DNA from: Actinophytocola gossypii
GTDB taxonomy: Bacteria; Actinomycetota; Actinomycetes; Mycobacteriales; Pseudonocardiaceae
Direction of reading: 5' to 3'
NCBI RefSeq assembly: GCF_025165815.1
Contig: NZ_JAFFZE010000009.1
Span: forward strand, 310,001-374,000
DNA length: 64,000 bases
The notes under the pieces were generated by a model that was given only the letters and a program-made list of their open reading frames with translations, ran no database searches and was not told where the DNA came from. The position numbers and the translations under genes were made by a program. Position 1 is the stretch's first letter. Each line of letters opens with the position of its first letter. Shown here in pieces: positions 1 through 64,000 of this stretch.

Positions 1-417
1 GTCGAACTCGGCCAGCCGCTGCACGATCTCCCGCGAGGACAGCGACTCGATCGACACCCGCACGTTCGGGTGCCGCTCGGCCAGCGGGCTGGTGAGCAGC
101 GAGGCGAGCGTGATCGCGGTCGGGATCGCGCCGATCCGCAGCACCCCGGACAGCCCGCCGCGCATTCTGTCCAGCTCGTGCCGCATGGCGTCCTGCTCGG
201 CGAGGATCCGGTGCGCCCACTGCAGGACCTGCTTGCCCTCCGGGGTGAACCCCTCGAAGCGCTGCCCGCGCTGCACGATCTGGATGTCGAGCTCGGCCTC
301 GAGCTTGCGGATGGCGGCCGAGAGCGCCGGCTGGGACACGTGGCACGCCTGGGCCGCGCGGCCGAAGTGTCCCTCCCGTGCGAGCGCGCTCAGGTACTCC
401 AGCTGGCGCAGCAACAT
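1..417 (-). CDS. LysR family transcriptional regulator (C-terminus cut off by window edge)
   Basis: The complement strand from an ATG at 417 reads continuously for 139 codons to the window edge. The protein begins MLLRQLEYLSALAREGHFGR and contains the LysR winged helix-turn-helix (roughly residues 3-60, with SQPALSAAIRKLEAELD as the recognition-helix region) and then the start of the substrate-binding domain (VLRIGAIPTAIT, residues 92-103). Only about half of a normal 300-residue LysR protein is present because the 3' part lies outside the window. It is transcribed away from the secreted isoaspartyl peptidase gene, so the 83-bp intergenic region is a candidate site of divergent control. The effector is unknown. 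Confidence 0.93.
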   Translation of the reverse strand, partial: MLLRQLEYLSALAREGHFGRAAQACHVSQPALSAAIRKLEAELDIQIVQRGQRFEGFTPEGKQVLQWAHRILAEQDAMRHELDRMRGGLSGVLRIGAIPTAITLASLLTSPLAERHPNVRVSIESLSSREIVQRLAEFD

Positions 418-500
418 GGTCAACAGATACTCGCAATGTCGGCCGAGGTAAAGGAAGGTGGGTCGAGAAGTCTCGTTCGTCGATCGTTCGAGGAGGTTCG

Positions 501-1541
501 ATGTCCACCCTGCGACCCCGGCTGCTCATCGCGGTGCTGGCCGCCGCGACCGCGTTCGGCGTGTCCGGCTCCGCCGGCGCCGAGTCCGCGCCCCCACCGT
601 CCGGTGACGGACCGATCCGCGGCGTCGTGCTGGCCGTGCACGGCGGCGCCGGCTCGCTGCCCCGCGGCAGCATCACACCCGAGCGGGAACGCGCCTACCG
701 TGACGGCCTGGAGAAGGCCCTGCGCACCGGATACCGCCTGCTGGCCGACGGCCGGCCCAGCCTGGACGCGGTGGAGGCCGCGGTGCGCGTGCTGGAGGAC
801 GACCCGCTGTTCAACGCCGGTAAGGGCGCGGTGTTCAACACCGACGCCGAGCACGAGCTGGACGCGTCGATCATGGACGGCCGGGACCTGCGGTCGGGCG
901 CGGTCGCGGGCGTGCACAACACGAAGAACCCGATCTCACTGGCGCGGATGGTCATGGAGCGTTCCCCGCACGTGCTGATGGCCGGCGCCGGGGCGGACAC
1001 GTTCGCACTGCGCAACGGCGTGCCGTACACGACCCAGGACTACTACTTCACCCAGCGCCGGTGGGACTCGCTGATGGAGGCGAAGCAGCCGGACGCCGAG
1101 CCGAAGGAGGGCGGCGGCACGGTCGGCGCGGTGGCGGTGGACCGGTCGCGCGAGGTCGCGGCGGCCACCTCGACCGGCGGACTGACGAACAAGCTGGTCG
1201 GCCGGGTCGGCGACTCGCCGATCATCGGCGCGGGAACGTACGCGAACAGCCGGACCGTGGCGGTGTCCTGCACCGGAACGGGTGAGGTCTTCATCCGTGG
1301 CGTGGCCGCCTACGACATCTCGGCGATCATGGAGTACACCGGGGCGCCGGTCCGGCGGGCCGCGTCGAAGGTGGTCAACGAGAAGATCCCGGCCCTCGGC
1401 GCGACCGGCGGGGTGATCGCGCTCGACCCACGTGGCACGCTGGCCACCCCGCACAGCACGCCCGGCCTGATCAACGGCTACATCACCCGCGACGGCCGGG
1501 TCGTCACCCGCGTCTACAACGACGAGACCCCGGCCGGGTAG
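501..1541 (+). CDS. Secreted isoaspartyl peptidase / L-asparaginase (plant-type, Ntn hydrolase)
   Basis: The 346-residue product starts at an ATG with a perfect AGGAGG five bases upstream (491-496). It has an N-terminal signal peptide (about residues 1-27, LLIAVLAAATAFGVSGSAGA), the VHGGAGS motif near residue 47 and the GGGTVGAVA autocleavage site, where Thr207 should become the N-terminal nucleophile of the beta subunit after self-processing. Family members hydrolyse L-asparagine and beta-aspartyl (isoaspartyl) dipeptides. The signal sequence implies action outside the cell, unlike the cytoplasmic E. coli IaaA. The longer upstream reading frame from 378 lacks a ribosome site and is not preferred. 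Confidence 0.92.
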   Translation: MSTLRPRLLIAVLAAATAFGVSGSAGAESAPPPSGDGPIRGVVLAVHGGAGSLPRGSITPERERAYRDGLEKALRTGYRLLADGRPSLDAVEAAVRVLEDDPLFNAGKGAVFNTDAEHELDASIMDGRDLRSGAVAGVHNTKNPISLARMVMERSPHVLMAGAGADTFALRNGVPYTTQDYYFTQRRWDSLMEAKQPDAEPKEGGGTVGAVAVDRSREVAAATSTGGLTNKLVGRVGDSPIIGAGTYANSRTVAVSCTGTGEVFIRGVAAYDISAIMEYTGAPVRRAASKVVNEKIPALGATGGVIALDPRGTLATPHSTPGLINGYITRDGRVVTRVYNDETPAG

Positions 1542-1550
1542 GCGACCCGT

Positions 1551-1674
<124 letters not shown>

Positions 1675-1737
1675 ACGACGGGTGTAGAGCGAACGCCTGA
1701 CACGTCCTCGCGGTTCGCGGCGTTAGCTTCGGGCCGC

Positions 1738-2550
1738 ATGGGAGATCGAAGCAGGAAGCTGGTCGCGGTCGTGGTCGCGGCACTCGCCGTCACGACCGCG
1801 TGTAGCGAAGGGAGTGGGTCATCGTCCGCCGCGGGCGGTGCGGGTGACGGCGACAACCCGAAGGAGATCGCCAGCGCCGACGAGGTGATCGAGGTCGTCG
1901 ACCAGGGGTTCGCCACCTATCGCGTCGAGAAGCCGGGCATCAAGAGCGACTACCTGAGCTACGGGTTCGTCGTCGAGAACGTGTCCGACGAGGTGGCGCT
2001 CACCGTCCGGGCCCGTGTGGAGTTCCTCGACGAGGCGGGCGAGCCCGTCGAGGACGCGAGTCAGGGCCACGAGTTCAGCGTCGTACTGCCGGGCCAGCGG
2101 ATGGGCGTCGGCGGCAGTGACATGTACGCCGACACGACCTCGGACGTCCGGCCGACCATCGCCGACATGACCGTCGAGATCACGTTGATCACGGCGCTGG
2201 ACACCCCGGACGGCGAGCGCTACCGGAAACCACCCGGCGCCTACGCCGAATTGGAGGTGGGCGACCCGGTCGTCGGTGGGGCGGATCCGGCCACGGTCGA
2301 GGTGACCAACACCTACGACGTTCCGCTGAAGCCGAAGGCGACCGCGGTGGTGCGGGACGCCGACGGCACCATCGTGGGCGGCATGGACAGCAACGCCACG
2401 GCGCAGGTCCAGCCGGGCGACAGCGCGCAAGCCGAGTTCTTCGGCCTGCACGTCGACGAGAAGCGGCTCGCCGAGGGGACCATCGAGTGCTATGCGGACC
2501 CCAACCTGGGCCGGATGATCACCAGGACCCCGGTCTGGCACGACGTCTGA
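1738..2550 (+). CDS. Putative secreted lipoprotein, function unknown
   Basis: The 270-residue product has a lipoprotein signal peptide: two basic residues, a hydrophobic core and a lipobox AVTTAC with the lipidated Cys at residue 22, followed by a Ser/Gly-rich linker. The mature part (about residues 45-270) is acidic and predicted to be beta-rich, resembling extracellular FxLYD/DUF4352-like beta-sandwich domains, but I do not recognise a specific family. The same frame is open upstream through the poly-G tract from 1549, but the ATG at 1738 directly precedes the signal sequence and is the credible start. Its stop lies 6 bp from the convergent site-2 protease stop. Confidence 0.8.
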   Translation: MGDRSRKLVAVVVAALAVTTACSEGSGSSSAAGGAGDGDNPKEIASADEVIEVVDQGFATYRVEKPGIKSDYLSYGFVVENVSDEVALTVRARVEFLDEAGEPVEDASQGHEFSVVLPGQRMGVGGSDMYADTTSDVRPTIADMTVEITLITALDTPDGERYRKPPGAYAELEVGDPVVGGADPATVEVTNTYDVPLKPKATAVVRDADGTIVGGMDSNATAQVQPGDSAQAEFFGLHVDEKRLAEGTIECYADPNLGRMITRTPVWHDV

Positions 2551-2556
2551 CGGCGG

Positions 2557-3747
2557 CTACTGGGTGAGTCTGATCGGGTTCACGATGTCGGCGGTGATGG
2601 TCAGCACCATGACCGCGCCGCCGACCAGGACCAGCACCATCGTGACCGTGCTGAGCCTGGTGTAGTCGACGGGCGCCGCGGCGGTGCGGCCACGGCGCAT
2701 CCGTAGCCAGTTGCGGACGCGCTCGTACCAGGTGACCGCGATGTGGCCGCCGTCGAGCGGGAGCAGCGGGAGCAGGTTGAACACGCCGAGGAAGAAGTTC
2801 AGCCCGGCCAGCAGCAGGAAGAACACCTGCCACAGGCCAGCCTCGACCGCCTCCCCGCCGATGCGGCTCGCGCCGACCACGCTCACCGGCGTGTTCGGGT
2901 CGCGCTCGGCGCCGAAGATCGAGCTGACCACGGCCGGGATCCGGGACGGGAACTCGACCAGCCGCTGGAAGGTCTGGGCGAACAGGTCACCGGAGAACGC
3001 CACGGTCGCCGGCACCGCGTCCAGCACGCCGTAGTCGAACGACCGCGTGGCCGACACGCCAGCCACGCCGAGCTCCACCCGTTCCGCCGTACCGTCGGCG
3101 TTCGTGACCGAACGGGTGACCGCCGGCACGTCGACGGTCAGCGTCAGCCGTTCGTCGCCGCGCAGGACCTCGAACGTGGTCGGGCCGCGGGAGTCGCGGA
3201 CCGCGGTGGCCACGTCGGTCCAGTTCGGGGTCGGGACACCGCCGACCGCGACGATCTCGTCGCCGGGACGGACGCCCGCGGCCTCGGCGGGACCGGCCGA
3301 GCCGGGCGGACAGGTTTCCGCCGTCACGCACGACGAGGTCGCGGACACCACCGGCCGGCCGGTCAGGTTCGGCAGGCCCATCGTCGCGGCGAGCGTGTAC
3401 AGCAGCACGAAGCCGAGCACGAAGTGGGTGAGCGGACCGGCCGCCATCACCGTCGTGCGCTTCCACGTCTTCTGCTTCCACATCGCGCGGCGTTCCTCGT
3501 CCGGGGTGAGCTCGTCGAGCGTTGTCATGCCCGCGATCTCGCAGAACCCGCCGAACGGGAGCGCCTTGAGCCCGTACTCGGTCTCGCCGCGGCGGAACGA
3601 GAAGAGCTTCGGCCCGGCGCCGACGAAGTAGCGGCGCACCTTCATGCCGAACGCCTTGGCGGTGACCAGGTGCCCGGCCTCGTGCAGGGCCAGCGACAGG
3701 CACACGCCGACGACGAACAGCGCCACGCCGATGAGGTAGGCCAGCAT
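2557..3747 (-). CDS. rip: Membrane site-2 protease (M50, RseP/Rip1 family)
   Basis: This 396-residue protein is an intramembrane zinc metalloprotease of the type that cleaves anti-sigma factors and other membrane substrates (RseP in E. coli, Rip1 in mycobacteria). The first transmembrane helix carries HEAGH (residues 22-26), which supplies two zinc ligands and the catalytic glutamate. A PDZ domain occupies the middle (around residues 120-210, with the GDEIVAVGG motif), and the C-terminal membrane part contains LDGGH, whose Asp is the third ligand. In mycobacteria rip1 sits beside dxr and ispG; here it is next to recQ, so this may be a paralogue rather than the positional orthologue. Confidence 0.93.
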   Translation of the reverse strand: MLAYLIGVALFVVGVCLSLALHEAGHLVTAKAFGMKVRRYFVGAGPKLFSFRRGETEYGLKALPFGGFCEIAGMTTLDELTPDEERRAMWKQKTWKRTTVMAAGPLTHFVLGFVLLYTLAATMGLPNLTGRPVVSATSSCVTAETCPPGSAGPAEAAGVRPGDEIVAVGGVPTPNWTDVATAVRDSRGPTTFEVLRGDERLTLTVDVPAVTRSVTNADGTAERVELGVAGVSATRSFDYGVLDAVPATVAFSGDLFAQTFQRLVEFPSRIPAVVSSIFGAERDPNTPVSVVGASRIGGEAVEAGLWQVFFLLLAGLNFFLGVFNLLPLLPLDGGHIAVTWYERVRNWLRMRRGRTAAAPVDYTRLSTVTMVLVLVGGAVMVLTITADIVNPIRLTQ

Positions 3748-3787
3748 GGACCGACCCTGGCAGCACGCCGGTGAAGCGCCCGTTGCC

Positions 3788-5617
3788 TCAGGCGGCCAGG
3801 GTGTCGAGGATCTGCTGGCCGTACTTGGCGAGCTTGTTCTCGCCGACGCCGTTCACCGTGCCCAGACGGTCCAGGGTGGTCGGCGCCTCGGCGGCGATCT
3901 GGCGCAGCGTCGCGTCGTGGAAGATCACGTACGCGGGGACGCCCTGCTCCTTGGCGGTGGCCGCCCGCCAGGCGCGGAGGCGTTCGAACAGCGGCTTGGC
4001 CTCCTCCGGCAGCTCCACCACCGGCGCGGCCTTGCCCCGGCTCGACGACCCGGCCGACCTGCCCGCCCGCTTGGGCTCGGTGCGCAGCCGGACCTCGCGG
4101 CGGCGGCCGAGCACCTCGCCGCTCGCCTCGGTGAGGACCAGCGTGCCGTGGTCGCCCTCGACCGTGAGCAGGCCCTGCGCCAGCAGCTGGCGGACCACGC
4201 CGCGCCACTCCGGCTCGGACAGCTCGGTGCCGACGCCGAACACGGTCAGCGACTCGTGGTTGTGCTGGCTGACCTTGGCCGTAGCGCGGCCGAGCAGGAT
4301 GTCGACCACGTGCCCGACACCGAACTTCTGCCGGCGTTCCCGGTCGAGCCGGTACACCGTGGAGAGCACCTTCTGCGCCGGCACCGTGCCGTCCCACGAC
4401 TCCGGCGGCGACAGGCAGGTGTCGCAGTTGCCGCACGGCTCGGCCGCCTCGCCGAAGTAGTTCAGCAGCTGCACCCGCCGGCACCGCACGGTCTCGCACA
4501 GCGCGAGCATCGCGTCGAGGTGCGTGCCGAGCCTGCGCCGGTGCGCGTCGTCGCCCTCCGAGGTGGCGATCATCTTGCGCTGCTGCACGACGTCCTGCAG
4601 CCCGTAGGCGAGCCACGCCGTGGACGGCAGCCCGTCGCGGCCGGCGCGGCCGGTCTCCTGGTAGTAGCCCTCGACCGACTTCGGCAGGTCGAGGTGGGCG
4701 ACGAACCGGACGTCCGGCTTGTCGATGCCCATGCCGAACGCGATCGTGGCCACCACGACCAGGCCGTCCTCGCGCAGGAACCGCGACTGGTGCGTGGCGC
4801 GGGTGCGGGCGTCGAGGCCTGCGTGGTACGGCAGCGCCTCGATCCCGTTCTGGCTCAGGAACGTGGCCGTGCGCTCGGTGGAGGCGCGGGACAGGCAGTA
4901 GATGATGCCGGCGTCGCCCTTGTGCTCGGTGGTGAGCAGCTCCAACAGCTGCTGCTCCGGCCGGTTCTTGGCGACGATCCGGTACTGGATGTTGGGCCGG
5001 TCGAAGCTCGACACGAAGTGCCGCGCCTCGGTGAGGTTCAGCCGGTTCGCGATCTCGGTGCGGGTGGCCTCGGTCGCGGTGGCGGTCAGCGCGATCCTCG
5101 GCACGTTCGGCCAGCGCTCGTGCAGTGCGGACAGCGTCAGGTAGTCGGGCCGGAAGTCGTGCCCCCACTGGGCGACACAGTGCGCCTCGTCGATCGCGAA
5201 CAGCGCCACCCGGCCCTGGTCGAGCAGCCGCAGCGTCGACTCGACCTTCAGCCGCTCCGGCGCCAGGTACAGCAGGTCCAGCTCGCCGGCCAGGAACTCC
5301 GCCTCGACCAGCCTGCGCTCGTCGAAGTCCTGGGTGGAGTTGAGGAAGCCGGCCCGCACGCCGAGCGCCCGCAACGCGTCCACCTGGTCCTGCATCAGCG
5401 CGATCAGCGGTGAGACGACCACGCCGACGCCGTCGCGGACCAGCGCCGGGATCTGGTAGCACAGCGACTTCCCGCCGCCGGTCGGCATCAGCACCAGCGC
5501 GTCGCCGCCGCCGACCACCGTGTCGATGATCTCCTGCTGGTCGCCCCGGAACGCGTCGTAGCCGAACACGCGGCGGAGCGTGTCCAGGGCGGGTGCGGTG
5601 GTGTGGGGGAGGGTCAC
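3788..5617 (-). CDS. recQ: ATP-dependent DNA helicase RecQ
   Basis: The product has the full RecQ layout: Walker A TGGGKS, DEAH box ([19 protein letters not shown]), helicase C domain ([13 protein letters not shown]), a zinc-binding RQC region with Cys residues in CRRVQLL and CGNCDTC, and a C-terminal HRDC domain (about the last 75 residues). It unwinds DNA 3' to 5' in recombination and fork repair. I chose the GTG at 5617 (609 residues) because a TAGAAT -10 box lies seven bases upstream, consistent with a leaderless transcript. A GTG at 5665 would add 16 residues that are not RecQ-like. The gap to the protease gene downstream is 40 bp. Confidence 0.93.
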
Positions 5618-5624
5618 GCGGGCG

Positions 5625-5630
5625 ATTCTA
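5625..5630 (-). promoter_or_regulatory. Candidate -10 box of a leaderless recQ promoter
   Basis: On the complement strand TAGAAT ends seven bases before the GTG at 5617, the spacing expected when transcription starts on the start codon itself. No Shine-Dalgarno sequence is visible. No good -35 box was found. Confidence 0.45.
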
Positions 5631-5672
5631 TGGGCGCGCGCCGACAGGCCTCGGACGTTGTCCACAGCCGGG

Positions 5673-6794
5673 TCAGGCGTGTCCGCCGACGGTCACCTCG
5701 CCCACGGTCAGCTCCGGCGTGGCGCCGAGCACCGCGCCGACCCGTTCCGCCTGCTCGTCGAGGTCGGCGCGCCGGACGCGACCGAACGGCTCCACGGTCA
5801 GCTGCACCTTCCGCCCGGCGCGGCGCTGGTGCCACAGCCCGGCGACCACGCCGTCGACCAGCAGCACCTGGAAGTTCCCCTTGGCCCGGGTCGCGGCCCG
5901 GCCGGGGTAGAGGCGGGCTCGGTCGTTGCCGACGGCGTAGGCGTAGCCGTCGAAGTACGGCAGCAGCCGCAGCCCGCTGGGCGGCTCGGTCGGCCGGGCG
6001 GTGTCGCCGGCGTTGACCCAGGCCTCCTCGCCGTCGACCAGCACTCGCTCCAGTGCGTCCGCGTGGTCGGCGAACACCCCGCGCGCCCACGCCCGGGGCG
6101 CGGCGAGCCAGTTGGCGAAGCGGGCGGGCGTGGCCGGGCCGAACACGTGCAGGTAGGCACGCAGCACGTCCGGCAGCGCGCCGCCCGCCGGGTTGAAGCC
6201 GGGCAGCCAGCGGCGTGGGCTGGTGTAGGTGACCTTCCGGCCGCGGTTCGGGGCGAAGCACAGCGCGCCGCGCATTCCGGCCAGGTGCATGACCTGCCGC
6301 CAGCGCGGCCACTTCCCCTGGAACGCGTCCATCACCGGGTCGCCCGCCCACGACCCGCACGCGGCGACCACGGCGTCGGACAGCTCGTCCACGGTCAGCT
6401 CCGCGTCGGCCACCGCGTCCTCGATCGCGGCCAGGACCTGCTCGGTCTGCTCGGCGGTCATCCGCACGTGCGGCGGCTGCTGGGCGGCGGCGAGCGGGAT
6501 CTCGGCCAGCGCGCCGGTCCACATCGCGAGGTCCCGGGCGGGCAACAGGTGCACGGTGCCGCGCGGCCCGAAAGTCCTGATCAGACTGTGTTCGGTCCAC
6601 AGCGCGTGCCGCACGGTCTCACGGGTCGCCCCGGCCAGCCGCAGACCGATCGACAGCTCCGCCGCCGATGGCACCTGCGCGTGCACTCCGGCCAACGCGC
6701 GCACGACCTCGGCCACGTCGTCCGCCGGCGCGCCGGCCAGCCGGTGCCGGGCGAGGCGCCTGGCGCAGACCTCCGCCCAGGTGAACGTCTCCAT
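5673..6794 (-). CDS. Winged helix DNA-binding domain protein (HTH_42 / AlkX-YcaQ-like)
   Basis: The 373-residue product begins [20 protein letters not shown] and matches the actinobacterial family annotated as winged helix DNA-binding domain-containing protein, which is distantly related to the YcaQ/AlkZ DNA glycosylases. Typical features are [17 protein letters not shown] (near residue 80), the [19 protein letters not shown] block and the C-terminal [16 protein letters not shown] block. AlkZ-type glycosylases carry a QxQ or QxD catalytic motif; I did not find a clear one here, so enzymatic activity is uncertain. The gene lies upstream of recQ on the same strand, 55 bp away, which may hint at a DNA-repair link. 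Confidence 0.82.
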
Positions 6795-6867
6795 GCCACG
6801 GACCGTAGTGATCGAACCGGTCAGTTCGTGACCTGATCGCGCTGGCGAAAAAGAATCCGGACGCGCG

Positions 6868-6894
6868 TGTCGATCCCGGTCGGACCCGTCCGAC
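6868..6894 (+). promoter_or_regulatory. Candidate ECF42-type promoter (TGTCGA, 17 bp, CGAC)
   Basis: TGTCGA at 6868-6873 is followed after 17 bp by CGAC at 6891-6894, 39 bp before the first DGPF gene. As I recall, ECF42 target promoters share a TGTCGA -35 element and a short CGA/TC-type -10 element. This would make the three-gene unit autoregulated by its own sigma factor. It was assigned by eye. Confidence 0.6.
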
Positions 6895-6932
6895 GCTAGG
6901 TTGACGCCGGACTTGAGCAGAAGGAGAGAGAC

Positions 6933-7361
6933 GTGCGTTTTCTGATCATCCGCAGGGCGGACGCGGACACGGAGGCTGGCAAACCGGCCAGCGAGGAGCT
7001 GGTCGAGGCCATGTCCCAGTACAACCAGGAGCTGGTGCGCGCCGGCGCCCTGCTCGACGCCGCCGGGCTGGCCCCGTCCTCGGCCGGCGCCATCGTCGAG
7101 TTCAGTGGCGGCGGGACGACGGTCATCGACGGGCCGTTCGCCGAGGCCAAGGAGCTGATCGCGGGCTACACGATGGTCCGCGCCGACTCGCTCCAGGAGG
7201 TCGTGGAGCTGGTCAAGCGCTGGCCGACGCTCGACGGCGGCGGCAACGTCGAGATCGAGATCCGCCGGATCGCCGAGACCGACGAGTACGACATGAGCGA
7301 CGAGCTCAAGGAGAAGGAGCACGAGATGCGTGCCACGACCGAGGCCAACCGGGAGGCGTGA
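6933..7361 (+). CDS. DGPF/YCII-domain protein, ECF42 partner 1
   Basis: The 142-residue product starts at a GTG preceded by AAGGAGAGAG (6921-6930). It carries the YCII-related fold with the hallmark DGPFAEAKELIAGY (near residue 69), which gives the DGPF family its name. In actinobacteria these proteins are encoded next to ECF42 sigma factors; their biochemical role is unresolved. This copy has a charged C-terminal extension of about 25 residues (EYDMSDELKEKEHEMRAT) that its neighbour lacks. It is separated by 3 bp from the second DGPF gene, so the two are probably co-translated. Confidence 0.9.
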   Translation: MRFLIIRRADADTEAGKPASEELVEAMSQYNQELVRAGALLDAAGLAPSSAGAIVEFSGGGTTVIDGPFAEAKELIAGYTMVRADSLQEVVELVKRWPTLDGGGNVEIEIRRIAETDEYDMSDELKEKEHEMRATTEANREA

Positions 7362-7364
7362 GCG

Positions 7365-7709
7365 ATGCGGTACATGGTGATGGTGAAGTACGCCGAGAAC
7401 GACCCGAACATCCCGGAGCCGGACGAGGAGATGTACGCCGAGATGGCCCGGTACAACGAGGAGCTGGTCAAGGCCGGCGTGATGCTCGCCGGTGAGGGCC
7501 TGCATCCCTCCGACCAGGGTGCTCTCGTCACGTTCCGGAACGGCGTGCCGACGGTGACCGACGGACCGTTCGCCGAGGGCAAGGAGCTCGTCGGGGGCTA
7601 CTGGCTGCTCGAGGCGAAGTCCCGCGAGGAGGTCCTGGAGTGGGTGAAGCGGATCCCCGCCGACCCCAACGTCACCTCGCGGGTCGAGGTCCGGCAGCTG
7701 GCCGACTGA
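7365..7709 (+). CDS. DGPF/YCII-domain protein, ECF42 partner 2
   Basis: This 114-residue protein is a single YCII-type domain with the motif DGPFAEGKELVGGYWLL (near residue 66). It is clearly paralogous to the gene 3 bp upstream (shared YNEEL/YNQEL, LVKAG/LVRAG and DGPFAE blocks) but without the C-terminal extension. It lies 48 bp before the ECF42 sigma gene. Family knowledge links DGPF proteins to ECF42 sigma factors by gene order; how they act on sigma activity is not established. Confidence 0.9.
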   Translation: MRYMVMVKYAENDPNIPEPDEEMYAEMARYNEELVKAGVMLAGEGLHPSDQGALVTFRNGVPTVTDGPFAEGKELVGGYWLLEAKSREEVLEWVKRIPADPNVTSRVEVRQLAD

Positions 7710-7757
7710 AGCCGATCCGGCTTGCCGCCGGCCGCGCCGACCTGCTCTGATGTGCCC

Positions 7758-9035
7758 GTGGCGACGCTGGAGGCGAACCGAACGGTCGAGGCGGTGTGGC
7801 GGATCGAGTCCGCCAGGGTCATCGCGGGCCTGGCCAGGATGGTGCACGACGTCGGGCTCGCCGAGGAGCTCGCGCAGGACGCGCTGGTCGCGGCGCTGGA
7901 GCAGTGGCCGGAGTCGGGCGTCCCGGACAACCCGGGCGCCTGGCTCATGGCCATCGCCAAGCGGCGGGCCATCGACCAGTTCCGGCGCCGGGAGACCCTG
8001 GAGCGCAAGGTCGTCGAGATGGGACGCGACCTGGAGACCCAGGAGCCGCCCAACGCCGAGCCCGACTTCGACGCCATCGACAGCAACATCGGCGACAACC
8101 TGCTGCGGCTGGTGTTCGTCTCCTGCCACCCGGTGCTGTCCACCGAGGCACGGGTGGCGCTGACGCTGCGCCTGCTCGGCGGCCTGACCACCGAGGAGGT
8201 CGCCCGCGCGTTCCTCGTCCCCGAGCCGACGATCGCGCAGCGGATCGTGCGGGCCAAGAAGACCCTCGCCAAGAAGAAGGTGCCGTTCGAGGTCCCGAAC
8301 GCCGCCGAGTTGGGCGAGCGGCTCGCCTCCGTGTGCGAGGTCGTGTACCTCGTGTTCAACGAGGGCTACTCGGCCACCGGCGGCGAGGACTGGATGCGGC
8401 CCGCGCTCTGCGAGGACGCGATGCGGCTGGGCCGGATGCTCGCCGAGCTGGTGCCGGCCGAACGCGAGGTGCACGGGCTCGTCGCGCTGATGGAGATCCA
8501 GGCCTCCCGCGCACGGGCCAGGACCGGCCCGGACGGCCAGCCGGTACTGCTGTTCGACCAGGACCGCTCGCGCTGGGACCAGCTGCTGATCCGCCGGGGC
8601 CTCGCCGCACTGGCCCGCGCGGAGCGGCTGCCCGGCGAGCCGGGGCCCTACGAGCTGCAGGCCGAGATCGCCGCCTGCCACGCGCGGGCACGGACCCCGG
8701 AGGAGACCGACTGGGCGCGGATCGCCGCCCGGTACGCGCGGCTGGTGCAGCTGCTGCCCTCGCCGGTGGTGGAGCTGAACCGGGCGGTGGCGGTGTCCAT
8801 GGCGTTCGGCCCGGACGCCGGCCTGCGGATCGTGGACGAGCTGACCGACGAGCCGTCGCTGCGGAAGTACCACCTGCTGCCCAGCGTGCGCGGTGACCTG
8901 CTGGCCAGGCTGGACCGGCACGCCGAGGCGAGCGAGGAGTTCACCCGCGCCGCCGAGCTGACCCGCAACGAGGCCGAGCAGCGCCTGCTGCTCGACCGGG
9001 CGAAGGAGTCCGCGACCCGCGCGGGGACCGTCTAG
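7758..9035 (+). CDS. ECF42 group RNA polymerase sigma factor with C-terminal TPR-like extension
   Basis: The 425-residue product has sigma region 2 (residues about 10-80, with AWLMAIAKRRAIDQFRRRETLERK), sigma region 4 (VALTLRLLGGLTTEEVARAF followed by PTIAQRIVRAKKTLA, residues 133-172) and a long C-terminal extension of about 240 residues. That extension (YLVFNEGYSATGG, VELNRAVAVSMA, plus helical repeats) defines the ECF42 group, where it is needed for activity and replaces a classical anti-sigma factor. I chose the GTG at 7758 over the upstream TTG at 7722, which adds 12 non-conserved residues. The stop codon overlaps the GTG start of the LacI gene, but the latter probably belongs functionally to the rhamnose unit. 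Confidence 0.92.
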   Translation: MATLEANRTVEAVWRIESARVIAGLARMVHDVGLAEELAQDALVAALEQWPESGVPDNPGAWLMAIAKRRAIDQFRRRETLERKVVEMGRDLETQEPPNAEPDFDAIDSNIGDNLLRLVFVSCHPVLSTEARVALTLRLLGGLTTEEVARAFLVPEPTIAQRIVRAKKTLAKKKVPFEVPNAAELGERLASVCEVVYLVFNEGYSATGGEDWMRPALCEDAMRLGRMLAELVPAEREVHGLVALMEIQASRARARTGPDGQPVLLFDQDRSRWDQLLIRRGLAALARAERLPGEPGPYELQAEIAACHARARTPEETDWARIAARYARLVQLLPSPVVELNRAVAVSMAFGPDAGLRIVDELTDEPSLRKYHLLPSVRGDLLARLDRHAEASEEFTRAAELTRNEAEQRLLLDRAKESATRAGTV

Positions 9036-10060
9036 TGGCGGCCGCACCCGGGATGAAGGACGTGGCCGCGCGCGCGGGCGTGTCCGTCGGCACGGTGTCC
9101 AACGTGCTCAACCACCCGCACCTGGTCAGCGAGGACACGCTGCGCCGGGTCCGGGCGGCCATCGCCGAGCTGGGGTTCGTGCGCAACGAGACCGCGCGGC
9201 AGCTGCGCGCCGGTCGCAGCCGGACCATCGCCTACGTCGTGATGGACGCGGCGAACCCGTTCTTCAACGACGTCGCCCGCGGCGTGGAGGACGCGGCGCG
9301 GGCCGAGGGCATCGCGGTCTACCTGTGCAACTCCAACCAGGACGCCGACCGGGAACGGGAGTACCTTGAGCGGCTCCGCGAGCAGCGCGTGCAGGGTGTG
9401 CTGATCACCCCGATCGACCCGACCGGGCGGCTGCTGGCCGAGATGCCGGGCGGCGGCATGCCCGTCGTCCTGGTCGACTGCCACTCCACCGACCCCACGT
9501 GCTGCTCGGTCGCCGTGGACGACGAGCTGGGCGGCGAGCTGGCCGTGGCGCACCTGCTTGCGACCGGGCACGAACGGGTCGCGTTCGTCGGCGGTCCACT
9601 GTCGGTGCCGCAGGTCGTCGAGCGCCACCGGGGCGCGCTGCGGGCGCTGGCCAAGGCCGGGCGGCCGGCCGACGCGCTGGTCACGCTGGAGACCGATGCC
9701 CTGCAGGTCGCGGAGGGGCGCCGGGCGGGGGAGCGGCTCGCCGCCTTGCCGGAGGCCATCCGGCCCACCGCCGCGTTCTGCGCCAACGACCTGCTCGCGC
9801 TCGGCGTGCTGCAGGCGATGACCCGGCTCGGCCGCTCGGTGCCGGCCGACCTCGCGGTGGTCGGCTACGACGACATCGAGTTCGCCGAGGCGGCCGCCGT
9901 GCCGCTGACCTCGGTGCGCCAGCCGCGTGAGCTGCTCGGGCGCACCGCCGCGCAGCTGCTGTTCGAGGAGTCCGCCGACGAGCCGGGCCACGTGCACCAG
10001 CAGGTGCGGTTCCGCCCCGAGCTGGTCGTGCGTGCCTCGACCGGGCGCCGGGAACCTTGA
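9035..10060 (+). CDS. LacI family transcriptional regulator of the rhamnose genes
   Basis: The 341-residue product begins with a canonical LacI headpiece (MKDVAARAGVSVGTVSNVLN, residues 7-26) and hinge region, followed by a periplasmic-binding-protein-like effector domain (residues about 65-335, ending with VGYDDIEFAEAAAVPLTSVRQP). The GTG start shares its G with the sigma factor stop codon. The gene is followed at once by the rhamnulose aldolase and kinase genes, so it most likely represses them and responds to a rhamnose catabolite. Its TGA stop codon is built into the -35 box of the next promoter, coupling gene end and regulatory site. Confidence 0.92.
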   Translation: MAAAPGMKDVAARAGVSVGTVSNVLNHPHLVSEDTLRRVRAAIAELGFVRNETARQLRAGRSRTIAYVVMDAANPFFNDVARGVEDAARAEGIAVYLCNSNQDADREREYLERLREQRVQGVLITPIDPTGRLLAEMPGGGMPVVLVDCHSTDPTCCSVAVDDELGGELAVAHLLATGHERVAFVGGPLSVPQVVERHRGALRALAKAGRPADALVTLETDALQVAEGRRAGERLAALPEAIRPTAAFCANDLLALGVLQAMTRLGRSVPADLAVVGYDDIEFAEAAAVPLTSVRQPRELLGRTAAQLLFEESADEPGHVHQQVRFRPELVVRASTGRREP

Positions 10061-10085
10061 CACCCCACGACGGCCCCAGCATGCT
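10057..10085 (+). promoter_or_regulatory. Rhamnose operon promoter, TTGACA-17 bp-CATGCT
   Basis: TTGACA at 10057-10062 contains the lacI stop codon TGA (10058-10060). After a 17-bp spacer, CATGCT at 10080-10085 fits an actinobacterial -10 element. The predicted transcription start falls at about 10092-10094, on the ATG of the aldolase gene, so the messenger should be leaderless. Confidence 0.6.
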
Positions 10086-10093
10086 TCCCGGTG

Positions 10094-12112
10094 ATGATTG
10101 AAACGTTCAAGTCAGCCCTGGTCGCCCGGAGCAACCGCCTCGGCGCGGACCCGCACAACACCAACTTCGCCGGCGGCAACACCTCCGCCAAGGGGACCGG
10201 CACCGACCCGGTCACCGGGGCGGACGTGGACCTGCTGTACGTCAAGGGGTCCGGCGGTGACCTCGGCACGCTGACCGAGTCCGGGCTGGCGGTGCTGCGG
10301 CTGGACCGGCTGCGGGCGCTGACCGAGGTCTACCCGGGCGTGGAGCGCGAGGACGAGATGGTCGCCGCGTTCGACTACTGCCTGCACGGCAGGGGCGGGG
10401 CCGCGCCCTCGATCGACACCGCCATGCACGGCCTGCTCGACGCCGCACACGTCGACCACCTGCACCCGGACACGGGGATCGCGCTCGCCACCGCCGCCGA
10501 CGGGCCCGCGCTGACCGAGGAGTGCTTCGGCGGCCGGGTGGTGTGGGTGCCGTGGCGCCGGCCCGGCTTCCAGCTCGGCCTGGACATCGCCGAGGTCGCC
10601 CGCGAGCACCCGGACGCGATCGGGGTGATCCTGGGCGGTCACGGCATCACCGCCTGGGGCGCCACCAGCGAGGAGTGCGAGCGCAACTCGCTGGAGATCA
10701 TCGAGACCGCGCGCCGGTTCCTGGACGAACGCGGCCGCCCCGACCCGTTCGGCGCCACCGCGGTCGCACCGCTGCCCGAGACGGAACGCCGCGTGCTCGC
10801 CGCCCGGCTGGCTCCGGTCGTCCGCGGGCTCGCGTCCACCGACCGCCGTCAGCTCGGCCACTTCACCGACAGCGACGTCGTACTCGACTTCGTCGGCAGC
10901 GAGCGGGTGCACGAGCTGGCGGCGTTGGGCACGTCCTGCCCGGACCACTTCCTGCGCACCAAGGTCCGGCCGATGGTGCTCGACCTGCCGCCGACCGCGC
11001 CCGTCGAGGACCTCGTCGCCCGGCTGCGCGAGCTGCACGCCGCCTACCGCGAGGACTACCGGGCCTACTACGAGCGGCACGCCGAGCCGGACAGCCCGCC
11101 GATGCGTGGCGCCGACCCGGCGATCGTGCTGGTGCCGGGCGTCGGGATGTTCAGCCACGGCAAGGACATCCAGACCGCGCGGGTCGCCGGCGAGTTCTAC
11201 GTCAACGCGATCAACGTGATGCGCGGCGCCGAGTCGGTGTCGAGCTACCGGCCGATCGAGGAGCGGGAGAAGTTCCGCATCGAGTACTGGGCGCTGGAGG
11301 AGGCGAAGCTGCGCCGGATGCCCGCGCCCAAGCCCCTCGCCGGCCGGGTCGCGCTGGTGACCGGCGGCGGCTCCGGCATCGGGAGGGCCACCGCGGTCCG
11401 GCTCGCCGCCGAGGGCGCGTGCGTGGTGGTCGCCGACCGCGACGCGGCCGCCGCCGACGCCGTCGCGTCCGAAGTGGACGGCCTGGCGGTCGCCGTGGAC
11501 GTCACCGACGAGCACGCCGTGGCCCGGGCATTCCGCGACGCCGCGCTGGCCTATGGCGGCGTCGACCTCGTGGTCAACAACGCCGGTCTGTCGATCTCCA
11601 AGCCGCTGCTGGACACCACGGCCGACGACTGGGACCTCCAGCACGACGTGATGGCGAAGGGCTCGTTCCTGGTCGCCCGCGAGGCCGCACGGGTGATGGT
11701 CGACCAGGGCATGGGCGGCGACCTGGTCTACGTCGCCAGCAAGAACGCGGTGTTCGCCGGCCCCAACAACGTGGCCTACGGCGCGGCGAAGGCCGACCAG
11801 GCGCACCAGGTCCGGCTGCTCGCGGCGGAGCTGGGGGAGCACGGCATCCGGGTCAACGGGGTGAACCCGGACGCCGTGGTGCGCGGTTCGGGGATCTTCG
11901 CCGGCGGCTGGGGCGCCCAGCGGGCCGCGGTCTACGGCGTGCCGGAGGAGGACCTCGGCGCGTTCTACGCCCGGCGCACGCTGCTCAAGCGCGAGGTACT
12001 GCCCGAGCACGTGGCCGCCGCGGTGTTCGCGCTGACCGCCGGGGACCTGTCGCTGACCACGGGGCTGCACGTGCCGGTGGACGCCGGCGTCGCGGCGGCG
12101 TTCCTGCGATGA
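10094..12112 (+). CDS. rhaE: Bifunctional rhamnulose-1-phosphate aldolase / L-lactaldehyde dehydrogenase (RhaEW type)
   Basis: This 672-residue fusion joins a class II aldolase/adducin domain (residues about 10-390, with NFAGGNTSAK, HLHPDTGIALA and GVILGGHGITAWG supplying metal-binding His residues) to a short-chain dehydrogenase (about 420-672, with VTGGGSGIGRA for NAD binding, VNNAG, and YGAAKADQ as the catalytic Tyr/Lys motif). It matches the RhaEW/YuxG type, which splits rhamnulose-1-phosphate into DHAP and L-lactaldehyde and oxidises the aldehyde to lactate. ATG at 10094 is preferred to the GTG three bases earlier on leaderless-promoter geometry. The stop overlaps the kinase start (ATGA). 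Confidence 0.93.
   Translation: MIETFKSALVARSNRLGADPHNTNFAGGNTSAKGTGTDPVTGADVDLLYVKGSGGDLGTLTESGLAVLRLDRLRALTEVYPGVEREDEMVAAFDYCLHGRGGAAPSIDTAMHGLLDAAHVDHLHPDTGIALATAADGPALTEECFGGRVVWVPWRRPGFQLGLDIAEVAREHPDAIGVILGGHGITAWGATSEECERNSLEIIETARRFLDERGRPDPFGATAVAPLPETERRVLAARLAPVVRGLASTDRRQLGHFTDSDVVLDFVGSERVHELAALGTSCPDHFLRTKVRPMVLDLPPTAPVEDLVARLRELHAAYREDYRAYYERHAEPDSPPMRGADPAIVLVPGVGMFSHGKDIQTARVAGEFYVNAINVMRGAESVSSYRPIEEREKFRIEYWALEEAKLRRMPAPKPLAGRVALVTGGGSGIGRATAVRLAAEGACVVVADRDAAAADAVASEVDGLAVAVDVTDEHAVARAFRDAALAYGGVDLVVNNAGLSISKPLLDTTADDWDLQHDVMAKGSFLVAREAARVMVDQGMGGDLVYVASKNAVFAGPNNVAYGAAKADQAHQVRLLAAELGEHGIRVNGVNPDAVVRGSGIFAGGWGAQRAAVYGVPEEDLGAFYARRTLLKREVLPEHVAAAVFALTAGDLSLTTGLHVPVDAGVAAAFLR
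10095..10114 (+). promoter_or_regulatory. Candidate LacI operator overlapping the rhaE start
   Basis: An imperfect 20-bp palindrome with core AACGTT and outer TGA/TCA arms (TGATTGAAACGTTCAAGTCA) begins one base into the rhaE start codon, directly after the predicted transcription start. GalR/LacI operators typically have a CG-centred palindrome of this kind. A repressor bound here would block both promoter clearance and the start region. Confidence 0.6.
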
Positions 12113-13479
12113 CCACGGTCCGGGTCGCGGCGGCCGACCTCGGCGCGGCGAGCGGCCGGGTGATCGCCGGCACCGTCGGCCCCGGCACGCTGTCGGTCGA
12201 GGAGTGCCACCGGTTCCCGAACCGTCCCGTTCGGACGGCCGGCACCCTGCACTGGGACGTCCTCGCCCTCTACCAGGGCGTGCTCGACGGCGTCGCCCGC
12301 GCCGGCACCCTCGACGGCATCGGCGTCGACTCCTGGGCCGTCGACTACGGACTGCTCGACGCGGACGGCGCCCTGCTCGGCAACCCGGTGCACTACCGCG
12401 ACTCGCGCACCGACCGGGCCGCCGACACGGTGGCCGAACTCGGCGCGGCCGAGCTGTACGCCACTACCGGCCTGCAGTTCCTGCCGTTCAACACGATCCA
12501 CCAGCTGGTGGCCGAGCGGGCCGGTGCGCGGCTGGGGGTCGCGCGCCGGCTGCTGCTGGTGCCGGACCTGATCGGCTACTGGCTGACCGGATCGGTCGGC
12601 GCGGAGCTGACCAACGCCTCCACCACCCAGCTGCTCGACGTGCGCACCCGCACCTGGGCCACCCCGCTGCTCGACCGGATCGGCGTCGACCCGTCGCTGC
12701 TGCCGCCGCTGCGTGAGCCCGGCACCGTGCTCGGCGCCGCCGCGGAGCTCGGCGACGTCCCGGTGATCGCGGTCGGCTCGCACGACACGGCCTCGGCGGT
12801 GGTCGGCGTGCCGGCGGCGGGGGAGAACTTCGCCTACGTCTCGTGCGGCACCTGGTCGCTGGTCGGTGTGGAGCTGACCGAGCCGGTGCTGACCGAGCAG
12901 AGCAGGCACGCGAACTTCACCAACGAGCTCGGTGTCGACGGCACCGTCCGGTACCTGCGCAACGTGATGGGCCTGTGGCTGCTGGAGGAGTGCCTGCGTA
13001 CCTGGCCGTCGGCGTCCCGGGAGGACCTGCTCGCCGAGGCGGCCACCCTGCCGGCCCGCTCGGTGATCGACCCGGACGACCCGGTGTTCCTGCCGCCAGG
13101 CGACATGCCCGCGCGGATCACCGACGCCTGCCGCCGCGCCGAGGTGCCCGTCCCGTCGACCCGCGCCGAGGTCGTCCGGTGCGTGCTGGACAGCCTCGCG
13201 CACGCCCACCACCGCGCGATCGCCGACGCCGCACGGCTGTCCGGCCGGCGGGTGGAGGTGGTGCACGTCGTCGGCGGCGGTGCGCGGAACGCGCTGCTGT
13301 GCCAGCTCACCGCCGACGCGTGCGGCCTGCCGGTGGTCGCCGGCCCGGTGGAGGCGACGGCCCTGGGCAACGTGCTCGTGCAGGCCCGTGCCCTCGGGGC
13401 CGTCGCCGGCGGTCTGGCCGACCTGCGTGCCCTGGTGCGGGCGACACAGCCGACCGTGCGCTACGAGCCGAGGGTGTAG
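12109..13479 (+). CDS. rhaB: Rhamnulokinase
   Basis: The 456-residue product is an FGGY-family sugar kinase of the RhaB type: N-terminal ADLGAASGRV (phosphate-binding loop), DSWAVDYGLLD (about residue 71, sugar-binding), PVHYRDSRTD, and C-terminal VVGGGARNALLCQLTADACGLPVVAGP (adenosine-binding). It phosphorylates L-rhamnulose to rhamnulose-1-phosphate, the substrate of the upstream aldolase. The ATG overlaps the aldolase TGA, implying translational coupling. No rhamnose isomerase (rhaA) or rhamnose transporter is present in this window. The last 19 bp overlap the convergent GH16 gene. Confidence 0.94.
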   Translation: MTTVRVAAADLGAASGRVIAGTVGPGTLSVEECHRFPNRPVRTAGTLHWDVLALYQGVLDGVARAGTLDGIGVDSWAVDYGLLDADGALLGNPVHYRDSRTDRAADTVAELGAAELYATTGLQFLPFNTIHQLVAERAGARLGVARRLLLVPDLIGYWLTGSVGAELTNASTTQLLDVRTRTWATPLLDRIGVDPSLLPPLREPGTVLGAAAELGDVPVIAVGSHDTASAVVGVPAAGENFAYVSCGTWSLVGVELTEPVLTEQSRHANFTNELGVDGTVRYLRNVMGLWLLEECLRTWPSASREDLLAEAATLPARSVIDPDDPVFLPPGDMPARITDACRRAEVPVPSTRAEVVRCVLDSLAHAHHRAIADAARLSGRRVEVVHVVGGGARNALLCQLTADACGLPVVAGPVEATALGNVLVQARALGAVAGGLADLRALVRATQPTVRYEPRV

Positions 13480-14309
13480 ACCCTGGCCCAGTCCACCTCG
13501 TACACGGCGGACTGCATGTCGTCGCCGTAGAAGTTGTCGAGCTGGATGGTCTGGTGCATCGAGGGGGCGCACTGGATGCACTCGCGGACGTCGTTGGCGC
13601 CGCCGGAGAAGCTGAACCACTCCTCGCCGTCGATGAACCCCTTGACGTGGTCGGGGGTCCACTCGATGCCGACGTTGTGCCACTGGGTGAGGTCGACGCC
13701 GCACTTCTCGGCGTGCTCCTGCTGCACGGGCGCGTCGGCGTCGTGCGGGTAGTGGATGAACGCCTCCGCGCAGTCCTCGCCGGGCGCGCCGTTCTCGAGG
13801 TAGTCGTACTCGCCGTCCTCCGGCCACTGGTCGGAGTCGGGCCACAGGATCAGCAGCGGGTGGTACTGCCGGTCGTTGTTCTCACCGGTGGCCTGCGAGC
13901 GGACGCGGGCCTCCCAACGCCCGTACTGCTGCCCGAACTTCGACGCGAGCCAGCCGGAGTCGCCGTTGGCCTCGCCGGTCTGCCGGAGCAGGCCGCCGAC
14001 GACGCGGGTGTTCTTGTCGCAGCGCTGCCCGTTGCCGGCGTGGCCGGGCCAGCACTGGTCCACCCCGCCGCCGGCGAGGCTCCACTTGTCCTGGTCGGGC
14101 ACCGCGGGCGCGTCCTCGGAGCCGTAGTCGAACTCGTCGGACCACTCGGGCAGCGGGTCACCCCAGTCGTACCGCTCCGCGGCGGTGTCGGCGGCCAGGG
14201 TGTCCGCCGCGGTGCTCGCGGGCTCGGCGGCGGACGCGAGCGTCACACCGGTTCCGGCCAACACCGCGGCGGCTCCCACGGCCACCACGGCTCGCCATCG
14301 ACGCAGCAT
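13461..14309 (-). CDS. Secreted glycoside hydrolase family 16 beta-glucanase
   Basis: The 282-residue product has a signal peptide (about residues 1-28, ending TLASAAEP) and a GH16 catalytic domain with the signature E167-Y-D169-Y-L-E172, matching the ExDxxE nucleophile and acid/base motif of laminarinases and lichenases. No carbohydrate-binding module is attached. It probably hydrolyses beta-1,3(4)-glucan outside the cell. The ATG is preceded by GGAAAGGAAAT. Its 3' end overlaps rhaB by 19 bp in opposite orientation, leaving no room for a separate terminator. Confidence 0.9.
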   Translation of the reverse strand: MLRRWRAVVAVGAAAVLAGTGVTLASAAEPASTAADTLAADTAAERYDWGDPLPEWSDEFDYGSEDAPAVPDQDKWSLAGGGVDQCWPGHAGNGQRCDKNTRVVGGLLRQTGEANGDSGWLASKFGQQYGRWEARVRSQATGENNDRQYHPLLILWPDSDQWPEDGEYDYLENGAPGEDCAEAFIHYPHDADAPVQQEHAEKCGVDLTQWHNVGIEWTPDHVKGFIDGEEWFSFSGGANDVRECIQCAPSMHQTIQLDNFYGDDMQSAVYEVDWARVYTLGS

Positions 14310-14391
14310 GTGATTTCCTTTCCTATTGGCGGAAATACATGTCAGCGTCTGCCGAGCCGTTACGCCGGACAACCGAACTGGCCGGTTCCGG

Positions 14392-15246
14392 TCAGCCCAG
14401 GCGGGCCAGTTCCTCCTCGGTCAGGGTCAGGTCGGCCGCCTTCGCCGAGTCCTGGGCGGTCTCCGGGCGCGACGAGCCGGGAATCGGGATCACCACCGGG
14501 GCCTTGGCGAGCATCCAGGCCAGGCACACCTGCTGCGGGCTGACCCCGCGTGCCGCCGCGATCTCCGCGAACGGCGCGAACCGGGAGCCCAGCTCGCTCG
14601 CCCGCGTGATGCCGCCGAACGGGCTCCACGGCAGGAACGCCACGCCCAGCTCCGCGCACAGCTCCAACTCCGGCTCACTGGACCGGAAGTCCGGCGAGAA
14701 CTGGTTCTGCACGCTCGCCAGCCGGCCGTTAAGGACCTCGTTCGCCAGGCGGATCTGGGCCGGGTTCGCGTTGGAGATCCCCGCGTACCGGATCTTGCCC
14801 GCGTCCAGCAGGTCACGCAGCGCGCCGACGGACTCGGCGAAGTCGACCTTCGGGTCCGGTCGGTGGTACTGGTAGAGCCCGATCGCCTCCACGCCGAGGC
14901 GCTTGAGCGAGGCGTCGCACGCCTGCTTGAGGTACTCGGGCGAGCCGTCGAGGGTCCACGAGCCGTCGCCGGGGCGGAGGTGGCCGCCCTTGGTGGCGAT
15001 CAGCACGTCGGAGGTGTCGCCGCCGTGGCTGGCCACCGCGCGGGCGATCAGCGACTCGTTGTGGCCGACCTCGTTCGCGTGTATGTGGTAGGCGTCGGCC
15101 GTGTCGAACAGGGTGACGCCGGCGTCCAGCGCAGCGTGCACCGCGGCCACCGACCGCGCCTCGTCCGGCCTGCCCTCGACCGACATCGGCATCCCGCCGA
15201 GCCCGATCTCGCCTACCTGTGTGTCGCCGATGCGGCGTGTCCGCAT
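14392..15246 (-). CDS. Aldo/keto reductase
   Basis: The 284-residue protein is a TIM-barrel aldo/keto reductase: GVTLFDTADAYHIHANEVGHNE (catalytic Asp and Tyr near residues 49-54), the KGG stretch near residue 87 carrying the conserved Lys, YQYHRPDPKVDF in place of the usual active-site His block, and the C-terminal IPGSSRPE NADPH-binding motif. It reduces a carbonyl substrate with NADPH; the natural substrate cannot be read from sequence. It follows the beta-hydroxyacid dehydrogenase gene by 20 bp on the same strand, so the two probably form an operon divergent from the GntR regulator. Confidence 0.9.
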   Translation of the reverse strand: MRTRRIGDTQVGEIGLGGMPMSVEGRPDEARSVAAVHAALDAGVTLFDTADAYHIHANEVGHNESLIARAVASHGGDTSDVLIATKGGHLRPGDGSWTLDGSPEYLKQACDASLKRLGVEAIGLYQYHRPDPKVDFAESVGALRDLLDAGKIRYAGISNANPAQIRLANEVLNGRLASVQNQFSPDFRSSEPELELCAELGVAFLPWSPFGGITRASELGSRFAPFAEIAAARGVSPQQVCLAWMLAKAPVVIPIPGSSRPETAQDSAKAADLTLTEEELARLG

Positions 15247-15266
15247 GCCGTTCCCCTTTCGTCGCA

Positions 15267-16142
15267 CTACTTGCCGGAGAGCCGCTCCACGCCGAGCAGC
15301 AGCGCCGAATGGTCGAGGTGGCCGTCGCCCTGCGCGCGCAGCGCCGCCATCAGCTGCGCCACCGCGCCGCCGAGCGGGATCACCACGCCCGCCTCGCGGG
15401 CCGAGTCGAGGACGATGCCCAGGTCCTTGTGGTGCAGGTCGACCCGGAAGCCGGGCGCGAACCGGCGGGCCAGCATCCCGGGCGCCTTGCGGTCCAGGAT
15501 CGCGCTGCCGGCCAGTCCGCCGGACAGCACCTCAACGGCGGACCTCAGCTCGACTCCCTGCGCGTCGAGCAGCGTCAGCGCCTCGGCCACCAGCTGGATC
15601 GTGCCCGCGACGACCAGCTGGTTCGCCGCCTTCACCGTCTGCCCGGAACCCGACGGCCCGACGTGGACGACCGTGCCGCCGAGCACCTCCAGCAGCGGCC
15701 GGGCCGCTTCGACGTCGGCCGGTTCGCCGCCGACCATGATGGACAGCGTTCCGTCGATCGCGCCCTGCTCGCCGCCGCTGACCGGGGCGTCGACGGCCCG
15801 CACGCCGGTCTCGGCGGCCAGTTCGGCGACGGTACGGGCGGTGGCCGGGGCGATCGTGCTCATGTCGACCAGCAGCGCGCCGGCGCCGGCGGACTCGAGC
15901 ACGCCGTCCGGGCCGAGGACGACCTCCTCCACGTCCGGCGAGTCCGGCAGCATCGTGATGACGACCTCGGCGCCGCGCACGGCCTCGGCGACCGAGCCGG
16001 CCGCGGTGCCGCCCGCGTCGGCGAAGCGGGCCCGCTTCGCCTCGCCGCGGTTGTACCCGGCCACCTCGTGCCCCGCTCGGACGAGGTTGGTGGCCATGGG
16101 CAGTCCCATGATGCCGAGTCCGATGAACGCGATCCGGGTCAT
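15267..16142 (-). CDS. Beta-hydroxyacid dehydrogenase (tartronate semialdehyde reductase / 3-hydroxyisobutyrate dehydrogenase family)
   Basis: The 291-residue product shows the N-terminal Rossmann motif FIGLGIMGLPMATNLVRAGH, the DAPVSGGEQGAIDGTLSIMVGG substrate-binding block (about residues 118-139) and the catalytic lysine motif GQTVKAANQLVVAG (Lys near 171). Such enzymes oxidise or reduce beta-hydroxy acids with NAD(P); 2-hydroxy-3-oxopropionate reductase (GarR/GlxR) is the closest well-known activity. It is the first gene of a two-gene unit and is divergent from a GntR/FCD regulator 200 bp away, which often controls sugar-acid pathways. Confidence 0.9.
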   Translation of the reverse strand: MTRIAFIGLGIMGLPMATNLVRAGHEVAGYNRGEAKRARFADAGGTAAGSVAEAVRGAEVVITMLPDSPDVEEVVLGPDGVLESAGAGALLVDMSTIAPATARTVAELAAETGVRAVDAPVSGGEQGAIDGTLSIMVGGEPADVEAARPLLEVLGGTVVHVGPSGSGQTVKAANQLVVAGTIQLVAEALTLLDAQGVELRSAVEVLSGGLAGSAILDRKAPGMLARRFAPGFRVDLHHKDLGIVLDSAREAGVVIPLGGAVAQLMAALRAQGDGHLDHSALLLGVERLSGK

Positions 16143-16342
16143 GCCCCGAACGCTACACCGGGACAGTTCGAACGGTGTTCCCCGATCATTATCAGTAATC
16201 CTCAAAGGACTCCGGGAAGAGTGGTCATCGCGTTGACCGAAAAGCGCCGGAAATATTGACGGGTCGCTCGAATGGGCCAAGAATGCCCCGGTACGGCGGA
16301 CGTGGGCACCCGCCAGCACGCACGAGATGGGGAGATTGTGCC

Positions 16343-17014
16343 ATGGCGACCACGAGGGCAGGCCGTTCCATCGCACGTTTGCCGGAACCGGTGAACAAGA
16401 TCACGCCGTACCAGCGGCTCAAGGAGGCGATTCGTTCCGGGGACCTGCGGCCGGGGCAGCAGTTGGTGGAGTCCGCGCTCGCCGAATGGTGCGAGGTGAG
16501 CCGCACGCCGATCCGGGAGGCGCTGTCCAAACTGCAGCACGACGGGCTGGTCGAGCGCAACGAGCGGGGGCTCGTGGTGCGCGAACGCGGCCCGGAGGAG
16601 GTGCTCGACATCTACGAGACCCGGATCACCCTGGAGGGCACCGCCGCGCGGCTGGCCGCGGAACGCCGCAGCGCACACGACCTGATGCTGCTGCGCCGCG
16701 CGCTCGCCCGCCTCGACCGGGTGACCGAGGGCGACGTCGACGCCATGGTCAACGGCAACCGCCAGTTCCACGTCGCGGTCTGGCGCGCCAGCCGCAACGT
16801 GTCGCTGACCGACCTGCTGGAGCGGCTGGACCTGCACCTGGCCCGCTACCCGGCCACCACCCTGTCCAGCCCCGGGCGCTGGGCGCGGTCGAACGAGCAG
16901 CACCGGGCGATGGTCGACGCGATCGAGGCCCGCGACAGCGCCACCGCGGAGAAGGTGGCGATCGAGCACTTCACCGACGCGCGGGACATCCGCCTGTCGC
17001 TGTTCGACGACTGA
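16343..17014 (+). CDS. GntR family (FCD-domain) transcriptional regulator
   Basis: The 223-residue protein starts at an ATG with GGGGAG upstream. It has a GntR winged helix (residues about 18-85; LVESALAEWCEVSRTPIREALSKLQHDGLV is typical) and a C-terminal all-helical FCD ligand-binding domain (YETRITLEGTAARLAAE, with NRQFHVAVWRAS providing Asn and His metal-ligand positions, and EQHRAMVDAIEARD). It is divergent from the dehydrogenase/aldo-keto reductase pair and probably regulates them in response to an organic or sugar acid. The intergenic region holds a short ATTA/TAAT inverted repeat (16188-16199) that is only a weak operator candidate. Confidence 0.9.
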   Translation: MATTRAGRSIARLPEPVNKITPYQRLKEAIRSGDLRPGQQLVESALAEWCEVSRTPIREALSKLQHDGLVERNERGLVVRERGPEEVLDIYETRITLEGTAARLAAERRSAHDLMLLRRALARLDRVTEGDVDAMVNGNRQFHVAVWRASRNVSLTDLLERLDLHLARYPATTLSSPGRWARSNEQHRAMVDAIEARDSATAEKVAIEHFTDARDIRLSLFDD

Positions 17015-17015
17015 G

Positions 17016-17321
17016 CTACTCGCGCAGGCCGAGCCCGCCGACGATGTCGAGCTCCTGACTGGTGAACTCGCCGGTGAGCATCGGCATCGCCTTGGCGATC
17101 GCGGCCTTGGTCTCCGGCAGCTGGAGCGACGCCTGATGGTGCTCCTTGCTGGCCCAGACCTCCTGCACCCACACGAGATCGGGATCGGTGTCGGACGTGC
17201 CGACCACGTAGAGGTCGCAGCCGGCGGCCCGCAACCCGTCCTGCCCGCTCAGCAGGATCGCCACGACCTCGTCGCGGCGACCCGGCGCGGCGCGCATGGT
17301 GCCCAGGTATCCGTATCGCAC
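17016..17321 (-). CDS. Antibiotic biosynthesis monooxygenase (ABM) fold protein
   Basis: The 101-residue product from the GTG at 17321 is a single ABM dimeric alpha/beta barrel domain: GYLGTMRAAPGRRDEVVAIL, VVGTSDTDPDLVWVQEVWAS and HHQASLQLPETKAAI are typical. These small proteins act as cofactor-free quinol or polyketide monooxygenases, or as domains of unknown activity. The stop lies 1 bp from the convergent GntR stop. It is divergent from the zinc alcohol dehydrogenase gene. Upstream ATG starts extend into non-conserved sequence and were not used. Confidence 0.82.
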   Translation of the reverse strand: MRYGYLGTMRAAPGRRDEVVAILLSGQDGLRAAGCDLYVVGTSDTDPDLVWVQEVWASKEHHQASLQLPETKAAIAKAMPMLTGEFTSQELDIVGGLGLRE

Positions 17322-17539
17322 CCGGCAAGCCTCGCACATCGCGCGACGGGGAATTCTGGTGGCTTGTTTTCGGCGACCGACGGTTCTGGGCGCCGCGCAC
17401 AGCCGTGGGGCCCAAGTGGTGCGCGCCACTGCATTCCGGGCCGTGGTGGGCTTAACCTCGACGGACCAGCGTGCACGATCGTCACCCGGGGACGGTATAC
17501 ATCCGTCCACCACGATCACGCCAACACGTAGGGAGTCCG

Positions 17540-18613
17540 ATGGTCAGGGCAGCGGTGCTGATACGGCAGGGCGAGCCGCTCGAGGTGCGCGAGATCGTGC
17601 TTCCCGACCCCGGGCCGGGCCAGGTGCGGGTCCGGCTCGCCGCGGCCGGCGTGTGCCACTCGGACCTGTCACTGGCCAACGGCACGCTCGCGCCGACCAT
17701 GCCAGCGGTGCTCGGCCACGAGGGTTCGGGCACCGTGATCGCGGTCGGGACCGGAGTCGACCGGGTCGACGTCGGCGACCGGGTGGTGCTGAACTGGGCG
17801 CCCGCCTGCCGCAAGTGCTGGTTCTGCCTGGAGGGCGAGCCGTACCTGTGCGTGCACGCCGAGGAGCGGGCGGCGCAGCCCTACGGCGAGCTGGCCGACG
17901 GCACGCCGGTCTACCCCGGGCTCGGTACCGGCGCGTTCGCCGAGGAGACCGTGGTGCCGCAGGAGGGCGTGGTCCCCATCCCCGGGGACATCCCGCTGGA
18001 GGCCGCGGCCCTGCTCGGCTGCGCCGTGCTCACCGGCAACGGCGCCGTGCACAACACCGCCCGGGTGCGTCCCGGCCAGTCGGTGGTGGTGATGGGGCTC
18101 GGCGGCGTCGGCCTGTGCGTGCTGCAGGCCGCGCGGGCCGCCGGTGCGAACCCGATCATCGGGGTGGACGTCACCGAGTCGAAGGCGGCGCTCGCGATCC
18201 TGCACGGCGCCACCGAGTTCGTCCGCGCCGACGAGGCGACCAGCAAGTCCGTGCGGCGGCTGACCGGCGGCCGCGGCGCCGACCACGCGTTCGACTGCGT
18301 CGGCCAGGCGGCGACGATCCGCGCGTCCTGGTCGGCGAGCCGCCGGGGCGGCACGGTGACCGTGATCGGCGTCGGCAGCCGCAAGAGCCCGGTCGAGTTC
18401 AACGCCCTGGAGCTCTACTGGTTCGGGCGGACCCTGCAGGGCTGCGTGTACGGGTCGAGCGACCCGGACGTGGACGTGCCGAGGCTGCTCGACGAGCTCG
18501 CGGCCGGCCGGATCGACGTGGCGTCGCTGGCGACCGACGACACCGACCTGGACGGCGTGAACGAGGCGTTCGACCGCTTCGGCAAGGGCGGCCGCACGAT
18601 CGTGCGGTTCTAG
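17540..18613 (+). CDS. Zinc-dependent alcohol dehydrogenase (class III-like MDR)
   Basis: The 357-residue medium-chain dehydrogenase has the catalytic zinc ligands in GVCHSD (Cys near 37) and GHEGSG (His/Glu near 58), a structural-zinc lobe CRKCWFCLEGEPYLC with four Cys, and the cofactor motif GLGGVGLCVLQAARAAGA, followed by VDV, suggesting NAD preference. A related mycothiol-dependent formaldehyde dehydrogenase family exists in actinobacteria, but the exact substrate is not evident. The ATG is preceded by GTAGGGAG. It is followed after 16 bp by a convergent 3Fe-4S ferredoxin gene. Confidence 0.9.
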   Translation: MVRAAVLIRQGEPLEVREIVLPDPGPGQVRVRLAAAGVCHSDLSLANGTLAPTMPAVLGHEGSGTVIAVGTGVDRVDVGDRVVLNWAPACRKCWFCLEGEPYLCVHAEERAAQPYGELADGTPVYPGLGTGAFAEETVVPQEGVVPIPGDIPLEAAALLGCAVLTGNGAVHNTARVRPGQSVVVMGLGGVGLCVLQAARAAGANPIIGVDVTESKAALAILHGATEFVRADEATSKSVRRLTGGRGADHAFDCVGQAATIRASWSASRRGGTVTVIGVGSRKSPVEFNALELYWFGRTLQGCVYGSSDPDVDVPRLLDELAAGRIDVASLATDDTDLDGVNEAFDRFGKGGRTIVRF

Positions 18614-18629
18614 CCGCAGCGCCGGCGGT

Positions 18630-18827
18630 TCAGTCGTCCACCATCGAGATCGCCTGGTTCGGGCACATGTCCACGGCCTCGCGGACGGTGTCCACCTGCT
18701 CGCCCTCGACGTGCTCGGTCAGCAGCACCACGGTGCCGTCGTCGTCGCTCTGGTCGAAGACGCCGGGCTCGGTGAGCACGCACTGGCCCGCTCCGATGCA
18801 CCGCTCGGTGTCGGTGACGACTCGCAT
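18630..18827 (-). CDS. [3Fe-4S] ferredoxin of the P450-partner type
   Basis: The 65-residue product has three cluster cysteines, C10 (ERCIGAG), C16 (GQCV) and C55 (MCPNQAI), with the middle position that a 4Fe-4S ferredoxin would fill by Cys occupied by Ala13. This is the pattern of actinobacterial 3Fe-4S ferredoxins that deliver electrons to cytochrome P450s. No P450 gene is adjacent; the two P450s of this window begin 3.5 kb downstream, so partnership is possible but not shown. It is divergent from the PRPP synthetase gene. Confidence 0.9.
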   Translation of the reverse strand: MRVVTDTERCIGAGQCVLTEPGVFDQSDDDGTVVLLTEHVEGEQVDTVREAVDMCPNQAISMVDD

Positions 18828-18925
18828 GACGGTCCTCCTCCTTGGTCACCACCGACCGTACAGCGAAGGACGCGCCACCCCGTAGCCTGTGGCGGGATCA
18901 AGAACCGGAGAGGCGGAGCGAAACC

Positions 18926-19870
18926 GTGCGGGAGATAGCCGTCTTCAGTGGGAGCGCGCATCCCGAGCTGGCCGCGGAGATCTGCGCGCAGCTCGAGGTG
19001 CCGTTGCGGCCGGTGCGGATGCGGCGGTTCGCCAACGACTGCATCGAGGTGCAGCTGCAGGCGAACTGCCGGGAGCGGGACGTGTTCCTCATCCAGCCGC
19101 TCGTCGCTCCGGTGCAGGAGAACCTGGTCGAGCTGCTGCTGATGCTCGACGCGGCCCGCGGCGCCTCCGCCGCCCGCACCACGGTCGTCCTGCCGCACTA
19201 CGCCTACGCGCGGTCGGACAAGAAGGACGCGCCGCGCATCTCCATCGGCGCGCGGCTGGTCGCCGACCTCCTCGTGGCCGCCGGGGCCAGCCGGGTGCTG
19301 GCGATGACGCTGCACTCGCCGCAGGTGCACGGCTTCTTCAGCGTCCCGGTCGACCACCTGCACGCGCTGCGCGAGCTGGCCGCCTACTTCCGCCGGCTCG
19401 ATCTGTCCAACAGCGTCGTGGTGTCGCCGGACCTGGGCAACGCCAAGGAGGCCTCGCACTTCGCGCGGCTGCTCGGCGTGCCGGTCGCCGCCGGGGCCAA
19501 GCAGCGGTTCTCCGACGACAAGGTCACCATCTCCGACGTCATCGGCGACGTCACCGGCAAGGACGTGATCGTGCTCGACGACGAGATCGCCCGTGGCAGC
19601 ACGGTGATCGAGCTGCTCGACCGGCTGCGCGAACGGGATGCCCGGTCGATCCGGGTGGCGTGCACGCACGGACTGTTCTCCTCCGGCGCGCTCGGCCGGA
19701 TCGGCGAGCAGCCGGACGTGCAGGAGATCGTCTGCACCAACACGGTTCCGGTGCCGAACGGGGAACGCACGCCGAAGCTGACCGTACTCTCCATCGCGCC
19801 CGCGCTCGCCGAGGCGATGCGCCGGATCCACAACGGAGAGTCGGTCAGCGCGTTGTTCGACGCTTCCTGA
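18926..19870 (+). CDS. Ribose-phosphate pyrophosphokinase, divergent paralogue
   Basis: The 314-residue protein from the GTG at 18926 (GGAGAGGCGGAG upstream) has the PRPP synthetase fold: flexible-loop equivalent HYAYARSDKKDAPRISIGARL, LHSPQVHGFF in place of the canonical HADQIQGFF, and a PRPP loop DDEIARGST in place of the usual DDMIDTGGT. It should transfer pyrophosphate from ATP to ribose-5-phosphate, giving PRPP for nucleotide, His and Trp synthesis. The replaced residues indicate a second, divergent copy rather than the housekeeping enzyme. The canonical neighbours glmU and rplY are absent, which supports that view. Confidence 0.85.
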   Translation: MREIAVFSGSAHPELAAEICAQLEVPLRPVRMRRFANDCIEVQLQANCRERDVFLIQPLVAPVQENLVELLLMLDAARGASAARTTVVLPHYAYARSDKKDAPRISIGARLVADLLVAAGASRVLAMTLHSPQVHGFFSVPVDHLHALRELAAYFRRLDLSNSVVVSPDLGNAKEASHFARLLGVPVAAGAKQRFSDDKVTISDVIGDVTGKDVIVLDDEIARGSTVIELLDRLRERDARSIRVACTHGLFSSGALGRIGEQPDVQEIVCTNTVPVPNGERTPKLTVLSIAPALAEAMRRIHNGESVSALFDAS

Positions 19871-19873
19871 CGG

Positions 19874-20362
19874 TCAGCTCCCAGCGCGGGGGTAGGGCTG
19901 CTGCCGGTTGACCACCGACGTCGCGCTCTCCCCGTTGTAGGCCGGGCTCTCCGCGGGCGACGGCACGCTCGTGCCGTAGGCGGCACTCGCCGCGTCGTTC
20001 GCCTGCCGGCGGGCCTCCCGCTCCTGGTGCACCTCGTCGAACTCCTGGCGATCGCGGATCCTGGTGAGCGCGGTCATCGCGATCCAGTGCGCGATGCCGA
20101 GCACGATCAGGACCACGCCGGTCCGCAGCACGACGCCTTCGATGGAGCCGTCCGTCGGGATGTCGATGGTGGAGATGAGCAGGAGCACGCCGAGCGTGAC
20201 GAGGTGGAACAGCACCGACACGAGCCTCGTCATCGACTCCGCGGAGGCACTGGCCGTGCCCTGTTGCAGGAACCTGCGGCCGTTGCGATAGATGATCTGG
20301 CCGTCGACCAGCACCAACACCGCGCCGATCAGCAGGAAGGCCACGTAGCTGTTGGTATCCAC
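19874..20362 (-). CDS. Small integral membrane protein, function unknown
   Basis: The 162-residue product from the GTG at 20362 has three predicted transmembrane helices: SYVAFLLIGAVLVLVDGQIIY (split by its own loop), LVSVLFHLVTLGVLLLIST and GVVLRTGVVLIVLGIAHWIAM. A hydrophilic C-terminal tail of about 55 residues (RQEFDEVHQEREARRQ, then a Pro/Ser-rich end) would be cytoplasmic. An AGAGGTG lies upstream of the chosen start; a longer frame back to 20539 overlaps the divergent gene and is not credible. No family is recognised. Confidence 0.7.
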   Translation of the reverse strand: MDTNSYVAFLLIGAVLVLVDGQIIYRNGRRFLQQGTASASAESMTRLVSVLFHLVTLGVLLLISTIDIPTDGSIEGVVLRTGVVLIVLGIAHWIAMTALTRIRDRQEFDEVHQEREARRQANDAASAAYGTSVPSPAESPAYNGESATSVVNRQQPYPRAGS

Positions 20363-20488
20363 AGCGAGCACCTCTCGTAGGACTGTGTCAGAGGTGTTAC
20401 CCACCGCGACGCCCAGGAAACCCGGTTTGCGTGGATGCGGAGCCGGGCATTCCCAGCCCGACCCAGCCAGGGAAGGGAGCACGGAGCG

Positions 20489-20941
20489 ATGCGCAGCGAC
20501 GGAGCAACGGCTCAGGCCACCGCGCACCGACTGGTGCACTGCGTGCTGGACAGCGACGCCGACGGCCTGACGAACGCGCTCGAGACCGTGGTGGACCAGG
20601 GGGACCAGTTGCGCCCCTACGTCCGGGAGGTGGTGGCCGAGCTGATCCAGGTGGCCGCCACCGCCGTGCGGGACAGCGCCGGAACGCAGGGCGGTGAGAC
20701 CGCGTTCGCGGTGGATCTGCGGGACGACGACGACACCTCGGTGTCGATCGACGAACTGGCGCCACCGGTGCGGGCCACGATCAGAGCACTGCTCGCCGAC
20801 CTGAACGGGAGCCCGGAGGACGCGTCGTTCCAGCTCGACCTCGCGGTCCGGCGGCTCGACCCGCTGACCGGCCTGGACACCGTCCGGCGGGCACTGACGA
20901 TGACCGTGGCGCTGTTGCGGTGGACGGGTGATGCCGCGTGA
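20489..20941 (+). CDS. Hypothetical protein, first gene of a three-gene acidic cluster
   Basis: The 150-residue protein starts at an ATG preceded by GGAAGGGAG. It is predicted to be largely helical (VHCVLDSDADGLTNALETVVDQGDQLRPYVREVVAELIQVAA and a C-terminal LDTVRRALTMTVALL helix) with an acidic central segment (LRDDDDTSVSIDE). No signal peptide or membrane segment is seen and no family is recognised. Its stop overlaps the next small gene (GTGA) and that one overlaps the DUF5709 gene, so the three are probably translated together. Confidence 0.72.
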   Translation: MRSDGATAQATAHRLVHCVLDSDADGLTNALETVVDQGDQLRPYVREVVAELIQVAATAVRDSAGTQGGETAFAVDLRDDDDTSVSIDELAPPVRATIRALLADLNGSPEDASFQLDLAVRRLDPLTGLDTVRRALTMTVALLRWTGDAA

Positions 20942-21105
20942 ACCGGGAGGAGAACGAGGCGGACGTGCTCGACCAGCGCCGCGAGATCACCGAGGACGAA
21001 CAGGTGACCCCACCGCCCACAGTGGACACTGAGGTGAACCCGGCGGACCTGCAGGAGCAGAACCAACCGGTACCGTCCGAAGAGGAGGACTGGCCCGATG
21101 CGTGA
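20938..21105 (+). CDS. Small acidic hypothetical protein (55 aa)
   Basis: A GTG at 20938 overlaps the preceding stop codon and opens a 55-codon frame with strong G/C bias in third positions. The product (starts MNREENEADVLDQRREITED, ends SEEEDWPDA) is very acidic, with repeated Glu/Asp and Pro, and is probably disordered. Actinobacteria encode many such small acidic proteins near DUF5709 genes. The last 8 bp overlap the DUF5709 gene start. Overlaps on both sides are the main support for reality; there is no recognised domain. Confidence 0.6.
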   Translation: MNREENEADVLDQRREITEDEQVTPPPTVDTEVNPADLQEQNQPVPSEEEDWPDA

Positions 21106-21355
21106 GGGGATCGACCCGGCCACACCGCCGCAGGACACCGGCGACCCGGACCCCGTCGAGCACGACCCGGCCGCGCTCAACAGCGCCGAGGACCTCGACG
21201 AGGACCGGATCGACGCGGACCCGCTCGAGGAGGGCATGGACCCGCCGGAGGGCTGGTCGGAAGCGGACAAGTACGGCATGACCCCGTACGAGGAGGCGCA
21301 GGGCGAGGACATCGACCAGAAGCTCGCCGCGGAACGCCCGGACGTCCAGCCCTAG
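21098..21355 (+). CDS. DUF5709-like small acidic protein
   Basis: The 85-residue product contains the actinobacterial DUF5709 pattern: LDEDRIDADPLEEGMDPPEGWSEADKYGMTPYEEAQGEDIDQKLAAERPDV, shown here only by its key blocks LDEDR, DPLEEG, PPEGWS, and GEDIDQKLAAERPD. The family has no known function. GAGGAGG lies upstream of the ATG. It is the last of three overlapping genes. Confidence 0.82.
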   Translation: MREGIDPATPPQDTGDPDPVEHDPAALNSAEDLDEDRIDADPLEEGMDPPEGWSEADKYGMTPYEEAQGEDIDQKLAAERPDVQP

Positions 21356-21432
21356 CCGTGCCCGTCTCGATCACCGGGTGACCGTGGCATGCTGGAGTGG
21401 TTGTCCCGGAGTCGCCTGAGCGGGAGAGGCCT

Positions 21433-22101
21433 GTGTTGCACCAGTTGGTCCGTTATGTCCTGGCGCCGACGGCCCGGCTGGTGTACCGGCCGACCGTGCA
21501 CGGGCTGGCGAACGTGCCGGCGAACGGCCCGGTGATCCTCGCGTCCAACCACCGTGCGGTGCTGGACACGGCGGTGATCTCGCTGGTGGTGCGGCGGCGG
21601 GTGCGCTTCCTCGGCAAGGCGGAGTACTTCACCGCGGGCGGGCTGCGCGGGCGGCTGATGGCCGGGTTCATGTCCGGCCTCGGGTACGTGCCGGTCGAGC
21701 GGGGCAACGCGCTCGCGGGGCTGGCGGCGCTGAACGCGGGGCAGCGGGTGCTCAACGACGGCGGCGCGTTCGCGATCTACCCGGAGGGCACCCGGTCGCT
21801 GGACGGGCGGCTCTACCGGGGGCACACGGGCGTGGCGGTGCTGGCGTTCTCCACCGGAGCGCCGGTGGTTCCGGTGGCGCTGACCGGTACCGAGCGGCTG
21901 ATGCCGCGCGGCGGCAAGGTGCCAAGGCCTGCGCGGGTCACGGTGCGGTTCGGGGAGCCGCTGGACTTCTCCGGGTGGACCGAGCACCATCCGCGCGCCC
22001 GGCGCGCGGCGACCGACGAGGTGATGGCCGCGATCCAGGAACTGTCGCGGCAGGAGTACGTGCCCTCCTACCACCGCCGGCCGGACGAGAACATCGCCTG
22101 A
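21433..22101 (+). CDS. 1-acyl-sn-glycerol-3-phosphate acyltransferase family protein (PlsC)
   Basis: The 222-residue product has the HX4D acyltransferase motif NHRAVLDTAV (about residue 38), the GYVPVERG block (about residue 80) and the EGTRS motif (YPEGTRSLDGRLYRGHTG), all hallmarks of lysophosphatidic acid acyltransferases. It probably acylates a lysophospholipid at the membrane. I chose the GTG at 21433 because GGGAGAGG lies directly upstream; an in-frame GTG at 21397 would add 12 residues without a better ribosome site. It stands alone between the DUF5709 cluster and the P450 genes. Confidence 0.88.
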   Translation: MLHQLVRYVLAPTARLVYRPTVHGLANVPANGPVILASNHRAVLDTAVISLVVRRRVRFLGKAEYFTAGGLRGRLMAGFMSGLGYVPVERGNALAGLAALNAGQRVLNDGGAFAIYPEGTRSLDGRLYRGHTGVAVLAFSTGAPVVPVALTGTERLMPRGGKVPRPARVTVRFGEPLDFSGWTEHHPRARRAATDEVMAAIQELSRQEYVPSYHRRPDENIA

Positions 22102-22165
22102 GCGCTCTGCTCCGATCGGGTGGTGACCCGTCCGGGTGGTTGACGCGGGGGACGCCGGTGCGGCG

Positions 22166-23344
22166 ATGATCACGAGCGTGGACAGCCCCTTCCTCGCCAG
22201 TTCCGACTCGCCCGCGGCGTTCGGGCGGACGTTGGCCGAGATCGGGCGGGAGCGCCCCGTGGTGTACGACGAGGCGATGGCGGCACCGGTGGTGCTGCGC
22301 CACCGGGACGTCTCGGCCGGGTTGCGGGACAGCGCCACGTTCAGCACCGAGTTCTACGGCACCGGCCCGCTGGCCACCGCGATGATCGCGCACAACGGCG
22401 CCGAGCACGCCAAGCAGCGCCGCATCCACAACCGCTTCTTCAGCCCCACCGCCAGCGCCCGCTACGCCGACCGGGTCACCCCGATCGCGGACCGGACGTT
22501 CGGCGCGCTGGCCGGGCGGTCCGAGGTCGACCTCGTCGAGGAGGTCATGGTCGGGTACCCGATGGCCGTGTTCCTCGACCTGCTCGGCATCCCGGACGAC
22601 ATCGGCGACCGGGGGCTGGACTGGGTGCGCGCGATCGTCACCTGGATGGGATCGCCGATGGACGACGCGGTGGTCGCCCCGGGGGAGCGGGCGCTGGCCG
22701 AGCTCAGCGCGTACACCGGCGCCCTGGTCGAGCGGGAGCGGGCGGAGCCGAGTGACAGCCTGCTCGGGGAGGTCGTCCAGGCACACCTCCGCGAGGGCGA
22801 GTACTCGGTCGAGGCGTGCACGATGGCCGTGGTGAGCCTGCTGCTCGGCGGGTTCGAGACGACGATCCAGATGCTGTCCGGGACGGTGGCCTCCCTGCTG
22901 CTGCACCCCGAGGCGCTCGCCGCGGTGCGGGCGGATCCGTCCCTGGTCGACGGCGCCATGGACGAGGCCTTTCGCTGGGCCAACCCGTCCGCCGGCCTGT
23001 ACCGGCTGGTGAAGCGGGACGTCGAGGTCGCCGGCACCCCGTTGGCGGCGGGCAGCATGGTGTACCTCTGCATCGCCGGTGCGCACTTCGACGCCGACGC
23101 CTTCCCCGAGCCCGACCGGTTCGACCTCGGCCGCCGCGCGAGCCACCTCGGCTTCGGGCTCGGCCCGCACTACTGCGCGGGCGCGCCACTGGCGAGGATC
23201 GAGGTCAGGGCGGCGCTCACCGCGCTGCTCGCCGCCTGCCCCGACCTGCGGCTCGACCCGGACCGGCCGCCGAGCTTCCGGTACGGCGCCAGGGGTTTCG
23301 TCCAGCACGGCACGGAGTCCCTGCACGTGCTGGCGTCCGGTTGA
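22166..23344 (+). CDS. Cytochrome P450
   Basis: The 392-residue product has all class I bacterial P450 motifs: an I-helix segment LLLGGFETT, the K-helix ExxR in DEAFRWANP (Glu/Arg near residue 275), and the heme loop FGLGPHYCAGAPLARIE with the axial Cys. It is a soluble monooxygenase needing a ferredoxin and reductase; substrate unknown. The start is uncertain: ATG at 22166 was chosen, with a GTG at 22178 as an alternative, and neither has a strong ribosome site. The second P450 follows 74 bp downstream on the same strand. Confidence 0.9.
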   Translation: MITSVDSPFLASSDSPAAFGRTLAEIGRERPVVYDEAMAAPVVLRHRDVSAGLRDSATFSTEFYGTGPLATAMIAHNGAEHAKQRRIHNRFFSPTASARYADRVTPIADRTFGALAGRSEVDLVEEVMVGYPMAVFLDLLGIPDDIGDRGLDWVRAIVTWMGSPMDDAVVAPGERALAELSAYTGALVERERAEPSDSLLGEVVQAHLREGEYSVEACTMAVVSLLLGGFETTIQMLSGTVASLLLHPEALAAVRADPSLVDGAMDEAFRWANPSAGLYRLVKRDVEVAGTPLAAGSMVYLCIAGAHFDADAFPEPDRFDLGRRASHLGFGLGPHYCAGAPLARIEVRAALTALLAACPDLRLDPDRPPSFRYGARGFVQHGTESLHVLASG

Positions 23345-23418
23345 GGCCAGTCCGCGCCCGGAGGGGACTCGGATCGCGCTAGCATCCCGCGGCTCTTGAT
23401 GTCCAGGAAGGCTGCGTG

Positions 23419-24645
23419 ATGACGACGTCCCACCGAAGGCGGCTGTCGGAGCTGACCGGGCTCACCCCGCTGCTGTCCGCGACGGTCTGTCCTGATCCAC
23501 TCGCCGTGTACCGCGAGCTGCGGGACCGGTGGGGGATGGTCGCGCCGGTCGAGCTGGAGCCGGGCATCAACGCGTGGCTGGTCATGGGGCACCAGGAGCT
23601 CTGCCACGTGGCGCGCAACGAGCGGCTGTTCGCCCGCGACCCGCACAACTGGCGGCTGCTCGCGGAGGGGCGCGTCGCCCCCGACTCCGACCTCGGGCCG
23701 ATGATGTTCCCCCGCGACAACGCCTCCTACGTCGACGGCGAGAAGCACCGCAGGCTGCGTGCCCCGGTGGACGACGGCCTGGCCGGCCTGGACGAGCACC
23801 GGGTGAGCAGGTCGGTCCGGGACACCTGCGCGGCACTGGTGGACGAGTTCGCCGGCCGGGGCGCCGCGGACCTGATCGCCGACTACGCGGCAGTCGTGCC
23901 GATGCTGACCGTCGCCGGCCTGTTCGGCATCGGGGTGGAGGACGGGTACCGGCTGCGCGCGGCGATCATCGCGCTGGTCAGCTCGGCGGCCGACTCGCGG
24001 GAACCGGCGCTCGCCATCGAGAGCATCCTCACCGAGGTGATGGGAGCCAGGCGGGCCACGCCGGCCGACGACCTGACCACCGCGTTCCTGCGTCATCCCA
24101 ACCTGCGCGACGACTACGAGATCCAGCAGGCGATGGTGATGACGATCGCCGCGGCCGCGCAGTCGACGATGAGCTGGATCGCGCTGACGCTGCGGCTCAT
24201 GCTGGCCGACCCTCGGTTCGCCGGCCGGCTGTGGGGCGGCCTGCTCGGCATCGACGACGCGCTCGACGAGGTGTTGTGGCGCGATCCACCGGTGGCCAAC
24301 ATGCCGGCCCGGTTCGCGATGGTCGACTGCGACCTGGCCGGTACCCGGATCGAGCGCGGCGACGCGCTGATCCTCGGGCTCGCGGCGGCGAACGCCGATC
24401 CCCGCGTGCACACCGACGACTCCTGGCTGGAGGTCGGCAACCGGTCGCACCTCGCGTGGAGCGTCGGACCGCACGCCTGCCCGGCGCAGCGGGTCGGGCG
24501 GATGATCACGCGGATCGCCGTCGAGACCGCCCTGCGCGGCCTGCACGGGCTGACGCTGGCGGTCCCGGTCGAGGAGGTGACGCTGATGCCGTCACCCTGG
24601 ACCCGGTGCCCCGCGAGCCTTCCGGTGCGGTTCCAGCCCCGGTGA
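23419..24645 (+). CDS. Cytochrome P450, CYP157-like, lacking the ExxR arginine
   Basis: The 408-residue product keeps the heme-binding region (WSVGPHACPAQRVGR, axial Cys, with Trp in place of the usual Phe) but the K-helix reads DEVLWRDPP, so Trp occupies the normal Arg position of ExxR. The I-helix is also unusual (AAAAQSTMSW instead of A/GGxxT). CYP157 proteins of Streptomyces are the known P450s without ExxR, and this resembles them. They usually occur in conservon operons; none is present here. It may pair with the preceding P450. An ATG one codon earlier (23416) is equally possible. Confidence 0.82.
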   Translation: MTTSHRRRLSELTGLTPLLSATVCPDPLAVYRELRDRWGMVAPVELEPGINAWLVMGHQELCHVARNERLFARDPHNWRLLAEGRVAPDSDLGPMMFPRDNASYVDGEKHRRLRAPVDDGLAGLDEHRVSRSVRDTCAALVDEFAGRGAADLIADYAAVVPMLTVAGLFGIGVEDGYRLRAAIIALVSSAADSREPALAIESILTEVMGARRATPADDLTTAFLRHPNLRDDYEIQQAMVMTIAAAAQSTMSWIALTLRLMLADPRFAGRLWGGLLGIDDALDEVLWRDPPVANMPARFAMVDCDLAGTRIERGDALILGLAAANADPRVHTDDSWLEVGNRSHLAWSVGPHACPAQRVGRMITRIAVETALRGLHGLTLAVPVEEVTLMPSPWTRCPASLPVRFQPR

Positions 24646-24659
24646 GGGCGCGCGGTGAC

Positions 24660-25241
24660 TCAGTGAAAGCGCACCCGGTCGAGTAGCCGGTCCACCAGCT
24701 CGGGAAGAGGCTGGTCGCCGGACCGCTCCAGCCACAGGGCTCCCGCGGTGCGCACGGCGGCCAGGAACGACGCCGCCATCAGCCGGGCCAGCTCCTGGTC
24801 GGCGGTGCGCTCGCGTTCGACCAGCGCGTCGGCGAGGTCGCGTTCCAGCGCGATCTGGTCCGCCGCCTGCCTGGCCAGCAGCGACGGGTGCCGCCGGAGC
24901 AGGCGCAGCTGGGCCACCCACGCCGGGTCCAGCCGCTTCGCCGACCCGTACAGCTCGGTGGCGCTGCGGCGCAGCGCCGTCCACGCCGGCTCGTCCGCCG
25001 GCCGCTCGCGGACCAGGGTCAGCATCCGGCGCGTCCGTTCGCGGTCGGCGTGCAGGACCGCGTCCTCCTTGTTCGCGAAGTAGTTGGAGAACGTCCGCCG
25101 GGACACCCCGACCTCGTCGGCGATGTCCTCCACGGTGACGTTGTCCAGGCCGCCCGCCATCGCCAGGCGCAGCGCGGCCTCGTGCAGGGACTGCCGGGTC
25201 GCCGCCTTCTTGCGTTCACGGAGAGTGGTCGAAGGCTCCAC
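24660..25241 (-). CDS. TetR family transcriptional regulator of the adjacent efflux pump
   Basis: The 193-residue product has the TetR helix-turn-helix (VTVEDIADEVGVSRRTFSNYFANKE, about residues 35-59) and a C-terminal helical ligand domain of the MftR/AcrR kind. It starts at a GTG at 25241 and is divergent from an MFS drug exporter gene 93 bp away, the usual arrangement in which the regulator represses the pump and itself. Palindromes in the shared intergenic region support this. Its stop lies 14 bp from the convergent P450 stop. Confidence 0.92.
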   Translation of the reverse strand: MEPSTTLRERKKAATRQSLHEAALRLAMAGGLDNVTVEDIADEVGVSRRTFSNYFANKEDAVLHADRERTRRMLTLVRERPADEPAWTALRRSATELYGSAKRLDPAWVAQLRLLRRHPSLLARQAADQIALERDLADALVERERTADQELARLMAASFLAAVRTAGALWLERSGDQPLPELVDRLLDRVRFH

Positions 25242-25273
25242 GAGATCACCCTACCGAGCCGTGGTAGATTCCT

Positions 25274-25299
25274 ATTGCGCAATTTTGCCCACTGAGCAA
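25274..25299. promoter_or_regulatory. Candidate TetR operators between the tetR and MFS genes
   Basis: Two inverted repeats lie side by side: the perfect palindrome ATTGCGCAAT (25274-25283) and TTGC-7 bp-GCAA (25285-25299, TTGCCCACTGAGCAA), which has the length and symmetry of TetR operators at DHA2 pump genes. They also cover a possible MFS promoter (TTGCGC, 17 bp, AACAAT at 25298-25303). The segment is unusually AT-rich for this window. Confidence 0.6.
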
Positions 25300-25334
25300 C
25301 AATTGTGCCATACGCACTAGGGAGGCTTGAGGGG

Positions 25335-26885
25335 ATGGGCGAGGCAATGCCGCGCCGGCAGGTGCTGGAGTCGCTCTCCGGCCTGCTGCTCGTTCTGTTC
25401 GTCGCCATGATCAGCTCCACCGTCGTCTCGACGGCGCTGCCGCTGATCATCGGCTCGCTCAACGGTTCGCAGACCCAGTACACGTGGGTGGTCACCGCGA
25501 CGCTGCTCGCGGCGACCGCGAGCACCCCGATCTGGGGCAAGCTCGCCGACCTGTTCAACAAGAAGACGCTGGTCCAGATCGCGATCGTGATCTTCCTCGC
25601 CGGCTCCATCGCCAGCGGGTTCGCCCAGAACGCCGACCAGCTGATCGCCGCGCGCGCCTTCCAGGGCCTTGGCGTCGGCGGTCTGCAGGCGCTGGTCCAG
25701 GTCGTGATCGCGGCGATCATCCCGCCGCTCGAGCGCGGCCGGTACAACGGCTACCTCGGCGGCGTGATGGCCGTCGCCACGGTCGGCGGGCCGCTGCTCG
25801 GCGGGCTCATCGTCGACGTGCCCTGGCTGGGCTGGCGCTGGTGCTTCTGGGTGGGTGTGCCGATCGCGATCCTGGCGTTCGTCGTCCTGCAGAAGACCCT
25901 CAAGCTGGACACCGTCCGCCGCTCGGACGTGCACATCGACTACCTCGGGGCCTCGCTGATCGCGGTCGGCGTCAGCACCCTGCTCATCTGGGTGTCCTTC
26001 GTCGGCAACTCGTTCGACTGGGTCTCGTGGCAGACCGGGGCCATGGCCGGCGGCGGGCTGCTCGTCCTCGCCGTTGCCGTGCTCGTCGAGTCCAAGGCGC
26101 GCGAACCCGTCGTCCCGCTGCACATCGTGCGCACCCGCACCGCGGCGCTCGCGATCATCGGCAGCCTCTCGGTCGGCCTCGCGATGTTCGGCGGCGCGGT
26201 GTTCCTCGGCCAGTACTTCCAGGTGGGCCGCGGCTACTCGCCGACGGAGGCGGGCCTGCTGACGATCCCGATGATGGGTGGCGTGCTGGTCTCGTCCACC
26301 ATCGCCGGGCGGATGATCAGCCGGTCCGGGCGGATCAAGCCCTACATCGTGACCGGATCGATCGTGCTGGTCGCCGGCTTCGTCGGGCTCGGCACCATCG
26401 ACCACGCGACCGCGCTGCCCCTGGTGGCCACCTACATGCTGCTGGTCGGTGTCGGGGTCGGCATGACCATGCAGAACCTGGTGCTGATCGTGCAGAACTC
26501 GGTGCCGCTGCGCGACCTCGGCGCCGCGAGCGCGTCGGTGACGTTCTTCCGGTCGCTCGGCGGCACGATCGGCGTCTCAGTGCTCGGCGCGGTGCTGGCC
26601 AACCGGGTCACCCACGACCTGACCGCCGCGTTCGGCGGACACGGCCTCACCCAGGGCGACGGCGGCACCAGCGCGCTGAACCTGGCCGCGCTGCCGCCGC
26701 AGGTCCAGGAGGTCGTGCGCACGGTGTACGGGGACGCGACCGCGCACATCTTCGTCATCTCCGCGGCCGCCGCCGTGGTGAGCGTGATCGCGGCGCTGCT
26801 GCTGCGACCGGTCACCCTGCGCAACACGATCGACCTGGAGAAGACGAAGGACGACCAGGTGGTGACCGACCCGGTCGTGGGGTAG
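25335..26885 (+). CDS. MFS drug exporter, DHA2 (EmrB/QacA) family, 14 TM
   Basis: The 516-residue protein is rich in membrane helices and shows DHA2 motifs: WVVTATLLAATASTPIWGKLADLFNKK (motif A region), ARAFQGLGVGGLQALVQ (motif B), and GPLLGGLIVD (motif C, the antiporter signature). It should export amphipathic or cationic compounds in exchange for protons. It is divergent from a TetR regulator that probably senses the substrate. ATG at 25335 follows AGGGAGG; an ATG at 25347 is an alternative. A universal stress protein gene follows with 9 bp between stop and start. Confidence 0.93.
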   Translation: MGEAMPRRQVLESLSGLLLVLFVAMISSTVVSTALPLIIGSLNGSQTQYTWVVTATLLAATASTPIWGKLADLFNKKTLVQIAIVIFLAGSIASGFAQNADQLIAARAFQGLGVGGLQALVQVVIAAIIPPLERGRYNGYLGGVMAVATVGGPLLGGLIVDVPWLGWRWCFWVGVPIAILAFVVLQKTLKLDTVRRSDVHIDYLGASLIAVGVSTLLIWVSFVGNSFDWVSWQTGAMAGGGLLVLAVAVLVESKAREPVVPLHIVRTRTAALAIIGSLSVGLAMFGGAVFLGQYFQVGRGYSPTEAGLLTIPMMGGVLVSSTIAGRMISRSGRIKPYIVTGSIVLVAGFVGLGTIDHATALPLVATYMLLVGVGVGMTMQNLVLIVQNSVPLRDLGAASASVTFFRSLGGTIGVSVLGAVLANRVTHDLTAAFGGHGLTQGDGGTSALNLAALPPQVQEVVRTVYGDATAHIFVISAAAAVVSVIAALLLRPVTLRNTIDLEKTKDDQVVTDPVVG

Positions 26886-26894
26886 GTGGTGTTG

Positions 26895-27371
26895 ATGGGC
26901 GCCGACCCCGCCGGCGCGTTCGAGTCCACCGTGGAGCACTTCGGCCCGCGTTCGTCGTGCGGCCGGACGATCCTCGCGGGCGTGGACGGCAGCGACACCT
27001 CGATGCGGGCCGCGTCCTACGCGTTCGGGCTGGCCAGGCGCGAGGGGTACCGGCTGCTGGTCGCGCTGGTCCGCACCCGGTGGAGCCTCGCGCTGACCGG
27101 ACCCGCGATGGAGTTCGAGCGGCACACCTTCGTGCGGCTGCGCGACGAGCTGCGCGACGAGGTCCGCGAGCACGCCGAGGAGTTGGGCGTCGCGGTCACG
27201 TTCCTGGTCGTGCACGGCGACCCGTCCACGAGCCTGCGGGAGACGGCCGACCAGTGCCAGGTCGACACGGTGGTGGTCGGCGCGTCCACGAGCGCCGGCC
27301 ACCGCTTCGCCGGCTCGGTGGCGAACCGGCTCATCCGCGCGGGGCGCTGGCCGGTCGTCGTGGTGCCGTGA
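26895..27371 (+). CDS. Universal stress protein (UspA family)
   Basis: The 158-residue product contains one Usp domain: TILAGVDGSDTSMRAASYAFGLARR at the N-terminus of the fold (after about 25 extra residues) and VDTVVVGASTSAGHRFAGSVANRLIRAGRWPVVVVP at its end. The second block resembles the ATP-binding G-2x-G-9x-G-(S/T) motif, though the last element (GSVANR) replaces the usual GSVS. The gene follows the MFS exporter closely and is likely co-transcribed. GTG codons at 26886 and 26889 are alternative starts. Confidence 0.86.
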   Translation: MGADPAGAFESTVEHFGPRSSCGRTILAGVDGSDTSMRAASYAFGLARREGYRLLVALVRTRWSLALTGPAMEFERHTFVRLRDELRDEVREHAEELGVAVTFLVVHGDPSTSLRETADQCQVDTVVVGASTSAGHRFAGSVANRLIRAGRWPVVVVP

Positions 27372-27396
27372 TCGTCTGGTTGGAAACTCACGGTTT

Positions 27397-27411
27397 ACCC
27401 CGCATCGGGGT
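27397..27411 (+). terminator. Short stem-loop between usp and the GH3-like gene
   Basis: ACCCCG-CAT-CGGGGT forms a six-base-pair stem with a three-base loop in the 52-bp gap. There is no T-run, so termination is uncertain. TACCCT at 27412-27417 just after it could be a -10 box for a leaderless GH3-like transcript. Confidence 0.35.
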
Positions 27412-27423
27412 TACCCTTGACCC

Positions 27424-28536
27424 ATGCGACGTGGACTGCTGTTCCGCTGGCTGACCGGGATCGTGGCACTGGGCGTGATCGCCTCGGTGAACCTGCCGAC
27501 CGGTGAGCGGGACGGCGAGATCGCCGAACTCGCGTTCGCCAGGCAGGCCGCCGGCCAGCGGGTCGTGTACTCCTACCCGGGACTGGAGCCGCCGGAGAGC
27601 CTGCTCGCCAGGATCCGCGCCGGCGAGGCGGCGGGGGTCATCTTCTTCGGCGAGAACGTCGCGAGCCTGGAGCAGATCGCCGGCGTCGTCGCGCGGCTGC
27701 GGGCGGCCGCCGCGCAGAGCCCGGTGGACGAGCCGTTGCTGCTGATGACCGACCAGGAGGGCGGCCAGATCCGCCGCCTGCCCGGGGCGCCTGCGTTGTC
27801 GCACAAGGACGTCGGCGCCGCCTTCGACCCGCTCGCCGCCGCGACGAACGCCGGGCGCGGCGCGGGGGAGAACCTCGCCGGGGTCGGCATGAACGTCAAC
27901 CTGGCACCGGTACTCGACGTGTTCCACGAGCCGGGCGACCTGATGGACCAGTACGAGCGGTCATTCGGCTCGGATCCCGCCTCGGTCGGCGTGCTCGGGG
28001 CGAACTACGTACGGGCGCAGCAGGCGGAGGGCGTGGCCGCGACCGTGAAGCACTTCCCCGGGCTGGGCCCGGCGGACGCGGACGAGAACACCGACCTGCG
28101 GCCGGTCAGCCTCCCGGTGCCGCTGTCCACGCTGCGGGACGTGCACGAGGCGCCGTACCAGGCCTCGATCTCCGCCGGGGCGAAGCTCGTGATGCTGTCC
28201 TGGGCGGTCTACCCGGCGCTGGACCCCGACCGCCCGGCCGGGCTGTCGCCGGTGGTCGTCGAGCAGGAGCTGCGGTCGCGCAACGGGTTCACCGGCGTCA
28301 CGGTCACCGACGCGCTGGAGGCCGGCGCGCTGGCCGAGCACGGTTCGACCGGGAACCGGGCCGTGCTCGCCGCCGCGGCCGGGATGGACCTGATCCTCGC
28401 CTCGGCGCGGGACGTGGCGCAGGGCGACGAGGCCGCGGACGCCCTGGCCACCGCGCTCGCCGACGGCACCCTCGATCCCGGTGCCTTCGGCGAGGCGCTG
28501 GCCAGGGTCAACGCCCTGCGCGCGAGCCTTCCCTAG
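27424..28536 (+). CDS. Secreted or membrane-anchored glycoside hydrolase family 3 protein (NagZ-like) with altered catalytic loop
   Basis: The 370-residue product has an N-terminal hydrophobic segment (LLFRWLTGIVALGVIASVNLP) and a GH3 TIM barrel: MTDQEGGQIRRLPG (about residue 108), KHFPGLG (Lys209-His210) and the nucleophile motif GVTVTDALEAG (Asp296). NagZ-type hexosaminidases carry KHFPGHGDT with a second His as acid/base; here the segment reads KHFPGLGPADADENTD, so that His-Asp pair is missing. It may still bind N-acetylhexosaminyl glycans of the wall, but normal catalysis is doubtful. The ATG has no ribosome site; the start may be leaderless. Confidence 0.82.
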   Translation: MRRGLLFRWLTGIVALGVIASVNLPTGERDGEIAELAFARQAAGQRVVYSYPGLEPPESLLARIRAGEAAGVIFFGENVASLEQIAGVVARLRAAAAQSPVDEPLLLMTDQEGGQIRRLPGAPALSHKDVGAAFDPLAAATNAGRGAGENLAGVGMNVNLAPVLDVFHEPGDLMDQYERSFGSDPASVGVLGANYVRAQQAEGVAATVKHFPGLGPADADENTDLRPVSLPVPLSTLRDVHEAPYQASISAGAKLVMLSWAVYPALDPDRPAGLSPVVVEQELRSRNGFTGVTVTDALEAGALAEHGSTGNRAVLAAAAGMDLILASARDVAQGDEAADALATALADGTLDPGAFGEALARVNALRASLP

Positions 28537-28589
28537 ACCGGCACCGGCGTCCGCTCCCGCCGCTCGTCCCTCGGCGGCTCGACCAGGCG

Positions 28590-28850
28590 CTCGCCCTCGA
28601 CTGGATCAGCGTGTTGTCCGCGAAGACGAACCCGGCGAACACGCTGGTCATGATCAGCGCGGCGGCCACCACGACCCGGGCGCCGCGCCGTGCACGTACT
28701 CCTCCCGCATCCGGGTCACCAGGAACACCTGGTAGTCCATGGCGAGTCCGAAGAGGACACCGATCAGCAGGATCGGCAGCAGGCTCATGATCGGTCCGGT
28801 GGCCGCGACGCCGAGCGCGTCGGTCGACCAGCAGGGTGACGGCCGACATC
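28590..28850 (-). pseudogene. Remnant of an MMPL/RND family transporter
   Basis: The complement strand encodes, in one frame, a peptide running from STDALGVAATG through LLPILLIGVLFGLAMDYQVF to TRMREEYVHG, which is the signature of MMPL transporters. In a second frame it continues as ARVVVAAALIMTSVFAGFVF-ADNTLIQ, which normally follows about 15 residues later. The frame change and missing residues near 28685-28692, plus absence of the rest of a 700-residue protein, show a decayed gene. The wider gap 28537-28982 holds nothing else convincing; a plus-strand frame ending at 28974 (LDDLTDDELRASLLEAGRRL) may be the tail of another lost gene. Confidence 0.85.
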
Positions 28851-28982
28851 ACGCTCGCCGGGATCGCCCTCGTCGGCGGTTTCCCCGGCCCTCGACGACC
28901 TCACCGACGACGAACTCCGCGCCAGCCTCCTGGAAGCAGGCCGCCGCCTCCTCTGCCGCCCCCGCCGCCGCTGACCCGCTGG

Positions 28983-29792
28983 TCAGCCGAGCGTGAGCAG
29001 GACGATCGCGGCCGACGCGCCGAGCAGGCCGGCCAGCTGCGGGCGGGTGAGGCGTTCGCGCAGCACCGTCAGCCCGAGCACGACCGGGATCACCGGGTAC
29101 AGCGACGACAGCACGACCGCGACCGACAGCAGCTGCGCGCGGGTGGCCAACAGGTAGGCGACCAGTGCGAGCGTCGCACACGCCCCGGTCGCCGCGGCCC
29201 CGAGCAGGACGCGCCGGTCGGCCGGGGGTCGCCTGGCCAGCGGGACGAGCGCGAGCGTCGCGGTGACCCGCCCCGCGAGCACCGGCCACAGGCCCGCCTC
29301 CGGCGCGGCGAGCGCCAGCGCGAGGTACTGCACGGCGATGAACACGCTCGCGAGCAGACCGTCGAGCACGCCGCCGCTGCCGGCACCCCCGTCCCGGGTG
29401 ACCAGCCAGAGCGTCGGCACCGCGAGCACCATCCCGGCGAGCGCCGGCGCCGTCGGCCGGTCGTGCAGCAGCGCGATGCCGACCAGCGCCGGGACGGCGA
29501 GCCCGCCCACCGCCGCGACCGGGACGACCACGCTCATCGCGCCCCGGCTCATCCCGCGGTACAGGAACAGCATCCCGACGCCCGTGCCGATCCCGGACAG
29601 CGCACCCCACCCCAGGTCCACGGCCGACGGCGACCCGGGCACCAGCGGCGCCACCACCAGCATCAGCACCAGCCCGCTCGCCTGCCCGGTCAGCGCGACC
29701 GGCGCGAATCCCGCCCGCCGCGACAGCATCCCGCCGGCGAAGTCCGCGACGCCGTAGAGCACCGACGACGCCAGCGCGAGCAGCGCGCCCAT
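28983..29792 (-). CDS. EamA/DMT superfamily transporter
   Basis: The 269-residue product is made of about ten hydrophobic helices in two EamA repeats (MGALLALASSVLYGVADFAGG at the start; LLSVAVVLSSLYPVIPVVLG near the end of the second repeat, with the typical LYPV motif). Members export amino acids, nucleosides or drugs, or import metabolites; the substrate is unknown. Its ATG overlaps the MarR gene stop (TGATG), so it is translationally coupled to and presumably controlled by that regulator. Confidence 0.88.
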   Translation of the reverse strand: MGALLALASSVLYGVADFAGGMLSRRAGFAPVALTGQASGLVLMLVVAPLVPGSPSAVDLGWGALSGIGTGVGMLFLYRGMSRGAMSVVVPVAAVGGLAVPALVGIALLHDRPTAPALAGMVLAVPTLWLVTRDGGAGSGGVLDGLLASVFIAVQYLALALAAPEAGLWPVLAGRVTATLALVPLARRPPADRRVLLGAAATGACATLALVAYLLATRAQLLSVAVVLSSLYPVIPVVLGLTVLRERLTRPQLAGLLGASAAIVLLTLG

Positions 29793-30298
29793 CAGCGCCT
29801 CGCGGCCTCGCCGACCGGGCAGCTCGCGCCGGTCGTGCAGGTGGCCCGGTCACACAGGCGGCACATCAGATCGCTGTCGCCCACCCGCTCGTAGAGCCTG
29901 CCCAGCAGCAGGCCGAGCAGCTCGCCCAGCGTCTCCAGCTGGTGCTCGTCGAGCGCGGCCAGCAGGTCGGCGAGCGGTTCGCCCCGGGAGCTCAACACCG
30001 CGTCGGCCGCCTCCGCGCCCGCCCCGGTCAACCGCACCGACACCGAGCGCCCGCCGGTGGGCACGCGTTCGACCAGGTCGCCCAGCGAGTCCACCATCCG
30101 CGCCGCCGCCGACTGGGTCAGGCCAACCCGCCGGCCCAGCTCGGTCACGCTCAGGCCGGGGGACGTCCGCAGCACCACCAGCGCGGCCGCTCCACTGGGG
30201 CTCACCGGAGCCGCCCGCACGGTCGAGGACAGCATCACGTCCGTCACCACCAGCGCGGTGGCGCCGAGCAGGTTCGCGACCCGGTCGGTTTCATGCAT
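29792..30298 (-). CDS. MarR family regulator with C-terminal four-cysteine motif
   Basis: The 168-residue product has a MarR winged helix (LSVTELGRRVGLTQSAAARMVDSLGDLVERV, about residues 49-79, followed by the wing GGRSVSVRLTGAG). The C-terminus carries C146-x2-C149-x4-C154-x5-C160, an arrangement that could hold zinc or an iron-sulfur cluster, or act as a thiol redox switch. The gene overlaps the EamA transporter gene, so the pair is an autoregulated efflux or uptake unit. A perfect palindrome covers the start codon and is the likely operator. Confidence 0.9.
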   Translation of the reverse strand: MHETDRVANLLGATALVVTDVMLSSTVRAAPVSPSGAAALVVLRTSPGLSVTELGRRVGLTQSAAARMVDSLGDLVERVPTGGRSVSVRLTGAGAEAADAVLSSRGEPLADLLAALDEHQLETLGELLGLLLGRLYERVGDSDLMCRLCDRATCTTGASCPVGEAARR

Positions 30299-30309
30299 GA
30301 CTCATGCAT
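30293..30309. promoter_or_regulatory. Perfect 17-bp palindrome at the marR start, likely MarR operator
   Basis: ATGCATGAcTCATGCAT is fully symmetric around the central C and includes the marR start codon (30296-30298). MarR dimers bind palindromes of 16-20 bp, usually at their own promoters. It sits in the 33-bp gap between the marR start and the stop of the phosphotransferase fusion gene, so it must act on the marR-eamA unit. Confidence 0.75.
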
Positions 30310-30331
30310 ACCCGGCCGGGCGGCGGGCAAA

Positions 30332-32680
30332 CTACCGTCCGGACGCCGAACTCGACGGCTCGGTGCGCGGGCCGAACGCGCGCAGGAACCGGTCGCGGAA
30401 GCTGTCCATGCGCCACACCGGCGCGTTCTCGGACGGGTTCATCCCGGGCTGCCAGTGCCAGTGGTCGATCCGGTCCAACACCGCCGGATCCTTCGCGATG
30501 ACCGTGATCGGCACGTCCCAGGTGGCATTGTCGCCGGTCACGATCGGCGCCGGCTGGTGGTCGCCGACCACGACCAGCACCAGGTCGTCGTCGCCGTGGG
30601 TCTCGACGTAGGAGACGAGCGTGCTCAGCGAGTACTCGATCGCGTCGCCGTAGGCCCGGGTGACCTTCACCGGGTCGGGCCAGATCTCGCTGCCCTTGGT
30701 GCCGGCGGCCGGCTGCGGGTCGAACACCGAGCCGTCGCCCACCTCGTCCCAGTCGACCAGCGTCGGCAGCGGCGCGAACGGCGAGTGCGACGACACCAGG
30801 TCGATCTCCGCCATCACCGGCTCCGGGCGGTCCCGCTCGGCCCGCTCGAAGTGGGCCAGCGTGTACTGGTCCGGCATCTTCGCGTACGCGTACCGCGGGC
30901 CCTCGTAGCCGACGTTGTGCGCGTCGTAGATCTGTTCGAAGCCGAAGTACCCGCCTTCCGGCCACGCCCGGGAGATCGCCGGTGCCACCCCGACCGTGCG
31001 CCATCCCGCCCGCCGGAACGCGTTGCTCAGCGTCAGCCGGTCGCTCGCGGTCAGCGCGTCGTACCGGTGCTGGTTGTTGATCCACAGCCCGGACTGCAAG
31101 GTGGCGTGCGCGAACCAGCTCCCGCCCCCGGACGTCGACGACTCAAGGAACGCGCTGCGCGAGTCGAAGCCGGCCGCGCGCAGCCGGTCGGTGCCCGCGT
31201 CGAGCACCGCGTCCACGTCGGCAGCGACGGCGGAGTCCTCGACCGCCACCCGCCCGTAGCTCTCCACGAACGTCACCAGCACGTCCTTGCCGCGCAACGC
31301 GGTCAGCAGCTCGCTGCCCGGGGTGTGCCGGAAGTCGTCGTCGGCTGCCTCCTTCGTGAACCGCGCCGGGTCGAGCAGCCCCGCGCGGATCTGCCGCACG
31401 TCCTGGTACGCCGCCGAGGCCGCGCTGCGGGCCGCGACCGGCACGTGCGGCACGATCCGCACCTCGAACATCGCCAGGATCGCCCACACCAGCCCGAACA
31501 CCAGCACCGTGCGGGTGGCTCTGGTCCGGTGGCCGACCACGATCCGGGACAGCCGCAGCACCGACCAGACCATCGACCCGACCAGGCCGAGCGCCAGCGC
31601 GACCGCCCCGACCACCGCCATGGTCGCGACGAACCCGCCGGCCGACCCGCGCAGGAAATCCAGGCCAGGCCCGAGGAACGTCCAGTCGAAGACCGGGTCG
31701 AACGGGCGGGCCAGGGTCTCGTTGAAGCCGAGGTCGAAGAGCTTCACGATGGTCAGCAGGCCGAGCCCGGCGCCGGCCGCCACGGCCGCCACCGCCCTCG
31801 GCCGAGGCGGCAGTACGAGCACGAGCCCGGCGACGAGGATCGCCTCCACCGGCAGCCGGGCGAACGCGACCGGCGTGTAGCGGCTCAGGTCGTTCGGCGC
31901 GAGCAGGGCGAACAGCACGAGCGCACAGGCGAGCCCGGTGGCCACCGCGGCCAGCGCGCGCCGCAGCGGGGTCGCCGGCTTCGGCTCGACCACCCGCTGT
32001 TCGCGCAGCCACAACAGGTCCCGCCCGAACGACCAGACCAGCGCCACCAGCGCCGCCCCGACCACGACCACCGAGCCGAGCGTGCCGAGCACCCCGGACG
32101 CGGCCACGACCAGCACGATCCCCTGCGCGGCGGCGACGGTCTTGCGGAACAGGCTCACCGGCAACGGCGCCCGCAGCCAGCCACGCGTCCACCCGGCCGC
32201 CACGAATCCGTACCGCATCAACCCGATCACCAGCACCCACGGCCCGAGATCACCGGCGACGTGCACGCTGAGAATCAGGATGAGGAACGCGTCGACCTCC
32301 ATGTCGAACCGCGCGCCGAACGCGGACACCGTGCCCGTGCGCCGCGCCAGCCGGCCGTCGACCGCGTCCAGCGACAGGGCCACCGCCGCGAGCGCGACCA
32401 GCAGCGGCACCGGCGCCGAGCCGTCCGCGACCAGCGCGGTCACGCCGACGACCAGCACCGCCCGGCCGAGCGTGACCAGGTCGGCCGGGCCGAACGCGGA
32501 CACCCCGGAGCGTCGCGCGGCCACGGCGAGCGCGACCAGCCCGGCCGCGCCGACCGCCAGCCCGGCCGTCCAGCCCGCCGTGCCGAGCCCGGCGACCGCG
32601 GCCAGCACACCGAGCAGCACCACCTGCCCACCGGCCGCGGCGCTGAGTGTGCGAACTGGGGAACCCGACGGTCCGGCCAC
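30332..32680 (-). CDS. Fusion of CDP-alcohol phosphatidyltransferase and LtaS-like alkaline-phosphatase-fold domain
   Basis: The 782-residue membrane protein combines two enzyme types. Residues 60-225 form a CDP-alcohol phosphatidyltransferase with the complete motif D105-A-V-D108-G-x2-A112-R113-x8-G122-x3-D126-x3-D130. After further helices (about 240-410), residues 465-770 form a sulfatase/lipoteichoic-acid-synthase-like domain: metal Glu in FVESYG (473), nucleophile region STSGGGSW-AHATLQSG (515-531), VSSHSPF (His632) and VVGDHQP (Asp707-His708). One half would make a phospholipid or alditol-phosphate lipid inside; the other would transfer or hydrolyse phospho-groups outside. The product is unknown. 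It is divergent from a methyltransferase gene. Confidence 0.88.
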   Translation of the reverse strand: MAGPSGSPVRTLSAAAGGQVVLLGVLAAVAGLGTAGWTAGLAVGAAGLVALAVAARRSGVSAFGPADLVTLGRAVLVVGVTALVADGSAPVPLLVALAAVALSLDAVDGRLARRTGTVSAFGARFDMEVDAFLILILSVHVAGDLGPWVLVIGLMRYGFVAAGWTRGWLRAPLPVSLFRKTVAAAQGIVLVVAASGVLGTLGSVVVVGAALVALVWSFGRDLLWLREQRVVEPKPATPLRRALAAVATGLACALVLFALLAPNDLSRYTPVAFARLPVEAILVAGLVLVLPPRPRAVAAVAAGAGLGLLTIVKLFDLGFNETLARPFDPVFDWTFLGPGLDFLRGSAGGFVATMAVVGAVALALGLVGSMVWSVLRLSRIVVGHRTRATRTVLVFGLVWAILAMFEVRIVPHVPVAARSAASAAYQDVRQIRAGLLDPARFTKEAADDDFRHTPGSELLTALRGKDVLVTFVESYGRVAVEDSAVAADVDAVLDAGTDRLRAAGFDSRSAFLESSTSGGGSWFAHATLQSGLWINNQHRYDALTASDRLTLSNAFRRAGWRTVGVAPAISRAWPEGGYFGFEQIYDAHNVGYEGPRYAYAKMPDQYTLAHFERAERDRPEPVMAEIDLVSSHSPFAPLPTLVDWDEVGDGSVFDPQPAAGTKGSEIWPDPVKVTRAYGDAIEYSLSTLVSYVETHGDDDLVLVVVGDHQPAPIVTGDNATWDVPITVIAKDPAVLDRIDHWHWQPGMNPSENAPVWRMDSFRDRFLRAFGPRTEPSSSASGR

Positions 32681-32806
32681 GCGATCCTCCCGAGGTCTTG
32701 GTTGTCCGCCCTCCCATACGTGCCGATCCGGGCAACGGTTCTACGGCTCGGTGAACTACCTGGTCACTACGTACGTGTTCATCAGTAGAGACGACGGGAG
32801 GACCGC

Positions 32807-33586
32807 GTGCACACCCAGTTCGCACCCGAATGGCTCGCGCTGCGCGAGGACGCCGACGCGGCCGCGCGCGCCGAGGACCTGCTGGAGCCGCTGCGCTCCC
32901 ACCTGATCCCGCCGCTTGTCGTCCGCGACCTCGGCTGCGGCACCGGTGCCATGGGCCGTTGGCTGGCCCCCCGCCTGCCCGGCGAGCAGCGCTGGCTGCT
33001 GACCGACCGCGACCCCGCCCTGCTCGCCCAGGCCGCCGGCAGCCTGCCGGTCCCGGCCGTGGCGATCCTGCGCGACCTCACCGACCTGACCGCGGCCGAC
33101 CTGGCCGGCGCGTCCCTGGTCACCGCGTCCGCACTGCTCGACCTGCTCACCGCGGACGAGGTCGACGCGCTGGCCGCCGCGTGTGTCGCGGCCGGCTGCC
33201 CGGCGCTGCTGACGCTGACCGTGGTCGGCCGGGTCGAGCTGGAGCCGGCCGACCCGCTCGACGCGAACCTCACGGCGGCGTTCAACGCACACCAGCGCCG
33301 CACGGTCACCGGTCGCCGGCTGCTCGGCCCGGACGCGGCGGACGTCGCCGCCGCCGCGTTCGACCGCCGGGGCGCCGTCGTGCACCGCCGCTCCAGCCCG
33401 TGGCGGCTCGGCCCGGACCGGCGCGAGCTGACCGCCCGCTGGCTGCGCGGCTGGGTCGACGCCGCCGAGGAGCAGGAGCCCGGCCTGGCCGTGGACGCCT
33501 ACCTGCACCGCCGCCTCGCCGCCTGCGAGGCGGGCGAACTACGCGCCACGATCCACCACGAGGACCTGCTCGCCCTGCCGGGGTGA
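32807..33586 (+). CDS. Class I SAM-dependent methyltransferase
   Basis: The 259-residue product begins at a GTG with GGGAGG upstream and contains the SAM-binding motif I VVRDLGCGTGAMGRWLAP (about residues 38-55), an acidic residue after the second strand (LLTDRDPALLAQA) and a later SALLDLLTADEVDAL block. The target is unknown. It is divergent from the CDP-alcohol phosphotransferase/LtaS-like fusion, sharing a 126-bp promoter region. I recall actinobacterial loci in which similar methyltransferase and phosphotransferase genes sit with glycosyltransferase and pterin-synthase-like genes; those partners are absent here. Confidence 0.85.
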   Translation: MHTQFAPEWLALREDADAAARAEDLLEPLRSHLIPPLVVRDLGCGTGAMGRWLAPRLPGEQRWLLTDRDPALLAQAAGSLPVPAVAILRDLTDLTAADLAGASLVTASALLDLLTADEVDALAAACVAAGCPALLTLTVVGRVELEPADPLDANLTAAFNAHQRRTVTGRRLLGPDAADVAAAAFDRRGAVVHRRSSPWRLGPDRRELTARWLRGWVDAAEEQEPGLAVDAYLHRRLAACEAGELRATIHHEDLLALPG

Positions 33587-33718
33587 CCTACGGTCCGGCA
33601 CGGCTGATCCCGAGCTGCGCGGCGATCGCGTCGTCGGTGGACCCGGTCCCGCCTGTGGGTGCCTGGCGCCCAACCGCGTGATGTGGACGGGCCGGCACTG
33701 GGTGCGGATCACCCCGCG

Positions 33719-34087
33719 CTACGTGCTCTGGGTGATCTCCACCTTGTTCGGGTAGAACGCCACGTGCCCGGCGATCTCGGCCACCGGCTGGAACGGCGTG
33801 GGGTAGGTCCACACGACGTCGGCCAGCTCCTGGTCGGGGAGCGTGATGCTGTAGTACGACGCGTCGCCCTTGTACGGGCAGTGGGTGCTGGTGTCGGTCG
33901 GCTTCAGCACCGACTGGTCGACGTCGGCCAGTGGGATGTAGGGGACCGGCGGGTAGTTCGCCTCGTTCAGGTTCAGTGCGGCGGTCGTGTCGGCCACGAC
34001 GCGGTCGCCGACCCGGACGGTGACCCTGCCCGGGTTGGGCGCGACCGTGATCGGGTGGTCGGCGCCGGGGATCTTCTGCTCGGGCAT
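33719..34087 (-). CDS. DUF427 domain protein
   Basis: The 122-residue product is a complete DUF427 domain with the family signature STHCPYKGDASYYSI (about residues 67-81), preceded by VRVGDRVVADTTAALNLNEA and followed by VAFYPNKVEIT. Family structures are small beta-barrels of unknown activity. GAGAGGC precedes the ATG. The 132-bp gap on its 3' side, up to the methyltransferase stop, holds no supportable gene, only a short relic-like frame ending DDAIAAQLGISRAGP on the complement strand. Confidence 0.9.
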   Translation of the reverse strand: MPEQKIPGADHPITVAPNPGRVTVRVGDRVVADTTAALNLNEANYPPVPYIPLADVDQSVLKPTDTSTHCPYKGDASYYSITLPDQELADVVWTYPTPFQPVAEIAGHVAFYPNKVEITQST

Positions 34088-34197
34088 CGCGGGTCGCCTC
34101 TCGCTCGGGGGCACTACCGGAGTGCAAGCCGACGGCGGCGCCGGATGTTCCCGCCCGCCTATACTTCGGTTGTCCGGCTTGGGGGCGGAGGGGGCCG

Positions 34198-35109
34198 ATG
34201 CCACGTCGTGGTCCGTGGGTCATGGTCGCCTCGGTGTTCGCCGGGCTCGCGCTGCCGCTCGCGATGCCGGCCGGGGCGGAACGCGTGGCCGGGCGGGAGG
34301 TCGAGCTGCCGGTGATCGGTCCCGCCGAGGGCGACGCGCTGCACGTCATGTCGTTCAACCTGCGCTTCGCCGCCGACGACGAGCCCAACTCGTGGGCGAG
34401 CCGCCGGCCGGTGATGGCCGAGCTGCTCCGCCGCGAGCTGCCGACCGTGCTCGGCACCCAGGAAGGGCTCTACCACCAGCTCACCGACCTCGGACGCGAC
34501 CTGCCCGGCCACTACGCCTGGATCGGCGAGGGCCGTGCGGGCGGCAGCCACGGCGAGTTCATGGCGGTCTTCTACGACACCCGCCGGCTGGAGCCGCTGG
34601 AGTACGACCACTACTGGCTCTCCGACACCCCGTCGCGGGTCGGCTCGACGTCCTGGGGAAACCGCCTTCCCCGGATGGTCACCTGGGTCCGGTTCGCCGA
34701 CCGCCGCACCGGGCGCGAGCTCGTCGTGGTCAACACCCACCTGGACGCCGAGTCCGAGTACGCCCGCCGGCGGGCCGTCGCGCTGATCCGCGAGCGGATC
34801 GCCACGTTCGCGCCGGACCTGCCGGTCGTGCTCACCGGCGACTTCAACACCCCGGCCGGTGACTCGCCAAGCTACGACATCCTCACCGAGCGGATGACCG
34901 ACACGTGGATCGCCGCGGCCGAGCGTCGGGGGTCCGCCCAGGCGACCTGGCACGGCTACCGCCCACCGCGCCGCGACGGCGAGCGCATCGACTGGATCCT
35001 CACCCGGGGCGCGGTCACCGTGCACGTCGCCGCCGTCAACACCTTCCACCGCGCCGGGCAGTACCCGTCCGACCACCTTCCGGTGCAGGCGTTGATCTCC
35101 CTCGGCTGA
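34198..35109 (+). CDS. Secreted endonuclease/exonuclease/phosphatase (EEP) family protein
   Basis: The 303-residue product has a signal peptide (about residues 1-27, MVASVFAGLALPLAMPAGA) and an EEP fold: VMSFNLRFAADDEPNSW, GTQEGLYHQL (metal-binding Glu), VNTHLDAESEYAR (His), LTGDFNTPAGDSPSY (Asp, Asn) and YPSDHLPVQALI (catalytic Asp-His). Secreted relatives act as nucleases, phosphodiesterases or sphingomyelinase-like enzymes; the GxxxxNxWxxR layout is common in actinobacterial EEP hydrolases. It is monocistronic by spacing. A second secreted EEP gene occurs near 51.8 kb but is not closely similar. Confidence 0.88.
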   Translation: MPRRGPWVMVASVFAGLALPLAMPAGAERVAGREVELPVIGPAEGDALHVMSFNLRFAADDEPNSWASRRPVMAELLRRELPTVLGTQEGLYHQLTDLGRDLPGHYAWIGEGRAGGSHGEFMAVFYDTRRLEPLEYDHYWLSDTPSRVGSTSWGNRLPRMVTWVRFADRRTGRELVVVNTHLDAESEYARRRAVALIRERIATFAPDLPVVLTGDFNTPAGDSPSYDILTERMTDTWIAAAERRGSAQATWHGYRPPRRDGERIDWILTRGAVTVHVAAVNTFHRAGQYPSDHLPVQALISLG

Positions 35110-35239
35110 CCGGCCGTTGCTCCGTCCGGCGGCTTCCGTTGCGCCCTCCGCGGCAATCCCGCGCCGGCGCCGTTTCGCGCACCGCCGGCCGGGCACGTCT
35201 GCCTCGCTCGACCACGTACGCCCGAGGAAGGAGCACGTG

Positions 35240-35821
35240 ATGTCGACAGGAGCAACCATCGTCCTGATCGTCGTGGTGGTCGCCGTGGTGCTTGCGGCGG
35301 GATGGTTCGTCGCGGAGCGGATGCGCAGCAGGAACCTGCGGTCGCGGTTCGGGCCGGAGTACGACCGCCGGGTCGCGGAGACCGACGATCGCCGGGCCGC
35401 CGAGCGTGAGCTCGCCGAACGGCGCAAGCGGCACGCGGCACTCGACCTGCGCCCGCTGTCCGAGGCTTCGCGTACGCGGTACGCCGAACAGTGGACGATG
35501 GTGCAGGAGCGGTTCGTCGACCAGCCGCGCGAGGCGGTGGTCGAGGCGGACGCGCTGGTGGTCGCGGTGTTGCGCGAGCGCGGCTACCCGACCGACGGCT
35601 TCGACCAGCAGGCCGCCGACCTGTCGGTGGAGCACGCCGCCGCGGTGGAGCACTACCGAGGCGGGCACGACATCCGGCTGCGGCTGGAGCGGTCCGAGGT
35701 GTCCACCGAGGAGCTGCGCAGGGCGCTGGTGCACTACCGGGAGGTCTTCGGTTCCGTCGCCGGCCTCGGCGCCGGTCCCCAGGCGGACACCGCGCGGAGG
35801 TACGACGATGCGGCCCGATGA
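35240..35821 (+). CDS. Membrane-anchored hypothetical protein, paralogue of the next gene
   Basis: The 193-residue product follows AGGAAGGAG and has an N-terminal membrane helix (ATIVLIVVVVAVVLAAGWFV), a charged coiled-coil-like segment (EYDRRVAETDDRRAAERELAERR) and a helical domain (residues about 75-175). The core ...RYAEQWTMVQERFVDQPREAVVEADALV... corresponds to RFRARWRELQADFVDDPGRAVQGADELV in the next gene, so the two are related. No enzymatic motif is seen. The 3' end overlaps the next gene by 14 bp. Function unknown; a structural or stress-related envelope role is only a guess. Confidence 0.78.
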   Translation: MSTGATIVLIVVVVAVVLAAGWFVAERMRSRNLRSRFGPEYDRRVAETDDRRAAERELAERRKRHAALDLRPLSEASRTRYAEQWTMVQERFVDQPREAVVEADALVVAVLRERGYPTDGFDQQAADLSVEHAAAVEHYRGGHDIRLRLERSEVSTEELRRALVHYREVFGSVAGLGAGPQADTARRYDDAAR

Positions 35822-36257
35822 GACCCGGCAGGCGCCCCACCCCTCGGTCGGCGTGCCACCGCCCGACCCGGCACGCCCGCTACCGGAATCGACGACCGAC
35901 CCGATGCCCGTGGTGGGCGCGGAGCCCGAGATCGTCGTGGAACCGGAACCGGTGCCGGAGGTCGGGCCGGAACCCGCGCCCGGCGACGCGGGCGCGGCGC
36001 TGTTCGGCGCCGGGGACGTGGAGCGGTTCCGTGCCCGCTGGCGCGAGCTGCAGGCCGACTTCGTGGACGACCCCGGCCGCGCCGTCCAGGGCGCCGACGA
36101 GCTGGTCGGCGAGGTGATGCGGGCGCTGTCGGAGATCGTCTCCGAGCACAAGCGTGCGCTCGAGACCGGGTGGCGCGGCGGCGCGGGCGAGACCGAGGAC
36201 CTGCGGGTCGCCCTGCGTCGCTACCGCTCGTTCTTCGACCAGCTGCTCACCAGCTGA
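35808..36257 (+). CDS. Hypothetical protein with Pro/Glu-rich N-terminus, paralogue of the preceding gene
   Basis: The 149-residue product starts at an ATG with GGAGG seven bases upstream, inside the end of the preceding gene. Residues 1-62 are Pro/Glu/Val-rich and probably disordered (EPEIVVEPEPVPEVGPEPAP); residues 70-149 repeat the helical domain of its neighbour (W-x-LQxxFVDxPxxAVxxADxLV). It lacks the membrane anchor. The pair may form a heteromeric complex, one anchored and one soluble; this is inference. Its stop lies 3 bp from the convergent STAS gene stop. Confidence 0.76.
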   Translation: MRPDETRQAPHPSVGVPPPDPARPLPESTTDPMPVVGAEPEIVVEPEPVPEVGPEPAPGDAGAALFGAGDVERFRARWRELQADFVDDPGRAVQGADELVGEVMRALSEIVSEHKRALETGWRGGAGETEDLRVALRRYRSFFDQLLTS

Positions 36258-36260
36258 ACG

Positions 36261-36644
36261 TCAGTGCACCTGGGCCGCGAGCTCGCGGACCGCGTCGGAG
36301 AGGGACACGAAGGTCGGGATCGCGGCCGCGACGCCGCTCATCCGCAGCATCCGCAGGGCCACCCGGTCGTGGGCGACGAGTCCGAGCCGCCGGCCGCGCT
36401 CGTTGGCTTGCTCGGCGGCCTGCACGAGGATGCCCAGGCCGGCCGCGGACATGAAGGTCACCCTGGTCAGGTCCACCACGGTCAACGGCTGCTGGTCCGC
36501 GCGCAGCGCCCTGGCGAGCTCCGGGGCGGTGCGCAGATCGACCTCGCCGGCCACGGTGACGACCTCGAGGTCCGCCCGGTACGGGACCCGCCGCACCCGC
36601 AGCGGGGAGTAGTCCGCGACCAGTTCGTCGGGACGTTCGAACAT
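36261..36644 (-). CDS. STAS-domain anti-sigma factor antagonist
   Basis: The 127-residue protein is a single STAS domain with VVTVAGEVDLRTAPELARAL and the phosphorylation-site motif TFMSAAGLGILV, where Ser66 is the residue that partner anti-sigma kinases phosphorylate. Unphosphorylated antagonists release a SigB/SigF-type sigma factor. No anti-sigma kinase or sigma gene is adjacent, so the partner is encoded elsewhere. It is divergent from the histidine kinase gene, with 64 bp between starts. Confidence 0.9.
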   Translation of the reverse strand: MFERPDELVADYSPLRVRRVPYRADLEVVTVAGEVDLRTAPELARALRADQQPLTVVDLTRVTFMSAAGLGILVQAAEQANERGRRLGLVAHDRVALRMLRMSGVAAAIPTFVSLSDAVRELAAQVH

Positions 36645-36708
36645 GTCAGCCCACCTCGGCTCGTTCCCCGACCACGCTACCGGACCGGCGCTGGCTACCG
36701 TGTGCACC

Positions 36709-37974
36709 ATGGTTGCCGGCGACGAGTGGGCTCGGTGGCGGCGGGACCCACCGACCGCCGAGCAGCAGCGACGGGACGTGTGGGTCGGTCTGGCCGTGGT
36801 CGCCGGCGCGCTCGCCATGACGACGCTGGTCAGCAACATGGGCGCGGTCATCTTCGCGGCCCCGCCGCCGCTGACCGAGCAGCTGCTCTGGGCGGCCGCG
36901 GTGAGCGCGCCGCTGGTGGTCCGCCGGCGGTACCCGCTGGCCGTGGTGGTCGCCGTCGGGGTGCTGTTCATCGCCGCGCAGGCCAGGCAGACCGGGGACA
37001 ACCTGGCGCCTTCGATCGCCCTGTTCTTCGCCATCTACAGCTGCGGCGCCTGGGAGCGGAACCGAACGGCGGCGCGCTGGGGACGACTCGCCGTGATCGG
37101 AGCCATGTTCGTCTGGCTCGGATGGAACTTGGTGGCCACGGAGCCGTCCGAACCGCTGCCGGGGGCGGCCGGGCCGCTCGATCCCGCGGTCGCCGCCGTG
37201 ATCTACGGCGTCGGGTTCAACCTGCTGTTCTTCCTGTCCGCGTACTTCTTCGGCAACGTGGCGTGGACGTCGGCCCGGCGGCAGGCCCAGCTGGAACGGC
37301 AGGCGGCCGAGCTGCGGGAGTCCCAGGAGGCGAACACCCAGGGCGCCATCGTGGCCGAGCGGGTGCGGATCGCGCGGGACCTGCACGATGTCGTCGCGCA
37401 CCACGTGTCGGTGATGGGGGTGCAGGCCGGTGCCGCCCGCCGGGTGCTCGAGTCCGACCGGGAGCTGGCCAGCGCCGCGCTGCGCACCGTCGAGGACACG
37501 GCCAGGACCGCGATCGGTGAGCTGCACGGCCTGCTCGGCGTGCTGCGCTCGGAGTCCGAGGGGGAGACCCCGCCCGCCGGGCTCGACCAGGTGTCCGACC
37601 TGGTCACCTCCGCGCGGTCGGCCGGGCTGGAGGTCGAGCACGGGGTGTACGGGGAGCCGAGGCCGGTGCCGGACGGGGTCGCGGTGTCGGCGTACCGGGT
37701 GGTGCAGGAGGCGCTGACCAACGTGGTCAAGCACGCCCGTGCGCGGCGGGTCGACGTGCGGGTGCGCTATCTGGACAGCGCGCTCGAGGTCGAGGTCACC
37801 GACGACGGACATGGCGGCCGTGGCGGACGCGGCGGCAACGGGAGCGGGTTCGGGCTGCTCGGGATGCGCGAGCGGATCGCGGTGCACGGGGGTGAGCTGG
37901 AGGCCGGGCCGCGTTCGCGCGCGGGCTACCGGGTCAGGGCGAGCTTTCCGGCCGCCAGGGAGGGGACGTCGTGA
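36709..37974 (+). CDS. Two-component sensor histidine kinase (NarL-type, HisKA_3)
   Basis: The 421-residue product has about five transmembrane helices in residues 25-185 with almost no extracellular loops, a short coiled coil, a HisKA_3 dimerisation domain with phospho-acceptor His226 (RIARDLHDVVAHHVSVMGVQ) and an HATPase domain (QEALTNVVKHARA, DDGHGGRGG, GFGLLGMRERI). Kinases of this compact kind often sense membrane stress or antibiotics. It overlaps the response regulator by four bases and is followed by an ABC exporter, a common detoxification arrangement. The ATG at 36709 was preferred over an upstream ATG at 36643 that adds non-conserved residues. Confidence 0.9.
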   Translation: MVAGDEWARWRRDPPTAEQQRRDVWVGLAVVAGALAMTTLVSNMGAVIFAAPPPLTEQLLWAAAVSAPLVVRRRYPLAVVVAVGVLFIAAQARQTGDNLAPSIALFFAIYSCGAWERNRTAARWGRLAVIGAMFVWLGWNLVATEPSEPLPGAAGPLDPAVAAVIYGVGFNLLFFLSAYFFGNVAWTSARRQAQLERQAAELRESQEANTQGAIVAERVRIARDLHDVVAHHVSVMGVQAGAARRVLESDRELASAALRTVEDTARTAIGELHGLLGVLRSESEGETPPAGLDQVSDLVTSARSAGLEVEHGVYGEPRPVPDGVAVSAYRVVQEALTNVVKHARARRVDVRVRYLDSALEVEVTDDGHGGRGGRGGNGSGFGLLGMRERIAVHGGELEAGPRSRAGYRVRASFPAAREGTS

Positions 37975-38633
37975 CCTTGCGGGTCGTGCTCGCGGACGAC
38001 CAGGACCTGGTGCGGGCCGGGTTCCGGGTCATCCTCGGGTCGGAGGAGGGCATCGAGGTCGTCGGCGAGGCCGGGGACGGGCTGGCGGCGGTCGAGCTGG
38101 TCGGGCGGCTGCTGCCGGACGTGGTGCTGATGGACGTGCAGATGCCGGGCGTGGACGGGCTGGAGGCCACCCGCCGGATCCGCGCCGAACACGACGAGGT
38201 GAAGGTCGTCATCCTCACCACGTTCGACCGCGACGACTACCTGTTCGAGGCACTGCGCGCGGGCGCGAGCGGGTTCCTGCTGAAGAACGCCTCGCCGGAG
38301 GACCTCGTCGACTCGGTACACGTCGTCGCGCGCGGCGACGCGCTGCTCTCGCCGGAGGTCACCCGCCGGGTGATCGCCCGGTTCTCCCAGCCGGCCGCGC
38401 CGGAGCGGGTCACCGTGCACCGCCCGCCGGAGCTGACCGACCGGGAGTTCGAGGTGCTGGTGCTGCTGGCCCGCGGGGCGAGCAACGCCGAGATCGCCCA
38501 GGAGCTGTATCTCGGCGAGACGACGGTGAAGACGCACGTCTCGCGCGTGCTGACCAAGCTCGACCTGCGGGACCGCACGCACGCCGTGGTCTACGCCTAC
38601 GAGCACGGCGTGGTCGCGCCGGGTGGCGGGTAG
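37971..38633 (+). CDS. Response regulator, NarL/LuxR family
   Basis: The 220-residue product has a receiver domain (acidic pair DD9-10, phospho-acceptor Asp55 in VVLMDVQMPG, Lys in FLLKNASPEDL) and a C-terminal LuxR helix-turn-helix (LTDREFEVLVLLARGASNAEIAQELYLGETTVKTHVSRVLTKL). Its GTG overlaps the kinase stop, so it is the cognate partner. The most likely target is the ABC exporter 74 bp downstream and the operon itself. Confidence 0.94.
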   Translation: MTLRVVLADDQDLVRAGFRVILGSEEGIEVVGEAGDGLAAVELVGRLLPDVVLMDVQMPGVDGLEATRRIRAEHDEVKVVILTTFDRDDYLFEALRAGASGFLLKNASPEDLVDSVHVVARGDALLSPEVTRRVIARFSQPAAPERVTVHRPPELTDREFEVLVLLARGASNAEIAQELYLGETTVKTHVSRVLTKLDLRDRTHAVVYAYEHGVVAPGGG

Positions 38634-38693
38634 GCCGCGCGGAGGACCCCGAAGTCGATCGCACGCCGGACGCGGGTGGACCCCTCGGCTGCC

Positions 38694-38699
38694 TAGCCT
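38694..38699 (+). promoter_or_regulatory. Candidate -10 box for a leaderless ABC exporter transcript
   Basis: TAGCCT lies eight bases before the ATG at 38708, and no Shine-Dalgarno sequence is visible. This would allow the exporter genes to be transcribed separately from the two-component genes, for example by the response regulator. Confidence 0.4.
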
Positions 38700-38707
38700 C
38701 TGCTGGC

Positions 38708-39589
38708 ATGTTGACGGTGAAGACGATCAGCCGGAGCTTCGGGGACCGGCGAGTGCTCGACGACGTGTCGTTCGACGTCCGGCCGGGCCGGATGACCGGG
38801 TTCCTCGGCGCGAACGGGTCGGGCAAGACCACGACGATGCGCATCATCCTGGGGGTGCTCGCCCCGAACGGCGGCGCGGTGACCTGGAACGGGGCCCCGG
38901 TGACCCAGGACGTGCGGCAGCGGTTCGGCTACATGCCGGAGGAACGCGGGCTGTACCCGAAGATGAAGGTGGCCGAGCAGGTCAGCTGGCTCGGCCAGCT
39001 GCACGGGCTGAGCGCGGCGACCGCGAAGGCCAACACGGACCGGCTGCTGGAGCAGCTGGAGCTGACCGCACGGGCGGGCGACAAACTGGAGGCGCTGTCC
39101 CTGGGCAACCAGCAGCGCGTGCAGATCGCCGCCGCGCTGGTGCACGACCCGGACGTGCTGATCCTCGACGAGCCGTTCTCCGGGCTCGACCCGCTGGCCG
39201 TCGACACCGTGCTCGGCGTGCTGCGGGAGCGGGCCGCGGACGGGGTGCCGGTGCTGTTCTCCAGCCACCAGCTCGCGGTGGTCGAGAAGCTCTGCGACGA
39301 CCTGGTGATCATCTCCGGCGGCGCGATCGCGGCCGCCGGGGCGAGGGAGGAGCTGCGCGCGAAGTACGGCACGTCCCGGTTCGAGCTGGTCACCGACACA
39401 GACACCGGGTGGCTGCGGGACCAGCCGGGCATCCGGATCGTCGACCTGGACGGCCCGCGTGCGCTGTTCGACCTGGACGTTCCCGGCGCCGACCAGCAGG
39501 TGCTGACCGCGGCGCTCGGCCGGGGCCCGGTCCGCGCGTTCACCCCGGTCGTGCCCTCCCTCGACGAGATCTTCAAGGAGGTCATCTGA
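38708..39589 (+). CDS. ABC exporter ATP-binding protein (NatA/YhaQ type)
   Basis: The 293-residue ATPase has Walker A GANGSGKTTT (about residues 36-45), a degenerate signature LSLGNQQRVQIAAAL instead of LSGGQ, Walker B VLILDEPFSGLDP and the switch His (FSSHQL). The extra C-terminal domain of about 90 residues (RFELVTDTDTGW ... VPSLDEIFKEVI) is typical of the NatA/YhaQ and antibiotic-export subfamily. The permease starts within its stop codon (TGATG), so the two form one exporter. Confidence 0.92.
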   Translation: MLTVKTISRSFGDRRVLDDVSFDVRPGRMTGFLGANGSGKTTTMRIILGVLAPNGGAVTWNGAPVTQDVRQRFGYMPEERGLYPKMKVAEQVSWLGQLHGLSAATAKANTDRLLEQLELTARAGDKLEALSLGNQQRVQIAAALVHDPDVLILDEPFSGLDPLAVDTVLGVLRERAADGVPVLFSSHQLAVVEKLCDDLVIISGGAIAAAGAREELRAKYGTSRFELVTDTDTGWLRDQPGIRIVDLDGPRALFDLDVPGADQQVLTAALGRGPVRAFTPVVPSLDEIFKEVI

Positions 39590-40671
39590 TGGCGACTTCG
39601 TTCGCGTCGGCGACCCGACTGGTCGCCACCCGTGAGATCAAGACCTTCCTGCAGTCGAAGGGGTTCTGGATCGGTCTCGGCGTGCTGGTGGCCGGCCTGT
39701 TCGCCTCGGCGATCCTGCCGTCGGTGTTCGGCGGCGACCGGGAGAGCGTGGCCGTGGTCGGACCCGCGGCGGAGCGCGTGCTGAGCGGCGCGGACCTCGA
39801 CGTCCGCGAGGTGTCGGACGCCGCGACCGCCGAGCGGCTGGTCCGCGACGAGGAGGTGGACGCGGCGGTCGTGCCGGATCCCAGTGGCGACTCGGCGACC
39901 GGGGTGCGGGTGGTGGCGTTGGACGACGCCCCGACCGACGTGCTGGCCCAGCTGAGCACCGCACCGCCGGTGTCGCTGCTGGACGCATCCGACGTGAGCC
40001 AGGGTCTGCAGCAGCTCGTGATCATGGTGTTCGCCCTGGTGTTCCTCATCTTCGGGATGAGCGGATCGGCGATCGCGCAGAGCACGGTGACCGAGAAGCA
40101 GACCCGGATCGTGGAGATCCTGGTCGCGACGGTGCCGGTGCGCGCGCTGCTGGCCGGCAAGATCGTCGGACACGCACTGCTCACGCTCGGGCAGGTGGTG
40201 GTGCTCGCGGTGGCCGCGCCGGTGGCGCTGGCTCTGGGCGGGCAGTCGGAGCTGCTGACGGTGATGGCACCCGCGCTGGGGTGGTTCGTGCCGTTCCTGT
40301 GCGTCGGTTTCGTGCTGCTGGCCGCGATGTGGGCGGTGGCGGGCTCGCTGGTCAGCCGGCAGGAGGATCTCGGCTCGACCATGGGCCTGGTGATGATGCT
40401 GGTGATGGGCCCGTACTTCGCGGTGATGTTCTTCTCGGACAACCCGGCTGTGCTGACCGTGCTGTCCTACGTGCCGTTCTCCTCGGCGATCGCGATGCCG
40501 GTGCGGCTGTTCGCCGGCGAGGCGGCGGCGTGGGAGGCGGTGCTGTCGCTCGGGGTGCTGGCCGCGACCGTGGTGCTGACCGTGCTGCTGGCGAGCCGGG
40601 TGTACGCGGGTTCGCTGCTGCAGACCGGTGGGAAGGTCGCGCTGTCGAAGGCGTGGGCGGCCAGCAGTTAG
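39589..40671 (+). CDS. ABC exporter permease (NatB/YhaP-like, ABC2 family)
   Basis: The 360-residue protein has one N-terminal transmembrane helix (FWIGLGVLVAGLFASAILPSV), an extracytoplasmic domain of about 120 residues, then five or six helices including the ABC2 signature region VTEKQTRIVEILVATVPVRALLAGKIVG (amphipathic coupling helix). This is the layout of NatB/YhaP exporters for sodium, peptides or antibiotics. Together with the upstream ATPase, kinase and regulator it forms a four-gene sense-and-export module. A strong terminator follows. Confidence 0.9.
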   Translation: MATSFASATRLVATREIKTFLQSKGFWIGLGVLVAGLFASAILPSVFGGDRESVAVVGPAAERVLSGADLDVREVSDAATAERLVRDEEVDAAVVPDPSGDSATGVRVVALDDAPTDVLAQLSTAPPVSLLDASDVSQGLQQLVIMVFALVFLIFGMSGSAIAQSTVTEKQTRIVEILVATVPVRALLAGKIVGHALLTLGQVVVLAVAAPVALALGGQSELLTVMAPALGWFVPFLCVGFVLLAAMWAVAGSLVSRQEDLGSTMGLVMMLVMGPYFAVMFFSDNPAVLTVLSYVPFSSAIAMPVRLFAGEAAAWEAVLSLGVLAATVVLTVLLASRVYAGSLLQTGGKVALSKAWAASS

Positions 40672-40685
40672 TTCGCCGGCAAAAG

Positions 40686-40721
40686 AAAAAGGCCAGTCCC
40701 GGTGGTGGGACTGGCCTTTTT
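40686..40721. terminator. Perfect bidirectional rho-independent terminator
   Basis: A 15-bp perfect inverted repeat, AAAAAGGCCAGTCCC / GGGACTGGCCTTTTT, encloses a six-base loop (40701-40706). The A and T runs give a U-tract on either strand, so it ends both the ABC exporter operon and the convergent whiB-like gene, whose stop codon begins at the last T of the repeat. Confidence 0.93.
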
Positions 40722-40972
40722 CACGCGGCGCGGGTGCGGCGCGCGAGGGTCCTGCGGTCGGATTCGGTCATGCCGCCGAAGATTCCGTGGCTGAGCCCGT
40801 TGTCCAGTGCGTACTCGAGGCACTGGGTGCGGACCGGGCAGCGGGCGCACACGGCCTTGGCCTGTGCCGTCTGCCGCGCGCCCGGGCCGACCTCGGAGAT
40901 CGGGAAGAACAGTTCCGGATCGTCGTCCCGGCAGGCGGCGTCCTGCCGCCAGTCGTCGAAGTAGTCCATCAT
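40721..40972 (-). CDS. WhiB-family iron-sulfur transcriptional regulator (WhiB1/WblE-like)
   Basis: The 83-residue product has the four Fe-S cluster cysteines C14, C42, C45 and C51 (AACRDDDPELFFP, VCARCPVRTQC), the Wbl turn GIFGGMTESDRR and a basic C-terminal tail (LARRTRAA). Length and motif spacing fit the WhiB1/WblE group, whose members bind the housekeeping sigma factor and respond to nitric oxide or oxygen. I chose the ATG at 40972, with GGGAGG upstream, over the next codon ATG. The 147-bp region upstream is long enough for the usual wbl leader and promoter. Confidence 0.93.
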   Translation of the reverse strand: MMDYFDDWRQDAACRDDDPELFFPISEVGPGARQTAQAKAVCARCPVRTQCLEYALDNGLSHGIFGGMTESDRRTLARRTRAA

Positions 40973-41119
40973 GGTGCCGCCTCCCATCACGGCGTGTGCT
41001 CGCGCAGGAGTGCACCTGGCGAGAATGTGTCGGAGGTTACGCAGAAAAGAGATGACCGCCCGCGCCTTTCGGCGCCGGTACGACCATCGTAATTCGTGCA
41101 ACGCGTTTCCGCACGGAAG

Positions 41120-41488
41120 TTATTCCGTGCCCGAGGGGTTGTCGATCACGTACCGCCAGTGACCGTCGGCGCCCCTGCGTACGACGTCGGTCGCGGTACC
41201 GCTCAGTTCGAGCGGGGTTCCGTCCGGCGCGGTGCCCCGCATGCTCCAGTCCACGATGAGCAGCGCGATGTCGCCGGCGGTGTAGGCGTGCCGGACCCGC
41301 GCCCGCATGGACTCGGCCATCGAGGCGAAGTGCGCGTTGGCGGCCACCCGCTCCTGACCGGCCACCGGGTGGCCGGGCCGGGGCACGAGCACGGCGTCCG
41401 GCTCGTACGCCCGGTCCAGTGCGGTGGCGTCGCCGGAGTCGATCGCGGCGAGGAAGTCGGTGAAGGGGTCGTCATGAGAACTCGTCAT
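41120..41488 (-). CDS. SnoaL/ketosteroid-isomerase-like protein (YybH type)
   Basis: The 122-residue product has an NTF2-like fold pattern: an N-terminal helix (DPFTDFLAAIDSGDATALDRAYEPDAVLV), GHPVAGQERVAAN, and a beta-sheet end (IALLIVDWSMRGTAPDG ... HWRYVIDNPSG). Proteins of this kind are cyclases, isomerases or have no known activity. A GTG at 41497 is an alternative start. It lies 31 bp downstream of the next SnoaL-like gene and may be the last gene of the peptide-transport ATPase operon. Confidence 0.8.
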   Translation of the reverse strand: MTSSHDDPFTDFLAAIDSGDATALDRAYEPDAVLVPRPGHPVAGQERVAANAHFASMAESMRARVRHAYTAGDIALLIVDWSMRGTAPDGTPLELSGTATDVVRRGADGHWRYVIDNPSGTE

Positions 41489-41519
41489 GACTTCCACAGA
41501 TTATCAGGGCGGATCGTGC

Positions 41520-41872
41520 TCAGATGTCGGAGGATGCCGCGTTCCAGTACTCCACGAACCTGCCGTCCGAGACCCGCAGGATGTCGTTTCCGGAGAAGTT
41601 CGCCACACCCTCGGCGGTACGGCCCTGCCCGGTCCACCGGCCCGCGACCAGGTCGCCGTCGACCAGCGGCCCCGCCTCGATGGTGAACGTGAGCCCGTCC
41701 AGCATCCGGTGCGTCTCGTCGATGACGGCCTGGAGTTCGGCCGGCCCCCGGATGTCCCGGTCGGGCCAGTGGCCGACGAAGTCCTCGGTCACCAGTTCGG
41801 CCGCGACCGGGCGCCCCGACCACAGCTCGTCGATCCAGCGTCGGTAGAGATCATGTGCTGCTGTCACCGGCG

Positions 41873-41876
<4 letters not shown>
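41520..41876 (-). CDS. SnoaL-like polyketide cyclase family protein
   Basis: The 118-residue product carries SnoaL family motifs: a start helix (HDLYRRWIDELWSGRPVAAELVTEDFVGHWPDRDIRGPAEL), then THRMLDGLTFTIEAGPLVDGDLVAGRWTGQGRT. It probably has the NTF2-like barrel; a role in polyketide cyclisation is not implied by the context. Its GTG overlaps the TGA of the oligopeptide ATPase gene (GTGA), so it is translated with the ABC importer genes. Confidence 0.82.
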
Positions 41877-42851
<975 letters not shown>

Positions 42852-42868
<17 letters not shown>

Positions 42869-43856
42869 GCAGCATTACCTCCGACTCGTGGCAGGCGACC
42901 GTCCGCCCGCCGTCCGACTCGACCGCTCTCAGCTCCGGCCGTACCGTCGAGCACTCCTCGACGGCGCGGTGGCAGCGCGGGTGGAACGGGCAGCCGGACG
43001 GCGCCCGGGCGGGGTTCGGCGGCGCGCCGGGGATGGTGAACAGGTCGCCGCCGTGGTGCTCGATCCTCGGTACCGACCGCAGCAGCGCCTCGGTGTACGG
43101 GTGGGACGGTCGGGACAGGACGGTGTCCGCGTCGCCCGCCTCCACGATCCGGCCCGCGTACATCACCGCCAGCCGGTCCGCGACCTCGCTCACCACCGCC
43201 AGGTCGTGGGTGATCAGCAGCACACCCATGTCCAGCCGCGAGCGCAGCGAGTCGAGCAGGTCGAGGATCTGCGCCTGCACCGTCACGTCCAGCGCGGTGG
43301 TCGGCTCGTCGGCGATCAGCAGCTCCGGCTCCAGCGCGATCGCCATCGCGATCAGGATGCGCTGCCGCATGCCGCCGGAGAACTGGTGCGGGTAGTCGCC
43401 GACCCGGCGCTTCGGATCGGAGATCCCGACCAGGCCGAGCAGATCGGCCGCCTTCGCCCGTGCCACCCGCTTGGACGCGCCCTGGTGGATCCGGAACAGC
43501 TCGCCGAGCTGGTCGCCGATGCTGAGCACCGGGTTGAGCGCGGACAGCGCGTCCTGCAGCACCAGGCTCATCCGGCTGCCGCGCAGCCCGCGCATGGTCC
43601 TGGGCGTCGCCGCCCGCAGGTCGGTGTCGCCGAGGGTGATCTCGTCGGCGCTGACCGTCGCGCCCGGACCGGCCAGGCCCATCACCGCCCGCGCGGTCAC
43701 CGACTTGCCCGACCCCGACTCGCCGAGCAGCGCGACCAGCTCGCCGCGCGGCACGTCCAGGTCCACGTGCCGTACCGCCGGTACCTCCACGCCGGACAGT
43801 CCGAACGAGACCGAGAGCCCTCTGACCCGCAGCGCGGGCCGGACCGATGTGTCCAC
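42852..43856 (-). CDS. Oligopeptide/dipeptide ABC importer ATP-binding protein (DppD/OppD type)
   Basis: The 334-residue ATPase has Walker [13 protein letters not shown], signature [17 protein letters not shown], Walker [13 protein letters not shown] and the C-terminal Cys motif [16 protein letters not shown]. The GTG at 43856 follows GAGGATGGAG. It is the first gene of the minus-strand unit and is divergent from the dipeptidase and binding-protein genes, with a 162-bp shared control region. Splitting the ATPases from the permeases on opposite strands is less usual than one dpp operon. Confidence 0.92.
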
Positions 43857-43932
43857 GGCTCCATCCTCACATGAATCGTGTTGCCGATAAGTTTCATCCT
43901 GTAGTCGTTCGCGCCCGGATTGAACGCGAATG

Positions 43933-43962
43933 TTGACAACCGTGCCGGATAGTGATGACACT
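43933..43962 (+). promoter_or_regulatory. Candidate promoter of the peptide-catabolism operon
   Basis: TTGACA at 43933-43938 is an exact -35 consensus. After 18 bp, GACACT (43957-43962) is an acceptable -10 element, giving a leader of about 50 bases before the GTG at 44019. It lies in the region shared with the divergent ATPase genes. Confidence 0.5.
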
Positions 43963-43980
43963 CTGCGGCATTCCACTGGA

Positions 43981-43994
43981 GACAGTCAACTGTC
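43981..43994. promoter_or_regulatory. Inverted repeat GACAGT-CA-ACTGTC in the peptide operon leader
   Basis: A perfect 6-bp inverted repeat with a two-base centre lies about 20 bp after the predicted transcription start and 24 bp before the dipeptidase start. It could be an operator, possibly for the AsnC-type regulator at the end of the operon, whose subunits bind short dyads. Confidence 0.45.
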
Positions 43995-44018
43995 CACAGC
44001 AACCAGACTGGAGGCAGC

Positions 44019-45227
44019 GTGCTCGAGCCCGCTTCCCGCTACACCGGCTACACCGCCTACGACTACCTGGAGGCCGGGAAGGACTACCGGGAGTTCGCCT
44101 ACGCCGAGCAGATCGGCCGGGTGCCCGCCTACCAGGGCCTCGAGCTGACCGCCGAACAGGACGAGCGCACCAAGCGCCTGCTCCGCGAGGAGACGGTCAT
44201 CTCCCTGCACGAGCACGTGCAGGTCTTCCCCGAGGACATGACCGACCTGCGGGAGCACATCCGCCAGGGCCGCGAGCCCACGGGCTACGCCGGGCTCGCC
44301 CGCTCCGGGCTCACCGCCGTGTTCGACAACGGCATGGACGGCACCTGCTGCATCAGCTCCGACGCGGGCTGGAAGTACCAGGACGTGCTGTTCGACCTCG
44401 GCGTGCGGATGGCCGACCTGGCCCACCAGGACTTCGTGATCAAGGCCGAGACCCTCGCCGACATCGAGCACGCCGCGGCCACCGGCCGGGTCGCGCACGT
44501 CTTCGCGCTCGAGGCGGCCACCCCGATCGAGAACGAGATCGACCGGCTGGACGTGCTCTACGGGTTCGGCGTGCGGCAGATGGGCATCGCCTACTCCGAG
44601 GCCAACCTGCTCGGCAGCGGCCTCAAGGAGCGCGGCGACGGCGGCCTGACCTACCTCGGCGACCGGGCCGTCGAGCGGATGAACAAGCTCGGCATCGCGA
44701 TCGACATCTCGCACAGCGGCGACCGCACCGGCCTGGACGTGATCCGCAAGTCCCGCACGCCGGTGTTCATCACCCACGCGGGGTCGCGAACCGTCTGGCC
44801 GACCAACCGGATGAAGGACGACGAGACGATCAAGGCCTGTGCCGAGCGCGGCGGCGTGATCGGCATCGAGGCGGCGCCGCACACCACGCTGTCCAAGGCG
44901 CACCCACGGCACTCGCTGGAGTCCGTGATGGACCACTTCACCTACTGCGTGGACCTGGTCGGCATCGACCACGTGAGCTTCGGCCCGGACACGCTGTTCG
45001 GCGACCACGTCGGCCTGCACGACACGTTCGCCGCCAACCTGTCGCTCGGCCAGGCGCACGCCGGCGTCGAGTACGACAAGGTGCCCTATGTGGACGGTCT
45101 GGAGAACCCGGCGGAGGGCTTCCACAACATCATCGGCTGGCTCGTCAAGCACGACTACAGCGACGACGAGATCCGCAAGGTCATCGGGGGCAACACGGTA
45201 CGAGTCCTCAAGGAGGTCTGGGTCTAG
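44019..45227 (+). CDS. Membrane dipeptidase family (M19) peptidase
   Basis: The 402-residue product starts at a GTG with CTGGAGGC upstream. It is an M19-type TIM barrel with ISLHEHVQ in place of the usual HxD first motif, FALEAATPIENEIDRL (bridging Glu), DISHSGDRTG and ITHAGSRTV (metal His residues) and DHVSFGPDT near the end. M19 enzymes cleave dipeptides, including ones with D-residues or dehydro bonds, using two zinc ions. The HxH variant may alter metal binding or substrate range. It is the first gene of the operon and is joined stop-to-start with the binding-protein gene. Confidence 0.86.
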   Translation: MLEPASRYTGYTAYDYLEAGKDYREFAYAEQIGRVPAYQGLELTAEQDERTKRLLREETVISLHEHVQVFPEDMTDLREHIRQGREPTGYAGLARSGLTAVFDNGMDGTCCISSDAGWKYQDVLFDLGVRMADLAHQDFVIKAETLADIEHAAATGRVAHVFALEAATPIENEIDRLDVLYGFGVRQMGIAYSEANLLGSGLKERGDGGLTYLGDRAVERMNKLGIAIDISHSGDRTGLDVIRKSRTPVFITHAGSRTVWPTNRMKDDETIKACAERGGVIGIEAAPHTTLSKAHPRHSLESVMDHFTYCVDLVGIDHVSFGPDTLFGDHVGLHDTFAANLSLGQAHAGVEYDKVPYVDGLENPAEGFHNIIGWLVKHDYSDDEIRKVIGGNTVRVLKEVWV

Positions 45228-46838
45228 ATGCGCACTCCCCGGATCATCGCCGCGACGGCGGTCGCCGGCGCGCTCGCGGTCGGTGCCGCGTGCGCGCCGG
45301 AGCCGCCGGCCGCGGGTGGCGGCCAGGAGGTCACCGACGCCACGCTGACCATCGCCACCACCACCGACGTGGTGAACTACAACCCGCTGGTCGGCAACAG
45401 CCGCAGCGACTACTGGATCACCAACCTGATGTACCCGCACCTGCTCTCGATCGGGCCGGACGGCGCCAAGGAGCCGGAGCTCGCCGAGGACTGGGGCTAC
45501 GTCGACGACACCACCGGCTTCTACGAGATCCGCTCCGGCATGACCTGGTCGGACGGGAAGCCGCTGACCGCCGAGGACGTCGCCTGGACGCTGAACGCGG
45601 TCAAGCGGGACAAGCCGTCCGGCACGCTCTACGGGCAGCTCACCAACTTCGAGTCCGCGAAGGCGGTGTCCGACACCCGCGTCGAGGTCAAGCTCACCGA
45701 GCCGGACGCGTCGATCGTCCCGGAGATCGGGTTCTGGGGCAACGTCGTGCCCAAGCACGTGTTCGAGCCGGCCGGCTCGGTGGCCGAGTTCGCCAACGAC
45801 GGCTCGAACGGCGGCTGGGTCAGCGCCGGGCCGTACGTGCTCACCGACGTCCAGCGCGGGCAGAGCTACACCCTCGAGCGGATCGACGACTACCCGCTGG
45901 TCGACGGCGGCAAGCCCAAGGCGGCCAAGGTGGTCTACCGGGTCTACCCGGACGTGAACACCGAGATCCTCAGCCTGCAGAACGGCGACGTGGACGTGAT
46001 CGCGAACGCGCTGCCGCCCGCGCAGGTCGAGCAGCTGCGCAACGCGCCGGGCATCGAGGTCCAGGAGGTCCCCGGTCTCGGCTACGCGCACATGACCTAC
46101 AACATGAACCAGCCCGACCTGGCGAAGAAGGACGTCCGGCTCGCGCTCGCGCACGCGGTCGACTACGAGGCCATCCGGCGCGTCGTACTGCAGGACCAGG
46201 CCGTCTCCACCGGTTCCAGCCCGCTGATGCCGGTCCTGGAGGAGTTCCACGACCCCTCCATCGAGGAGTACGAGTTCGACCCGGACACGTCGCGCGACCT
46301 GCTCACCGGCGCCGGGTACACCGCCGACGCCTCGGGCAGGTTCCCGCTGACGTTCCGGCTCATCTACTCGCTGCAGGACCCGGTGACCACCCAGTGGGCC
46401 ACCCTGGTCAAGAACGGCGCCGCGAAGGCCGGCATCACGATCGAGCTGCAGGGCCTGGAGCGCAACACCTACCTGGCCAAGACCGACGAGGGCGACTTCG
46501 ACATCTACGCCGGCAACTTCGCGATCATGGACGACCCGGCGACCAACATGGCGCTGACCTACCTGCCCGGCGGTGCGATCAACTACTCCTACGTGGACGA
46601 TCCGGACCTGACCGCGCTGATCCAGCAGGCCAGGGTGACCTTCGACCGCGAGCAGCAGGTCCCGATCCTGCAGGAGGCCGCGAAGCTGGTGCGGGACAAC
46701 GTGTACGACAACATCATCTACACCCAGAACCTGTTCGTGGCGCACCGCGCGGAGTGGAGCGGGTTCGTCGTCAAGCCCAGCGAGCTGTTGTCCATCGTCA
46801 ACCCGATCTCGGTCGCCTCGGCGACCAGGTCCGAGTAG
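45228..46838 (+). CDS. ABC importer substrate-binding lipoprotein (family 5, DppA/OppA type)
   Basis: The 536-residue protein has a lipoprotein signal peptide ending in the lipobox VGAAC (Cys22) and a family 5 solute-binding domain: YNPLVGNSRSDYWITNLMYPHLL, TWSDGKPLTAEDVAWTLNAV and DVRLALAHAVDYEAI are typical. It captures a peptide or other extended solute outside the membrane and hands it to the permeases. Its ATG follows the dipeptidase stop without a gap. The accompanying enzymes suggest a peptide-like or amidine-containing ligand. Confidence 0.92.
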   Translation: MRTPRIIAATAVAGALAVGAACAPEPPAAGGGQEVTDATLTIATTTDVVNYNPLVGNSRSDYWITNLMYPHLLSIGPDGAKEPELAEDWGYVDDTTGFYEIRSGMTWSDGKPLTAEDVAWTLNAVKRDKPSGTLYGQLTNFESAKAVSDTRVEVKLTEPDASIVPEIGFWGNVVPKHVFEPAGSVAEFANDGSNGGWVSAGPYVLTDVQRGQSYTLERIDDYPLVDGGKPKAAKVVYRVYPDVNTEILSLQNGDVDVIANALPPAQVEQLRNAPGIEVQEVPGLGYAHMTYNMNQPDLAKKDVRLALAHAVDYEAIRRVVLQDQAVSTGSSPLMPVLEEFHDPSIEEYEFDPDTSRDLLTGAGYTADASGRFPLTFRLIYSLQDPVTTQWATLVKNGAAKAGITIELQGLERNTYLAKTDEGDFDIYAGNFAIMDDPATNMALTYLPGGAINYSYVDDPDLTALIQQARVTFDREQQVPILQEAAKLVRDNVYDNIIYTQNLFVAHRAEWSGFVVKPSELLSIVNPISVASATRSE

Positions 46839-46854
46839 GCGGGGGAGCGCCCGG

Positions 46855-47820
46855 ATGTCGTTGTTCCTGTTCGTGCTCAAGCGGGTCGGCCGGGGCGTGG
46901 CCACCATCTGGTTCGCCGTGACGGTCACGTTCCTGCTCCTGCGCCTGCTGCCGGGCGACCCGGCGCTGGCGCTGGCGAGCACGAACATGACCGACGAGAC
47001 CCGGGCCAACCTGCTCGCCGAGTTCGGGCTCGACCAGCCGCTGCCGGTGCAGTACGTCAAGTACATCGGCGAGCTGCTGCAGGGCAACCTCGGGATCTCG
47101 TTCACCCAGAACAGCGAGGTGACGACCGTCCTCATGGACCGTCTCCCGTGGACGCTCCTGCTGGCCGGCTCGTCGCTGCTGGTGACGGTGATCCTCGGCA
47201 TCCCGCTCGGCGTGCTCGCCGCGTCCAGGGCGGGTGGCGTCTGGGACCGGATCGTGCAGGTGGTCGCGGTCACCGGCCAGTCGCTGTTCGTGCCGAGCCT
47301 CGGGATCCTGCTGCTGTACGTGCTCGGCCTGCGGCTGGGCTGGTTCCCGATCGGCGGCGCCTACACCGACGGCACCTACGGCGGCGAGTGGTACCTGAGC
47401 GTGCTCGCGCACCTCGTGCTGCCGTGCCTGTCGCTGGTGCTGGCCCAGCTCGGCGCGTACGTGCTCACCATGCGCTCCACGCTGATCGACTCGCTCGGCG
47501 AGGACTACGTGGTCCTCGCCCGAGCGAACGGGATGCCGGCCCGGCGGGTGCTGTGGAAGCACGCGCTGCGCAACGCCCTGTTGCCGACCACCACGCTGGT
47601 CGGGCTCCAGCTCGGCTTCGTGGTCGGCGGCGCGGTGCTGATCGAGACCGTCTACGCCTACCCGGGCATCGGGCGCGGCATCTACGAGGCGGTCACGCAG
47701 CTGGACTTCCCGGTGCTGCAGGGGGCGTTCCTGTTGCTGGCGGCGACCGTGGTGGTGGCGAACATGGTGACCGACATCGTCTACGGCGTGCTCGACCCAC
47801 GTGTGAAGGCGGCCTCATGA
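46855..47820 (+). CDS. ABC importer permease (DppB/OppB type)
   Basis: The 321-residue permease begins VLKRVGRGVATIWFAVTVTFLLLRLLPGDP, the classical DppB N-terminus, and has six transmembrane helices and the EAA coupling loop DSLGEDYVVLARANGMPARRVLWKHALRNALLP. It forms the channel with the DppC-type subunit, whose start codon overlaps its stop (ATGA). Confidence 0.93.
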   Translation: MSLFLFVLKRVGRGVATIWFAVTVTFLLLRLLPGDPALALASTNMTDETRANLLAEFGLDQPLPVQYVKYIGELLQGNLGISFTQNSEVTTVLMDRLPWTLLLAGSSLLVTVILGIPLGVLAASRAGGVWDRIVQVVAVTGQSLFVPSLGILLLYVLGLRLGWFPIGGAYTDGTYGGEWYLSVLAHLVLPCLSLVLAQLGAYVLTMRSTLIDSLGEDYVVLARANGMPARRVLWKHALRNALLPTTTLVGLQLGFVVGGAVLIETVYAYPGIGRGIYEAVTQLDFPVLQGAFLLLAATVVVANMVTDIVYGVLDPRVKAAS

Positions 47821-48704
47821 CCACGGTTGAGCAGACCCCGGTGTCCACGGAGGACGTGCCGCCGGCGGTGAAGCGCGGTACCTGGCGGCGGTTCCGGCGG
47901 GAGCCGCTCGGGCTGCTCGCGCTCGGTGTGCTCGTGGTGCTGGTGTTCGTCGCGGTGGCGGCGCCGCTGCTCGCCGACTACCCGGTCGGGTACGGCGACC
48001 AGGTGCTCGCGCCGCCGTCCGGCGAGCACTGGTTCGGCACCGACAGCCTCGGCCTGGACGTGTTCGCCGAGGTCGTCTGGGGCGCCCAGCAGAGCCTGCT
48101 GACCGCCGCCGCGGCGTCGCTGATCGCGATCGTCGTCGGCACGCTGCTCGCGGTCGTCGGCGCGTACTTCCGCCGGCTGGACACGGTGGTCGGTGTGGTC
48201 GTCGACCTGACGCTGTCGCTGCCGATCCTGCCGCTGATGATCCTGGTCGCCGCGCTCGTCGGGCCGAGCACGATGACGATCATCCTGGTGATCGCCGCGT
48301 TCTCCTGGCCGGAGGTCACCCGGGTGGTGCGCTCGCAGGCGCTCGCGGTGGTCCGGATGCCCTACGTGGACGCCGCCCGGCTGATGACCAGCAGCCCGGT
48401 CTGGATCATCACCCGGCACGTGGTGCCGGCCGTGCTGCCGCTGATCCTGGTGTCGGTGGTGCTCACCGCCTCCCGCGCGGTGCTGTCGGCGGCCGGGCTG
48501 GCGTTCCTCGGCCTCGGCGACCCGAACACCTGGTCGTGGGGCCGCATCCTCTACGAGGCCCAGCAGGCGGGTGCGATGTCCACCGCCTGGTGGCTGCCGC
48601 TGTTCCCGTCGCTGGCGATCTTCCTGCTGGTGCTCGCCGCGACGATGCTCTCCACCGCCTACAACGACGCCCGCAACCCCCGGCACGACAAGGGAGCCCG
48701 ATGA
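47817..48704 (+). CDS. ABC importer permease (DppC/OppC type)
   Basis: The 295-residue permease has the DppC layout: a hydrophilic N-terminus, a first helix (LGLLALGVLVVLVFVAVAAPLLADY), the HWFGTDSLGLDVFAEVVWGAQQSL motif and the EAA loop VVRMPYVDAARLMTSSPVWIITRHVVP. It completes the transporter with DppB. The following M24-fold gene starts within its stop codon (ATGA). Confidence 0.93.
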   Translation: MTTVEQTPVSTEDVPPAVKRGTWRRFRREPLGLLALGVLVVLVFVAVAAPLLADYPVGYGDQVLAPPSGEHWFGTDSLGLDVFAEVVWGAQQSLLTAAAASLIAIVVGTLLAVVGAYFRRLDTVVGVVVDLTLSLPILPLMILVAALVGPSTMTIILVIAAFSWPEVTRVVRSQALAVVRMPYVDAARLMTSSPVWIITRHVVPAVLPLILVSVVLTASRAVLSAAGLAFLGLGDPNTWSWGRILYEAQQAGAMSTAWWLPLFPSLAIFLLVLAATMLSTAYNDARNPRHDKGAR

Positions 48705-49879
48705 CCTTCTCGCAACGGCTCGGCCCGTCCTTCTTCCGGTCCACCCAGGACCGGGTGCGGGCGCTGGCCGTCGAGTCCGGCCTGGACGCCGTGCTCACCG
48801 ACGACCCGGAGGACGTCGCGTACCTGACCGGGTTCTTCCACCACCCGTGCGAGCGCCCGGTCGCGGTGTGGCTGGACACCGACGGTCGCTGCCTGTTGCT
48901 GCTGCCCGAGCTGGAACGCGAGCACGCCGAGGCCCAGCACGCGGCGGCCGACCTGGTGTCCTACCCGGAGTACCCGGGCGTGGTGCCGCCGTTCGCCGCG
49001 CTCGGCCGCGTGCTCGGGCCGGGCAGACGGCGGGCCGGGCACACCACGTCGATCACCCACCAGCGACTCACCGCCGCCGCGTCCGCCCTGTCCGACGTGG
49101 AGCTGGTGGCCACCGAACTGGTCACGAGGTGCCGCTACGTCAAGGATCCCGACGAGGTCGTACTGCACGCGGAGGCCGCCCGCATCACCGACGTGATGCT
49201 CACCGAGGGCGTGCGGCTGGTGACCGACGCGCTCGCGACCGGGGGCGAGCTGCCCAGCGAGGCCGAACTGGCCGCGCACGTCACCCGGGTCGGCACCGGC
49301 ACCATGTACGCCGAGCACACCGACGTCGTGGTGGTGTCGATGCTGGCCGGCGGGCTGGTCTACGCCGGCCCGAACTCCGCCTACCCGCACGGGCTGCCGT
49401 CCGGCTACCGGCTGCGGCCCGGCGACACGTTCATGCTCTCGCTCGGCTGCGCGGTCGGCGGACGGTTCGTCGAGGGGGAGCGGACGTTCGTCCTCGGCGA
49501 ACCCACCGCCGAGCAGCGCCACTTCCACGAGGCCGTGCGGCTCGCGCAGCAGGTCGGCGGCGAGGCGATCCGGCCGGGCGCGGAGTGCCGCGCGGCCAAC
49601 GCGGCGTGCCTCGCGGTGATCCGGGACGCCGGGCTCGGCGGCTACCTGCGGCACCGGCAGGGCCACGGCATCGGCCTCGGCATGCACGAGCCGCCGTGGC
49701 TGGAGGACGGGGACGACACCGTGCTGGAGCCCGGCATGATCGTGTCCAACGAGCCGGGGGTCTACGTGCCGGGCCACGCGGGCTACCGGATCTCCGACAG
49801 CATGCTGGTCACCGAGACCGGCTCCCGCCCGCTGACGTCCTTTCCCCGGTCCATCGAGGACTGTGTGATCCCGGTATGA
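48701..49879 (+). CDS. M24-fold (creatinase/prolidase-like) hydrolase with degenerate metal site
   Basis: The 392-residue product has a creatinase N-terminal domain (about 1-135) and a pita-bread M24 domain. Compared with aminopeptidase P, the metal ligands are altered: LIDAG reads MLSLG (Asp to Ser), GDITRTF reads VEGERTF (Asp to Glu), and RIED reads RISD (Glu to Ser). The His of GHGIGLGMHEPPW and Glu of SNEPGVYV remain. With three of five ligands changed it is unlikely to be a metalloaminopeptidase; metal-free relatives include creatinase and ectoine hydrolase. It probably opens a C-N bond of the imported solute. It is coupled to the permease gene and the next hydrolase gene. Confidence 0.85.
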   Translation: MTFSQRLGPSFFRSTQDRVRALAVESGLDAVLTDDPEDVAYLTGFFHHPCERPVAVWLDTDGRCLLLLPELEREHAEAQHAAADLVSYPEYPGVVPPFAALGRVLGPGRRRAGHTTSITHQRLTAAASALSDVELVATELVTRCRYVKDPDEVVLHAEAARITDVMLTEGVRLVTDALATGGELPSEAELAAHVTRVGTGTMYAEHTDVVVVSMLAGGLVYAGPNSAYPHGLPSGYRLRPGDTFMLSLGCAVGGRFVEGERTFVLGEPTAEQRHFHEAVRLAQQVGGEAIRPGAECRAANAACLAVIRDAGLGGYLRHRQGHGIGLGMHEPPWLEDGDDTVLEPGMIVSNEPGVYVPGHAGYRISDSMLVTETGSRPLTSFPRSIEDCVIPV

Positions 49880-49893
49880 GTCAAGGAGGTTCG

Positions 49894-50781
49894 ATGTCGA
49901 ACGTGTCGCCCGAGTTCGCGGCCGCGGAGACGCAGGCGGACATGGTGGAGATCAACGGCAACCGGCTCGCGGTCGAGGTGCTCGGCCCGGAGGGCGCGCC
50001 GGTGCTGATCGCGCACCACGGCGCACCGGGCCTCGGTTCGCGCGCCGAGCCGAGGGCCAGCTTCGGTCGGCTCGCCGACACCTATCGGGTGGTGGTGTTC
50101 GACGCGCGCGGCTCCGGGCAGAGCGAGGGCAACGGATCGTTCAGCCACGAGCAGTGGGCCGCCGACATCGACGGGCTGCGCGAGTGGATCGGCGCCGAGC
50201 AGGTGATCATGGCCGGCGGCTCCTACGGCGGGTTCATGGCGATGGAGTACGCCACCCGCTACCCCGAACGGGTGCGGGCGCTCGTGCTGCGCGACACCTC
50301 GCCGGACAACTCGCACGAGGAGAAGGCGCTGGCCAACGCGCTGGCGTCGTCGCGGGTGGAGATCGACCGGGAGAAGCTGGACCGGATCTTCGCCGGCACC
50401 GTCCGCGACGACGACGACCTGCGCGACTGCTGGCGGGAGATCCTGCCGCTGTACGACTACCACTACGACCCGGACGCGGTGGAGCGCAAGGTCGAGGCCA
50501 CGCCGTACCGGTACCGGGCGCACAACCACGCGTTCCAGGTGAACATCCCGAACTACGACCTCAAGCCCGTGCTGCCGAAGGTCACCGCGCCCACGCTGAT
50601 CACGGTCGGCCGCACCGACTGGATCACGCCGGTGGAGTGCAGCGAGACGATCGCTAGGCTGATCCCCGGCTCGCGACTGGTGGTGTTCGAGAAGTCGGGC
50701 CACTCGCCGCAGATCGAGGAGGCGGAGGCGTGGACGAAGGTGGTGCGCGAGTTCCTGGCGGAAGTCTGCCCCGTTCGGTGA
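49894..50781 (+). CDS. Alpha/beta hydrolase (proline iminopeptidase-like)
   Basis: The 295-residue product starts at an ATG with AAGGAGG directly upstream; an ATG at 49876 overlaps the previous stop but lacks that site. It has the oxyanion motif HHGAPGLGS, nucleophile elbow AGGSYGGFMA (Ser), acid GRTDWITP (Asp) and FEKSGHSPQIE (His), the triad of S33 iminopeptidases and related esterases. In this operon it likely cleaves an amide or ester in the imported compound or in the product of the M24-fold enzyme. Its stop overlaps the regulator start (GTGA). Confidence 0.88.
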   Translation: MSNVSPEFAAAETQADMVEINGNRLAVEVLGPEGAPVLIAHHGAPGLGSRAEPRASFGRLADTYRVVVFDARGSGQSEGNGSFSHEQWAADIDGLREWIGAEQVIMAGGSYGGFMAMEYATRYPERVRALVLRDTSPDNSHEEKALANALASSRVEIDREKLDRIFAGTVRDDDDLRDCWREILPLYDYHYDPDAVERKVEATPYRYRAHNHAFQVNIPNYDLKPVLPKVTAPTLITVGRTDWITPVECSETIARLIPGSRLVVFEKSGHSPQIEEAEAWTKVVREFLAEVCPVR

Positions 50782-51794
50782 GACCGCTCGACGATCTCGA
50801 CCGGCAGATCATCGTCGCGCTGCAGGGCGACGGCCGGGCCAGCTGGACGTCGATCGCCGCCGTGTGCGACACCTCGGTGCCGACGGTGGCCCGGCGCGTC
50901 CAGCAGCTGATGGCCGACAACCTGCTGAAGGTCGCGGTCCTGCCGAACCTGGGCAGCACCGGTCCGGTGGAGACGTTCTTCACCCGGATCGGCTGCCGCC
51001 CCGGCACCCAGCTCGACGTCGCCGAACAGCTCGTCGCCCGGGACGACGTGCGGTGGGCGTCGCTGATCACCGGCACCTACGACATCGCGATCGAGCTGGT
51101 GGTGACCTCCGGCCCGACCCGGTACCCGAAGACCATGCTGGAACTCCAGCAGATCGACGGCGTGCAGCGCTGGTACAGCGACCTGCTGCTGCACGTCTAC
51201 AAGGTCTCGCACGACTGGTACAAGCAGCTGCTCGAGGACCAGGAGCCTGGCCCGGTCGAGGTGGCGCTGTGCGCGCCGCAGCACCTGGACAAGGTCGACT
51301 GGGCCATCCTGGACCTGCTGCGCGACGACGGCCGGGCGAGCTTCAAGACCATCGCCGGTGCCCTGGACCTCAACGAGAGCACGGTCCGCCGCCGGTTCGA
51401 GCGGATGATCGGCGACGGCTGCGCTTCGGTGTTCACCATCGTGCCCGCGCCGGTGCTCGGCCTGGAGGCGGAGACCCTGCTGTGGGTCACCGTCGAGCCG
51501 GCGAAGCTCGCCGAGGTCGCCGCCGCCCTCACCCGGCACCGCGCGGTGCGCTTCCTCGGCGCCACGCTGGACGGGAACGCGCTGCTGTGCGAGGTGATCG
51601 CGGACTCGACGCGTGGGCTGTTCGAGTTCACCACGTCCACGCTGGCCACGCTGTCGGGTGTGGTCGGCTGGAGCGCGTCGGTGGAGCTGCTGACGCTCAA
51701 GCGGGGTTTCGTGGAGACCCCGTGGTGGCGCGACCAGTTGGCCGAGCACCGCGCCGAGCTGTCGGCCGTGCTGCTGGACCGCGGCGCGTCCTAG
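50778..51794 (+). CDS. Lrp/AsnC family regulator with two tandem AsnC modules
   Basis: The 338-residue protein from the GTG at 50778 contains two AsnC-type winged helices, LDDLDRQIIVALQGDGRASWTS near residue 5 and LDKVDWAILDLLRDDGRASFKT near residue 172, each followed by a RAM-like sensing domain (the second with TLLWVTVEPAKLAEVAAALTR). Normal Lrp proteins are half this length. It overlaps the hydrolase gene and closes the peptide-type operon, so it most likely senses the transported or released amino acid and controls the divergent promoters around 43.9 kb. Confidence 0.88.
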   Translation: MRPLDDLDRQIIVALQGDGRASWTSIAAVCDTSVPTVARRVQQLMADNLLKVAVLPNLGSTGPVETFFTRIGCRPGTQLDVAEQLVARDDVRWASLITGTYDIAIELVVTSGPTRYPKTMLELQQIDGVQRWYSDLLLHVYKVSHDWYKQLLEDQEPGPVEVALCAPQHLDKVDWAILDLLRDDGRASFKTIAGALDLNESTVRRRFERMIGDGCASVFTIVPAPVLGLEAETLLWVTVEPAKLAEVAAALTRHRAVRFLGATLDGNALLCEVIADSTRGLFEFTTSTLATLSGVVGWSASVELLTLKRGFVETPWWRDQLAEHRAELSAVLLDRGAS

Positions 51795-51846
51795 CCTTCC
51801 CCCTGGCTTTCCCCGCGCGTCACCTTGACGTGCTTGCATCACCGCC

Positions 51847-52650
51847 ATGCGTAGATCCCTGTTCGTGCTGCTCCTGGCCGTGCTCGCGATGGCGGGCCTG
51901 ACCGTTCCCGCGTCCGCGACGGTGCCGGTGGTGCGCCCGTTGACCGTGCTGTCGTTCAACATCCACCACGCCGCCGGTCCCGACGGGGTGACCGACCTCG
52001 ACCGGCTGGCCGCCGAGATCCGTCGCACCCGCGCCGACGTGATCGGCATGCAGGAGGTGGACCGGCACTGGGGCGAGCGCAGCCACTGGGCCGACCAGCC
52101 GGCGGAACTGGCCCGCCGCCTCGGAATGCACGTGGTCTACGGCGCGAACCTGGACGAGGAGCCCCCGGCGGCCGGGGAGCCGCGCCGCCAGTACGGCACC
52201 GCGATCCTGTCCCGGTACCCGATTCTGAAGTGGCGGAACACGCCGCTGCCGATGGCCAGGCCGGGGGAGGAGCAGCGCGGCCTGCTCGAGGCGGTGGTGA
52301 ACGTGGCCGGCGTCCACGTACGCGCGATGACGACCCACTTCCAGCACAACAACGCGGAGTCGCGGCAGCTCCAGGCCGAGGTGGTCGCCGACGCGGTACG
52401 CACGTCCCGCGAGCCGGTGGTGCTGACCGGCGACCTGAACGCCACCCCCGACGCGCCGGAGATCAAGACCTTGACCGCGTTGCTGAGCGACCGGGGCCGC
52501 GGCGCCACCTACCCAGTGGAGGACCCGGTCTCCCGCATCGACTACGTGCTGACCCGCGACGCGCTGCCCCTGTACAACCGCGTCCTGCCGACCGCGTCCA
52601 GCGACCACCGCCCGGTCCTGGCCACCCTCCTGGTCTGGCGCACCCGCTGA
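51847..52650 (+). CDS. Secreted endonuclease/exonuclease/phosphatase (EEP) family protein
   Basis: The 267-residue product has a signal peptide (about residues 1-25, LLAVLAMAGLTVPASA) and EEP motifs: VLSFNIHHAAGPDG, GMQEVDRHW (metal Glu), TTHFQHNN, LTGDLNATPDAPE (Asp, Asn), SRIDYVLTRD and SSDHRPVLATL (catalytic Asp-His). The NIHHA variant is typical of actinobacterial endonuclease/phosphatase proteins with phosphodiesterase-like roles. It follows the AsnC regulator by 52 bp on the same strand but probably has its own promoter. Confidence 0.87.
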   Translation: MRRSLFVLLLAVLAMAGLTVPASATVPVVRPLTVLSFNIHHAAGPDGVTDLDRLAAEIRRTRADVIGMQEVDRHWGERSHWADQPAELARRLGMHVVYGANLDEEPPAAGEPRRQYGTAILSRYPILKWRNTPLPMARPGEEQRGLLEAVVNVAGVHVRAMTTHFQHNNAESRQLQAEVVADAVRTSREPVVLTGDLNATPDAPEIKTLTALLSDRGRGATYPVEDPVSRIDYVLTRDALPLYNRVLPTASSDHRPVLATLLVWRTR

Positions 52651-52682
52651 CCCGACCAGCTGAGGGTGCCGATCCTGGTAGC

Positions 52683-53013
52683 ATGCGTGCCTTCGTGAAC
52701 GCGCAAGCCACATTGATGTCGTGTCAGTTGGCGTCGATCGAGGTCAACAGGGCTGTTCGGGCACGGTTCGGCATCGGGTACGCCGCTTCAGCGGACATCG
52801 TCGACAAGGCCATGTCCGGCGTTGCAACACCCGATGGCAGACGAGGTCGTCAACCTCGGTAAGCGGATCGATCCGAACGGACCGCGCTCACTCGACGCCA
52901 TCCACGTCGCTTCCGCGATGCTGCTCGACGCGGACCTGCTGATCACCTACGACAAGCGCATGATGGATGCCGGCGAGCACAACGGGCTGCGCTGCTCGGC
53001 ACCCGGTCGTTGA
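52683..53013 (+). pseudogene. Frameshifted, N-terminally truncated PIN-domain toxin (VapC-like)
   Basis: From 52683 one frame encodes LMSCQLASIEVNRAVRARFG and SADIVDKAMSGVA, typical VapC middle sequence. At about 52818 the reading shifts to another frame, which continues HPMADEVVNLGKRIDPNGPR, SLDAIHVASAMLLDADLLIT and YDKRMMDAGEHNGLR to a stop at 53013, the normal VapC end. The first 30 or so residues, including the first catalytic Asp, are missing, and no antitoxin gene is next to it. It is therefore a decayed toxin gene. The rest of the 52651-53022 gap holds nothing recognisable. Confidence 0.87.
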
Positions 53014-53022
53014 CGTGTTCGC

Positions 53023-53850
53023 TCAGTGCGGGCGGGCGTCCTTCGCCGACTGGTGGACCTCGGCGAGGTCGTCGGCGGTGACGAGGCGGTATTCGGCGAT
53101 GCGTTTGCCGACGGCGAACCTCGGGTTCTGGATGCGGCCCGTTCTCGCCTCGGCGTAGGGGTCGGCGAGTTCGCCGAAGGCTATCTGGGACACCACGCGG
53201 ATCGCGTCGTCGACGCGTTGGGGGCGGTCCAGGTTCCAGGCGTGGCCGGCGCGCCAGTCGCGGATGCGTTCGTAGATCCGGCGGTTCGTCGGCGGGAACG
53301 GGGAGTCGTCGTCGCCGACGAGCCAGGGTTCGGCGAGCGCCAGGGCGACGTACCACTCCTTCGAGTGCCTGGTCAGCTGGCCCTTGCGGATGTGCGGCTT
53401 GAGGTCGGTGTCCCGCCGGCCCGGCAGGTCCGGCTCGTCGGACGCCGGGGCCGGGGTCACGGTGAAGGTCAGCAGCAGGTCGGTGAACAGCTCGGCACCG
53501 ACCTGCTTGCCGGCCAGCACCACCAGCTCGTTCTTCCCCTGGTCCAGCATCGCCGACATCTCGCGCACCAGCGTCACCCGCCGCGCCCCGCCCGGCGCGT
53601 CGAGCAGACTCGACAGCCGGCCCTCGTTGGCGCCCAGCCACCGCAGGGTCGCCGCCTCCTCGCCGACCACCAGCTCCGCCAGCGCACCCGACACGTGCCG
53701 CGCGCTGCTCGGCAGCCGCACGGCCACCCGGCCCCCGCCCGGCGGGTACGCGGTGTGCGGGTCGCGGCCGAACACCAGCCGCTCGCCGGACCGCAGCAGC
53801 ACCGGGTGCAGATCGGTTCCGCGCACCATCACCTGCATTCGACCCCCCAT
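53023..53850 (-). CDS. FHA-domain-like protein, last gene of the kinase operon
   Basis: The 275-residue product from the ATG at 53850 (GAAGGTGA upstream) has an N-terminal FHA-like domain with the usual ligand positions: Gly28-Arg29 (FGRD), Ser49-x-x-His52 (SSARHVSG) and Asn75 (GANEG). This would bind phosphothreonine peptides. The C-terminal 150 residues are helical (HIRKGQLTRHSKEWYVALALAEPWL, RRIYERIRDWRAGHAWN, DDAIRVVSQIAFGEL) and could be a DNA- or protein-binding module. It lies 17 bp after a small membrane protein gene downstream of a Ser/Thr kinase, the likely phosphate source. Upstream in-frame sequence to 54126 is not used. Confidence 0.78.
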   Translation of the reverse strand: MGGRMQVMVRGTDLHPVLLRSGERLVFGRDPHTAYPPGGGRVAVRLPSSARHVSGALAELVVGEEAATLRWLGANEGRLSSLLDAPGGARRVTLVREMSAMLDQGKNELVVLAGKQVGAELFTDLLLTFTVTPAPASDEPDLPGRRDTDLKPHIRKGQLTRHSKEWYVALALAEPWLVGDDDSPFPPTNRRIYERIRDWRAGHAWNLDRPQRVDDAIRVVSQIAFGELADPYAEARTGRIQNPRFAVGKRIAEYRLVTADDLAEVHQSAKDARPH

Positions 53851-53867
53851 GGTCACCTTCAGCGTAG

Positions 53868-54230
53868 TCACCTCGGCCGCCCCGCGGACCACCACAGCAG
53901 GCCGGCCAGCGCCAGCGGCACCGCGCCGACCAACCCCGCCCCGACGACGAGGTGGAGCACGAAACCGATCGTCTGGGTAGCGAAGTACAGCGGCGGTCCC
54001 CAGGTCCGGCGCAGCCACGTGCCGACGATGCCCACCAGCGCCACCACCGACAGCGCGGTGCCGACCGACGCCGGGTTCAGCACCGCCTCGCCGACCGAGC
54101 CGGGGCCGCTCGCCCGCCGCACCCACCCGTCGATGTTCAGCACGAGCGCCAGCCCGTTGGCCGCCGTGACGAGCGCGAGCAGCGCCAGCGTCAGCGTGCC
54201 GTACCGGCGGGAAGCCGATGAGAACGTCAT
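53868..54230 (-). CDS. Small four-helix membrane protein
   Basis: The 120-residue product has four predicted membrane helices (LTLALLALVTAANGLALVLN; VGTALSVVALVGIVGTWL; PLYFATQTIGFVLHLVVGAG; VPLALAGLLWWSAG) and short loops. No family is recognised. It sits between the kinase-STAND-WD40 gene (53 bp) and the FHA gene (17 bp) on the same strand and is probably part of that operon. Confidence 0.75.
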   Translation of the reverse strand: MTFSSASRRYGTLTLALLALVTAANGLALVLNIDGWVRRASGPGSVGEAVLNPASVGTALSVVALVGIVGTWLRRTWGPPLYFATQTIGFVLHLVVGAGLVGAVPLALAGLLWWSAGRPR

Positions 54231-54283
54231 GTCCAGGACGGTAGGAGGTCGACCTCCTGCACCGGGGGAGGAAACTTCCGGCG

Positions 54284-57200
54284 TCAGCAGAGCTCGTCCA
54301 GGTCGTCGACGGCCGCGTCGGCGAGGTTCGCGCACAGCCGCTCCACCGCGTCCTCCGGCTCGACGAACCACACGGCGACGTCGGTGTCGGTGCCGGCGGA
54401 GGCCAGCCGGCGCCCGTCGGGGGAGAACTCGATGTGGTTGGGCGACGCGGCGTGCCCGTCCAGGACCGCCAGCAGCTCCCGGTTCCGCAGGTCCCACAGC
54501 CGGATGAACGAGTCCTCCAGCGTCACGGTCGCCAGCGTTCGCCCGTCGGGGGAGATCGCGAGCTGCCGCACGACCGCCGGGTGCCGGCCGAACTCGGCGC
54601 GCAGCGCACCGGTGGTGGCGTCACGGATCTGGAGCATCCCGCCGGTGCCGGCGGTGACCAGCGTGTGGCCGTTCGGCGTGTAGACCGCGGTGGTCAGCGA
54701 CTCGTCGCCGAGCTGGTGGCGCTGGTCGCCGGTGAACGACGGTACCGGCCAGGTCACCATGTTCGCGGCCGACTCGCCCCCGGAGCCGGTGATCACCAGC
54801 AGCGTGTCGCCGCCGGGGGAGAAGGCCAGCTCGAACGGGTTCTCCTCACCCAGCTCCAGCTCCGCGCGCTCGGACCCCGTTCCCAGGTCCCAGGCGGTGA
54901 TCCGGTGGTCGGCGTCCGTGTCGCCGGAGATGATCGGCTCGCGGTGCGCGGCGACGAGCCAGCGGCCGTCCGGGGACACCGCCAGCAGACCGTGGAACTG
55001 CCGGCCGTCGAGGGCGATGGTCCGCTCCTCGCCGTCCGGCGGGGTCACGGTGATGACCGCGTTGCGCGAGGCGGTGACCCTGGTCCCGTCCTCGGCGTAG
55101 CGGACGGCGAACGCGCCGCCCTCGACCCGGTCCCCGTCGTCACCGGTCTCCTCGCCGGTGGTCACGTCCCACGTGTACAGCGCGCCCTCGGCATCGCCCG
55201 CGGTGAGCCGCCCGCCGTCCGGGTGGAAGTCGAGCCCGGTGACCGCGCCGAGCGGCTCGGTGTGCCAGCCGGACCGGCTGGACCAGCGCAGCACGGTGCC
55301 GTCGCTGGTCGCCGCGATCCTGGTGCGGCCGTCCCCGGACTCGGCGACCGCGAGGACCGTGCGACCCACCGAGGTGCCGGCGCGCGGGCCGTGCGGGAGC
55401 CCGCCGAGGTAGCTGCCGCTGAGCGGGTCCCACACACTCAGCGTGCTGGTGTCGCTGTTGGTGTAGAACAGCGACCCGTCGGCGGAGAACGCGATCGACG
55501 TCGGGCCCTGCGCGGCGTCGGTGGAGTGCCGGGTGATGTCCGGCATCTCCCGCACCGGCGCGCCGGTCCGCGGGTTCCAGAACCGGATCAGGTTGTCCGA
55601 CACGCTCGCCGTGGCCATCAGGTCGTGGGTCATCGCCACCTGCACCGGCGTCGAGTCGTGCACGGAGTTGTCCCGGTGGGCGTAGCTGCTGCTGATCCGC
55701 CTGCCGGTCGACGGCTCCCACAGCTCGACGCTGCCGTCGCTGTGCCCGACCGCGAGCCGGTCGCCGTCGACCCCGTAGGCGAGGCCGGTGGTGTCCTGGG
55801 CGCGGTCGGCGACCCACCGGATCAGGTTGCCGGTCCTCGGGTCCCACTCGCCGACCCACGCGGTGCTGTCCGCCCGCACCGACGGCGCCGCGATCGCGTT
55901 CCCGTCGGGGCGCCACGCGATCGGCCCGAGCGCGATATTCGCCTCGGAGAGCTGCCGCACCAGCGTGCCGTCCGGTACTTCCCACACCCGGATCCCGGTG
56001 CCGTCGCCCTCCGAGTCGATCGAGGACACAGCGAGCAGCGAGCCGTCCGGGGAGAACCGCACGGCGGTGACGATCCCGGCGCCGGTGACGTCCACGTCGA
56101 GCGGCTCGGCCGCCTCGACGTCCCACACCACCACCTCGCCGAGGCCGCCGACCGCGACCAGCGAGCCGTCCGGGCTGACGTCGGCGGCGGACAGATCGTT
56201 CACGCCGGTGGCGAAACCGGCAGGGTAGCTCAGCATCGGCGCGGACAGCAGCGCGCCGCGTGCCTCCGGGGTTCGGCTCGTTCGCCAGCCTTGGAGCGCC
56301 TTGCGGATGGCGTCGACCGGGTCGACGTCGCCCTCCTCCAGTGACTCCGCCGCGAGCTGCCTGGACAGCGAGACCGCGGCCGCCCGCTCGGCCTCCTCGC
56401 GGGCCAGGACCGCGACGAACCCGGCGACCAGGGCGATCACCAGCAGGCTGGCCAGTCCGACGGCCAGGCCGCGCAGCCGCCGCGTGGTGCGCCGCCGGTC
56501 GCGTTCGCTGGCCCGCAGGAACGCCCACTCGTCGGGGGTGAGGTCGGCCCGCCCGGTCGCCCAGTCGAGCGCCGCGGCCAGCCGCGCGCCCCGGTACAGG
56601 TCGGCCCGGTCCTCCCCGCGGGCCCGCCAGCCCGCCGCTGCCTCGTCGAGCTGCTGGCGGATGAGCAGGCCCTGCCGGTCCTCGGCCACCCACTCGCGCA
56701 GCCGGGGCCATGCGGTGAGCAGCGAGTCGTGCGACAGCGCGACGCTGGAGCCGTCGACGGTGACCAGGCGCGTGGCCACCAGCCGCTCCAGCAACGGCGC
56801 GGGGATCTCGGCGCGGTGCGCCCGGCGGCGTGCGATGCCGCCGCCGTCGAGCAGGGTGACCATGCGCAGCAGCGCGGCCCGCAGCGCGCGCTGTTCGGGC
56901 TCGGCGAGGCGGGTGAACACACCGTCGGCGGTGAGCGCCACGGCCCGGTCGACGCCGCCGGTGGCCTGGTAGCCGGTGAGGGTCAGTACGTTGCCGGAGC
57001 GGTTGTGCCAGGTCTCGCGCAGCGCGTGCGCGAGGCGGGGCAGCGCACCGGGGTCGCGGCCGGAGCCGCCGCTCAGCACGTCGGCGATCAGCCGGTCGGC
57101 CAGACCGGGCTCAAGGACGAGCCCCGCCGCCTCGGCCGGTTTGGTGACGACCTGGGTGAGCTCGGCCGCGGTGAGCGGGCCGAGCACGTACGGCGCGGCG

Positions 57201-58759
57201 AGCGACGGCTTGAGCGGGTCGAGCGTGATGCAGTGCTCGACGAAGTCCGCGCGCACCGCGAGCACGACCCTGGCCGGCCACGCGCTGGCGAGGGCGATGG
57301 CGAACGCCTCCCGCTCGCGCGGATCGGTGGTCTGGGTGAACAGCTCCTCCAGCTGGTCCACCGCGATCACCAGCGGGGCGTCCGCCCGGGCGGCGGCGGC
57401 GCGGCACAGCTCGCCGAACGTCGCCGGCTGGTGGTACAGCTGCCGGGCGAGGTGGTGCGCGTCGGCGCGGGTGAGTGCGGCCAGGCGCGCGGCGAGCGTG
57501 CCGATCGGCCGCTCGCCGGGGGTCAGCGCGAGCCGAGGGGCGGACGGGCTGTGCCTGGCGTGCGCGGCGAGCAGGCCGGCGTGCAGCAGCGAGGACTTGC
57601 CGGCGCCGGACGCGCCGACCACGAGCAGCGGCCCGGAGTCGGCGCGCTGGCGGGCGAGCCGGGCCAGCAGCTCGCGCACGGCCTGCTCACGGCCGAAGAA
57701 CCACTCGCTGTCGCCGGTGCCGAAGCTCTGCAGGCCGGGGTAGGGGCAGCGCTCGCGCACGGGCCTGGTGACCGCGTCGTCGGCGTCGTCCGCTCCCGCC
57801 ACCGGGACGGTCGGCTCCGGCCCGCCGACGGTGGCCAGCAGTCGGACGAAGTAGGTCTGGCCGGGGTCGCCGCCGGTCGGCAGGTCCACCACGGCAGCGG
57901 CCCGGGCGTCGGCGGTGACCGCGGCGGCGGCCGCCATCAGCTCGCCCGCGCTGGGGTAGCGGCGCCTCGGGTCCTTGTCCATGCCGGTGCGCACGACCAG
58001 GTCCATCGCCGGCGGGATCCGGCGGTCGAACAGTGACGGCGCGGGCGGTGGGTCGTTGAGCTGCGCGGTGAGCTTGCTCGGGGTGTCCGGGGCGGGAAAG
58101 GGCACCCGGCCGGTCAGGCACTGGAACAGCACGCAGGCCAACGAGTAGACGTCGGACGCGGCGTCGACCTCGCCGCGCACCAGGCGTTCCGGCGCCATGT
58201 AGTCGAGGGTGCCGATGTACTCGCCGGTCTGGGTCAGCTTGGTGACATCCGGGGCGACCGACCGGGCGATGCCGAAGTCCGCGAGGTAGGCGGTGCCGTC
58301 CGCGTCGACGAGGATGTTCGCCGGTTTCACGTCCCGGTGCAGCACCCCGTTGGCGTGCGCGGCGTCCAGCGCGGCGGCGACCTGGGTGAGGATCTCGTTG
58401 GTGCGTAAGGGATCCAACGGCCCGTCGGCGAGCAGCTGTTTGAGGTCCTGGCCGTCGACGAGCCGCATGTCCAGGTACAGCCGGTCGTCGATCTGGCCGT
58501 GGGCGTGGATCGGCACGACGTGCGGCGCGTTCAGCCCGGCGACGATCCGCGCCTCGCGGCGGAAGCGGGCGCGGTACTCCTCGTCGGCGGTGGCCGGCAG
58601 CCGCTTGAGCGCGACGTACCGTTCGTGCACGGTGTCGTAGGCGCGGTGCACCTCGCCCATGCCGCCTCGGCCGAGCAACTCCTCGACGCGGTACGGACCG
58701 AACATCTCCGCTTCGTCCGGCGTTTCCGACGCCGAGACCTCCGACACCGCGTCACTCAT
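54284..58759 (-). CDS. Ser/Thr protein kinase fused to a STAND ATPase and WD40 propeller
   Basis: The 1491-residue protein has a complete Pkn-type kinase (Gly loop GRGGMGEV about 30-37, Lys52, HRDVKPAN 141-148, DFGIA 161-165, APE), then a novel-STAND-type ATPase (FFGREQAVRELL, Walker A GASGAGKSS about 382-390, LVIAVDQLEELF as Walker B). A transmembrane helix follows near residue 770 (GLASLLVIALVAGFVAVLA), then a long series of WD40 repeats (FSPDGSLLAVSS, ISPDGRTLATVT, FSPDGRRLASAG) to the C-terminus. With kinase and ATPase inside, the propeller would lie outside and may be the sensor. ATG at 58759 follows GGGGAGTGG. Its operon partners are listed around it. Confidence 0.92.
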   Translation of the reverse strand: MSDAVSEVSASETPDEAEMFGPYRVEELLGRGGMGEVHRAYDTVHERYVALKRLPATADEEYRARFRREARIVAGLNAPHVVPIHAHGQIDDRLYLDMRLVDGQDLKQLLADGPLDPLRTNEILTQVAAALDAAHANGVLHRDVKPANILVDADGTAYLADFGIARSVAPDVTKLTQTGEYIGTLDYMAPERLVRGEVDAASDVYSLACVLFQCLTGRVPFPAPDTPSKLTAQLNDPPPAPSLFDRRIPPAMDLVVRTGMDKDPRRRYPSAGELMAAAAAVTADARAAAVVDLPTGGDPGQTYFVRLLATVGGPEPTVPVAGADDADDAVTRPVRERCPYPGLQSFGTGDSEWFFGREQAVRELLARLARQRADSGPLLVVGASGAGKSSLLHAGLLAAHARHSPSAPRLALTPGERPIGTLAARLAALTRADAHHLARQLYHQPATFGELCRAAAARADAPLVIAVDQLEELFTQTTDPREREAFAIALASAWPARVVLAVRADFVEHCITLDPLKPSLAAPYVLGPLTAAELTQVVTKPAEAAGLVLEPGLADRLIADVLSGGSGRDPGALPRLAHALRETWHNRSGNVLTLTGYQATGGVDRAVALTADGVFTRLAEPEQRALRAALLRMVTLLDGGGIARRRAHRAEIPAPLLERLVATRLVTVDGSSVALSHDSLLTAWPRLREWVAEDRQGLLIRQQLDEAAAGWRARGEDRADLYRGARLAAALDWATGRADLTPDEWAFLRASERDRRRTTRRLRGLAVGLASLLVIALVAGFVAVLAREEAERAAAVSLSRQLAAESLEEGDVDPVDAIRKALQGWRTSRTPEARGALLSAPMLSYPAGFATGVNDLSAADVSPDGSLVAVGGLGEVVVWDVEAAEPLDVDVTGAGIVTAVRFSPDGSLLAVSSIDSEGDGTGIRVWEVPDGTLVRQLSEANIALGPIAWRPDGNAIAAPSVRADSTAWVGEWDPRTGNLIRWVADRAQDTTGLAYGVDGDRLAVGHSDGSVELWEPSTGRRISSSYAHRDNSVHDSTPVQVAMTHDLMATASVSDNLIRFWNPRTGAPVREMPDITRHSTDAAQGPTSIAFSADGSLFYTNSDTSTLSVWDPLSGSYLGGLPHGPRAGTSVGRTVLAVAESGDGRTRIAATSDGTVLRWSSRSGWHTEPLGAVTGLDFHPDGGRLTAGDAEGALYTWDVTTGEETGDDGDRVEGGAFAVRYAEDGTRVTASRNAVITVTPPDGEERTIALDGRQFHGLLAVSPDGRWLVAAHREPIISGDTDADHRITAWDLGTGSERAELELGEENPFELAFSPGGDTLLVITGSGGESAANMVTWPVPSFTGDQRHQLGDESLTTAVYTPNGHTLVTAGTGGMLQIRDATTGALRAEFGRHPAVVRQLAISPDGRTLATVTLEDSFIRLWDLRNRELLAVLDGHAASPNHIEFSPDGRRLASAGTDTDVAVWFVEPEDAVERLCANLADAAVDDLDELC

Positions 58760-58807
58760 GAACCACTCCCCAGTCACGTCCGCGATCAGCCTACGGCCAG
58801 GAGAAGA

Positions 58808-59281
58808 TTATTCACATGCGGTGAACATCGCGGAGATCGCCGCGTCCCGGGCGGAGCCGGTGAGGCCGTCCCACAGGTAGTGCTGGACCGCGTCCACGCA
58901 GGTCGCGAGCGCGTCCCGGGTGACCCGCAGGTCGCTGTTGCGGTCCTCGGCCCGGTCCCGTTCCCGCTCGGTCGTGGTCGCCCGGTCGGTGCGGTCGGCG
59001 AGTTCGGTGCGCCGGTCGTCGAGTCGGTCGGCGAGGTCGTCGTGCTCGCCGCTGGTCGCGAGGTAGAGACCGGCGAACGTCCCGGCGGTCAGGACGAGTA
59101 CGACGGCGACCACCGTCAGCACCACTCCGCTTCTGCGCGGGCCCATCGGCGCCGGCGGCCCGCCTGCCCCGATGGGCGTTCCGATGGGTGCGGGTCCGGC
59201 GGGCGGGGGCGGCGTCCATGGCCGGTGCGCGGGGTCGGGAAAGGAGAACTTGTCGGTCGGTCCGGTGAGCGAGCTGGTCAT
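58808..59281 (-). CDS. Single-pass membrane protein with Pro-rich N-terminus and coiled coil
   Basis: The 157-residue product has a Pro/Gly-rich cytoplasmic N-terminus (PWTPPPPAGPAPIGTPIGAGG), one membrane helix (GVVLTVVAVVLVLTAGTFAGLYL) and an extracytoplasmic charged coiled coil (DDLADRLDDRRTELADRTDRATTTERERDRAED) ending in a Cys-containing helical tail (LATCVDAVQHYLWDGL ... FTACE). It resembles the next gene in layout. Both lie directly upstream of the kinase-STAND-WD40 gene (48 bp) in the same direction. Two Cys in the tail could form a disulfide outside the cell. Confidence 0.78.
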   Translation of the reverse strand: MTSSLTGPTDKFSFPDPAHRPWTPPPPAGPAPIGTPIGAGGPPAPMGPRRSGVVLTVVAVVLVLTAGTFAGLYLATSGEHDDLADRLDDRRTELADRTDRATTTERERDRAEDRNSDLRVTRDALATCVDAVQHYLWDGLTGSARDAAISAMFTACE

Positions 59282-59288
59282 GGTCGGC

Positions 59289-59654
59289 CTACCTCCTGCA
59301 GTTCGTGAGCAGTTGGTCGACGGCGGCGTCGAGCGCGGCGTCGTCGCGGGTGCGGGCCGCCCGGACGGTCCGTTCGGCCGGGCCGGCGCAGGCGCGGAGC
59401 GTGACCACCTCGGCCGCGAGGTCGGTGTGCTCGGCGTCCAGGTCGGCCACGGCGGACCGGGCGGTGCCGATTCGCGCGTCCTGGTCGGCGAGCTCGCGCT
59501 CGGTCCCGGCCAGTTCGCGGTCGAGCCGCTCGGTCTCGCCGTCGGCCAGGACGAACAGCACGCCGAACAGGATCGTCGCGGCGGCGAGCACCGCGACGAC
59601 GAGCGCCAGCGGCAGCGTTCTGTTCCGCCCGGGGATCGGTAGCGGCTCGTGCAT
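59289..59654 (-). CDS. Single-pass membrane protein with extracytoplasmic coiled coil
   Basis: The 121-residue product has one membrane helix (PLALVVAVLAAATILFGVLFVLA), a coiled coil (ETERLDRELAGTERELADQDARIGTARSAVADLDAEHTDL) and a C-terminal helical part with two Cys (LRACAGPAERTV ... LLTNCRR). The architecture matches the 58808-59281 protein, so the two are probably distant paralogues. It is the first gene of the five-gene kinase operon and is separated from the next gene by 7 bp. Confidence 0.78.
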   Translation of the reverse strand: MHEPLPIPGRNRTLPLALVVAVLAAATILFGVLFVLADGETERLDRELAGTERELADQDARIGTARSAVADLDAEHTDLAAEVVTLRACAGPAERTVRAARTRDDAALDAAVDQLLTNCRR

Positions 59655-59747
59655 GTCGGCTCCTGTCAGAGGCGGGATTTCCTTGCCCCGCCAATGATCC
59701 GGAGAAAGCGCCGGCCCGGTGACCGGAAGGTTCCGGCAACCGGTTGA

Positions 59748-60011
59748 ATGACCGCCATGGCAAAGGCACCACGAGACATCGAACGCATCTACTCGACCGA
59801 GGACGTCGTCGCCAAGCTGCGCAGGCTGGCGGACGCGCTGGAGTCCGAGTCGTCCTTCCGCATCCAGATCGCCGGCGAGCGCTTCCGGGTCCCGGCCCGG
59901 GCGCAGTTCTCCATCGAGCACGAGCGCGGGGACGACGAGGAGGAGATCGAGTTCCAGCTCAAGTGGAAGCTCGACGACTCCGACGACTCCGACGGCGAAG
60001 CGGTCGTCTGA
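59748..60011 (+). CDS. Amphi-Trp domain protein
   Basis: The 87-residue product carries an amphi-Trp domain: the N-terminal YSTEDVVAKLRRLADALES helix, the FRIQIAGERFRVPARAQFSIEHERG strand pair and the EEEIEFQLKWK end with its characteristic Lys-Trp-Lys. The tail is acidic (DDSDDSDGEAVV). The family is found in archaea and actinobacteria and has no firm function. An ATG at 59757 would shorten it by three residues. It is divergent from the kinase operon, with 93 bp between starts. Confidence 0.85.
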   Translation: MTAMAKAPRDIERIYSTEDVVAKLRRLADALESESSFRIQIAGERFRVPARAQFSIEHERGDDEEEIEFQLKWKLDDSDDSDGEAVV

Positions 60012-60014
60012 CGG

Positions 60015-60677
60015 CTAACGCCGGTCACGCTGCCCGGGGAGCCGGAGCAGCGTGACGCCGTAGCCGACCAGCCAGCCCACCCAGAGGAGCCAGCCGGCGA
60101 GGCCGAGGAGCCCGAGCGGACCCTCGGCCTCGATCACCAGTGGCGTGAGGGTGGCCGAGGCGAACAGCAGCGCGGCGGCGACCAGGCCGAGCCGGCCGTG
60201 CCAGGCGGCGAGGAGTCCCGTCCGCCTGCCGGCGAGGGACAGCCCGGTCAGCGCGAGCGCGAGGAACGTGCCGTTGAGGGTGAACAACGCGTCGTGCAGC
60301 GGCCACAGCGGCGCGTCCGGGTCCAGCCCGAGCGCGAGCCGGATCGCGACGACCGAGGCGAACGTGGCGTTCTGCAGGAGCAGCCCGGCGAACCCGACCA
60401 GCGACCAGGCGTCGCCGCGCTCCCGCTCGGCCGGCCACAGCACCGCGACCGCCGCCGCGCCGAACACCGTCGCCAGTACCCACGCGAGCGGGATGACCGC
60501 CGTCCCGATGCCGGTGATGCCGGCGTGTGCGGTGAAGAACGCGACCACGTCACCGGTTTCCGCGCCGGTGAGCGGCAGCCCGGCCGGGACCAGGACGAGG
60601 TTGGCGAGGACGATCAGGACCGCGAAGCCGATGGCGGCCAGGCCACCGGTCCGTGCGAAGTTGAGTTTACGCGTCAT
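60015..60677 (-). CDS. Multi-pass membrane protein (DUF4386-like) controlled by a divergent TetR
   Basis: The 220-residue product has about six membrane helices (GGLAAIGFAVLIVLANLVLV; AVIPLAWVLATVFGAAAVAVLW; LVGFAGLLLQNATFASVVAIRL; further ones to the C-terminus) and resembles DUF4386/DUF998-type proteins of unknown function. The ATG at 60677 has no ribosome site but a TATATT box ends six bases upstream, so translation is probably leaderless. It is divergent from a TetR gene with only 25 bp between the two starts, and the shared palindrome lies at the first base of the ATG. Confidence 0.78.
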   Translation of the reverse strand: MTRKLNFARTGGLAAIGFAVLIVLANLVLVPAGLPLTGAETGDVVAFFTAHAGITGIGTAVIPLAWVLATVFGAAAVAVLWPAERERGDAWSLVGFAGLLLQNATFASVVAIRLALGLDPDAPLWPLHDALFTLNGTFLALALTGLSLAGRRTGLLAAWHGRLGLVAAALLFASATLTPLVIEAEGPLGLLGLAGWLLWVGWLVGYGVTLLRLPGQRDRR

Positions 60678-60689
60678 ATATTCAATATA
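60677..60689. promoter_or_regulatory. TetR operator TATATTCAATATA with overlapping divergent promoters
   Basis: A perfect 13-bp palindrome lies in the 25-bp gap between the divergent starts. TATAAT (60686-60691) serves as -10 for the TetR gene, and on the other strand TATATT serves the membrane-protein gene. One bound repressor would cover both. The all-AT character is exceptional here. Confidence 0.75.
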
Positions 60690-60702
60690 ATGGACGGAAA
60701 CC

Positions 60703-61326
60703 ATGAGTGACGACGCCGGCCGGCGCCGGTACGACTCGCTGCGCCGGACGACCCAGGCGCACGAGACCCGCGCCGAGATCGCCCGCGCCGCCCGGCGGCT
60801 GTTCGTGGCCAAGGGGTGGGGCGCGACCACCGTGCGGGACGTGGCGCGCGAGGCGGGCGTGTCGGTGCCGACGGTCTACGCGGCGTACCGGAACAAGGCG
60901 GGTCTGGCGGGAGCGCTGGCCGAGTCCGCCGATCTGGACGCCGACCTGCCCAGGCTGCTCGCCGACCTGGAGACCGCTCCGGACCCGCCCGCCCAACTGG
61001 CCGCGATGGCCGGCTACGACCGCCGCCTGTTCGAGCGGGCGGCCGACGTGCTCGCCCTGGTCCGCGACGCGGCCCGCACCGAGCCGGCCCTGGCCGCGGC
61101 GTACCGCGACGGTCGAGCCGGCGGCGACCGGACCCGGGTCGAGGTCTTCACGTCCTGGCCGCCGGGTGTGCTCCGGCCGGGCGTGGACGTGCCGACGGCG
61201 GTCGACATCTACGCGGCCCTGTGCAACGTGGACGTGTACACGGTCCTCGTCGAGGAACGGGCCTGGTCACCGGCGAGGGTGGAACGGTGGTGGGCCGAGG
61301 CCCTGGCCAGGGAACTTCTCGCCTAG
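60703..61326 (+). CDS. TetR family transcriptional regulator
   Basis: The 207-residue product has an N-terminal TetR helix-turn-helix (TRAEIARAARRLFVAKGWGATTVRDVAREAGVSVPTVYAAYRNKAGL, about residues 22-68) and a C-terminal ligand domain. It is divergent from the DUF4386-like membrane protein, which it probably represses through the TATATTCAATATA palindrome. The ligand is unknown. Thirty base pairs downstream a second TetR gene begins in the same direction. Confidence 0.92.
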   Translation: MSDDAGRRRYDSLRRTTQAHETRAEIARAARRLFVAKGWGATTVRDVAREAGVSVPTVYAAYRNKAGLAGALAESADLDADLPRLLADLETAPDPPAQLAAMAGYDRRLFERAADVLALVRDAARTEPALAAAYRDGRAGGDRTRVEVFTSWPPGVLRPGVDVPTAVDIYAALCNVDVYTVLVEERAWSPARVERWWAEALARELLA

Positions 61327-61341
61327 CGTTATCGAGCTCCT

Positions 61342-61356
61342 GTTACCGTTGCTAAC
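61342..61356. promoter_or_regulatory. Candidate autoregulatory operator GTTACCGTTGCTAAC
   Basis: A 15-bp imperfect palindrome with GTTA/TAAC arms ends directly at the GTG start of the second TetR gene. Similar GTTA-type dyads are common TetR operators. No ribosome site is present, so the gene may be leaderless and self-repressed. Confidence 0.6.
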
Positions 61357-62040
61357 GTGACGAACAACCGCGAGCGCATCATCGAGGCGGCGATCGCCCT
61401 CCTCGGCGAGGGCGGCCGCGACGCGGTGTCGACCCGCGCGGTGAGCGCCGCCGCCGGCGTGCAGGCTCCCGCGATCTACCGCATCTTCGGCGACAAGCAG
61501 GGCCTGCTCGACGCCGTGGCGACCCACGGTTTCGAGGCGTACCTGCGGTCCAAGACCGCGCAACCCCCCACCGACGACCCGGTGGCCGACCTCCGCCGCG
61601 GCTGGGACCTGCACGTCGAGTTCGGCCTCACCAACCCGGCCCTCTACACCCTGACCTACGGCGACCAGCGGCCCGGCGTAGAGCCGCCCGCCGCCCGCCA
61701 GGCGTCCGCGATCCTGGCCGGGTTGATCCACCGCATCGCCGCCGCCGGCCGCCTGCGTGTCCCCGAAGAGCAGGCCGCGCACCTGGCCCACGCCGGCGGC
61801 CGCGGCGTCACCCTGACCCTGATCTCCCTCCCCGAGGACCAACGCGACCCGACCCTGTCCACGATCGCCCGCGAGGCCGTCATCGCCAGGATCACCACCG
61901 ACCCGACCCCGGAGTCCGACCACGGCCCGGCCCCGGCCGCCGTCGCCCTACGCGCCGTCCTCCCCGACACCGACGCCCTCACCACCCGCGAACGCGACCT
62001 GATGTCGGAGTGGCTGGACCGCATCGCCGCCGCCGGCTGA
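61357..62040 (+). CDS. TetR family transcriptional regulator
   Basis: The 227-residue product begins with a TetR helix-turn-helix (RERIIEAAIALLGEGGRDAVSTRAVSAAAGVQAPAIYRIFGDKQGLL, residues 5-51) and has a helical C-terminal domain with a bound-ligand pocket of the TetR_C kind. It is not closely similar to the preceding TetR protein. No obvious target gene is adjacent: it converges with the rloB gene (16 bp between stops), so it may regulate itself or a distant gene. Confidence 0.9.
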   Translation: MTNNRERIIEAAIALLGEGGRDAVSTRAVSAAAGVQAPAIYRIFGDKQGLLDAVATHGFEAYLRSKTAQPPTDDPVADLRRGWDLHVEFGLTNPALYTLTYGDQRPGVEPPAARQASAILAGLIHRIAAAGRLRVPEEQAAHLAHAGGRGVTLTLISLPEDQRDPTLSTIAREAVIARITTDPTPESDHGPAPAAVALRAVLPDTDALTTRERDLMSEWLDRIAAAG

Positions 62041-62056
62041 CCGGCGCTGGTCGGGG

Positions 62057-62665
62057 TTACGGCTCGATCGCGGCGAGGAGTTCGTGCATCGACGACGCGG
62101 GGTTGTCCTGGGGAAAGGCGGTTCCGTTCCGCTCGTGGCGGCGGGCCAGCCGGGCGGCGCGCTCCTTCGCGGTGTCACGCAGGCACACGTACCTGTCGCC
62201 GTCGATCCGCTTGCCGGAACGTCCGTCGAGCTTTCGGCTCAACCGTTCGGCCGCGGCTGTGTCGAGAAAGGCGGTCTGGTCCTCGAGATGCAGGATGAGC
62301 CACAACTCGAAGCACGGATTCGAGATGGCGAGCCGGATACCGTGCTCCTGCGCCAGGCGGATCGCCCGCATCAGGTTCGGGTGCTGTTTGGGCCATTCCA
62401 CGTCGAAAACACACCAGCACTCGTCGACCTCGTCATCATTGCTGCGGTCGATCGCGCACCGCACCAGTGTCAGCGGCACTCCCTGCTCCGGCGCGATCTC
62501 GACATTGATCGAGGTGTTGTCGCGGACACTCGGCAACCGCTTCAAGGCCCTGAGATAGTCGGGTTCGGATGCCTCGCCTTCGCAGAACACCACCACGGTC
62601 TTGCGTTCCGGCCTGGTCGCGGTCCTCCGGCGGAGGTCCTTCGCGCGCGTCCTTCTTGCTCCCAT
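62057..62665 (-). CDS. rloB: RloB-family protein, TOPRIM-like (AbiLii-type) putative nuclease
   Basis: The 202-residue product matches the RloB family: basic N-terminus, VVVFCEGEASEPDYLRAL (Glu29-Gly-Glu31, TOPRIM first motif), a central CVFDVEW (Asp88-x-Glu90, second acidic motif), then SNPCFELWLILHLEDQ and a C-terminal Lys/Arg-rich helix. RloB and the lactococcal AbiLii are partners of AAA ATPases in abortive-infection-type defence. The ATG lies 4 bp from the ATPase stop, so the pair is one operon with the ATPase first. Confidence 0.9.
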   Translation of the reverse strand: MGARRTRAKDLRRRTATRPERKTVVVFCEGEASEPDYLRALKRLPSVRDNTSINVEIAPEQGVPLTLVRCAIDRSNDDEVDECWCVFDVEWPKQHPNLMRAIRLAQEHGIRLAISNPCFELWLILHLEDQTAFLDTAAAERLSRKLDGRSGKRIDGDRYVCLRDTAKERAARLARRHERNGTAFPQDNPASSMHELLAAIEP

Positions 62666-62669
62666 CGAG

Positions 62670-63965
62670 TCAGCCGATCAGGCCGAGCGCGCGCAGCATT
62701 TCCGTCCGGTCGACGTCCGGCAACGCGCCGAACCGCCCGTGCAGGTATGCCTTCTCCAGATTCTGCGACTTCCGCACCCGTTCTCCGGCGAACTCGGCGA
62801 GGGCGCCGAGGCGGGTCGATCCGTCGTCCAGTTTCTCCGTCAGCCAGACCTCGTCACGGTTGAGTTGGCCGAGCAGGCTGGTGTCGTGCGAGGTGAAGAT
62901 CAGCTGGGCGCCCTCCGGGTTGGTCACGGGATCCTGGAACAGGCGGATCAGTTGCGCGGACAAGGTGGGGTGCAGGCTGGCGTCCAGTTCGTCGAACAGC
63001 ACGCGGGAGCCGTTCTTGAGCGCGGTCAGCACCGGCGCGATCAGCGCGAACCAGGTACGCGTTCCCTCCGATTCGGCTGAGAAGTCGAGTGGTAGCCGTT
63101 CGTGGCCGCTTCGATGCACGAGGCGTACCCTGCGTCGCATACGCGGCGGGGGAGAGTCCCTCTCGACGCCCTGGAGATCGATGGGTTCGTCGTCGATCAG
63201 CACGTCGTCGATGCCGAGGTCGGCTATACGAAGCAGGGCCAAGGCCCTCGTGCGATCCTCCTGCGTCGGTGACAGCAGATCCCCGAACCCGGGCAGCGGT
63301 GTTTGGCCATCGTCCACGGGATCCTCGAACCAATGACGAGTCTGCGCGAACCGGGGTCGACGCCTCCGCCAGTGACTACTTGTCACCGGCGCCCCCAACA
63401 CCTGTGTGTTCAGCAGGTCGCGGGTGAAGCCGGAGACGTGTGGCTCGTTGAACCGGCGGGCCGCGGACAAGGCGAGCGTCGTGCTGGTCAGGAGCTCTCG
63501 GGCGCCTGACAGCTGTCCGAGTCCGCGCTGCAGCGTGAGCTCGTTCCCCTCGCGTTCGAAGATCCGCCGTCGCTTCCTTTCCGGATAATGGAACAGGCCC
63601 TCGTAGTGAACCCTGTCCCGGTTCAGTTCGAGGACGTACTCGAAGCGCACGCCTCCGACGACGGACTCGATGGTGAACTCGGCCGGACGGTCCGGGTCGT
63701 CGGTGAACGCGAACGGTTCGAGCGGTATCCCGTCCTCCCAGAACCGAAGTGAGTCGAGCACGGCGAACTGGAGCCAGCCCAGTGCGGCGATGATGTTGGA
63801 CTTGCCGGAGGCGTTCGGCCCGTAGATGGCCGAGACCGTGAGCAGGCTCGCGTTCAGGTTGGGTGCGGGGCGCGCCTCCGCGCGGTCGCGGTCGACGGCG
63901 ACCATCGACAACTCGACGGGGTGAAGTATCGAACGGAAGTTCGATACTTCGAACCGGATCAGCAC
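62670..63965 (-). CDS. rloA: RloA/AbiLi-type AAA ATPase (AAA_15, OLD-like) of a defence pair
   Basis: The 431-residue product has the SMC/ABC-like ATPase layout: MLIRFEVSNFRSI start, Walker A GPNASGKSN (49-57), a coiled or insertion domain, signature-like FSAESEGTRTWFAL, Walker B RVLFDELDASLHP and switch FTSHDTSLL. This is the AAA_15 family seen in AbiLi, RloA and the AriA component of PARIS. In such systems the ATPase senses infection and releases or activates the nuclease partner. GTG start at 63965 with GAGAGGAC upstream. A perfect hairpin covers codons 6-15. Confidence 0.9.
   Translation of the reverse strand: MLIRFEVSNFRSILHPVELSMVAVDRDRAEARPAPNLNASLLTVSAIYGPNASGKSNIIAALGWLQFAVLDSLRFWEDGIPLEPFAFTDDPDRPAEFTIESVVGGVRFEYVLELNRDRVHYEGLFHYPERKRRRIFEREGNELTLQRGLGQLSGARELLTSTTLALSAARRFNEPHVSGFTRDLLNTQVLGAPVTSSHWRRRRPRFAQTRHWFEDPVDDGQTPLPGFGDLLSPTQEDRTRALALLRIADLGIDDVLIDDEPIDLQGVERDSPPPRMRRRVRLVHRSGHERLPLDFSAESEGTRTWFALIAPVLTALKNGSRVLFDELDASLHPTLSAQLIRLFQDPVTNPEGAQLIFTSHDTSLLGQLNRDEVWLTEKLDDGSTRLGALAEFAGERVRKSQNLEKAYLHGRFGALPDVDRTEMLRALGLIG
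63923..63950. promoter_or_regulatory. Perfect 12-bp hairpin inside the rloA coding start
   Basis: GAAGTATCGAAC and GTTCGATACTTC pair perfectly around a four-base loop. On the mRNA it begins 15 bases after the start codon and would fold within the first codons. It may dampen translation, or be a DNA-binding dyad for autoregulation. It is less GC-rich than the surroundings. Confidence 0.7.
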
Positions 63966-64000
63966 CGCAGGTCCTCTCTCGGCGTCCAGGGAGCGCGTAC

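Follow-up and report, generated by a model that had tools for sequence, protein, structure and literature searches.

A single gene in Actinophytocola gossypii encodes a CDP-alcohol phosphotransferase fused to an LtaS-type transferase, and we propose that its product is a two-sided membrane enzyme. In this proposal a phosphatidyl-X would be made inside, the lipid flipped and phospho-X transferred outside, with X coming from the partner genes. We give this reading a probability of about 45%, slightly short of even odds. Both active sites were conserved, the top characterised folds were those of proteins that move phospho-head groups, and the predicted topology fits. The gene lies in the 64,000-nucleotide stretch of DNA analysed here (the window), and the coordinates of all features are collected in Table 1.

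Table 1. Features of the window and of contig C14 of the same genome; unprefixed positions are those of the window.
Feature	Position	Strand	Details
Fused gene, CDP-alcohol phosphotransferase + LtaS-type transferase	30332..32680	(-)	782 aa, GTG start
Inner half, residues 1-229	31994..32680	(-)	Eight predicted membrane helices, CDP-OH_P_transf fold
D-x2-D-G-x2-A-R-x8-G-x3-D-x3-D motif, residues 105-130	32291..32368	(-)	Invariant, 30/30 rows
LtaS-type half, residues 238-770	30371..31969	(-)	About five membrane helices and an extracytoplasmic domain from about residue 450
Glu473, predicted metal ligand	31262..31264	(-)	79/79; directly after model strand 466-472
Ser521, predicted nucleophile	31118..31120	(-)	79/79; opens model helix 521-530
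His632, predicted catalytic His	30785..30787	(-)	79/79; four residues past a model strand
Asp707-His708, predicted metal ligands	30557..30562	(-)	79/79; directly after model strand 700-706
Divergent methyltransferase (Methyltransf_25)	32807..33586	(+)	30.2 bits against a cut-off of 27; homologues at 31/80 best loci
Dehydrogenase	C14 9368-10342	+	Own genome, locus L090
PTPS-like	C14 10364-10762	+	Own genome, locus L090
GT4	C14 10759-11811	+	Own genome, locus L090
Flippase-like	C14 11808-12761	+	LPG_synthase_TM match, E 4.4e-30
GTP cyclohydrolase II	C14 12758-13486	+	Own genome, locus L090
Creatininase-like	C14 13369-14082	convergent	Own genome, locus L090

The fused gene and its inner half

By codon position the bases of the frame follow a coding-like pattern, and with relatives at the 80 best loci it is a real gene, present as a single copy in the 7.38 Mb genome. 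The first-pass annotation had read a complete CDP-alcohol motif in this one 782-residue frame, and this was borne out by the invariance of its eight residues (D105, D108, G109, A112, R113, G122, D126, D130) in all 30 inner-half rows, which consisted of the window protein and 29 single-domain relatives. A larger mixed alignment had other letters in some of the motif columns (e.g., D108 in 57 of 61 rows), which probably reflects outer-half-only rows that are misaligned where the halves join. The CDP-OH_P_transf profile (PF01066), proposed earlier as a check, matched residues 66-208 (E 1.3e-10; 42.3 bits against a Pfam cut-off of 22), and among 90 proteins scanned it matched exactly the 54 inner-half carriers.

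Four other CDP-alcohol phosphotransferase genes in the genome match PgsA, cardiolipin synthase ClsA, PssA and PI-phosphate synthase, leaving the inner half free for another acceptor. The PgsA (124.7 on the pgsA model; cut-off 109.1) and PI-phosphate synthase genes scored above their curated cut-offs, with the ClsA match just below its own. The synthesis of PG and PI(-phosphate) is thus already covered. Among NCBIfam models, the fused protein fell short of the pgsA equivalog cut-off (16 bits against 109.1) and reached the cut-off of no CDP-alcohol phosphotransferase-family model. A role as PI-phosphate synthase was ruled out on the criterion that the fourth motif Asp is immediately followed by an Arg, which in M. 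tuberculosis PgsA1 is R94 (PMC6506517); the corresponding position 131 was Ala, Ser or Gly in all 57 rows and Arg in none.

Modelled alone (pLDDT 94.6), the inner half displayed two extra N-terminal helices compared to other CDP-alcohol phosphotransferases. Its closest solved fold was PGP synthase (7drj/7drk), with a TM-score of up to 0.70 by target length and a probability of 1.00, yet an E of only 0.016-0.021; PS synthase, AF2299 and PI-phosphate synthases followed, and no match reached E 0.001. Being nearest to PGP synthase in fold, the inner half may still make a glycerol-phosphate head group. It could then be a second PGP synthase that provides a dedicated phosphoglycerol supply, with the outer half taking glycerol phosphate off PG and passing it to an acceptor that is possibly a glycan or a partner-gene product. 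R156, K180 and Q186 align with the same residues in the genome's own PgsA and would suit a glycerol-phosphate-like acceptor, LtaS and GacH are themselves phosphoglycerol transferases, and in Dinoroseobacter shibae the pair adjoins mdoG/mdoH on plasmid pDSHI05. We nevertheless consider a phosphoglycerol supply doubtful. The separate PgsA, with which no second PG maker is needed, speaks a little against it. The weak score on the pgsA model also counts against it, as does a search of the best 80 loci in which neither mdoG nor mdoH turned up, and the linked GTP-derived genes would be left without a role unless they make the acceptor.

The outer half

The complete LtaS-type metal and nucleophile set reported by the first-pass annotation also held, with Glu473, Ser521, His632, Asp707 and His708 present in all 79 outer-half rows (the window and 78 of the best 80 loci; L033 and L066 are missing as their outer half was uncalled). 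Arg325, Asp332, Asp604 and Gln605 were likewise invariant (79/79), and the first two of these sit in a loop placed outside by the charge pattern. The nucleophile loop proposed at residues 515-531 could be narrowed to Ser521 within it, which judging from the alignment and the model is most likely the nucleophile; Thr516 was less constant (72/79). The helices, together with loop charges taken over 30 fused sequences, are consistent with 8 + 5 membrane spans, and the distribution of loop charges suggests that the CDP-alcohol motif lies inside and the LtaS-like domain outside.

The Pfam Sulfatase profile, also proposed as a check, found no match in the second half of the window protein as a single sequence, and was borne out for the family (42 of 66 outer-half carriers among the 90 scanned proteins matched PF00884, best E 4.1e-11) and by the fold. 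Structure modelling was confident for the whole protein (AlphaFold, mean pLDDT 94.2, pTM 0.79), and the best PDB matches were LtaP and LtaS (4uop, E 3.2e-8, probability 1.00). The top 20 matches also included MCR-1, GacH and a protein from Vibrio that is uncharacterised (3lxq). LtaP/LtaS, GacH and MCR-1 are known movers of a phospho-head group. In a comparison aimed at the glycerol-phosphate pocket residues of LtaS, the profile match of the outer half to LtaP was weak (E 0.027) and did not set Ser521 against the expected nucleophile Thr.

Arylsulfatases carry the nucleophile motif C/S-x-P-x-R. Residues 521-525 read S-W-L/F-A-H, with S-x-P-x-R absent there, and this together with the fold ranking rules out an ordinary sulfatase or arylsulfatase. 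Annotated plasmid records name the outer half a sulfatase, a sulfatase-like hydrolase/transferase or an LTA synthase family protein.

The outer half might also act as a phosphodiesterase that releases phospho-X outside, in which case a secreted metabolite would be exported. Same-fold hydrolases (sulfamidase, sulfatases, phosphonate monoester hydrolase) do appear lower in the fold list, and clustering, Pfam scans and tblastn recognised no acceptor gene among the recurring neighbours. Release is nonetheless improbable given that transferases lead the characterised folds and that the outer half has an LtaS-like membrane part.

Fused, split and outer-half-only loci

Relatives were sampled by a species-genome scan, and the counts below refer to the best 80 loci of at least 577 relatives. 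These came mainly from Actinomycetota and Alphaproteobacteria, with further loci from Salinisphaera and from MAGs labelled Marinimicrobia. The two halves formed one open frame at 31 loci, all labelled Actinomycetota, and were encoded by separate genes of the retrieved stretch at 41, the remaining 8 showing only the outer half there; L052, L057 and L066, whose halves differ in frame but are no more than 100 bases apart, were counted as split and could be frame-error fusions. An automated tally had given 34 fused, 38 split and 8 outer half only, from which L049, L053 and L055 were reassigned to split, each having one frame per half. The recurrence at 31 loci indicates that the fusion is no artefact of the window sequence, and the separate genes on the same stretch at other loci that the two halves belong together.

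On a tree that used earlier labels, with some now-split loci still marked 'outer half only', at least six changes between fused and not fused were required, so joining or splitting recurs. An accidental joining of neighbouring operon genes, without mechanistic gain, would agree with these changes and with the catalytic residues kept in split forms, and is very improbable because it leaves unexplained why Actinomycetota, Alphaproteobacteria and other groups retain both halves along with their partners. The nearest relatives among the listed loci were three from Actinophytocola with the same divergent fusion-methyltransferase pair. A record titled Rhodococcus rhodnii (L020; genome 12.4 Mb) fell within Kibdelosporangium in the tree and may be mislabelled. 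Outer-half genes were also seen away from the cluster in some Streptomyces, including a plasmid copy (L100 11779-13548), and one genome (G153) carried two copies of the outer half close together on opposite strands.

Recurring partner genes

The partner set was defined by neighbour clustering, Pfam and NCBIfam scans, and tblastn with ten seeds. The counts rest on tblastn because the crude gene caller overlooked three genes on C14, those for the dehydrogenase, the PTPS-like protein and the cyclohydrolase. Across the best 80 loci, tblastn detected a BchC-like dehydrogenase at 55, a GT4 glycosyltransferase at 54, a PTPS-like gene at 53 and a flippase-like gene at 52, where the GT4 and flippase-like seeds may also pick up less close kin. 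These were followed by a RibD-type reductase (44), the methyltransferase (31), GTP cyclohydrolase II (29), cytochrome b561 (11, none labelled Actinomycetota) and a creatininase-like gene, whose presence at only 7 loci counts against the two-sided reading. Dehydrogenase, PTPS-like and GT4 genes were all present at 52 loci, and the PTPS-like gene was found at 20 of the 31 fused loci and 33 of the 49 others. At three alphaproteobacterial loci (L077, L080, L083), families F11, F15, F38 and F9 adjoin the pair and look like parts of a sugar-type ABC transporter.

This listing of fusions and their neighbourhoods, proposed in the first-pass annotation, bears on two of its suggestions. The divergent methyltransferase was supported as an associate by its recurrence as a partner. 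Of the coupling of head-group synthesis inside to its use outside, the parts that stood are that the halves belong together and that the topology places one inside and one outside; the teichoic-acid-like polymer was not supported, as the steadiest partners were GT4, flippase-like, dehydrogenase and GTP-derived heterocycle enzymes, and no teichoic acid genes were recognised among the recurring neighbours of the best 80 loci.

The PTPS-like protein of locus L009 matched PDB 3D7J (S. coelicolor SCO6650; E 1.6e-62). All 53 PTPS-like proteins carry an HGA motif with Ala instead of Cys four residues before the His, changes by which the catalytic Cys and one His ligand of zinc would be lost. A Glu-Ser near the C terminus was kept in 53 of 53, and this Glu presumably anchors pterins. 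SCO6650 itself we take to be inactive as a PTPS, with the pterin-like pocket retained.

Partner genes in the same genome

The genome carries the rest of the partner set away from the window, mostly on C14, and the genes are not visible in the window because they are located on these other stretches. The PTPS-like, GT4, flippase-like and GTP cyclohydrolase II genes on C14 overlap in series by a few bases. The genome has 18 RibD_C matches, and the one on C53 is 60% identical to the Salinispora cluster member. The window also holds, at 54284-58777 (-), a protein of 1497 aa that combines Ser/Thr kinase, nSTAND1 and WD40 propeller domains.

The C14 cyclohydrolase has a Met where the other copy in the genome has Tyr. 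In work attributed to Spoonamore and others in 2006, such a change in SCO6655 is said to yield a formylated pyrimidine. Three Streptomyces isogenes are described as having changed activities (PMC3509567). The residue was Met at only 2 of the 29 cyclohydrolase loci among the best 80 (L009 and L037) and Tyr at 27. Both Met loci carry the creatininase-like gene, and the combination would suit a deformylase role for the latter. The creatininase-like gene also occurred with a Tyr cyclohydrolase at L049, L062, L081 and L086, and at L053 with no cyclohydrolase match; the best match of its product was MftE, with a weak score for the ArfB deformylase (30 bits against 180).

Co-inheritance and the minimal core

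In a set of 396 actinomycetote genomes, an outer half (E<1e-100) and a PTPS-like protein (E<1e-40) were each found in 18, and these were the same genomes, at thresholds picked after the lists were seen and with two candidates scored per genome. Fisher's p for the co-occurrence was 1.7e-31, a value that ignores relatedness when 13 of the 18 genomes belong to one genus. The next genome (G008) had a PTPS-like match of 3.8e-37 and a CDP-alcohol-type match of 2.2e-28, with no listed outer half.

The PTPS-like gene was missing from 27 of the best 80 loci, of which 26 were tested by genome (L069 was left out because it is on a different contig of the K. aridum assembly that also contains L023). The gene was found elsewhere in the genome in 18 of the 26 and was missing (E<=1e-8) in 8, namely five Kribbella, Litoreibacter, Tropicimonas and one MAG. 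These eight genomes also had no dehydrogenase (8/8; E<=1e-20) and mostly no GT4 (missing in 6/8; E<=1e-25), and seven of them have the flippase-like gene at the locus. The steady core thus consists of the inner half, the outer half and the flippase-like protein. The GTP-derived part, although common, can be dispensed with.

A core-type gene set was also displayed by pDSHI05 of Dinoroseobacter shibae (L099 8876-15985), which combines CDP-alcohol, LtaS-like, flippase-like, ABC transporter, GT4 and cytochrome b genes, the GT4 belonging to the same family as that of the cluster. The mdoH and glucan biosynthesis protein genes that adjoin this pair (mdoG/mdoH, periplasmic glucan synthesis) hint at a periplasmic glucan as acceptor in the Dinoroseobacter lineage. 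As an acceptor in general, periplasmic glucan was rejected on the 0/80 count for mdoG/mdoH given above.

Proposed mechanism

For the two-sided enzyme we propose four steps. First, the inner half would use CDP-diacylglycerol to attach a phosphatidyl group to a hydroxyl of X, a molecule of the cytoplasm, and so give phosphatidyl-X, where the family of the enzyme is established and we infer the substrate. Second, the partner with an LPG_synthase_TM match, a domain of the flippase part of MprF, may turn the lipid over. Third, Ser521 of the outer half would attack the lipid phosphate, releasing diacylglycerol and passing phospho-X to an extracytoplasmic acceptor; the fold and catalytic residues are shown by the model and the alignment, and the reaction is predicted. 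Fourth, going by gene linkage, X may be built from GTP by GTP cyclohydrolase II, the RibD-type reductase and/or the creatininase-like enzyme, the PTPS-like protein and the dehydrogenase, then glycosylated by GT4 and finally methylated. The fourth step is weakened by the eight genomes in which the pair exists without the GTP-derived part.

The linked genes favour a GTP-derived glycoside as the candidate X. In its most specific form the proposal would have a glycosylated, methylated GTP-derived pyrimidine or pterin as lipid head group, which is flipped and whose phospho-heterocycle the LtaS-like enzyme puts on a surface molecule; we regard this form as unlikely. If true, bacteria of several phyla would make such a lipid and use it to bring a redox cofactor to the surface, with an outcome comparable to that of ApbE, which transfers FMN. 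The presence of cytochrome b561 at its 11 loci fits a redox role in those non-Actinomycetota lineages.

One protein that spans lipid making inside and head-group use outside would offer a handle on an orphan pathway, and fusion and linkage together predict that the SCO6650 pathway ends in a phospholipid and extracytoplasmic transfer. In a search of open-licence literature we came across no account of either the fusion or the cluster. Neither of the findings that the first-pass annotation had named as speaking against it was encountered, as the catalytic residues were conserved and no characterised fusion appeared in that literature. A GTP-derived head group, if real, would be a kind of lipid without description in the same literature.

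Comparison with known systems

The cluster PTPS-like protein of L009 is like SCO6650, whose structure has been solved under the PDB name uncharacterized and for which the open-licence literature searched held no link to lipid transfer. The flippase-like partner in the same genome resembles MprF, the lysyl-PG synthase/flippase, through its LPG_synthase_TM match. Unlike MprF, it gave no match to the aminoacyl transferase domain, and the flippase-like protein of L009 scored 18 bits against a cut-off of 600 on the MprF equivalog.

The inner half shares with PgsA and other CDP-alcohol phosphotransferases the complete motif, and PgsA is its closest fold. It differs from them as the fifth member in its own genome, with two further N-terminal helices, fused, and below the cut-off of every NCBIfam model of the family. 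LtaS and LtaP, together with GacH and MCR-1, gave the best folds for the whole model and share the arrangement in which the membrane part precedes an outer catalytic domain, and the metal and His positions of the fused protein follow the expected strands and helix. The nucleophile of LtaS is Thr. The fused protein, in contrast, has an invariant Ser as predicted nucleophile and only 12-15% identity in the listed matches, and, with neighbours that include no recognised teichoic acid genes, its outer half comes with a CDP-alcohol phosphotransferase, either by fusion or as a pair.
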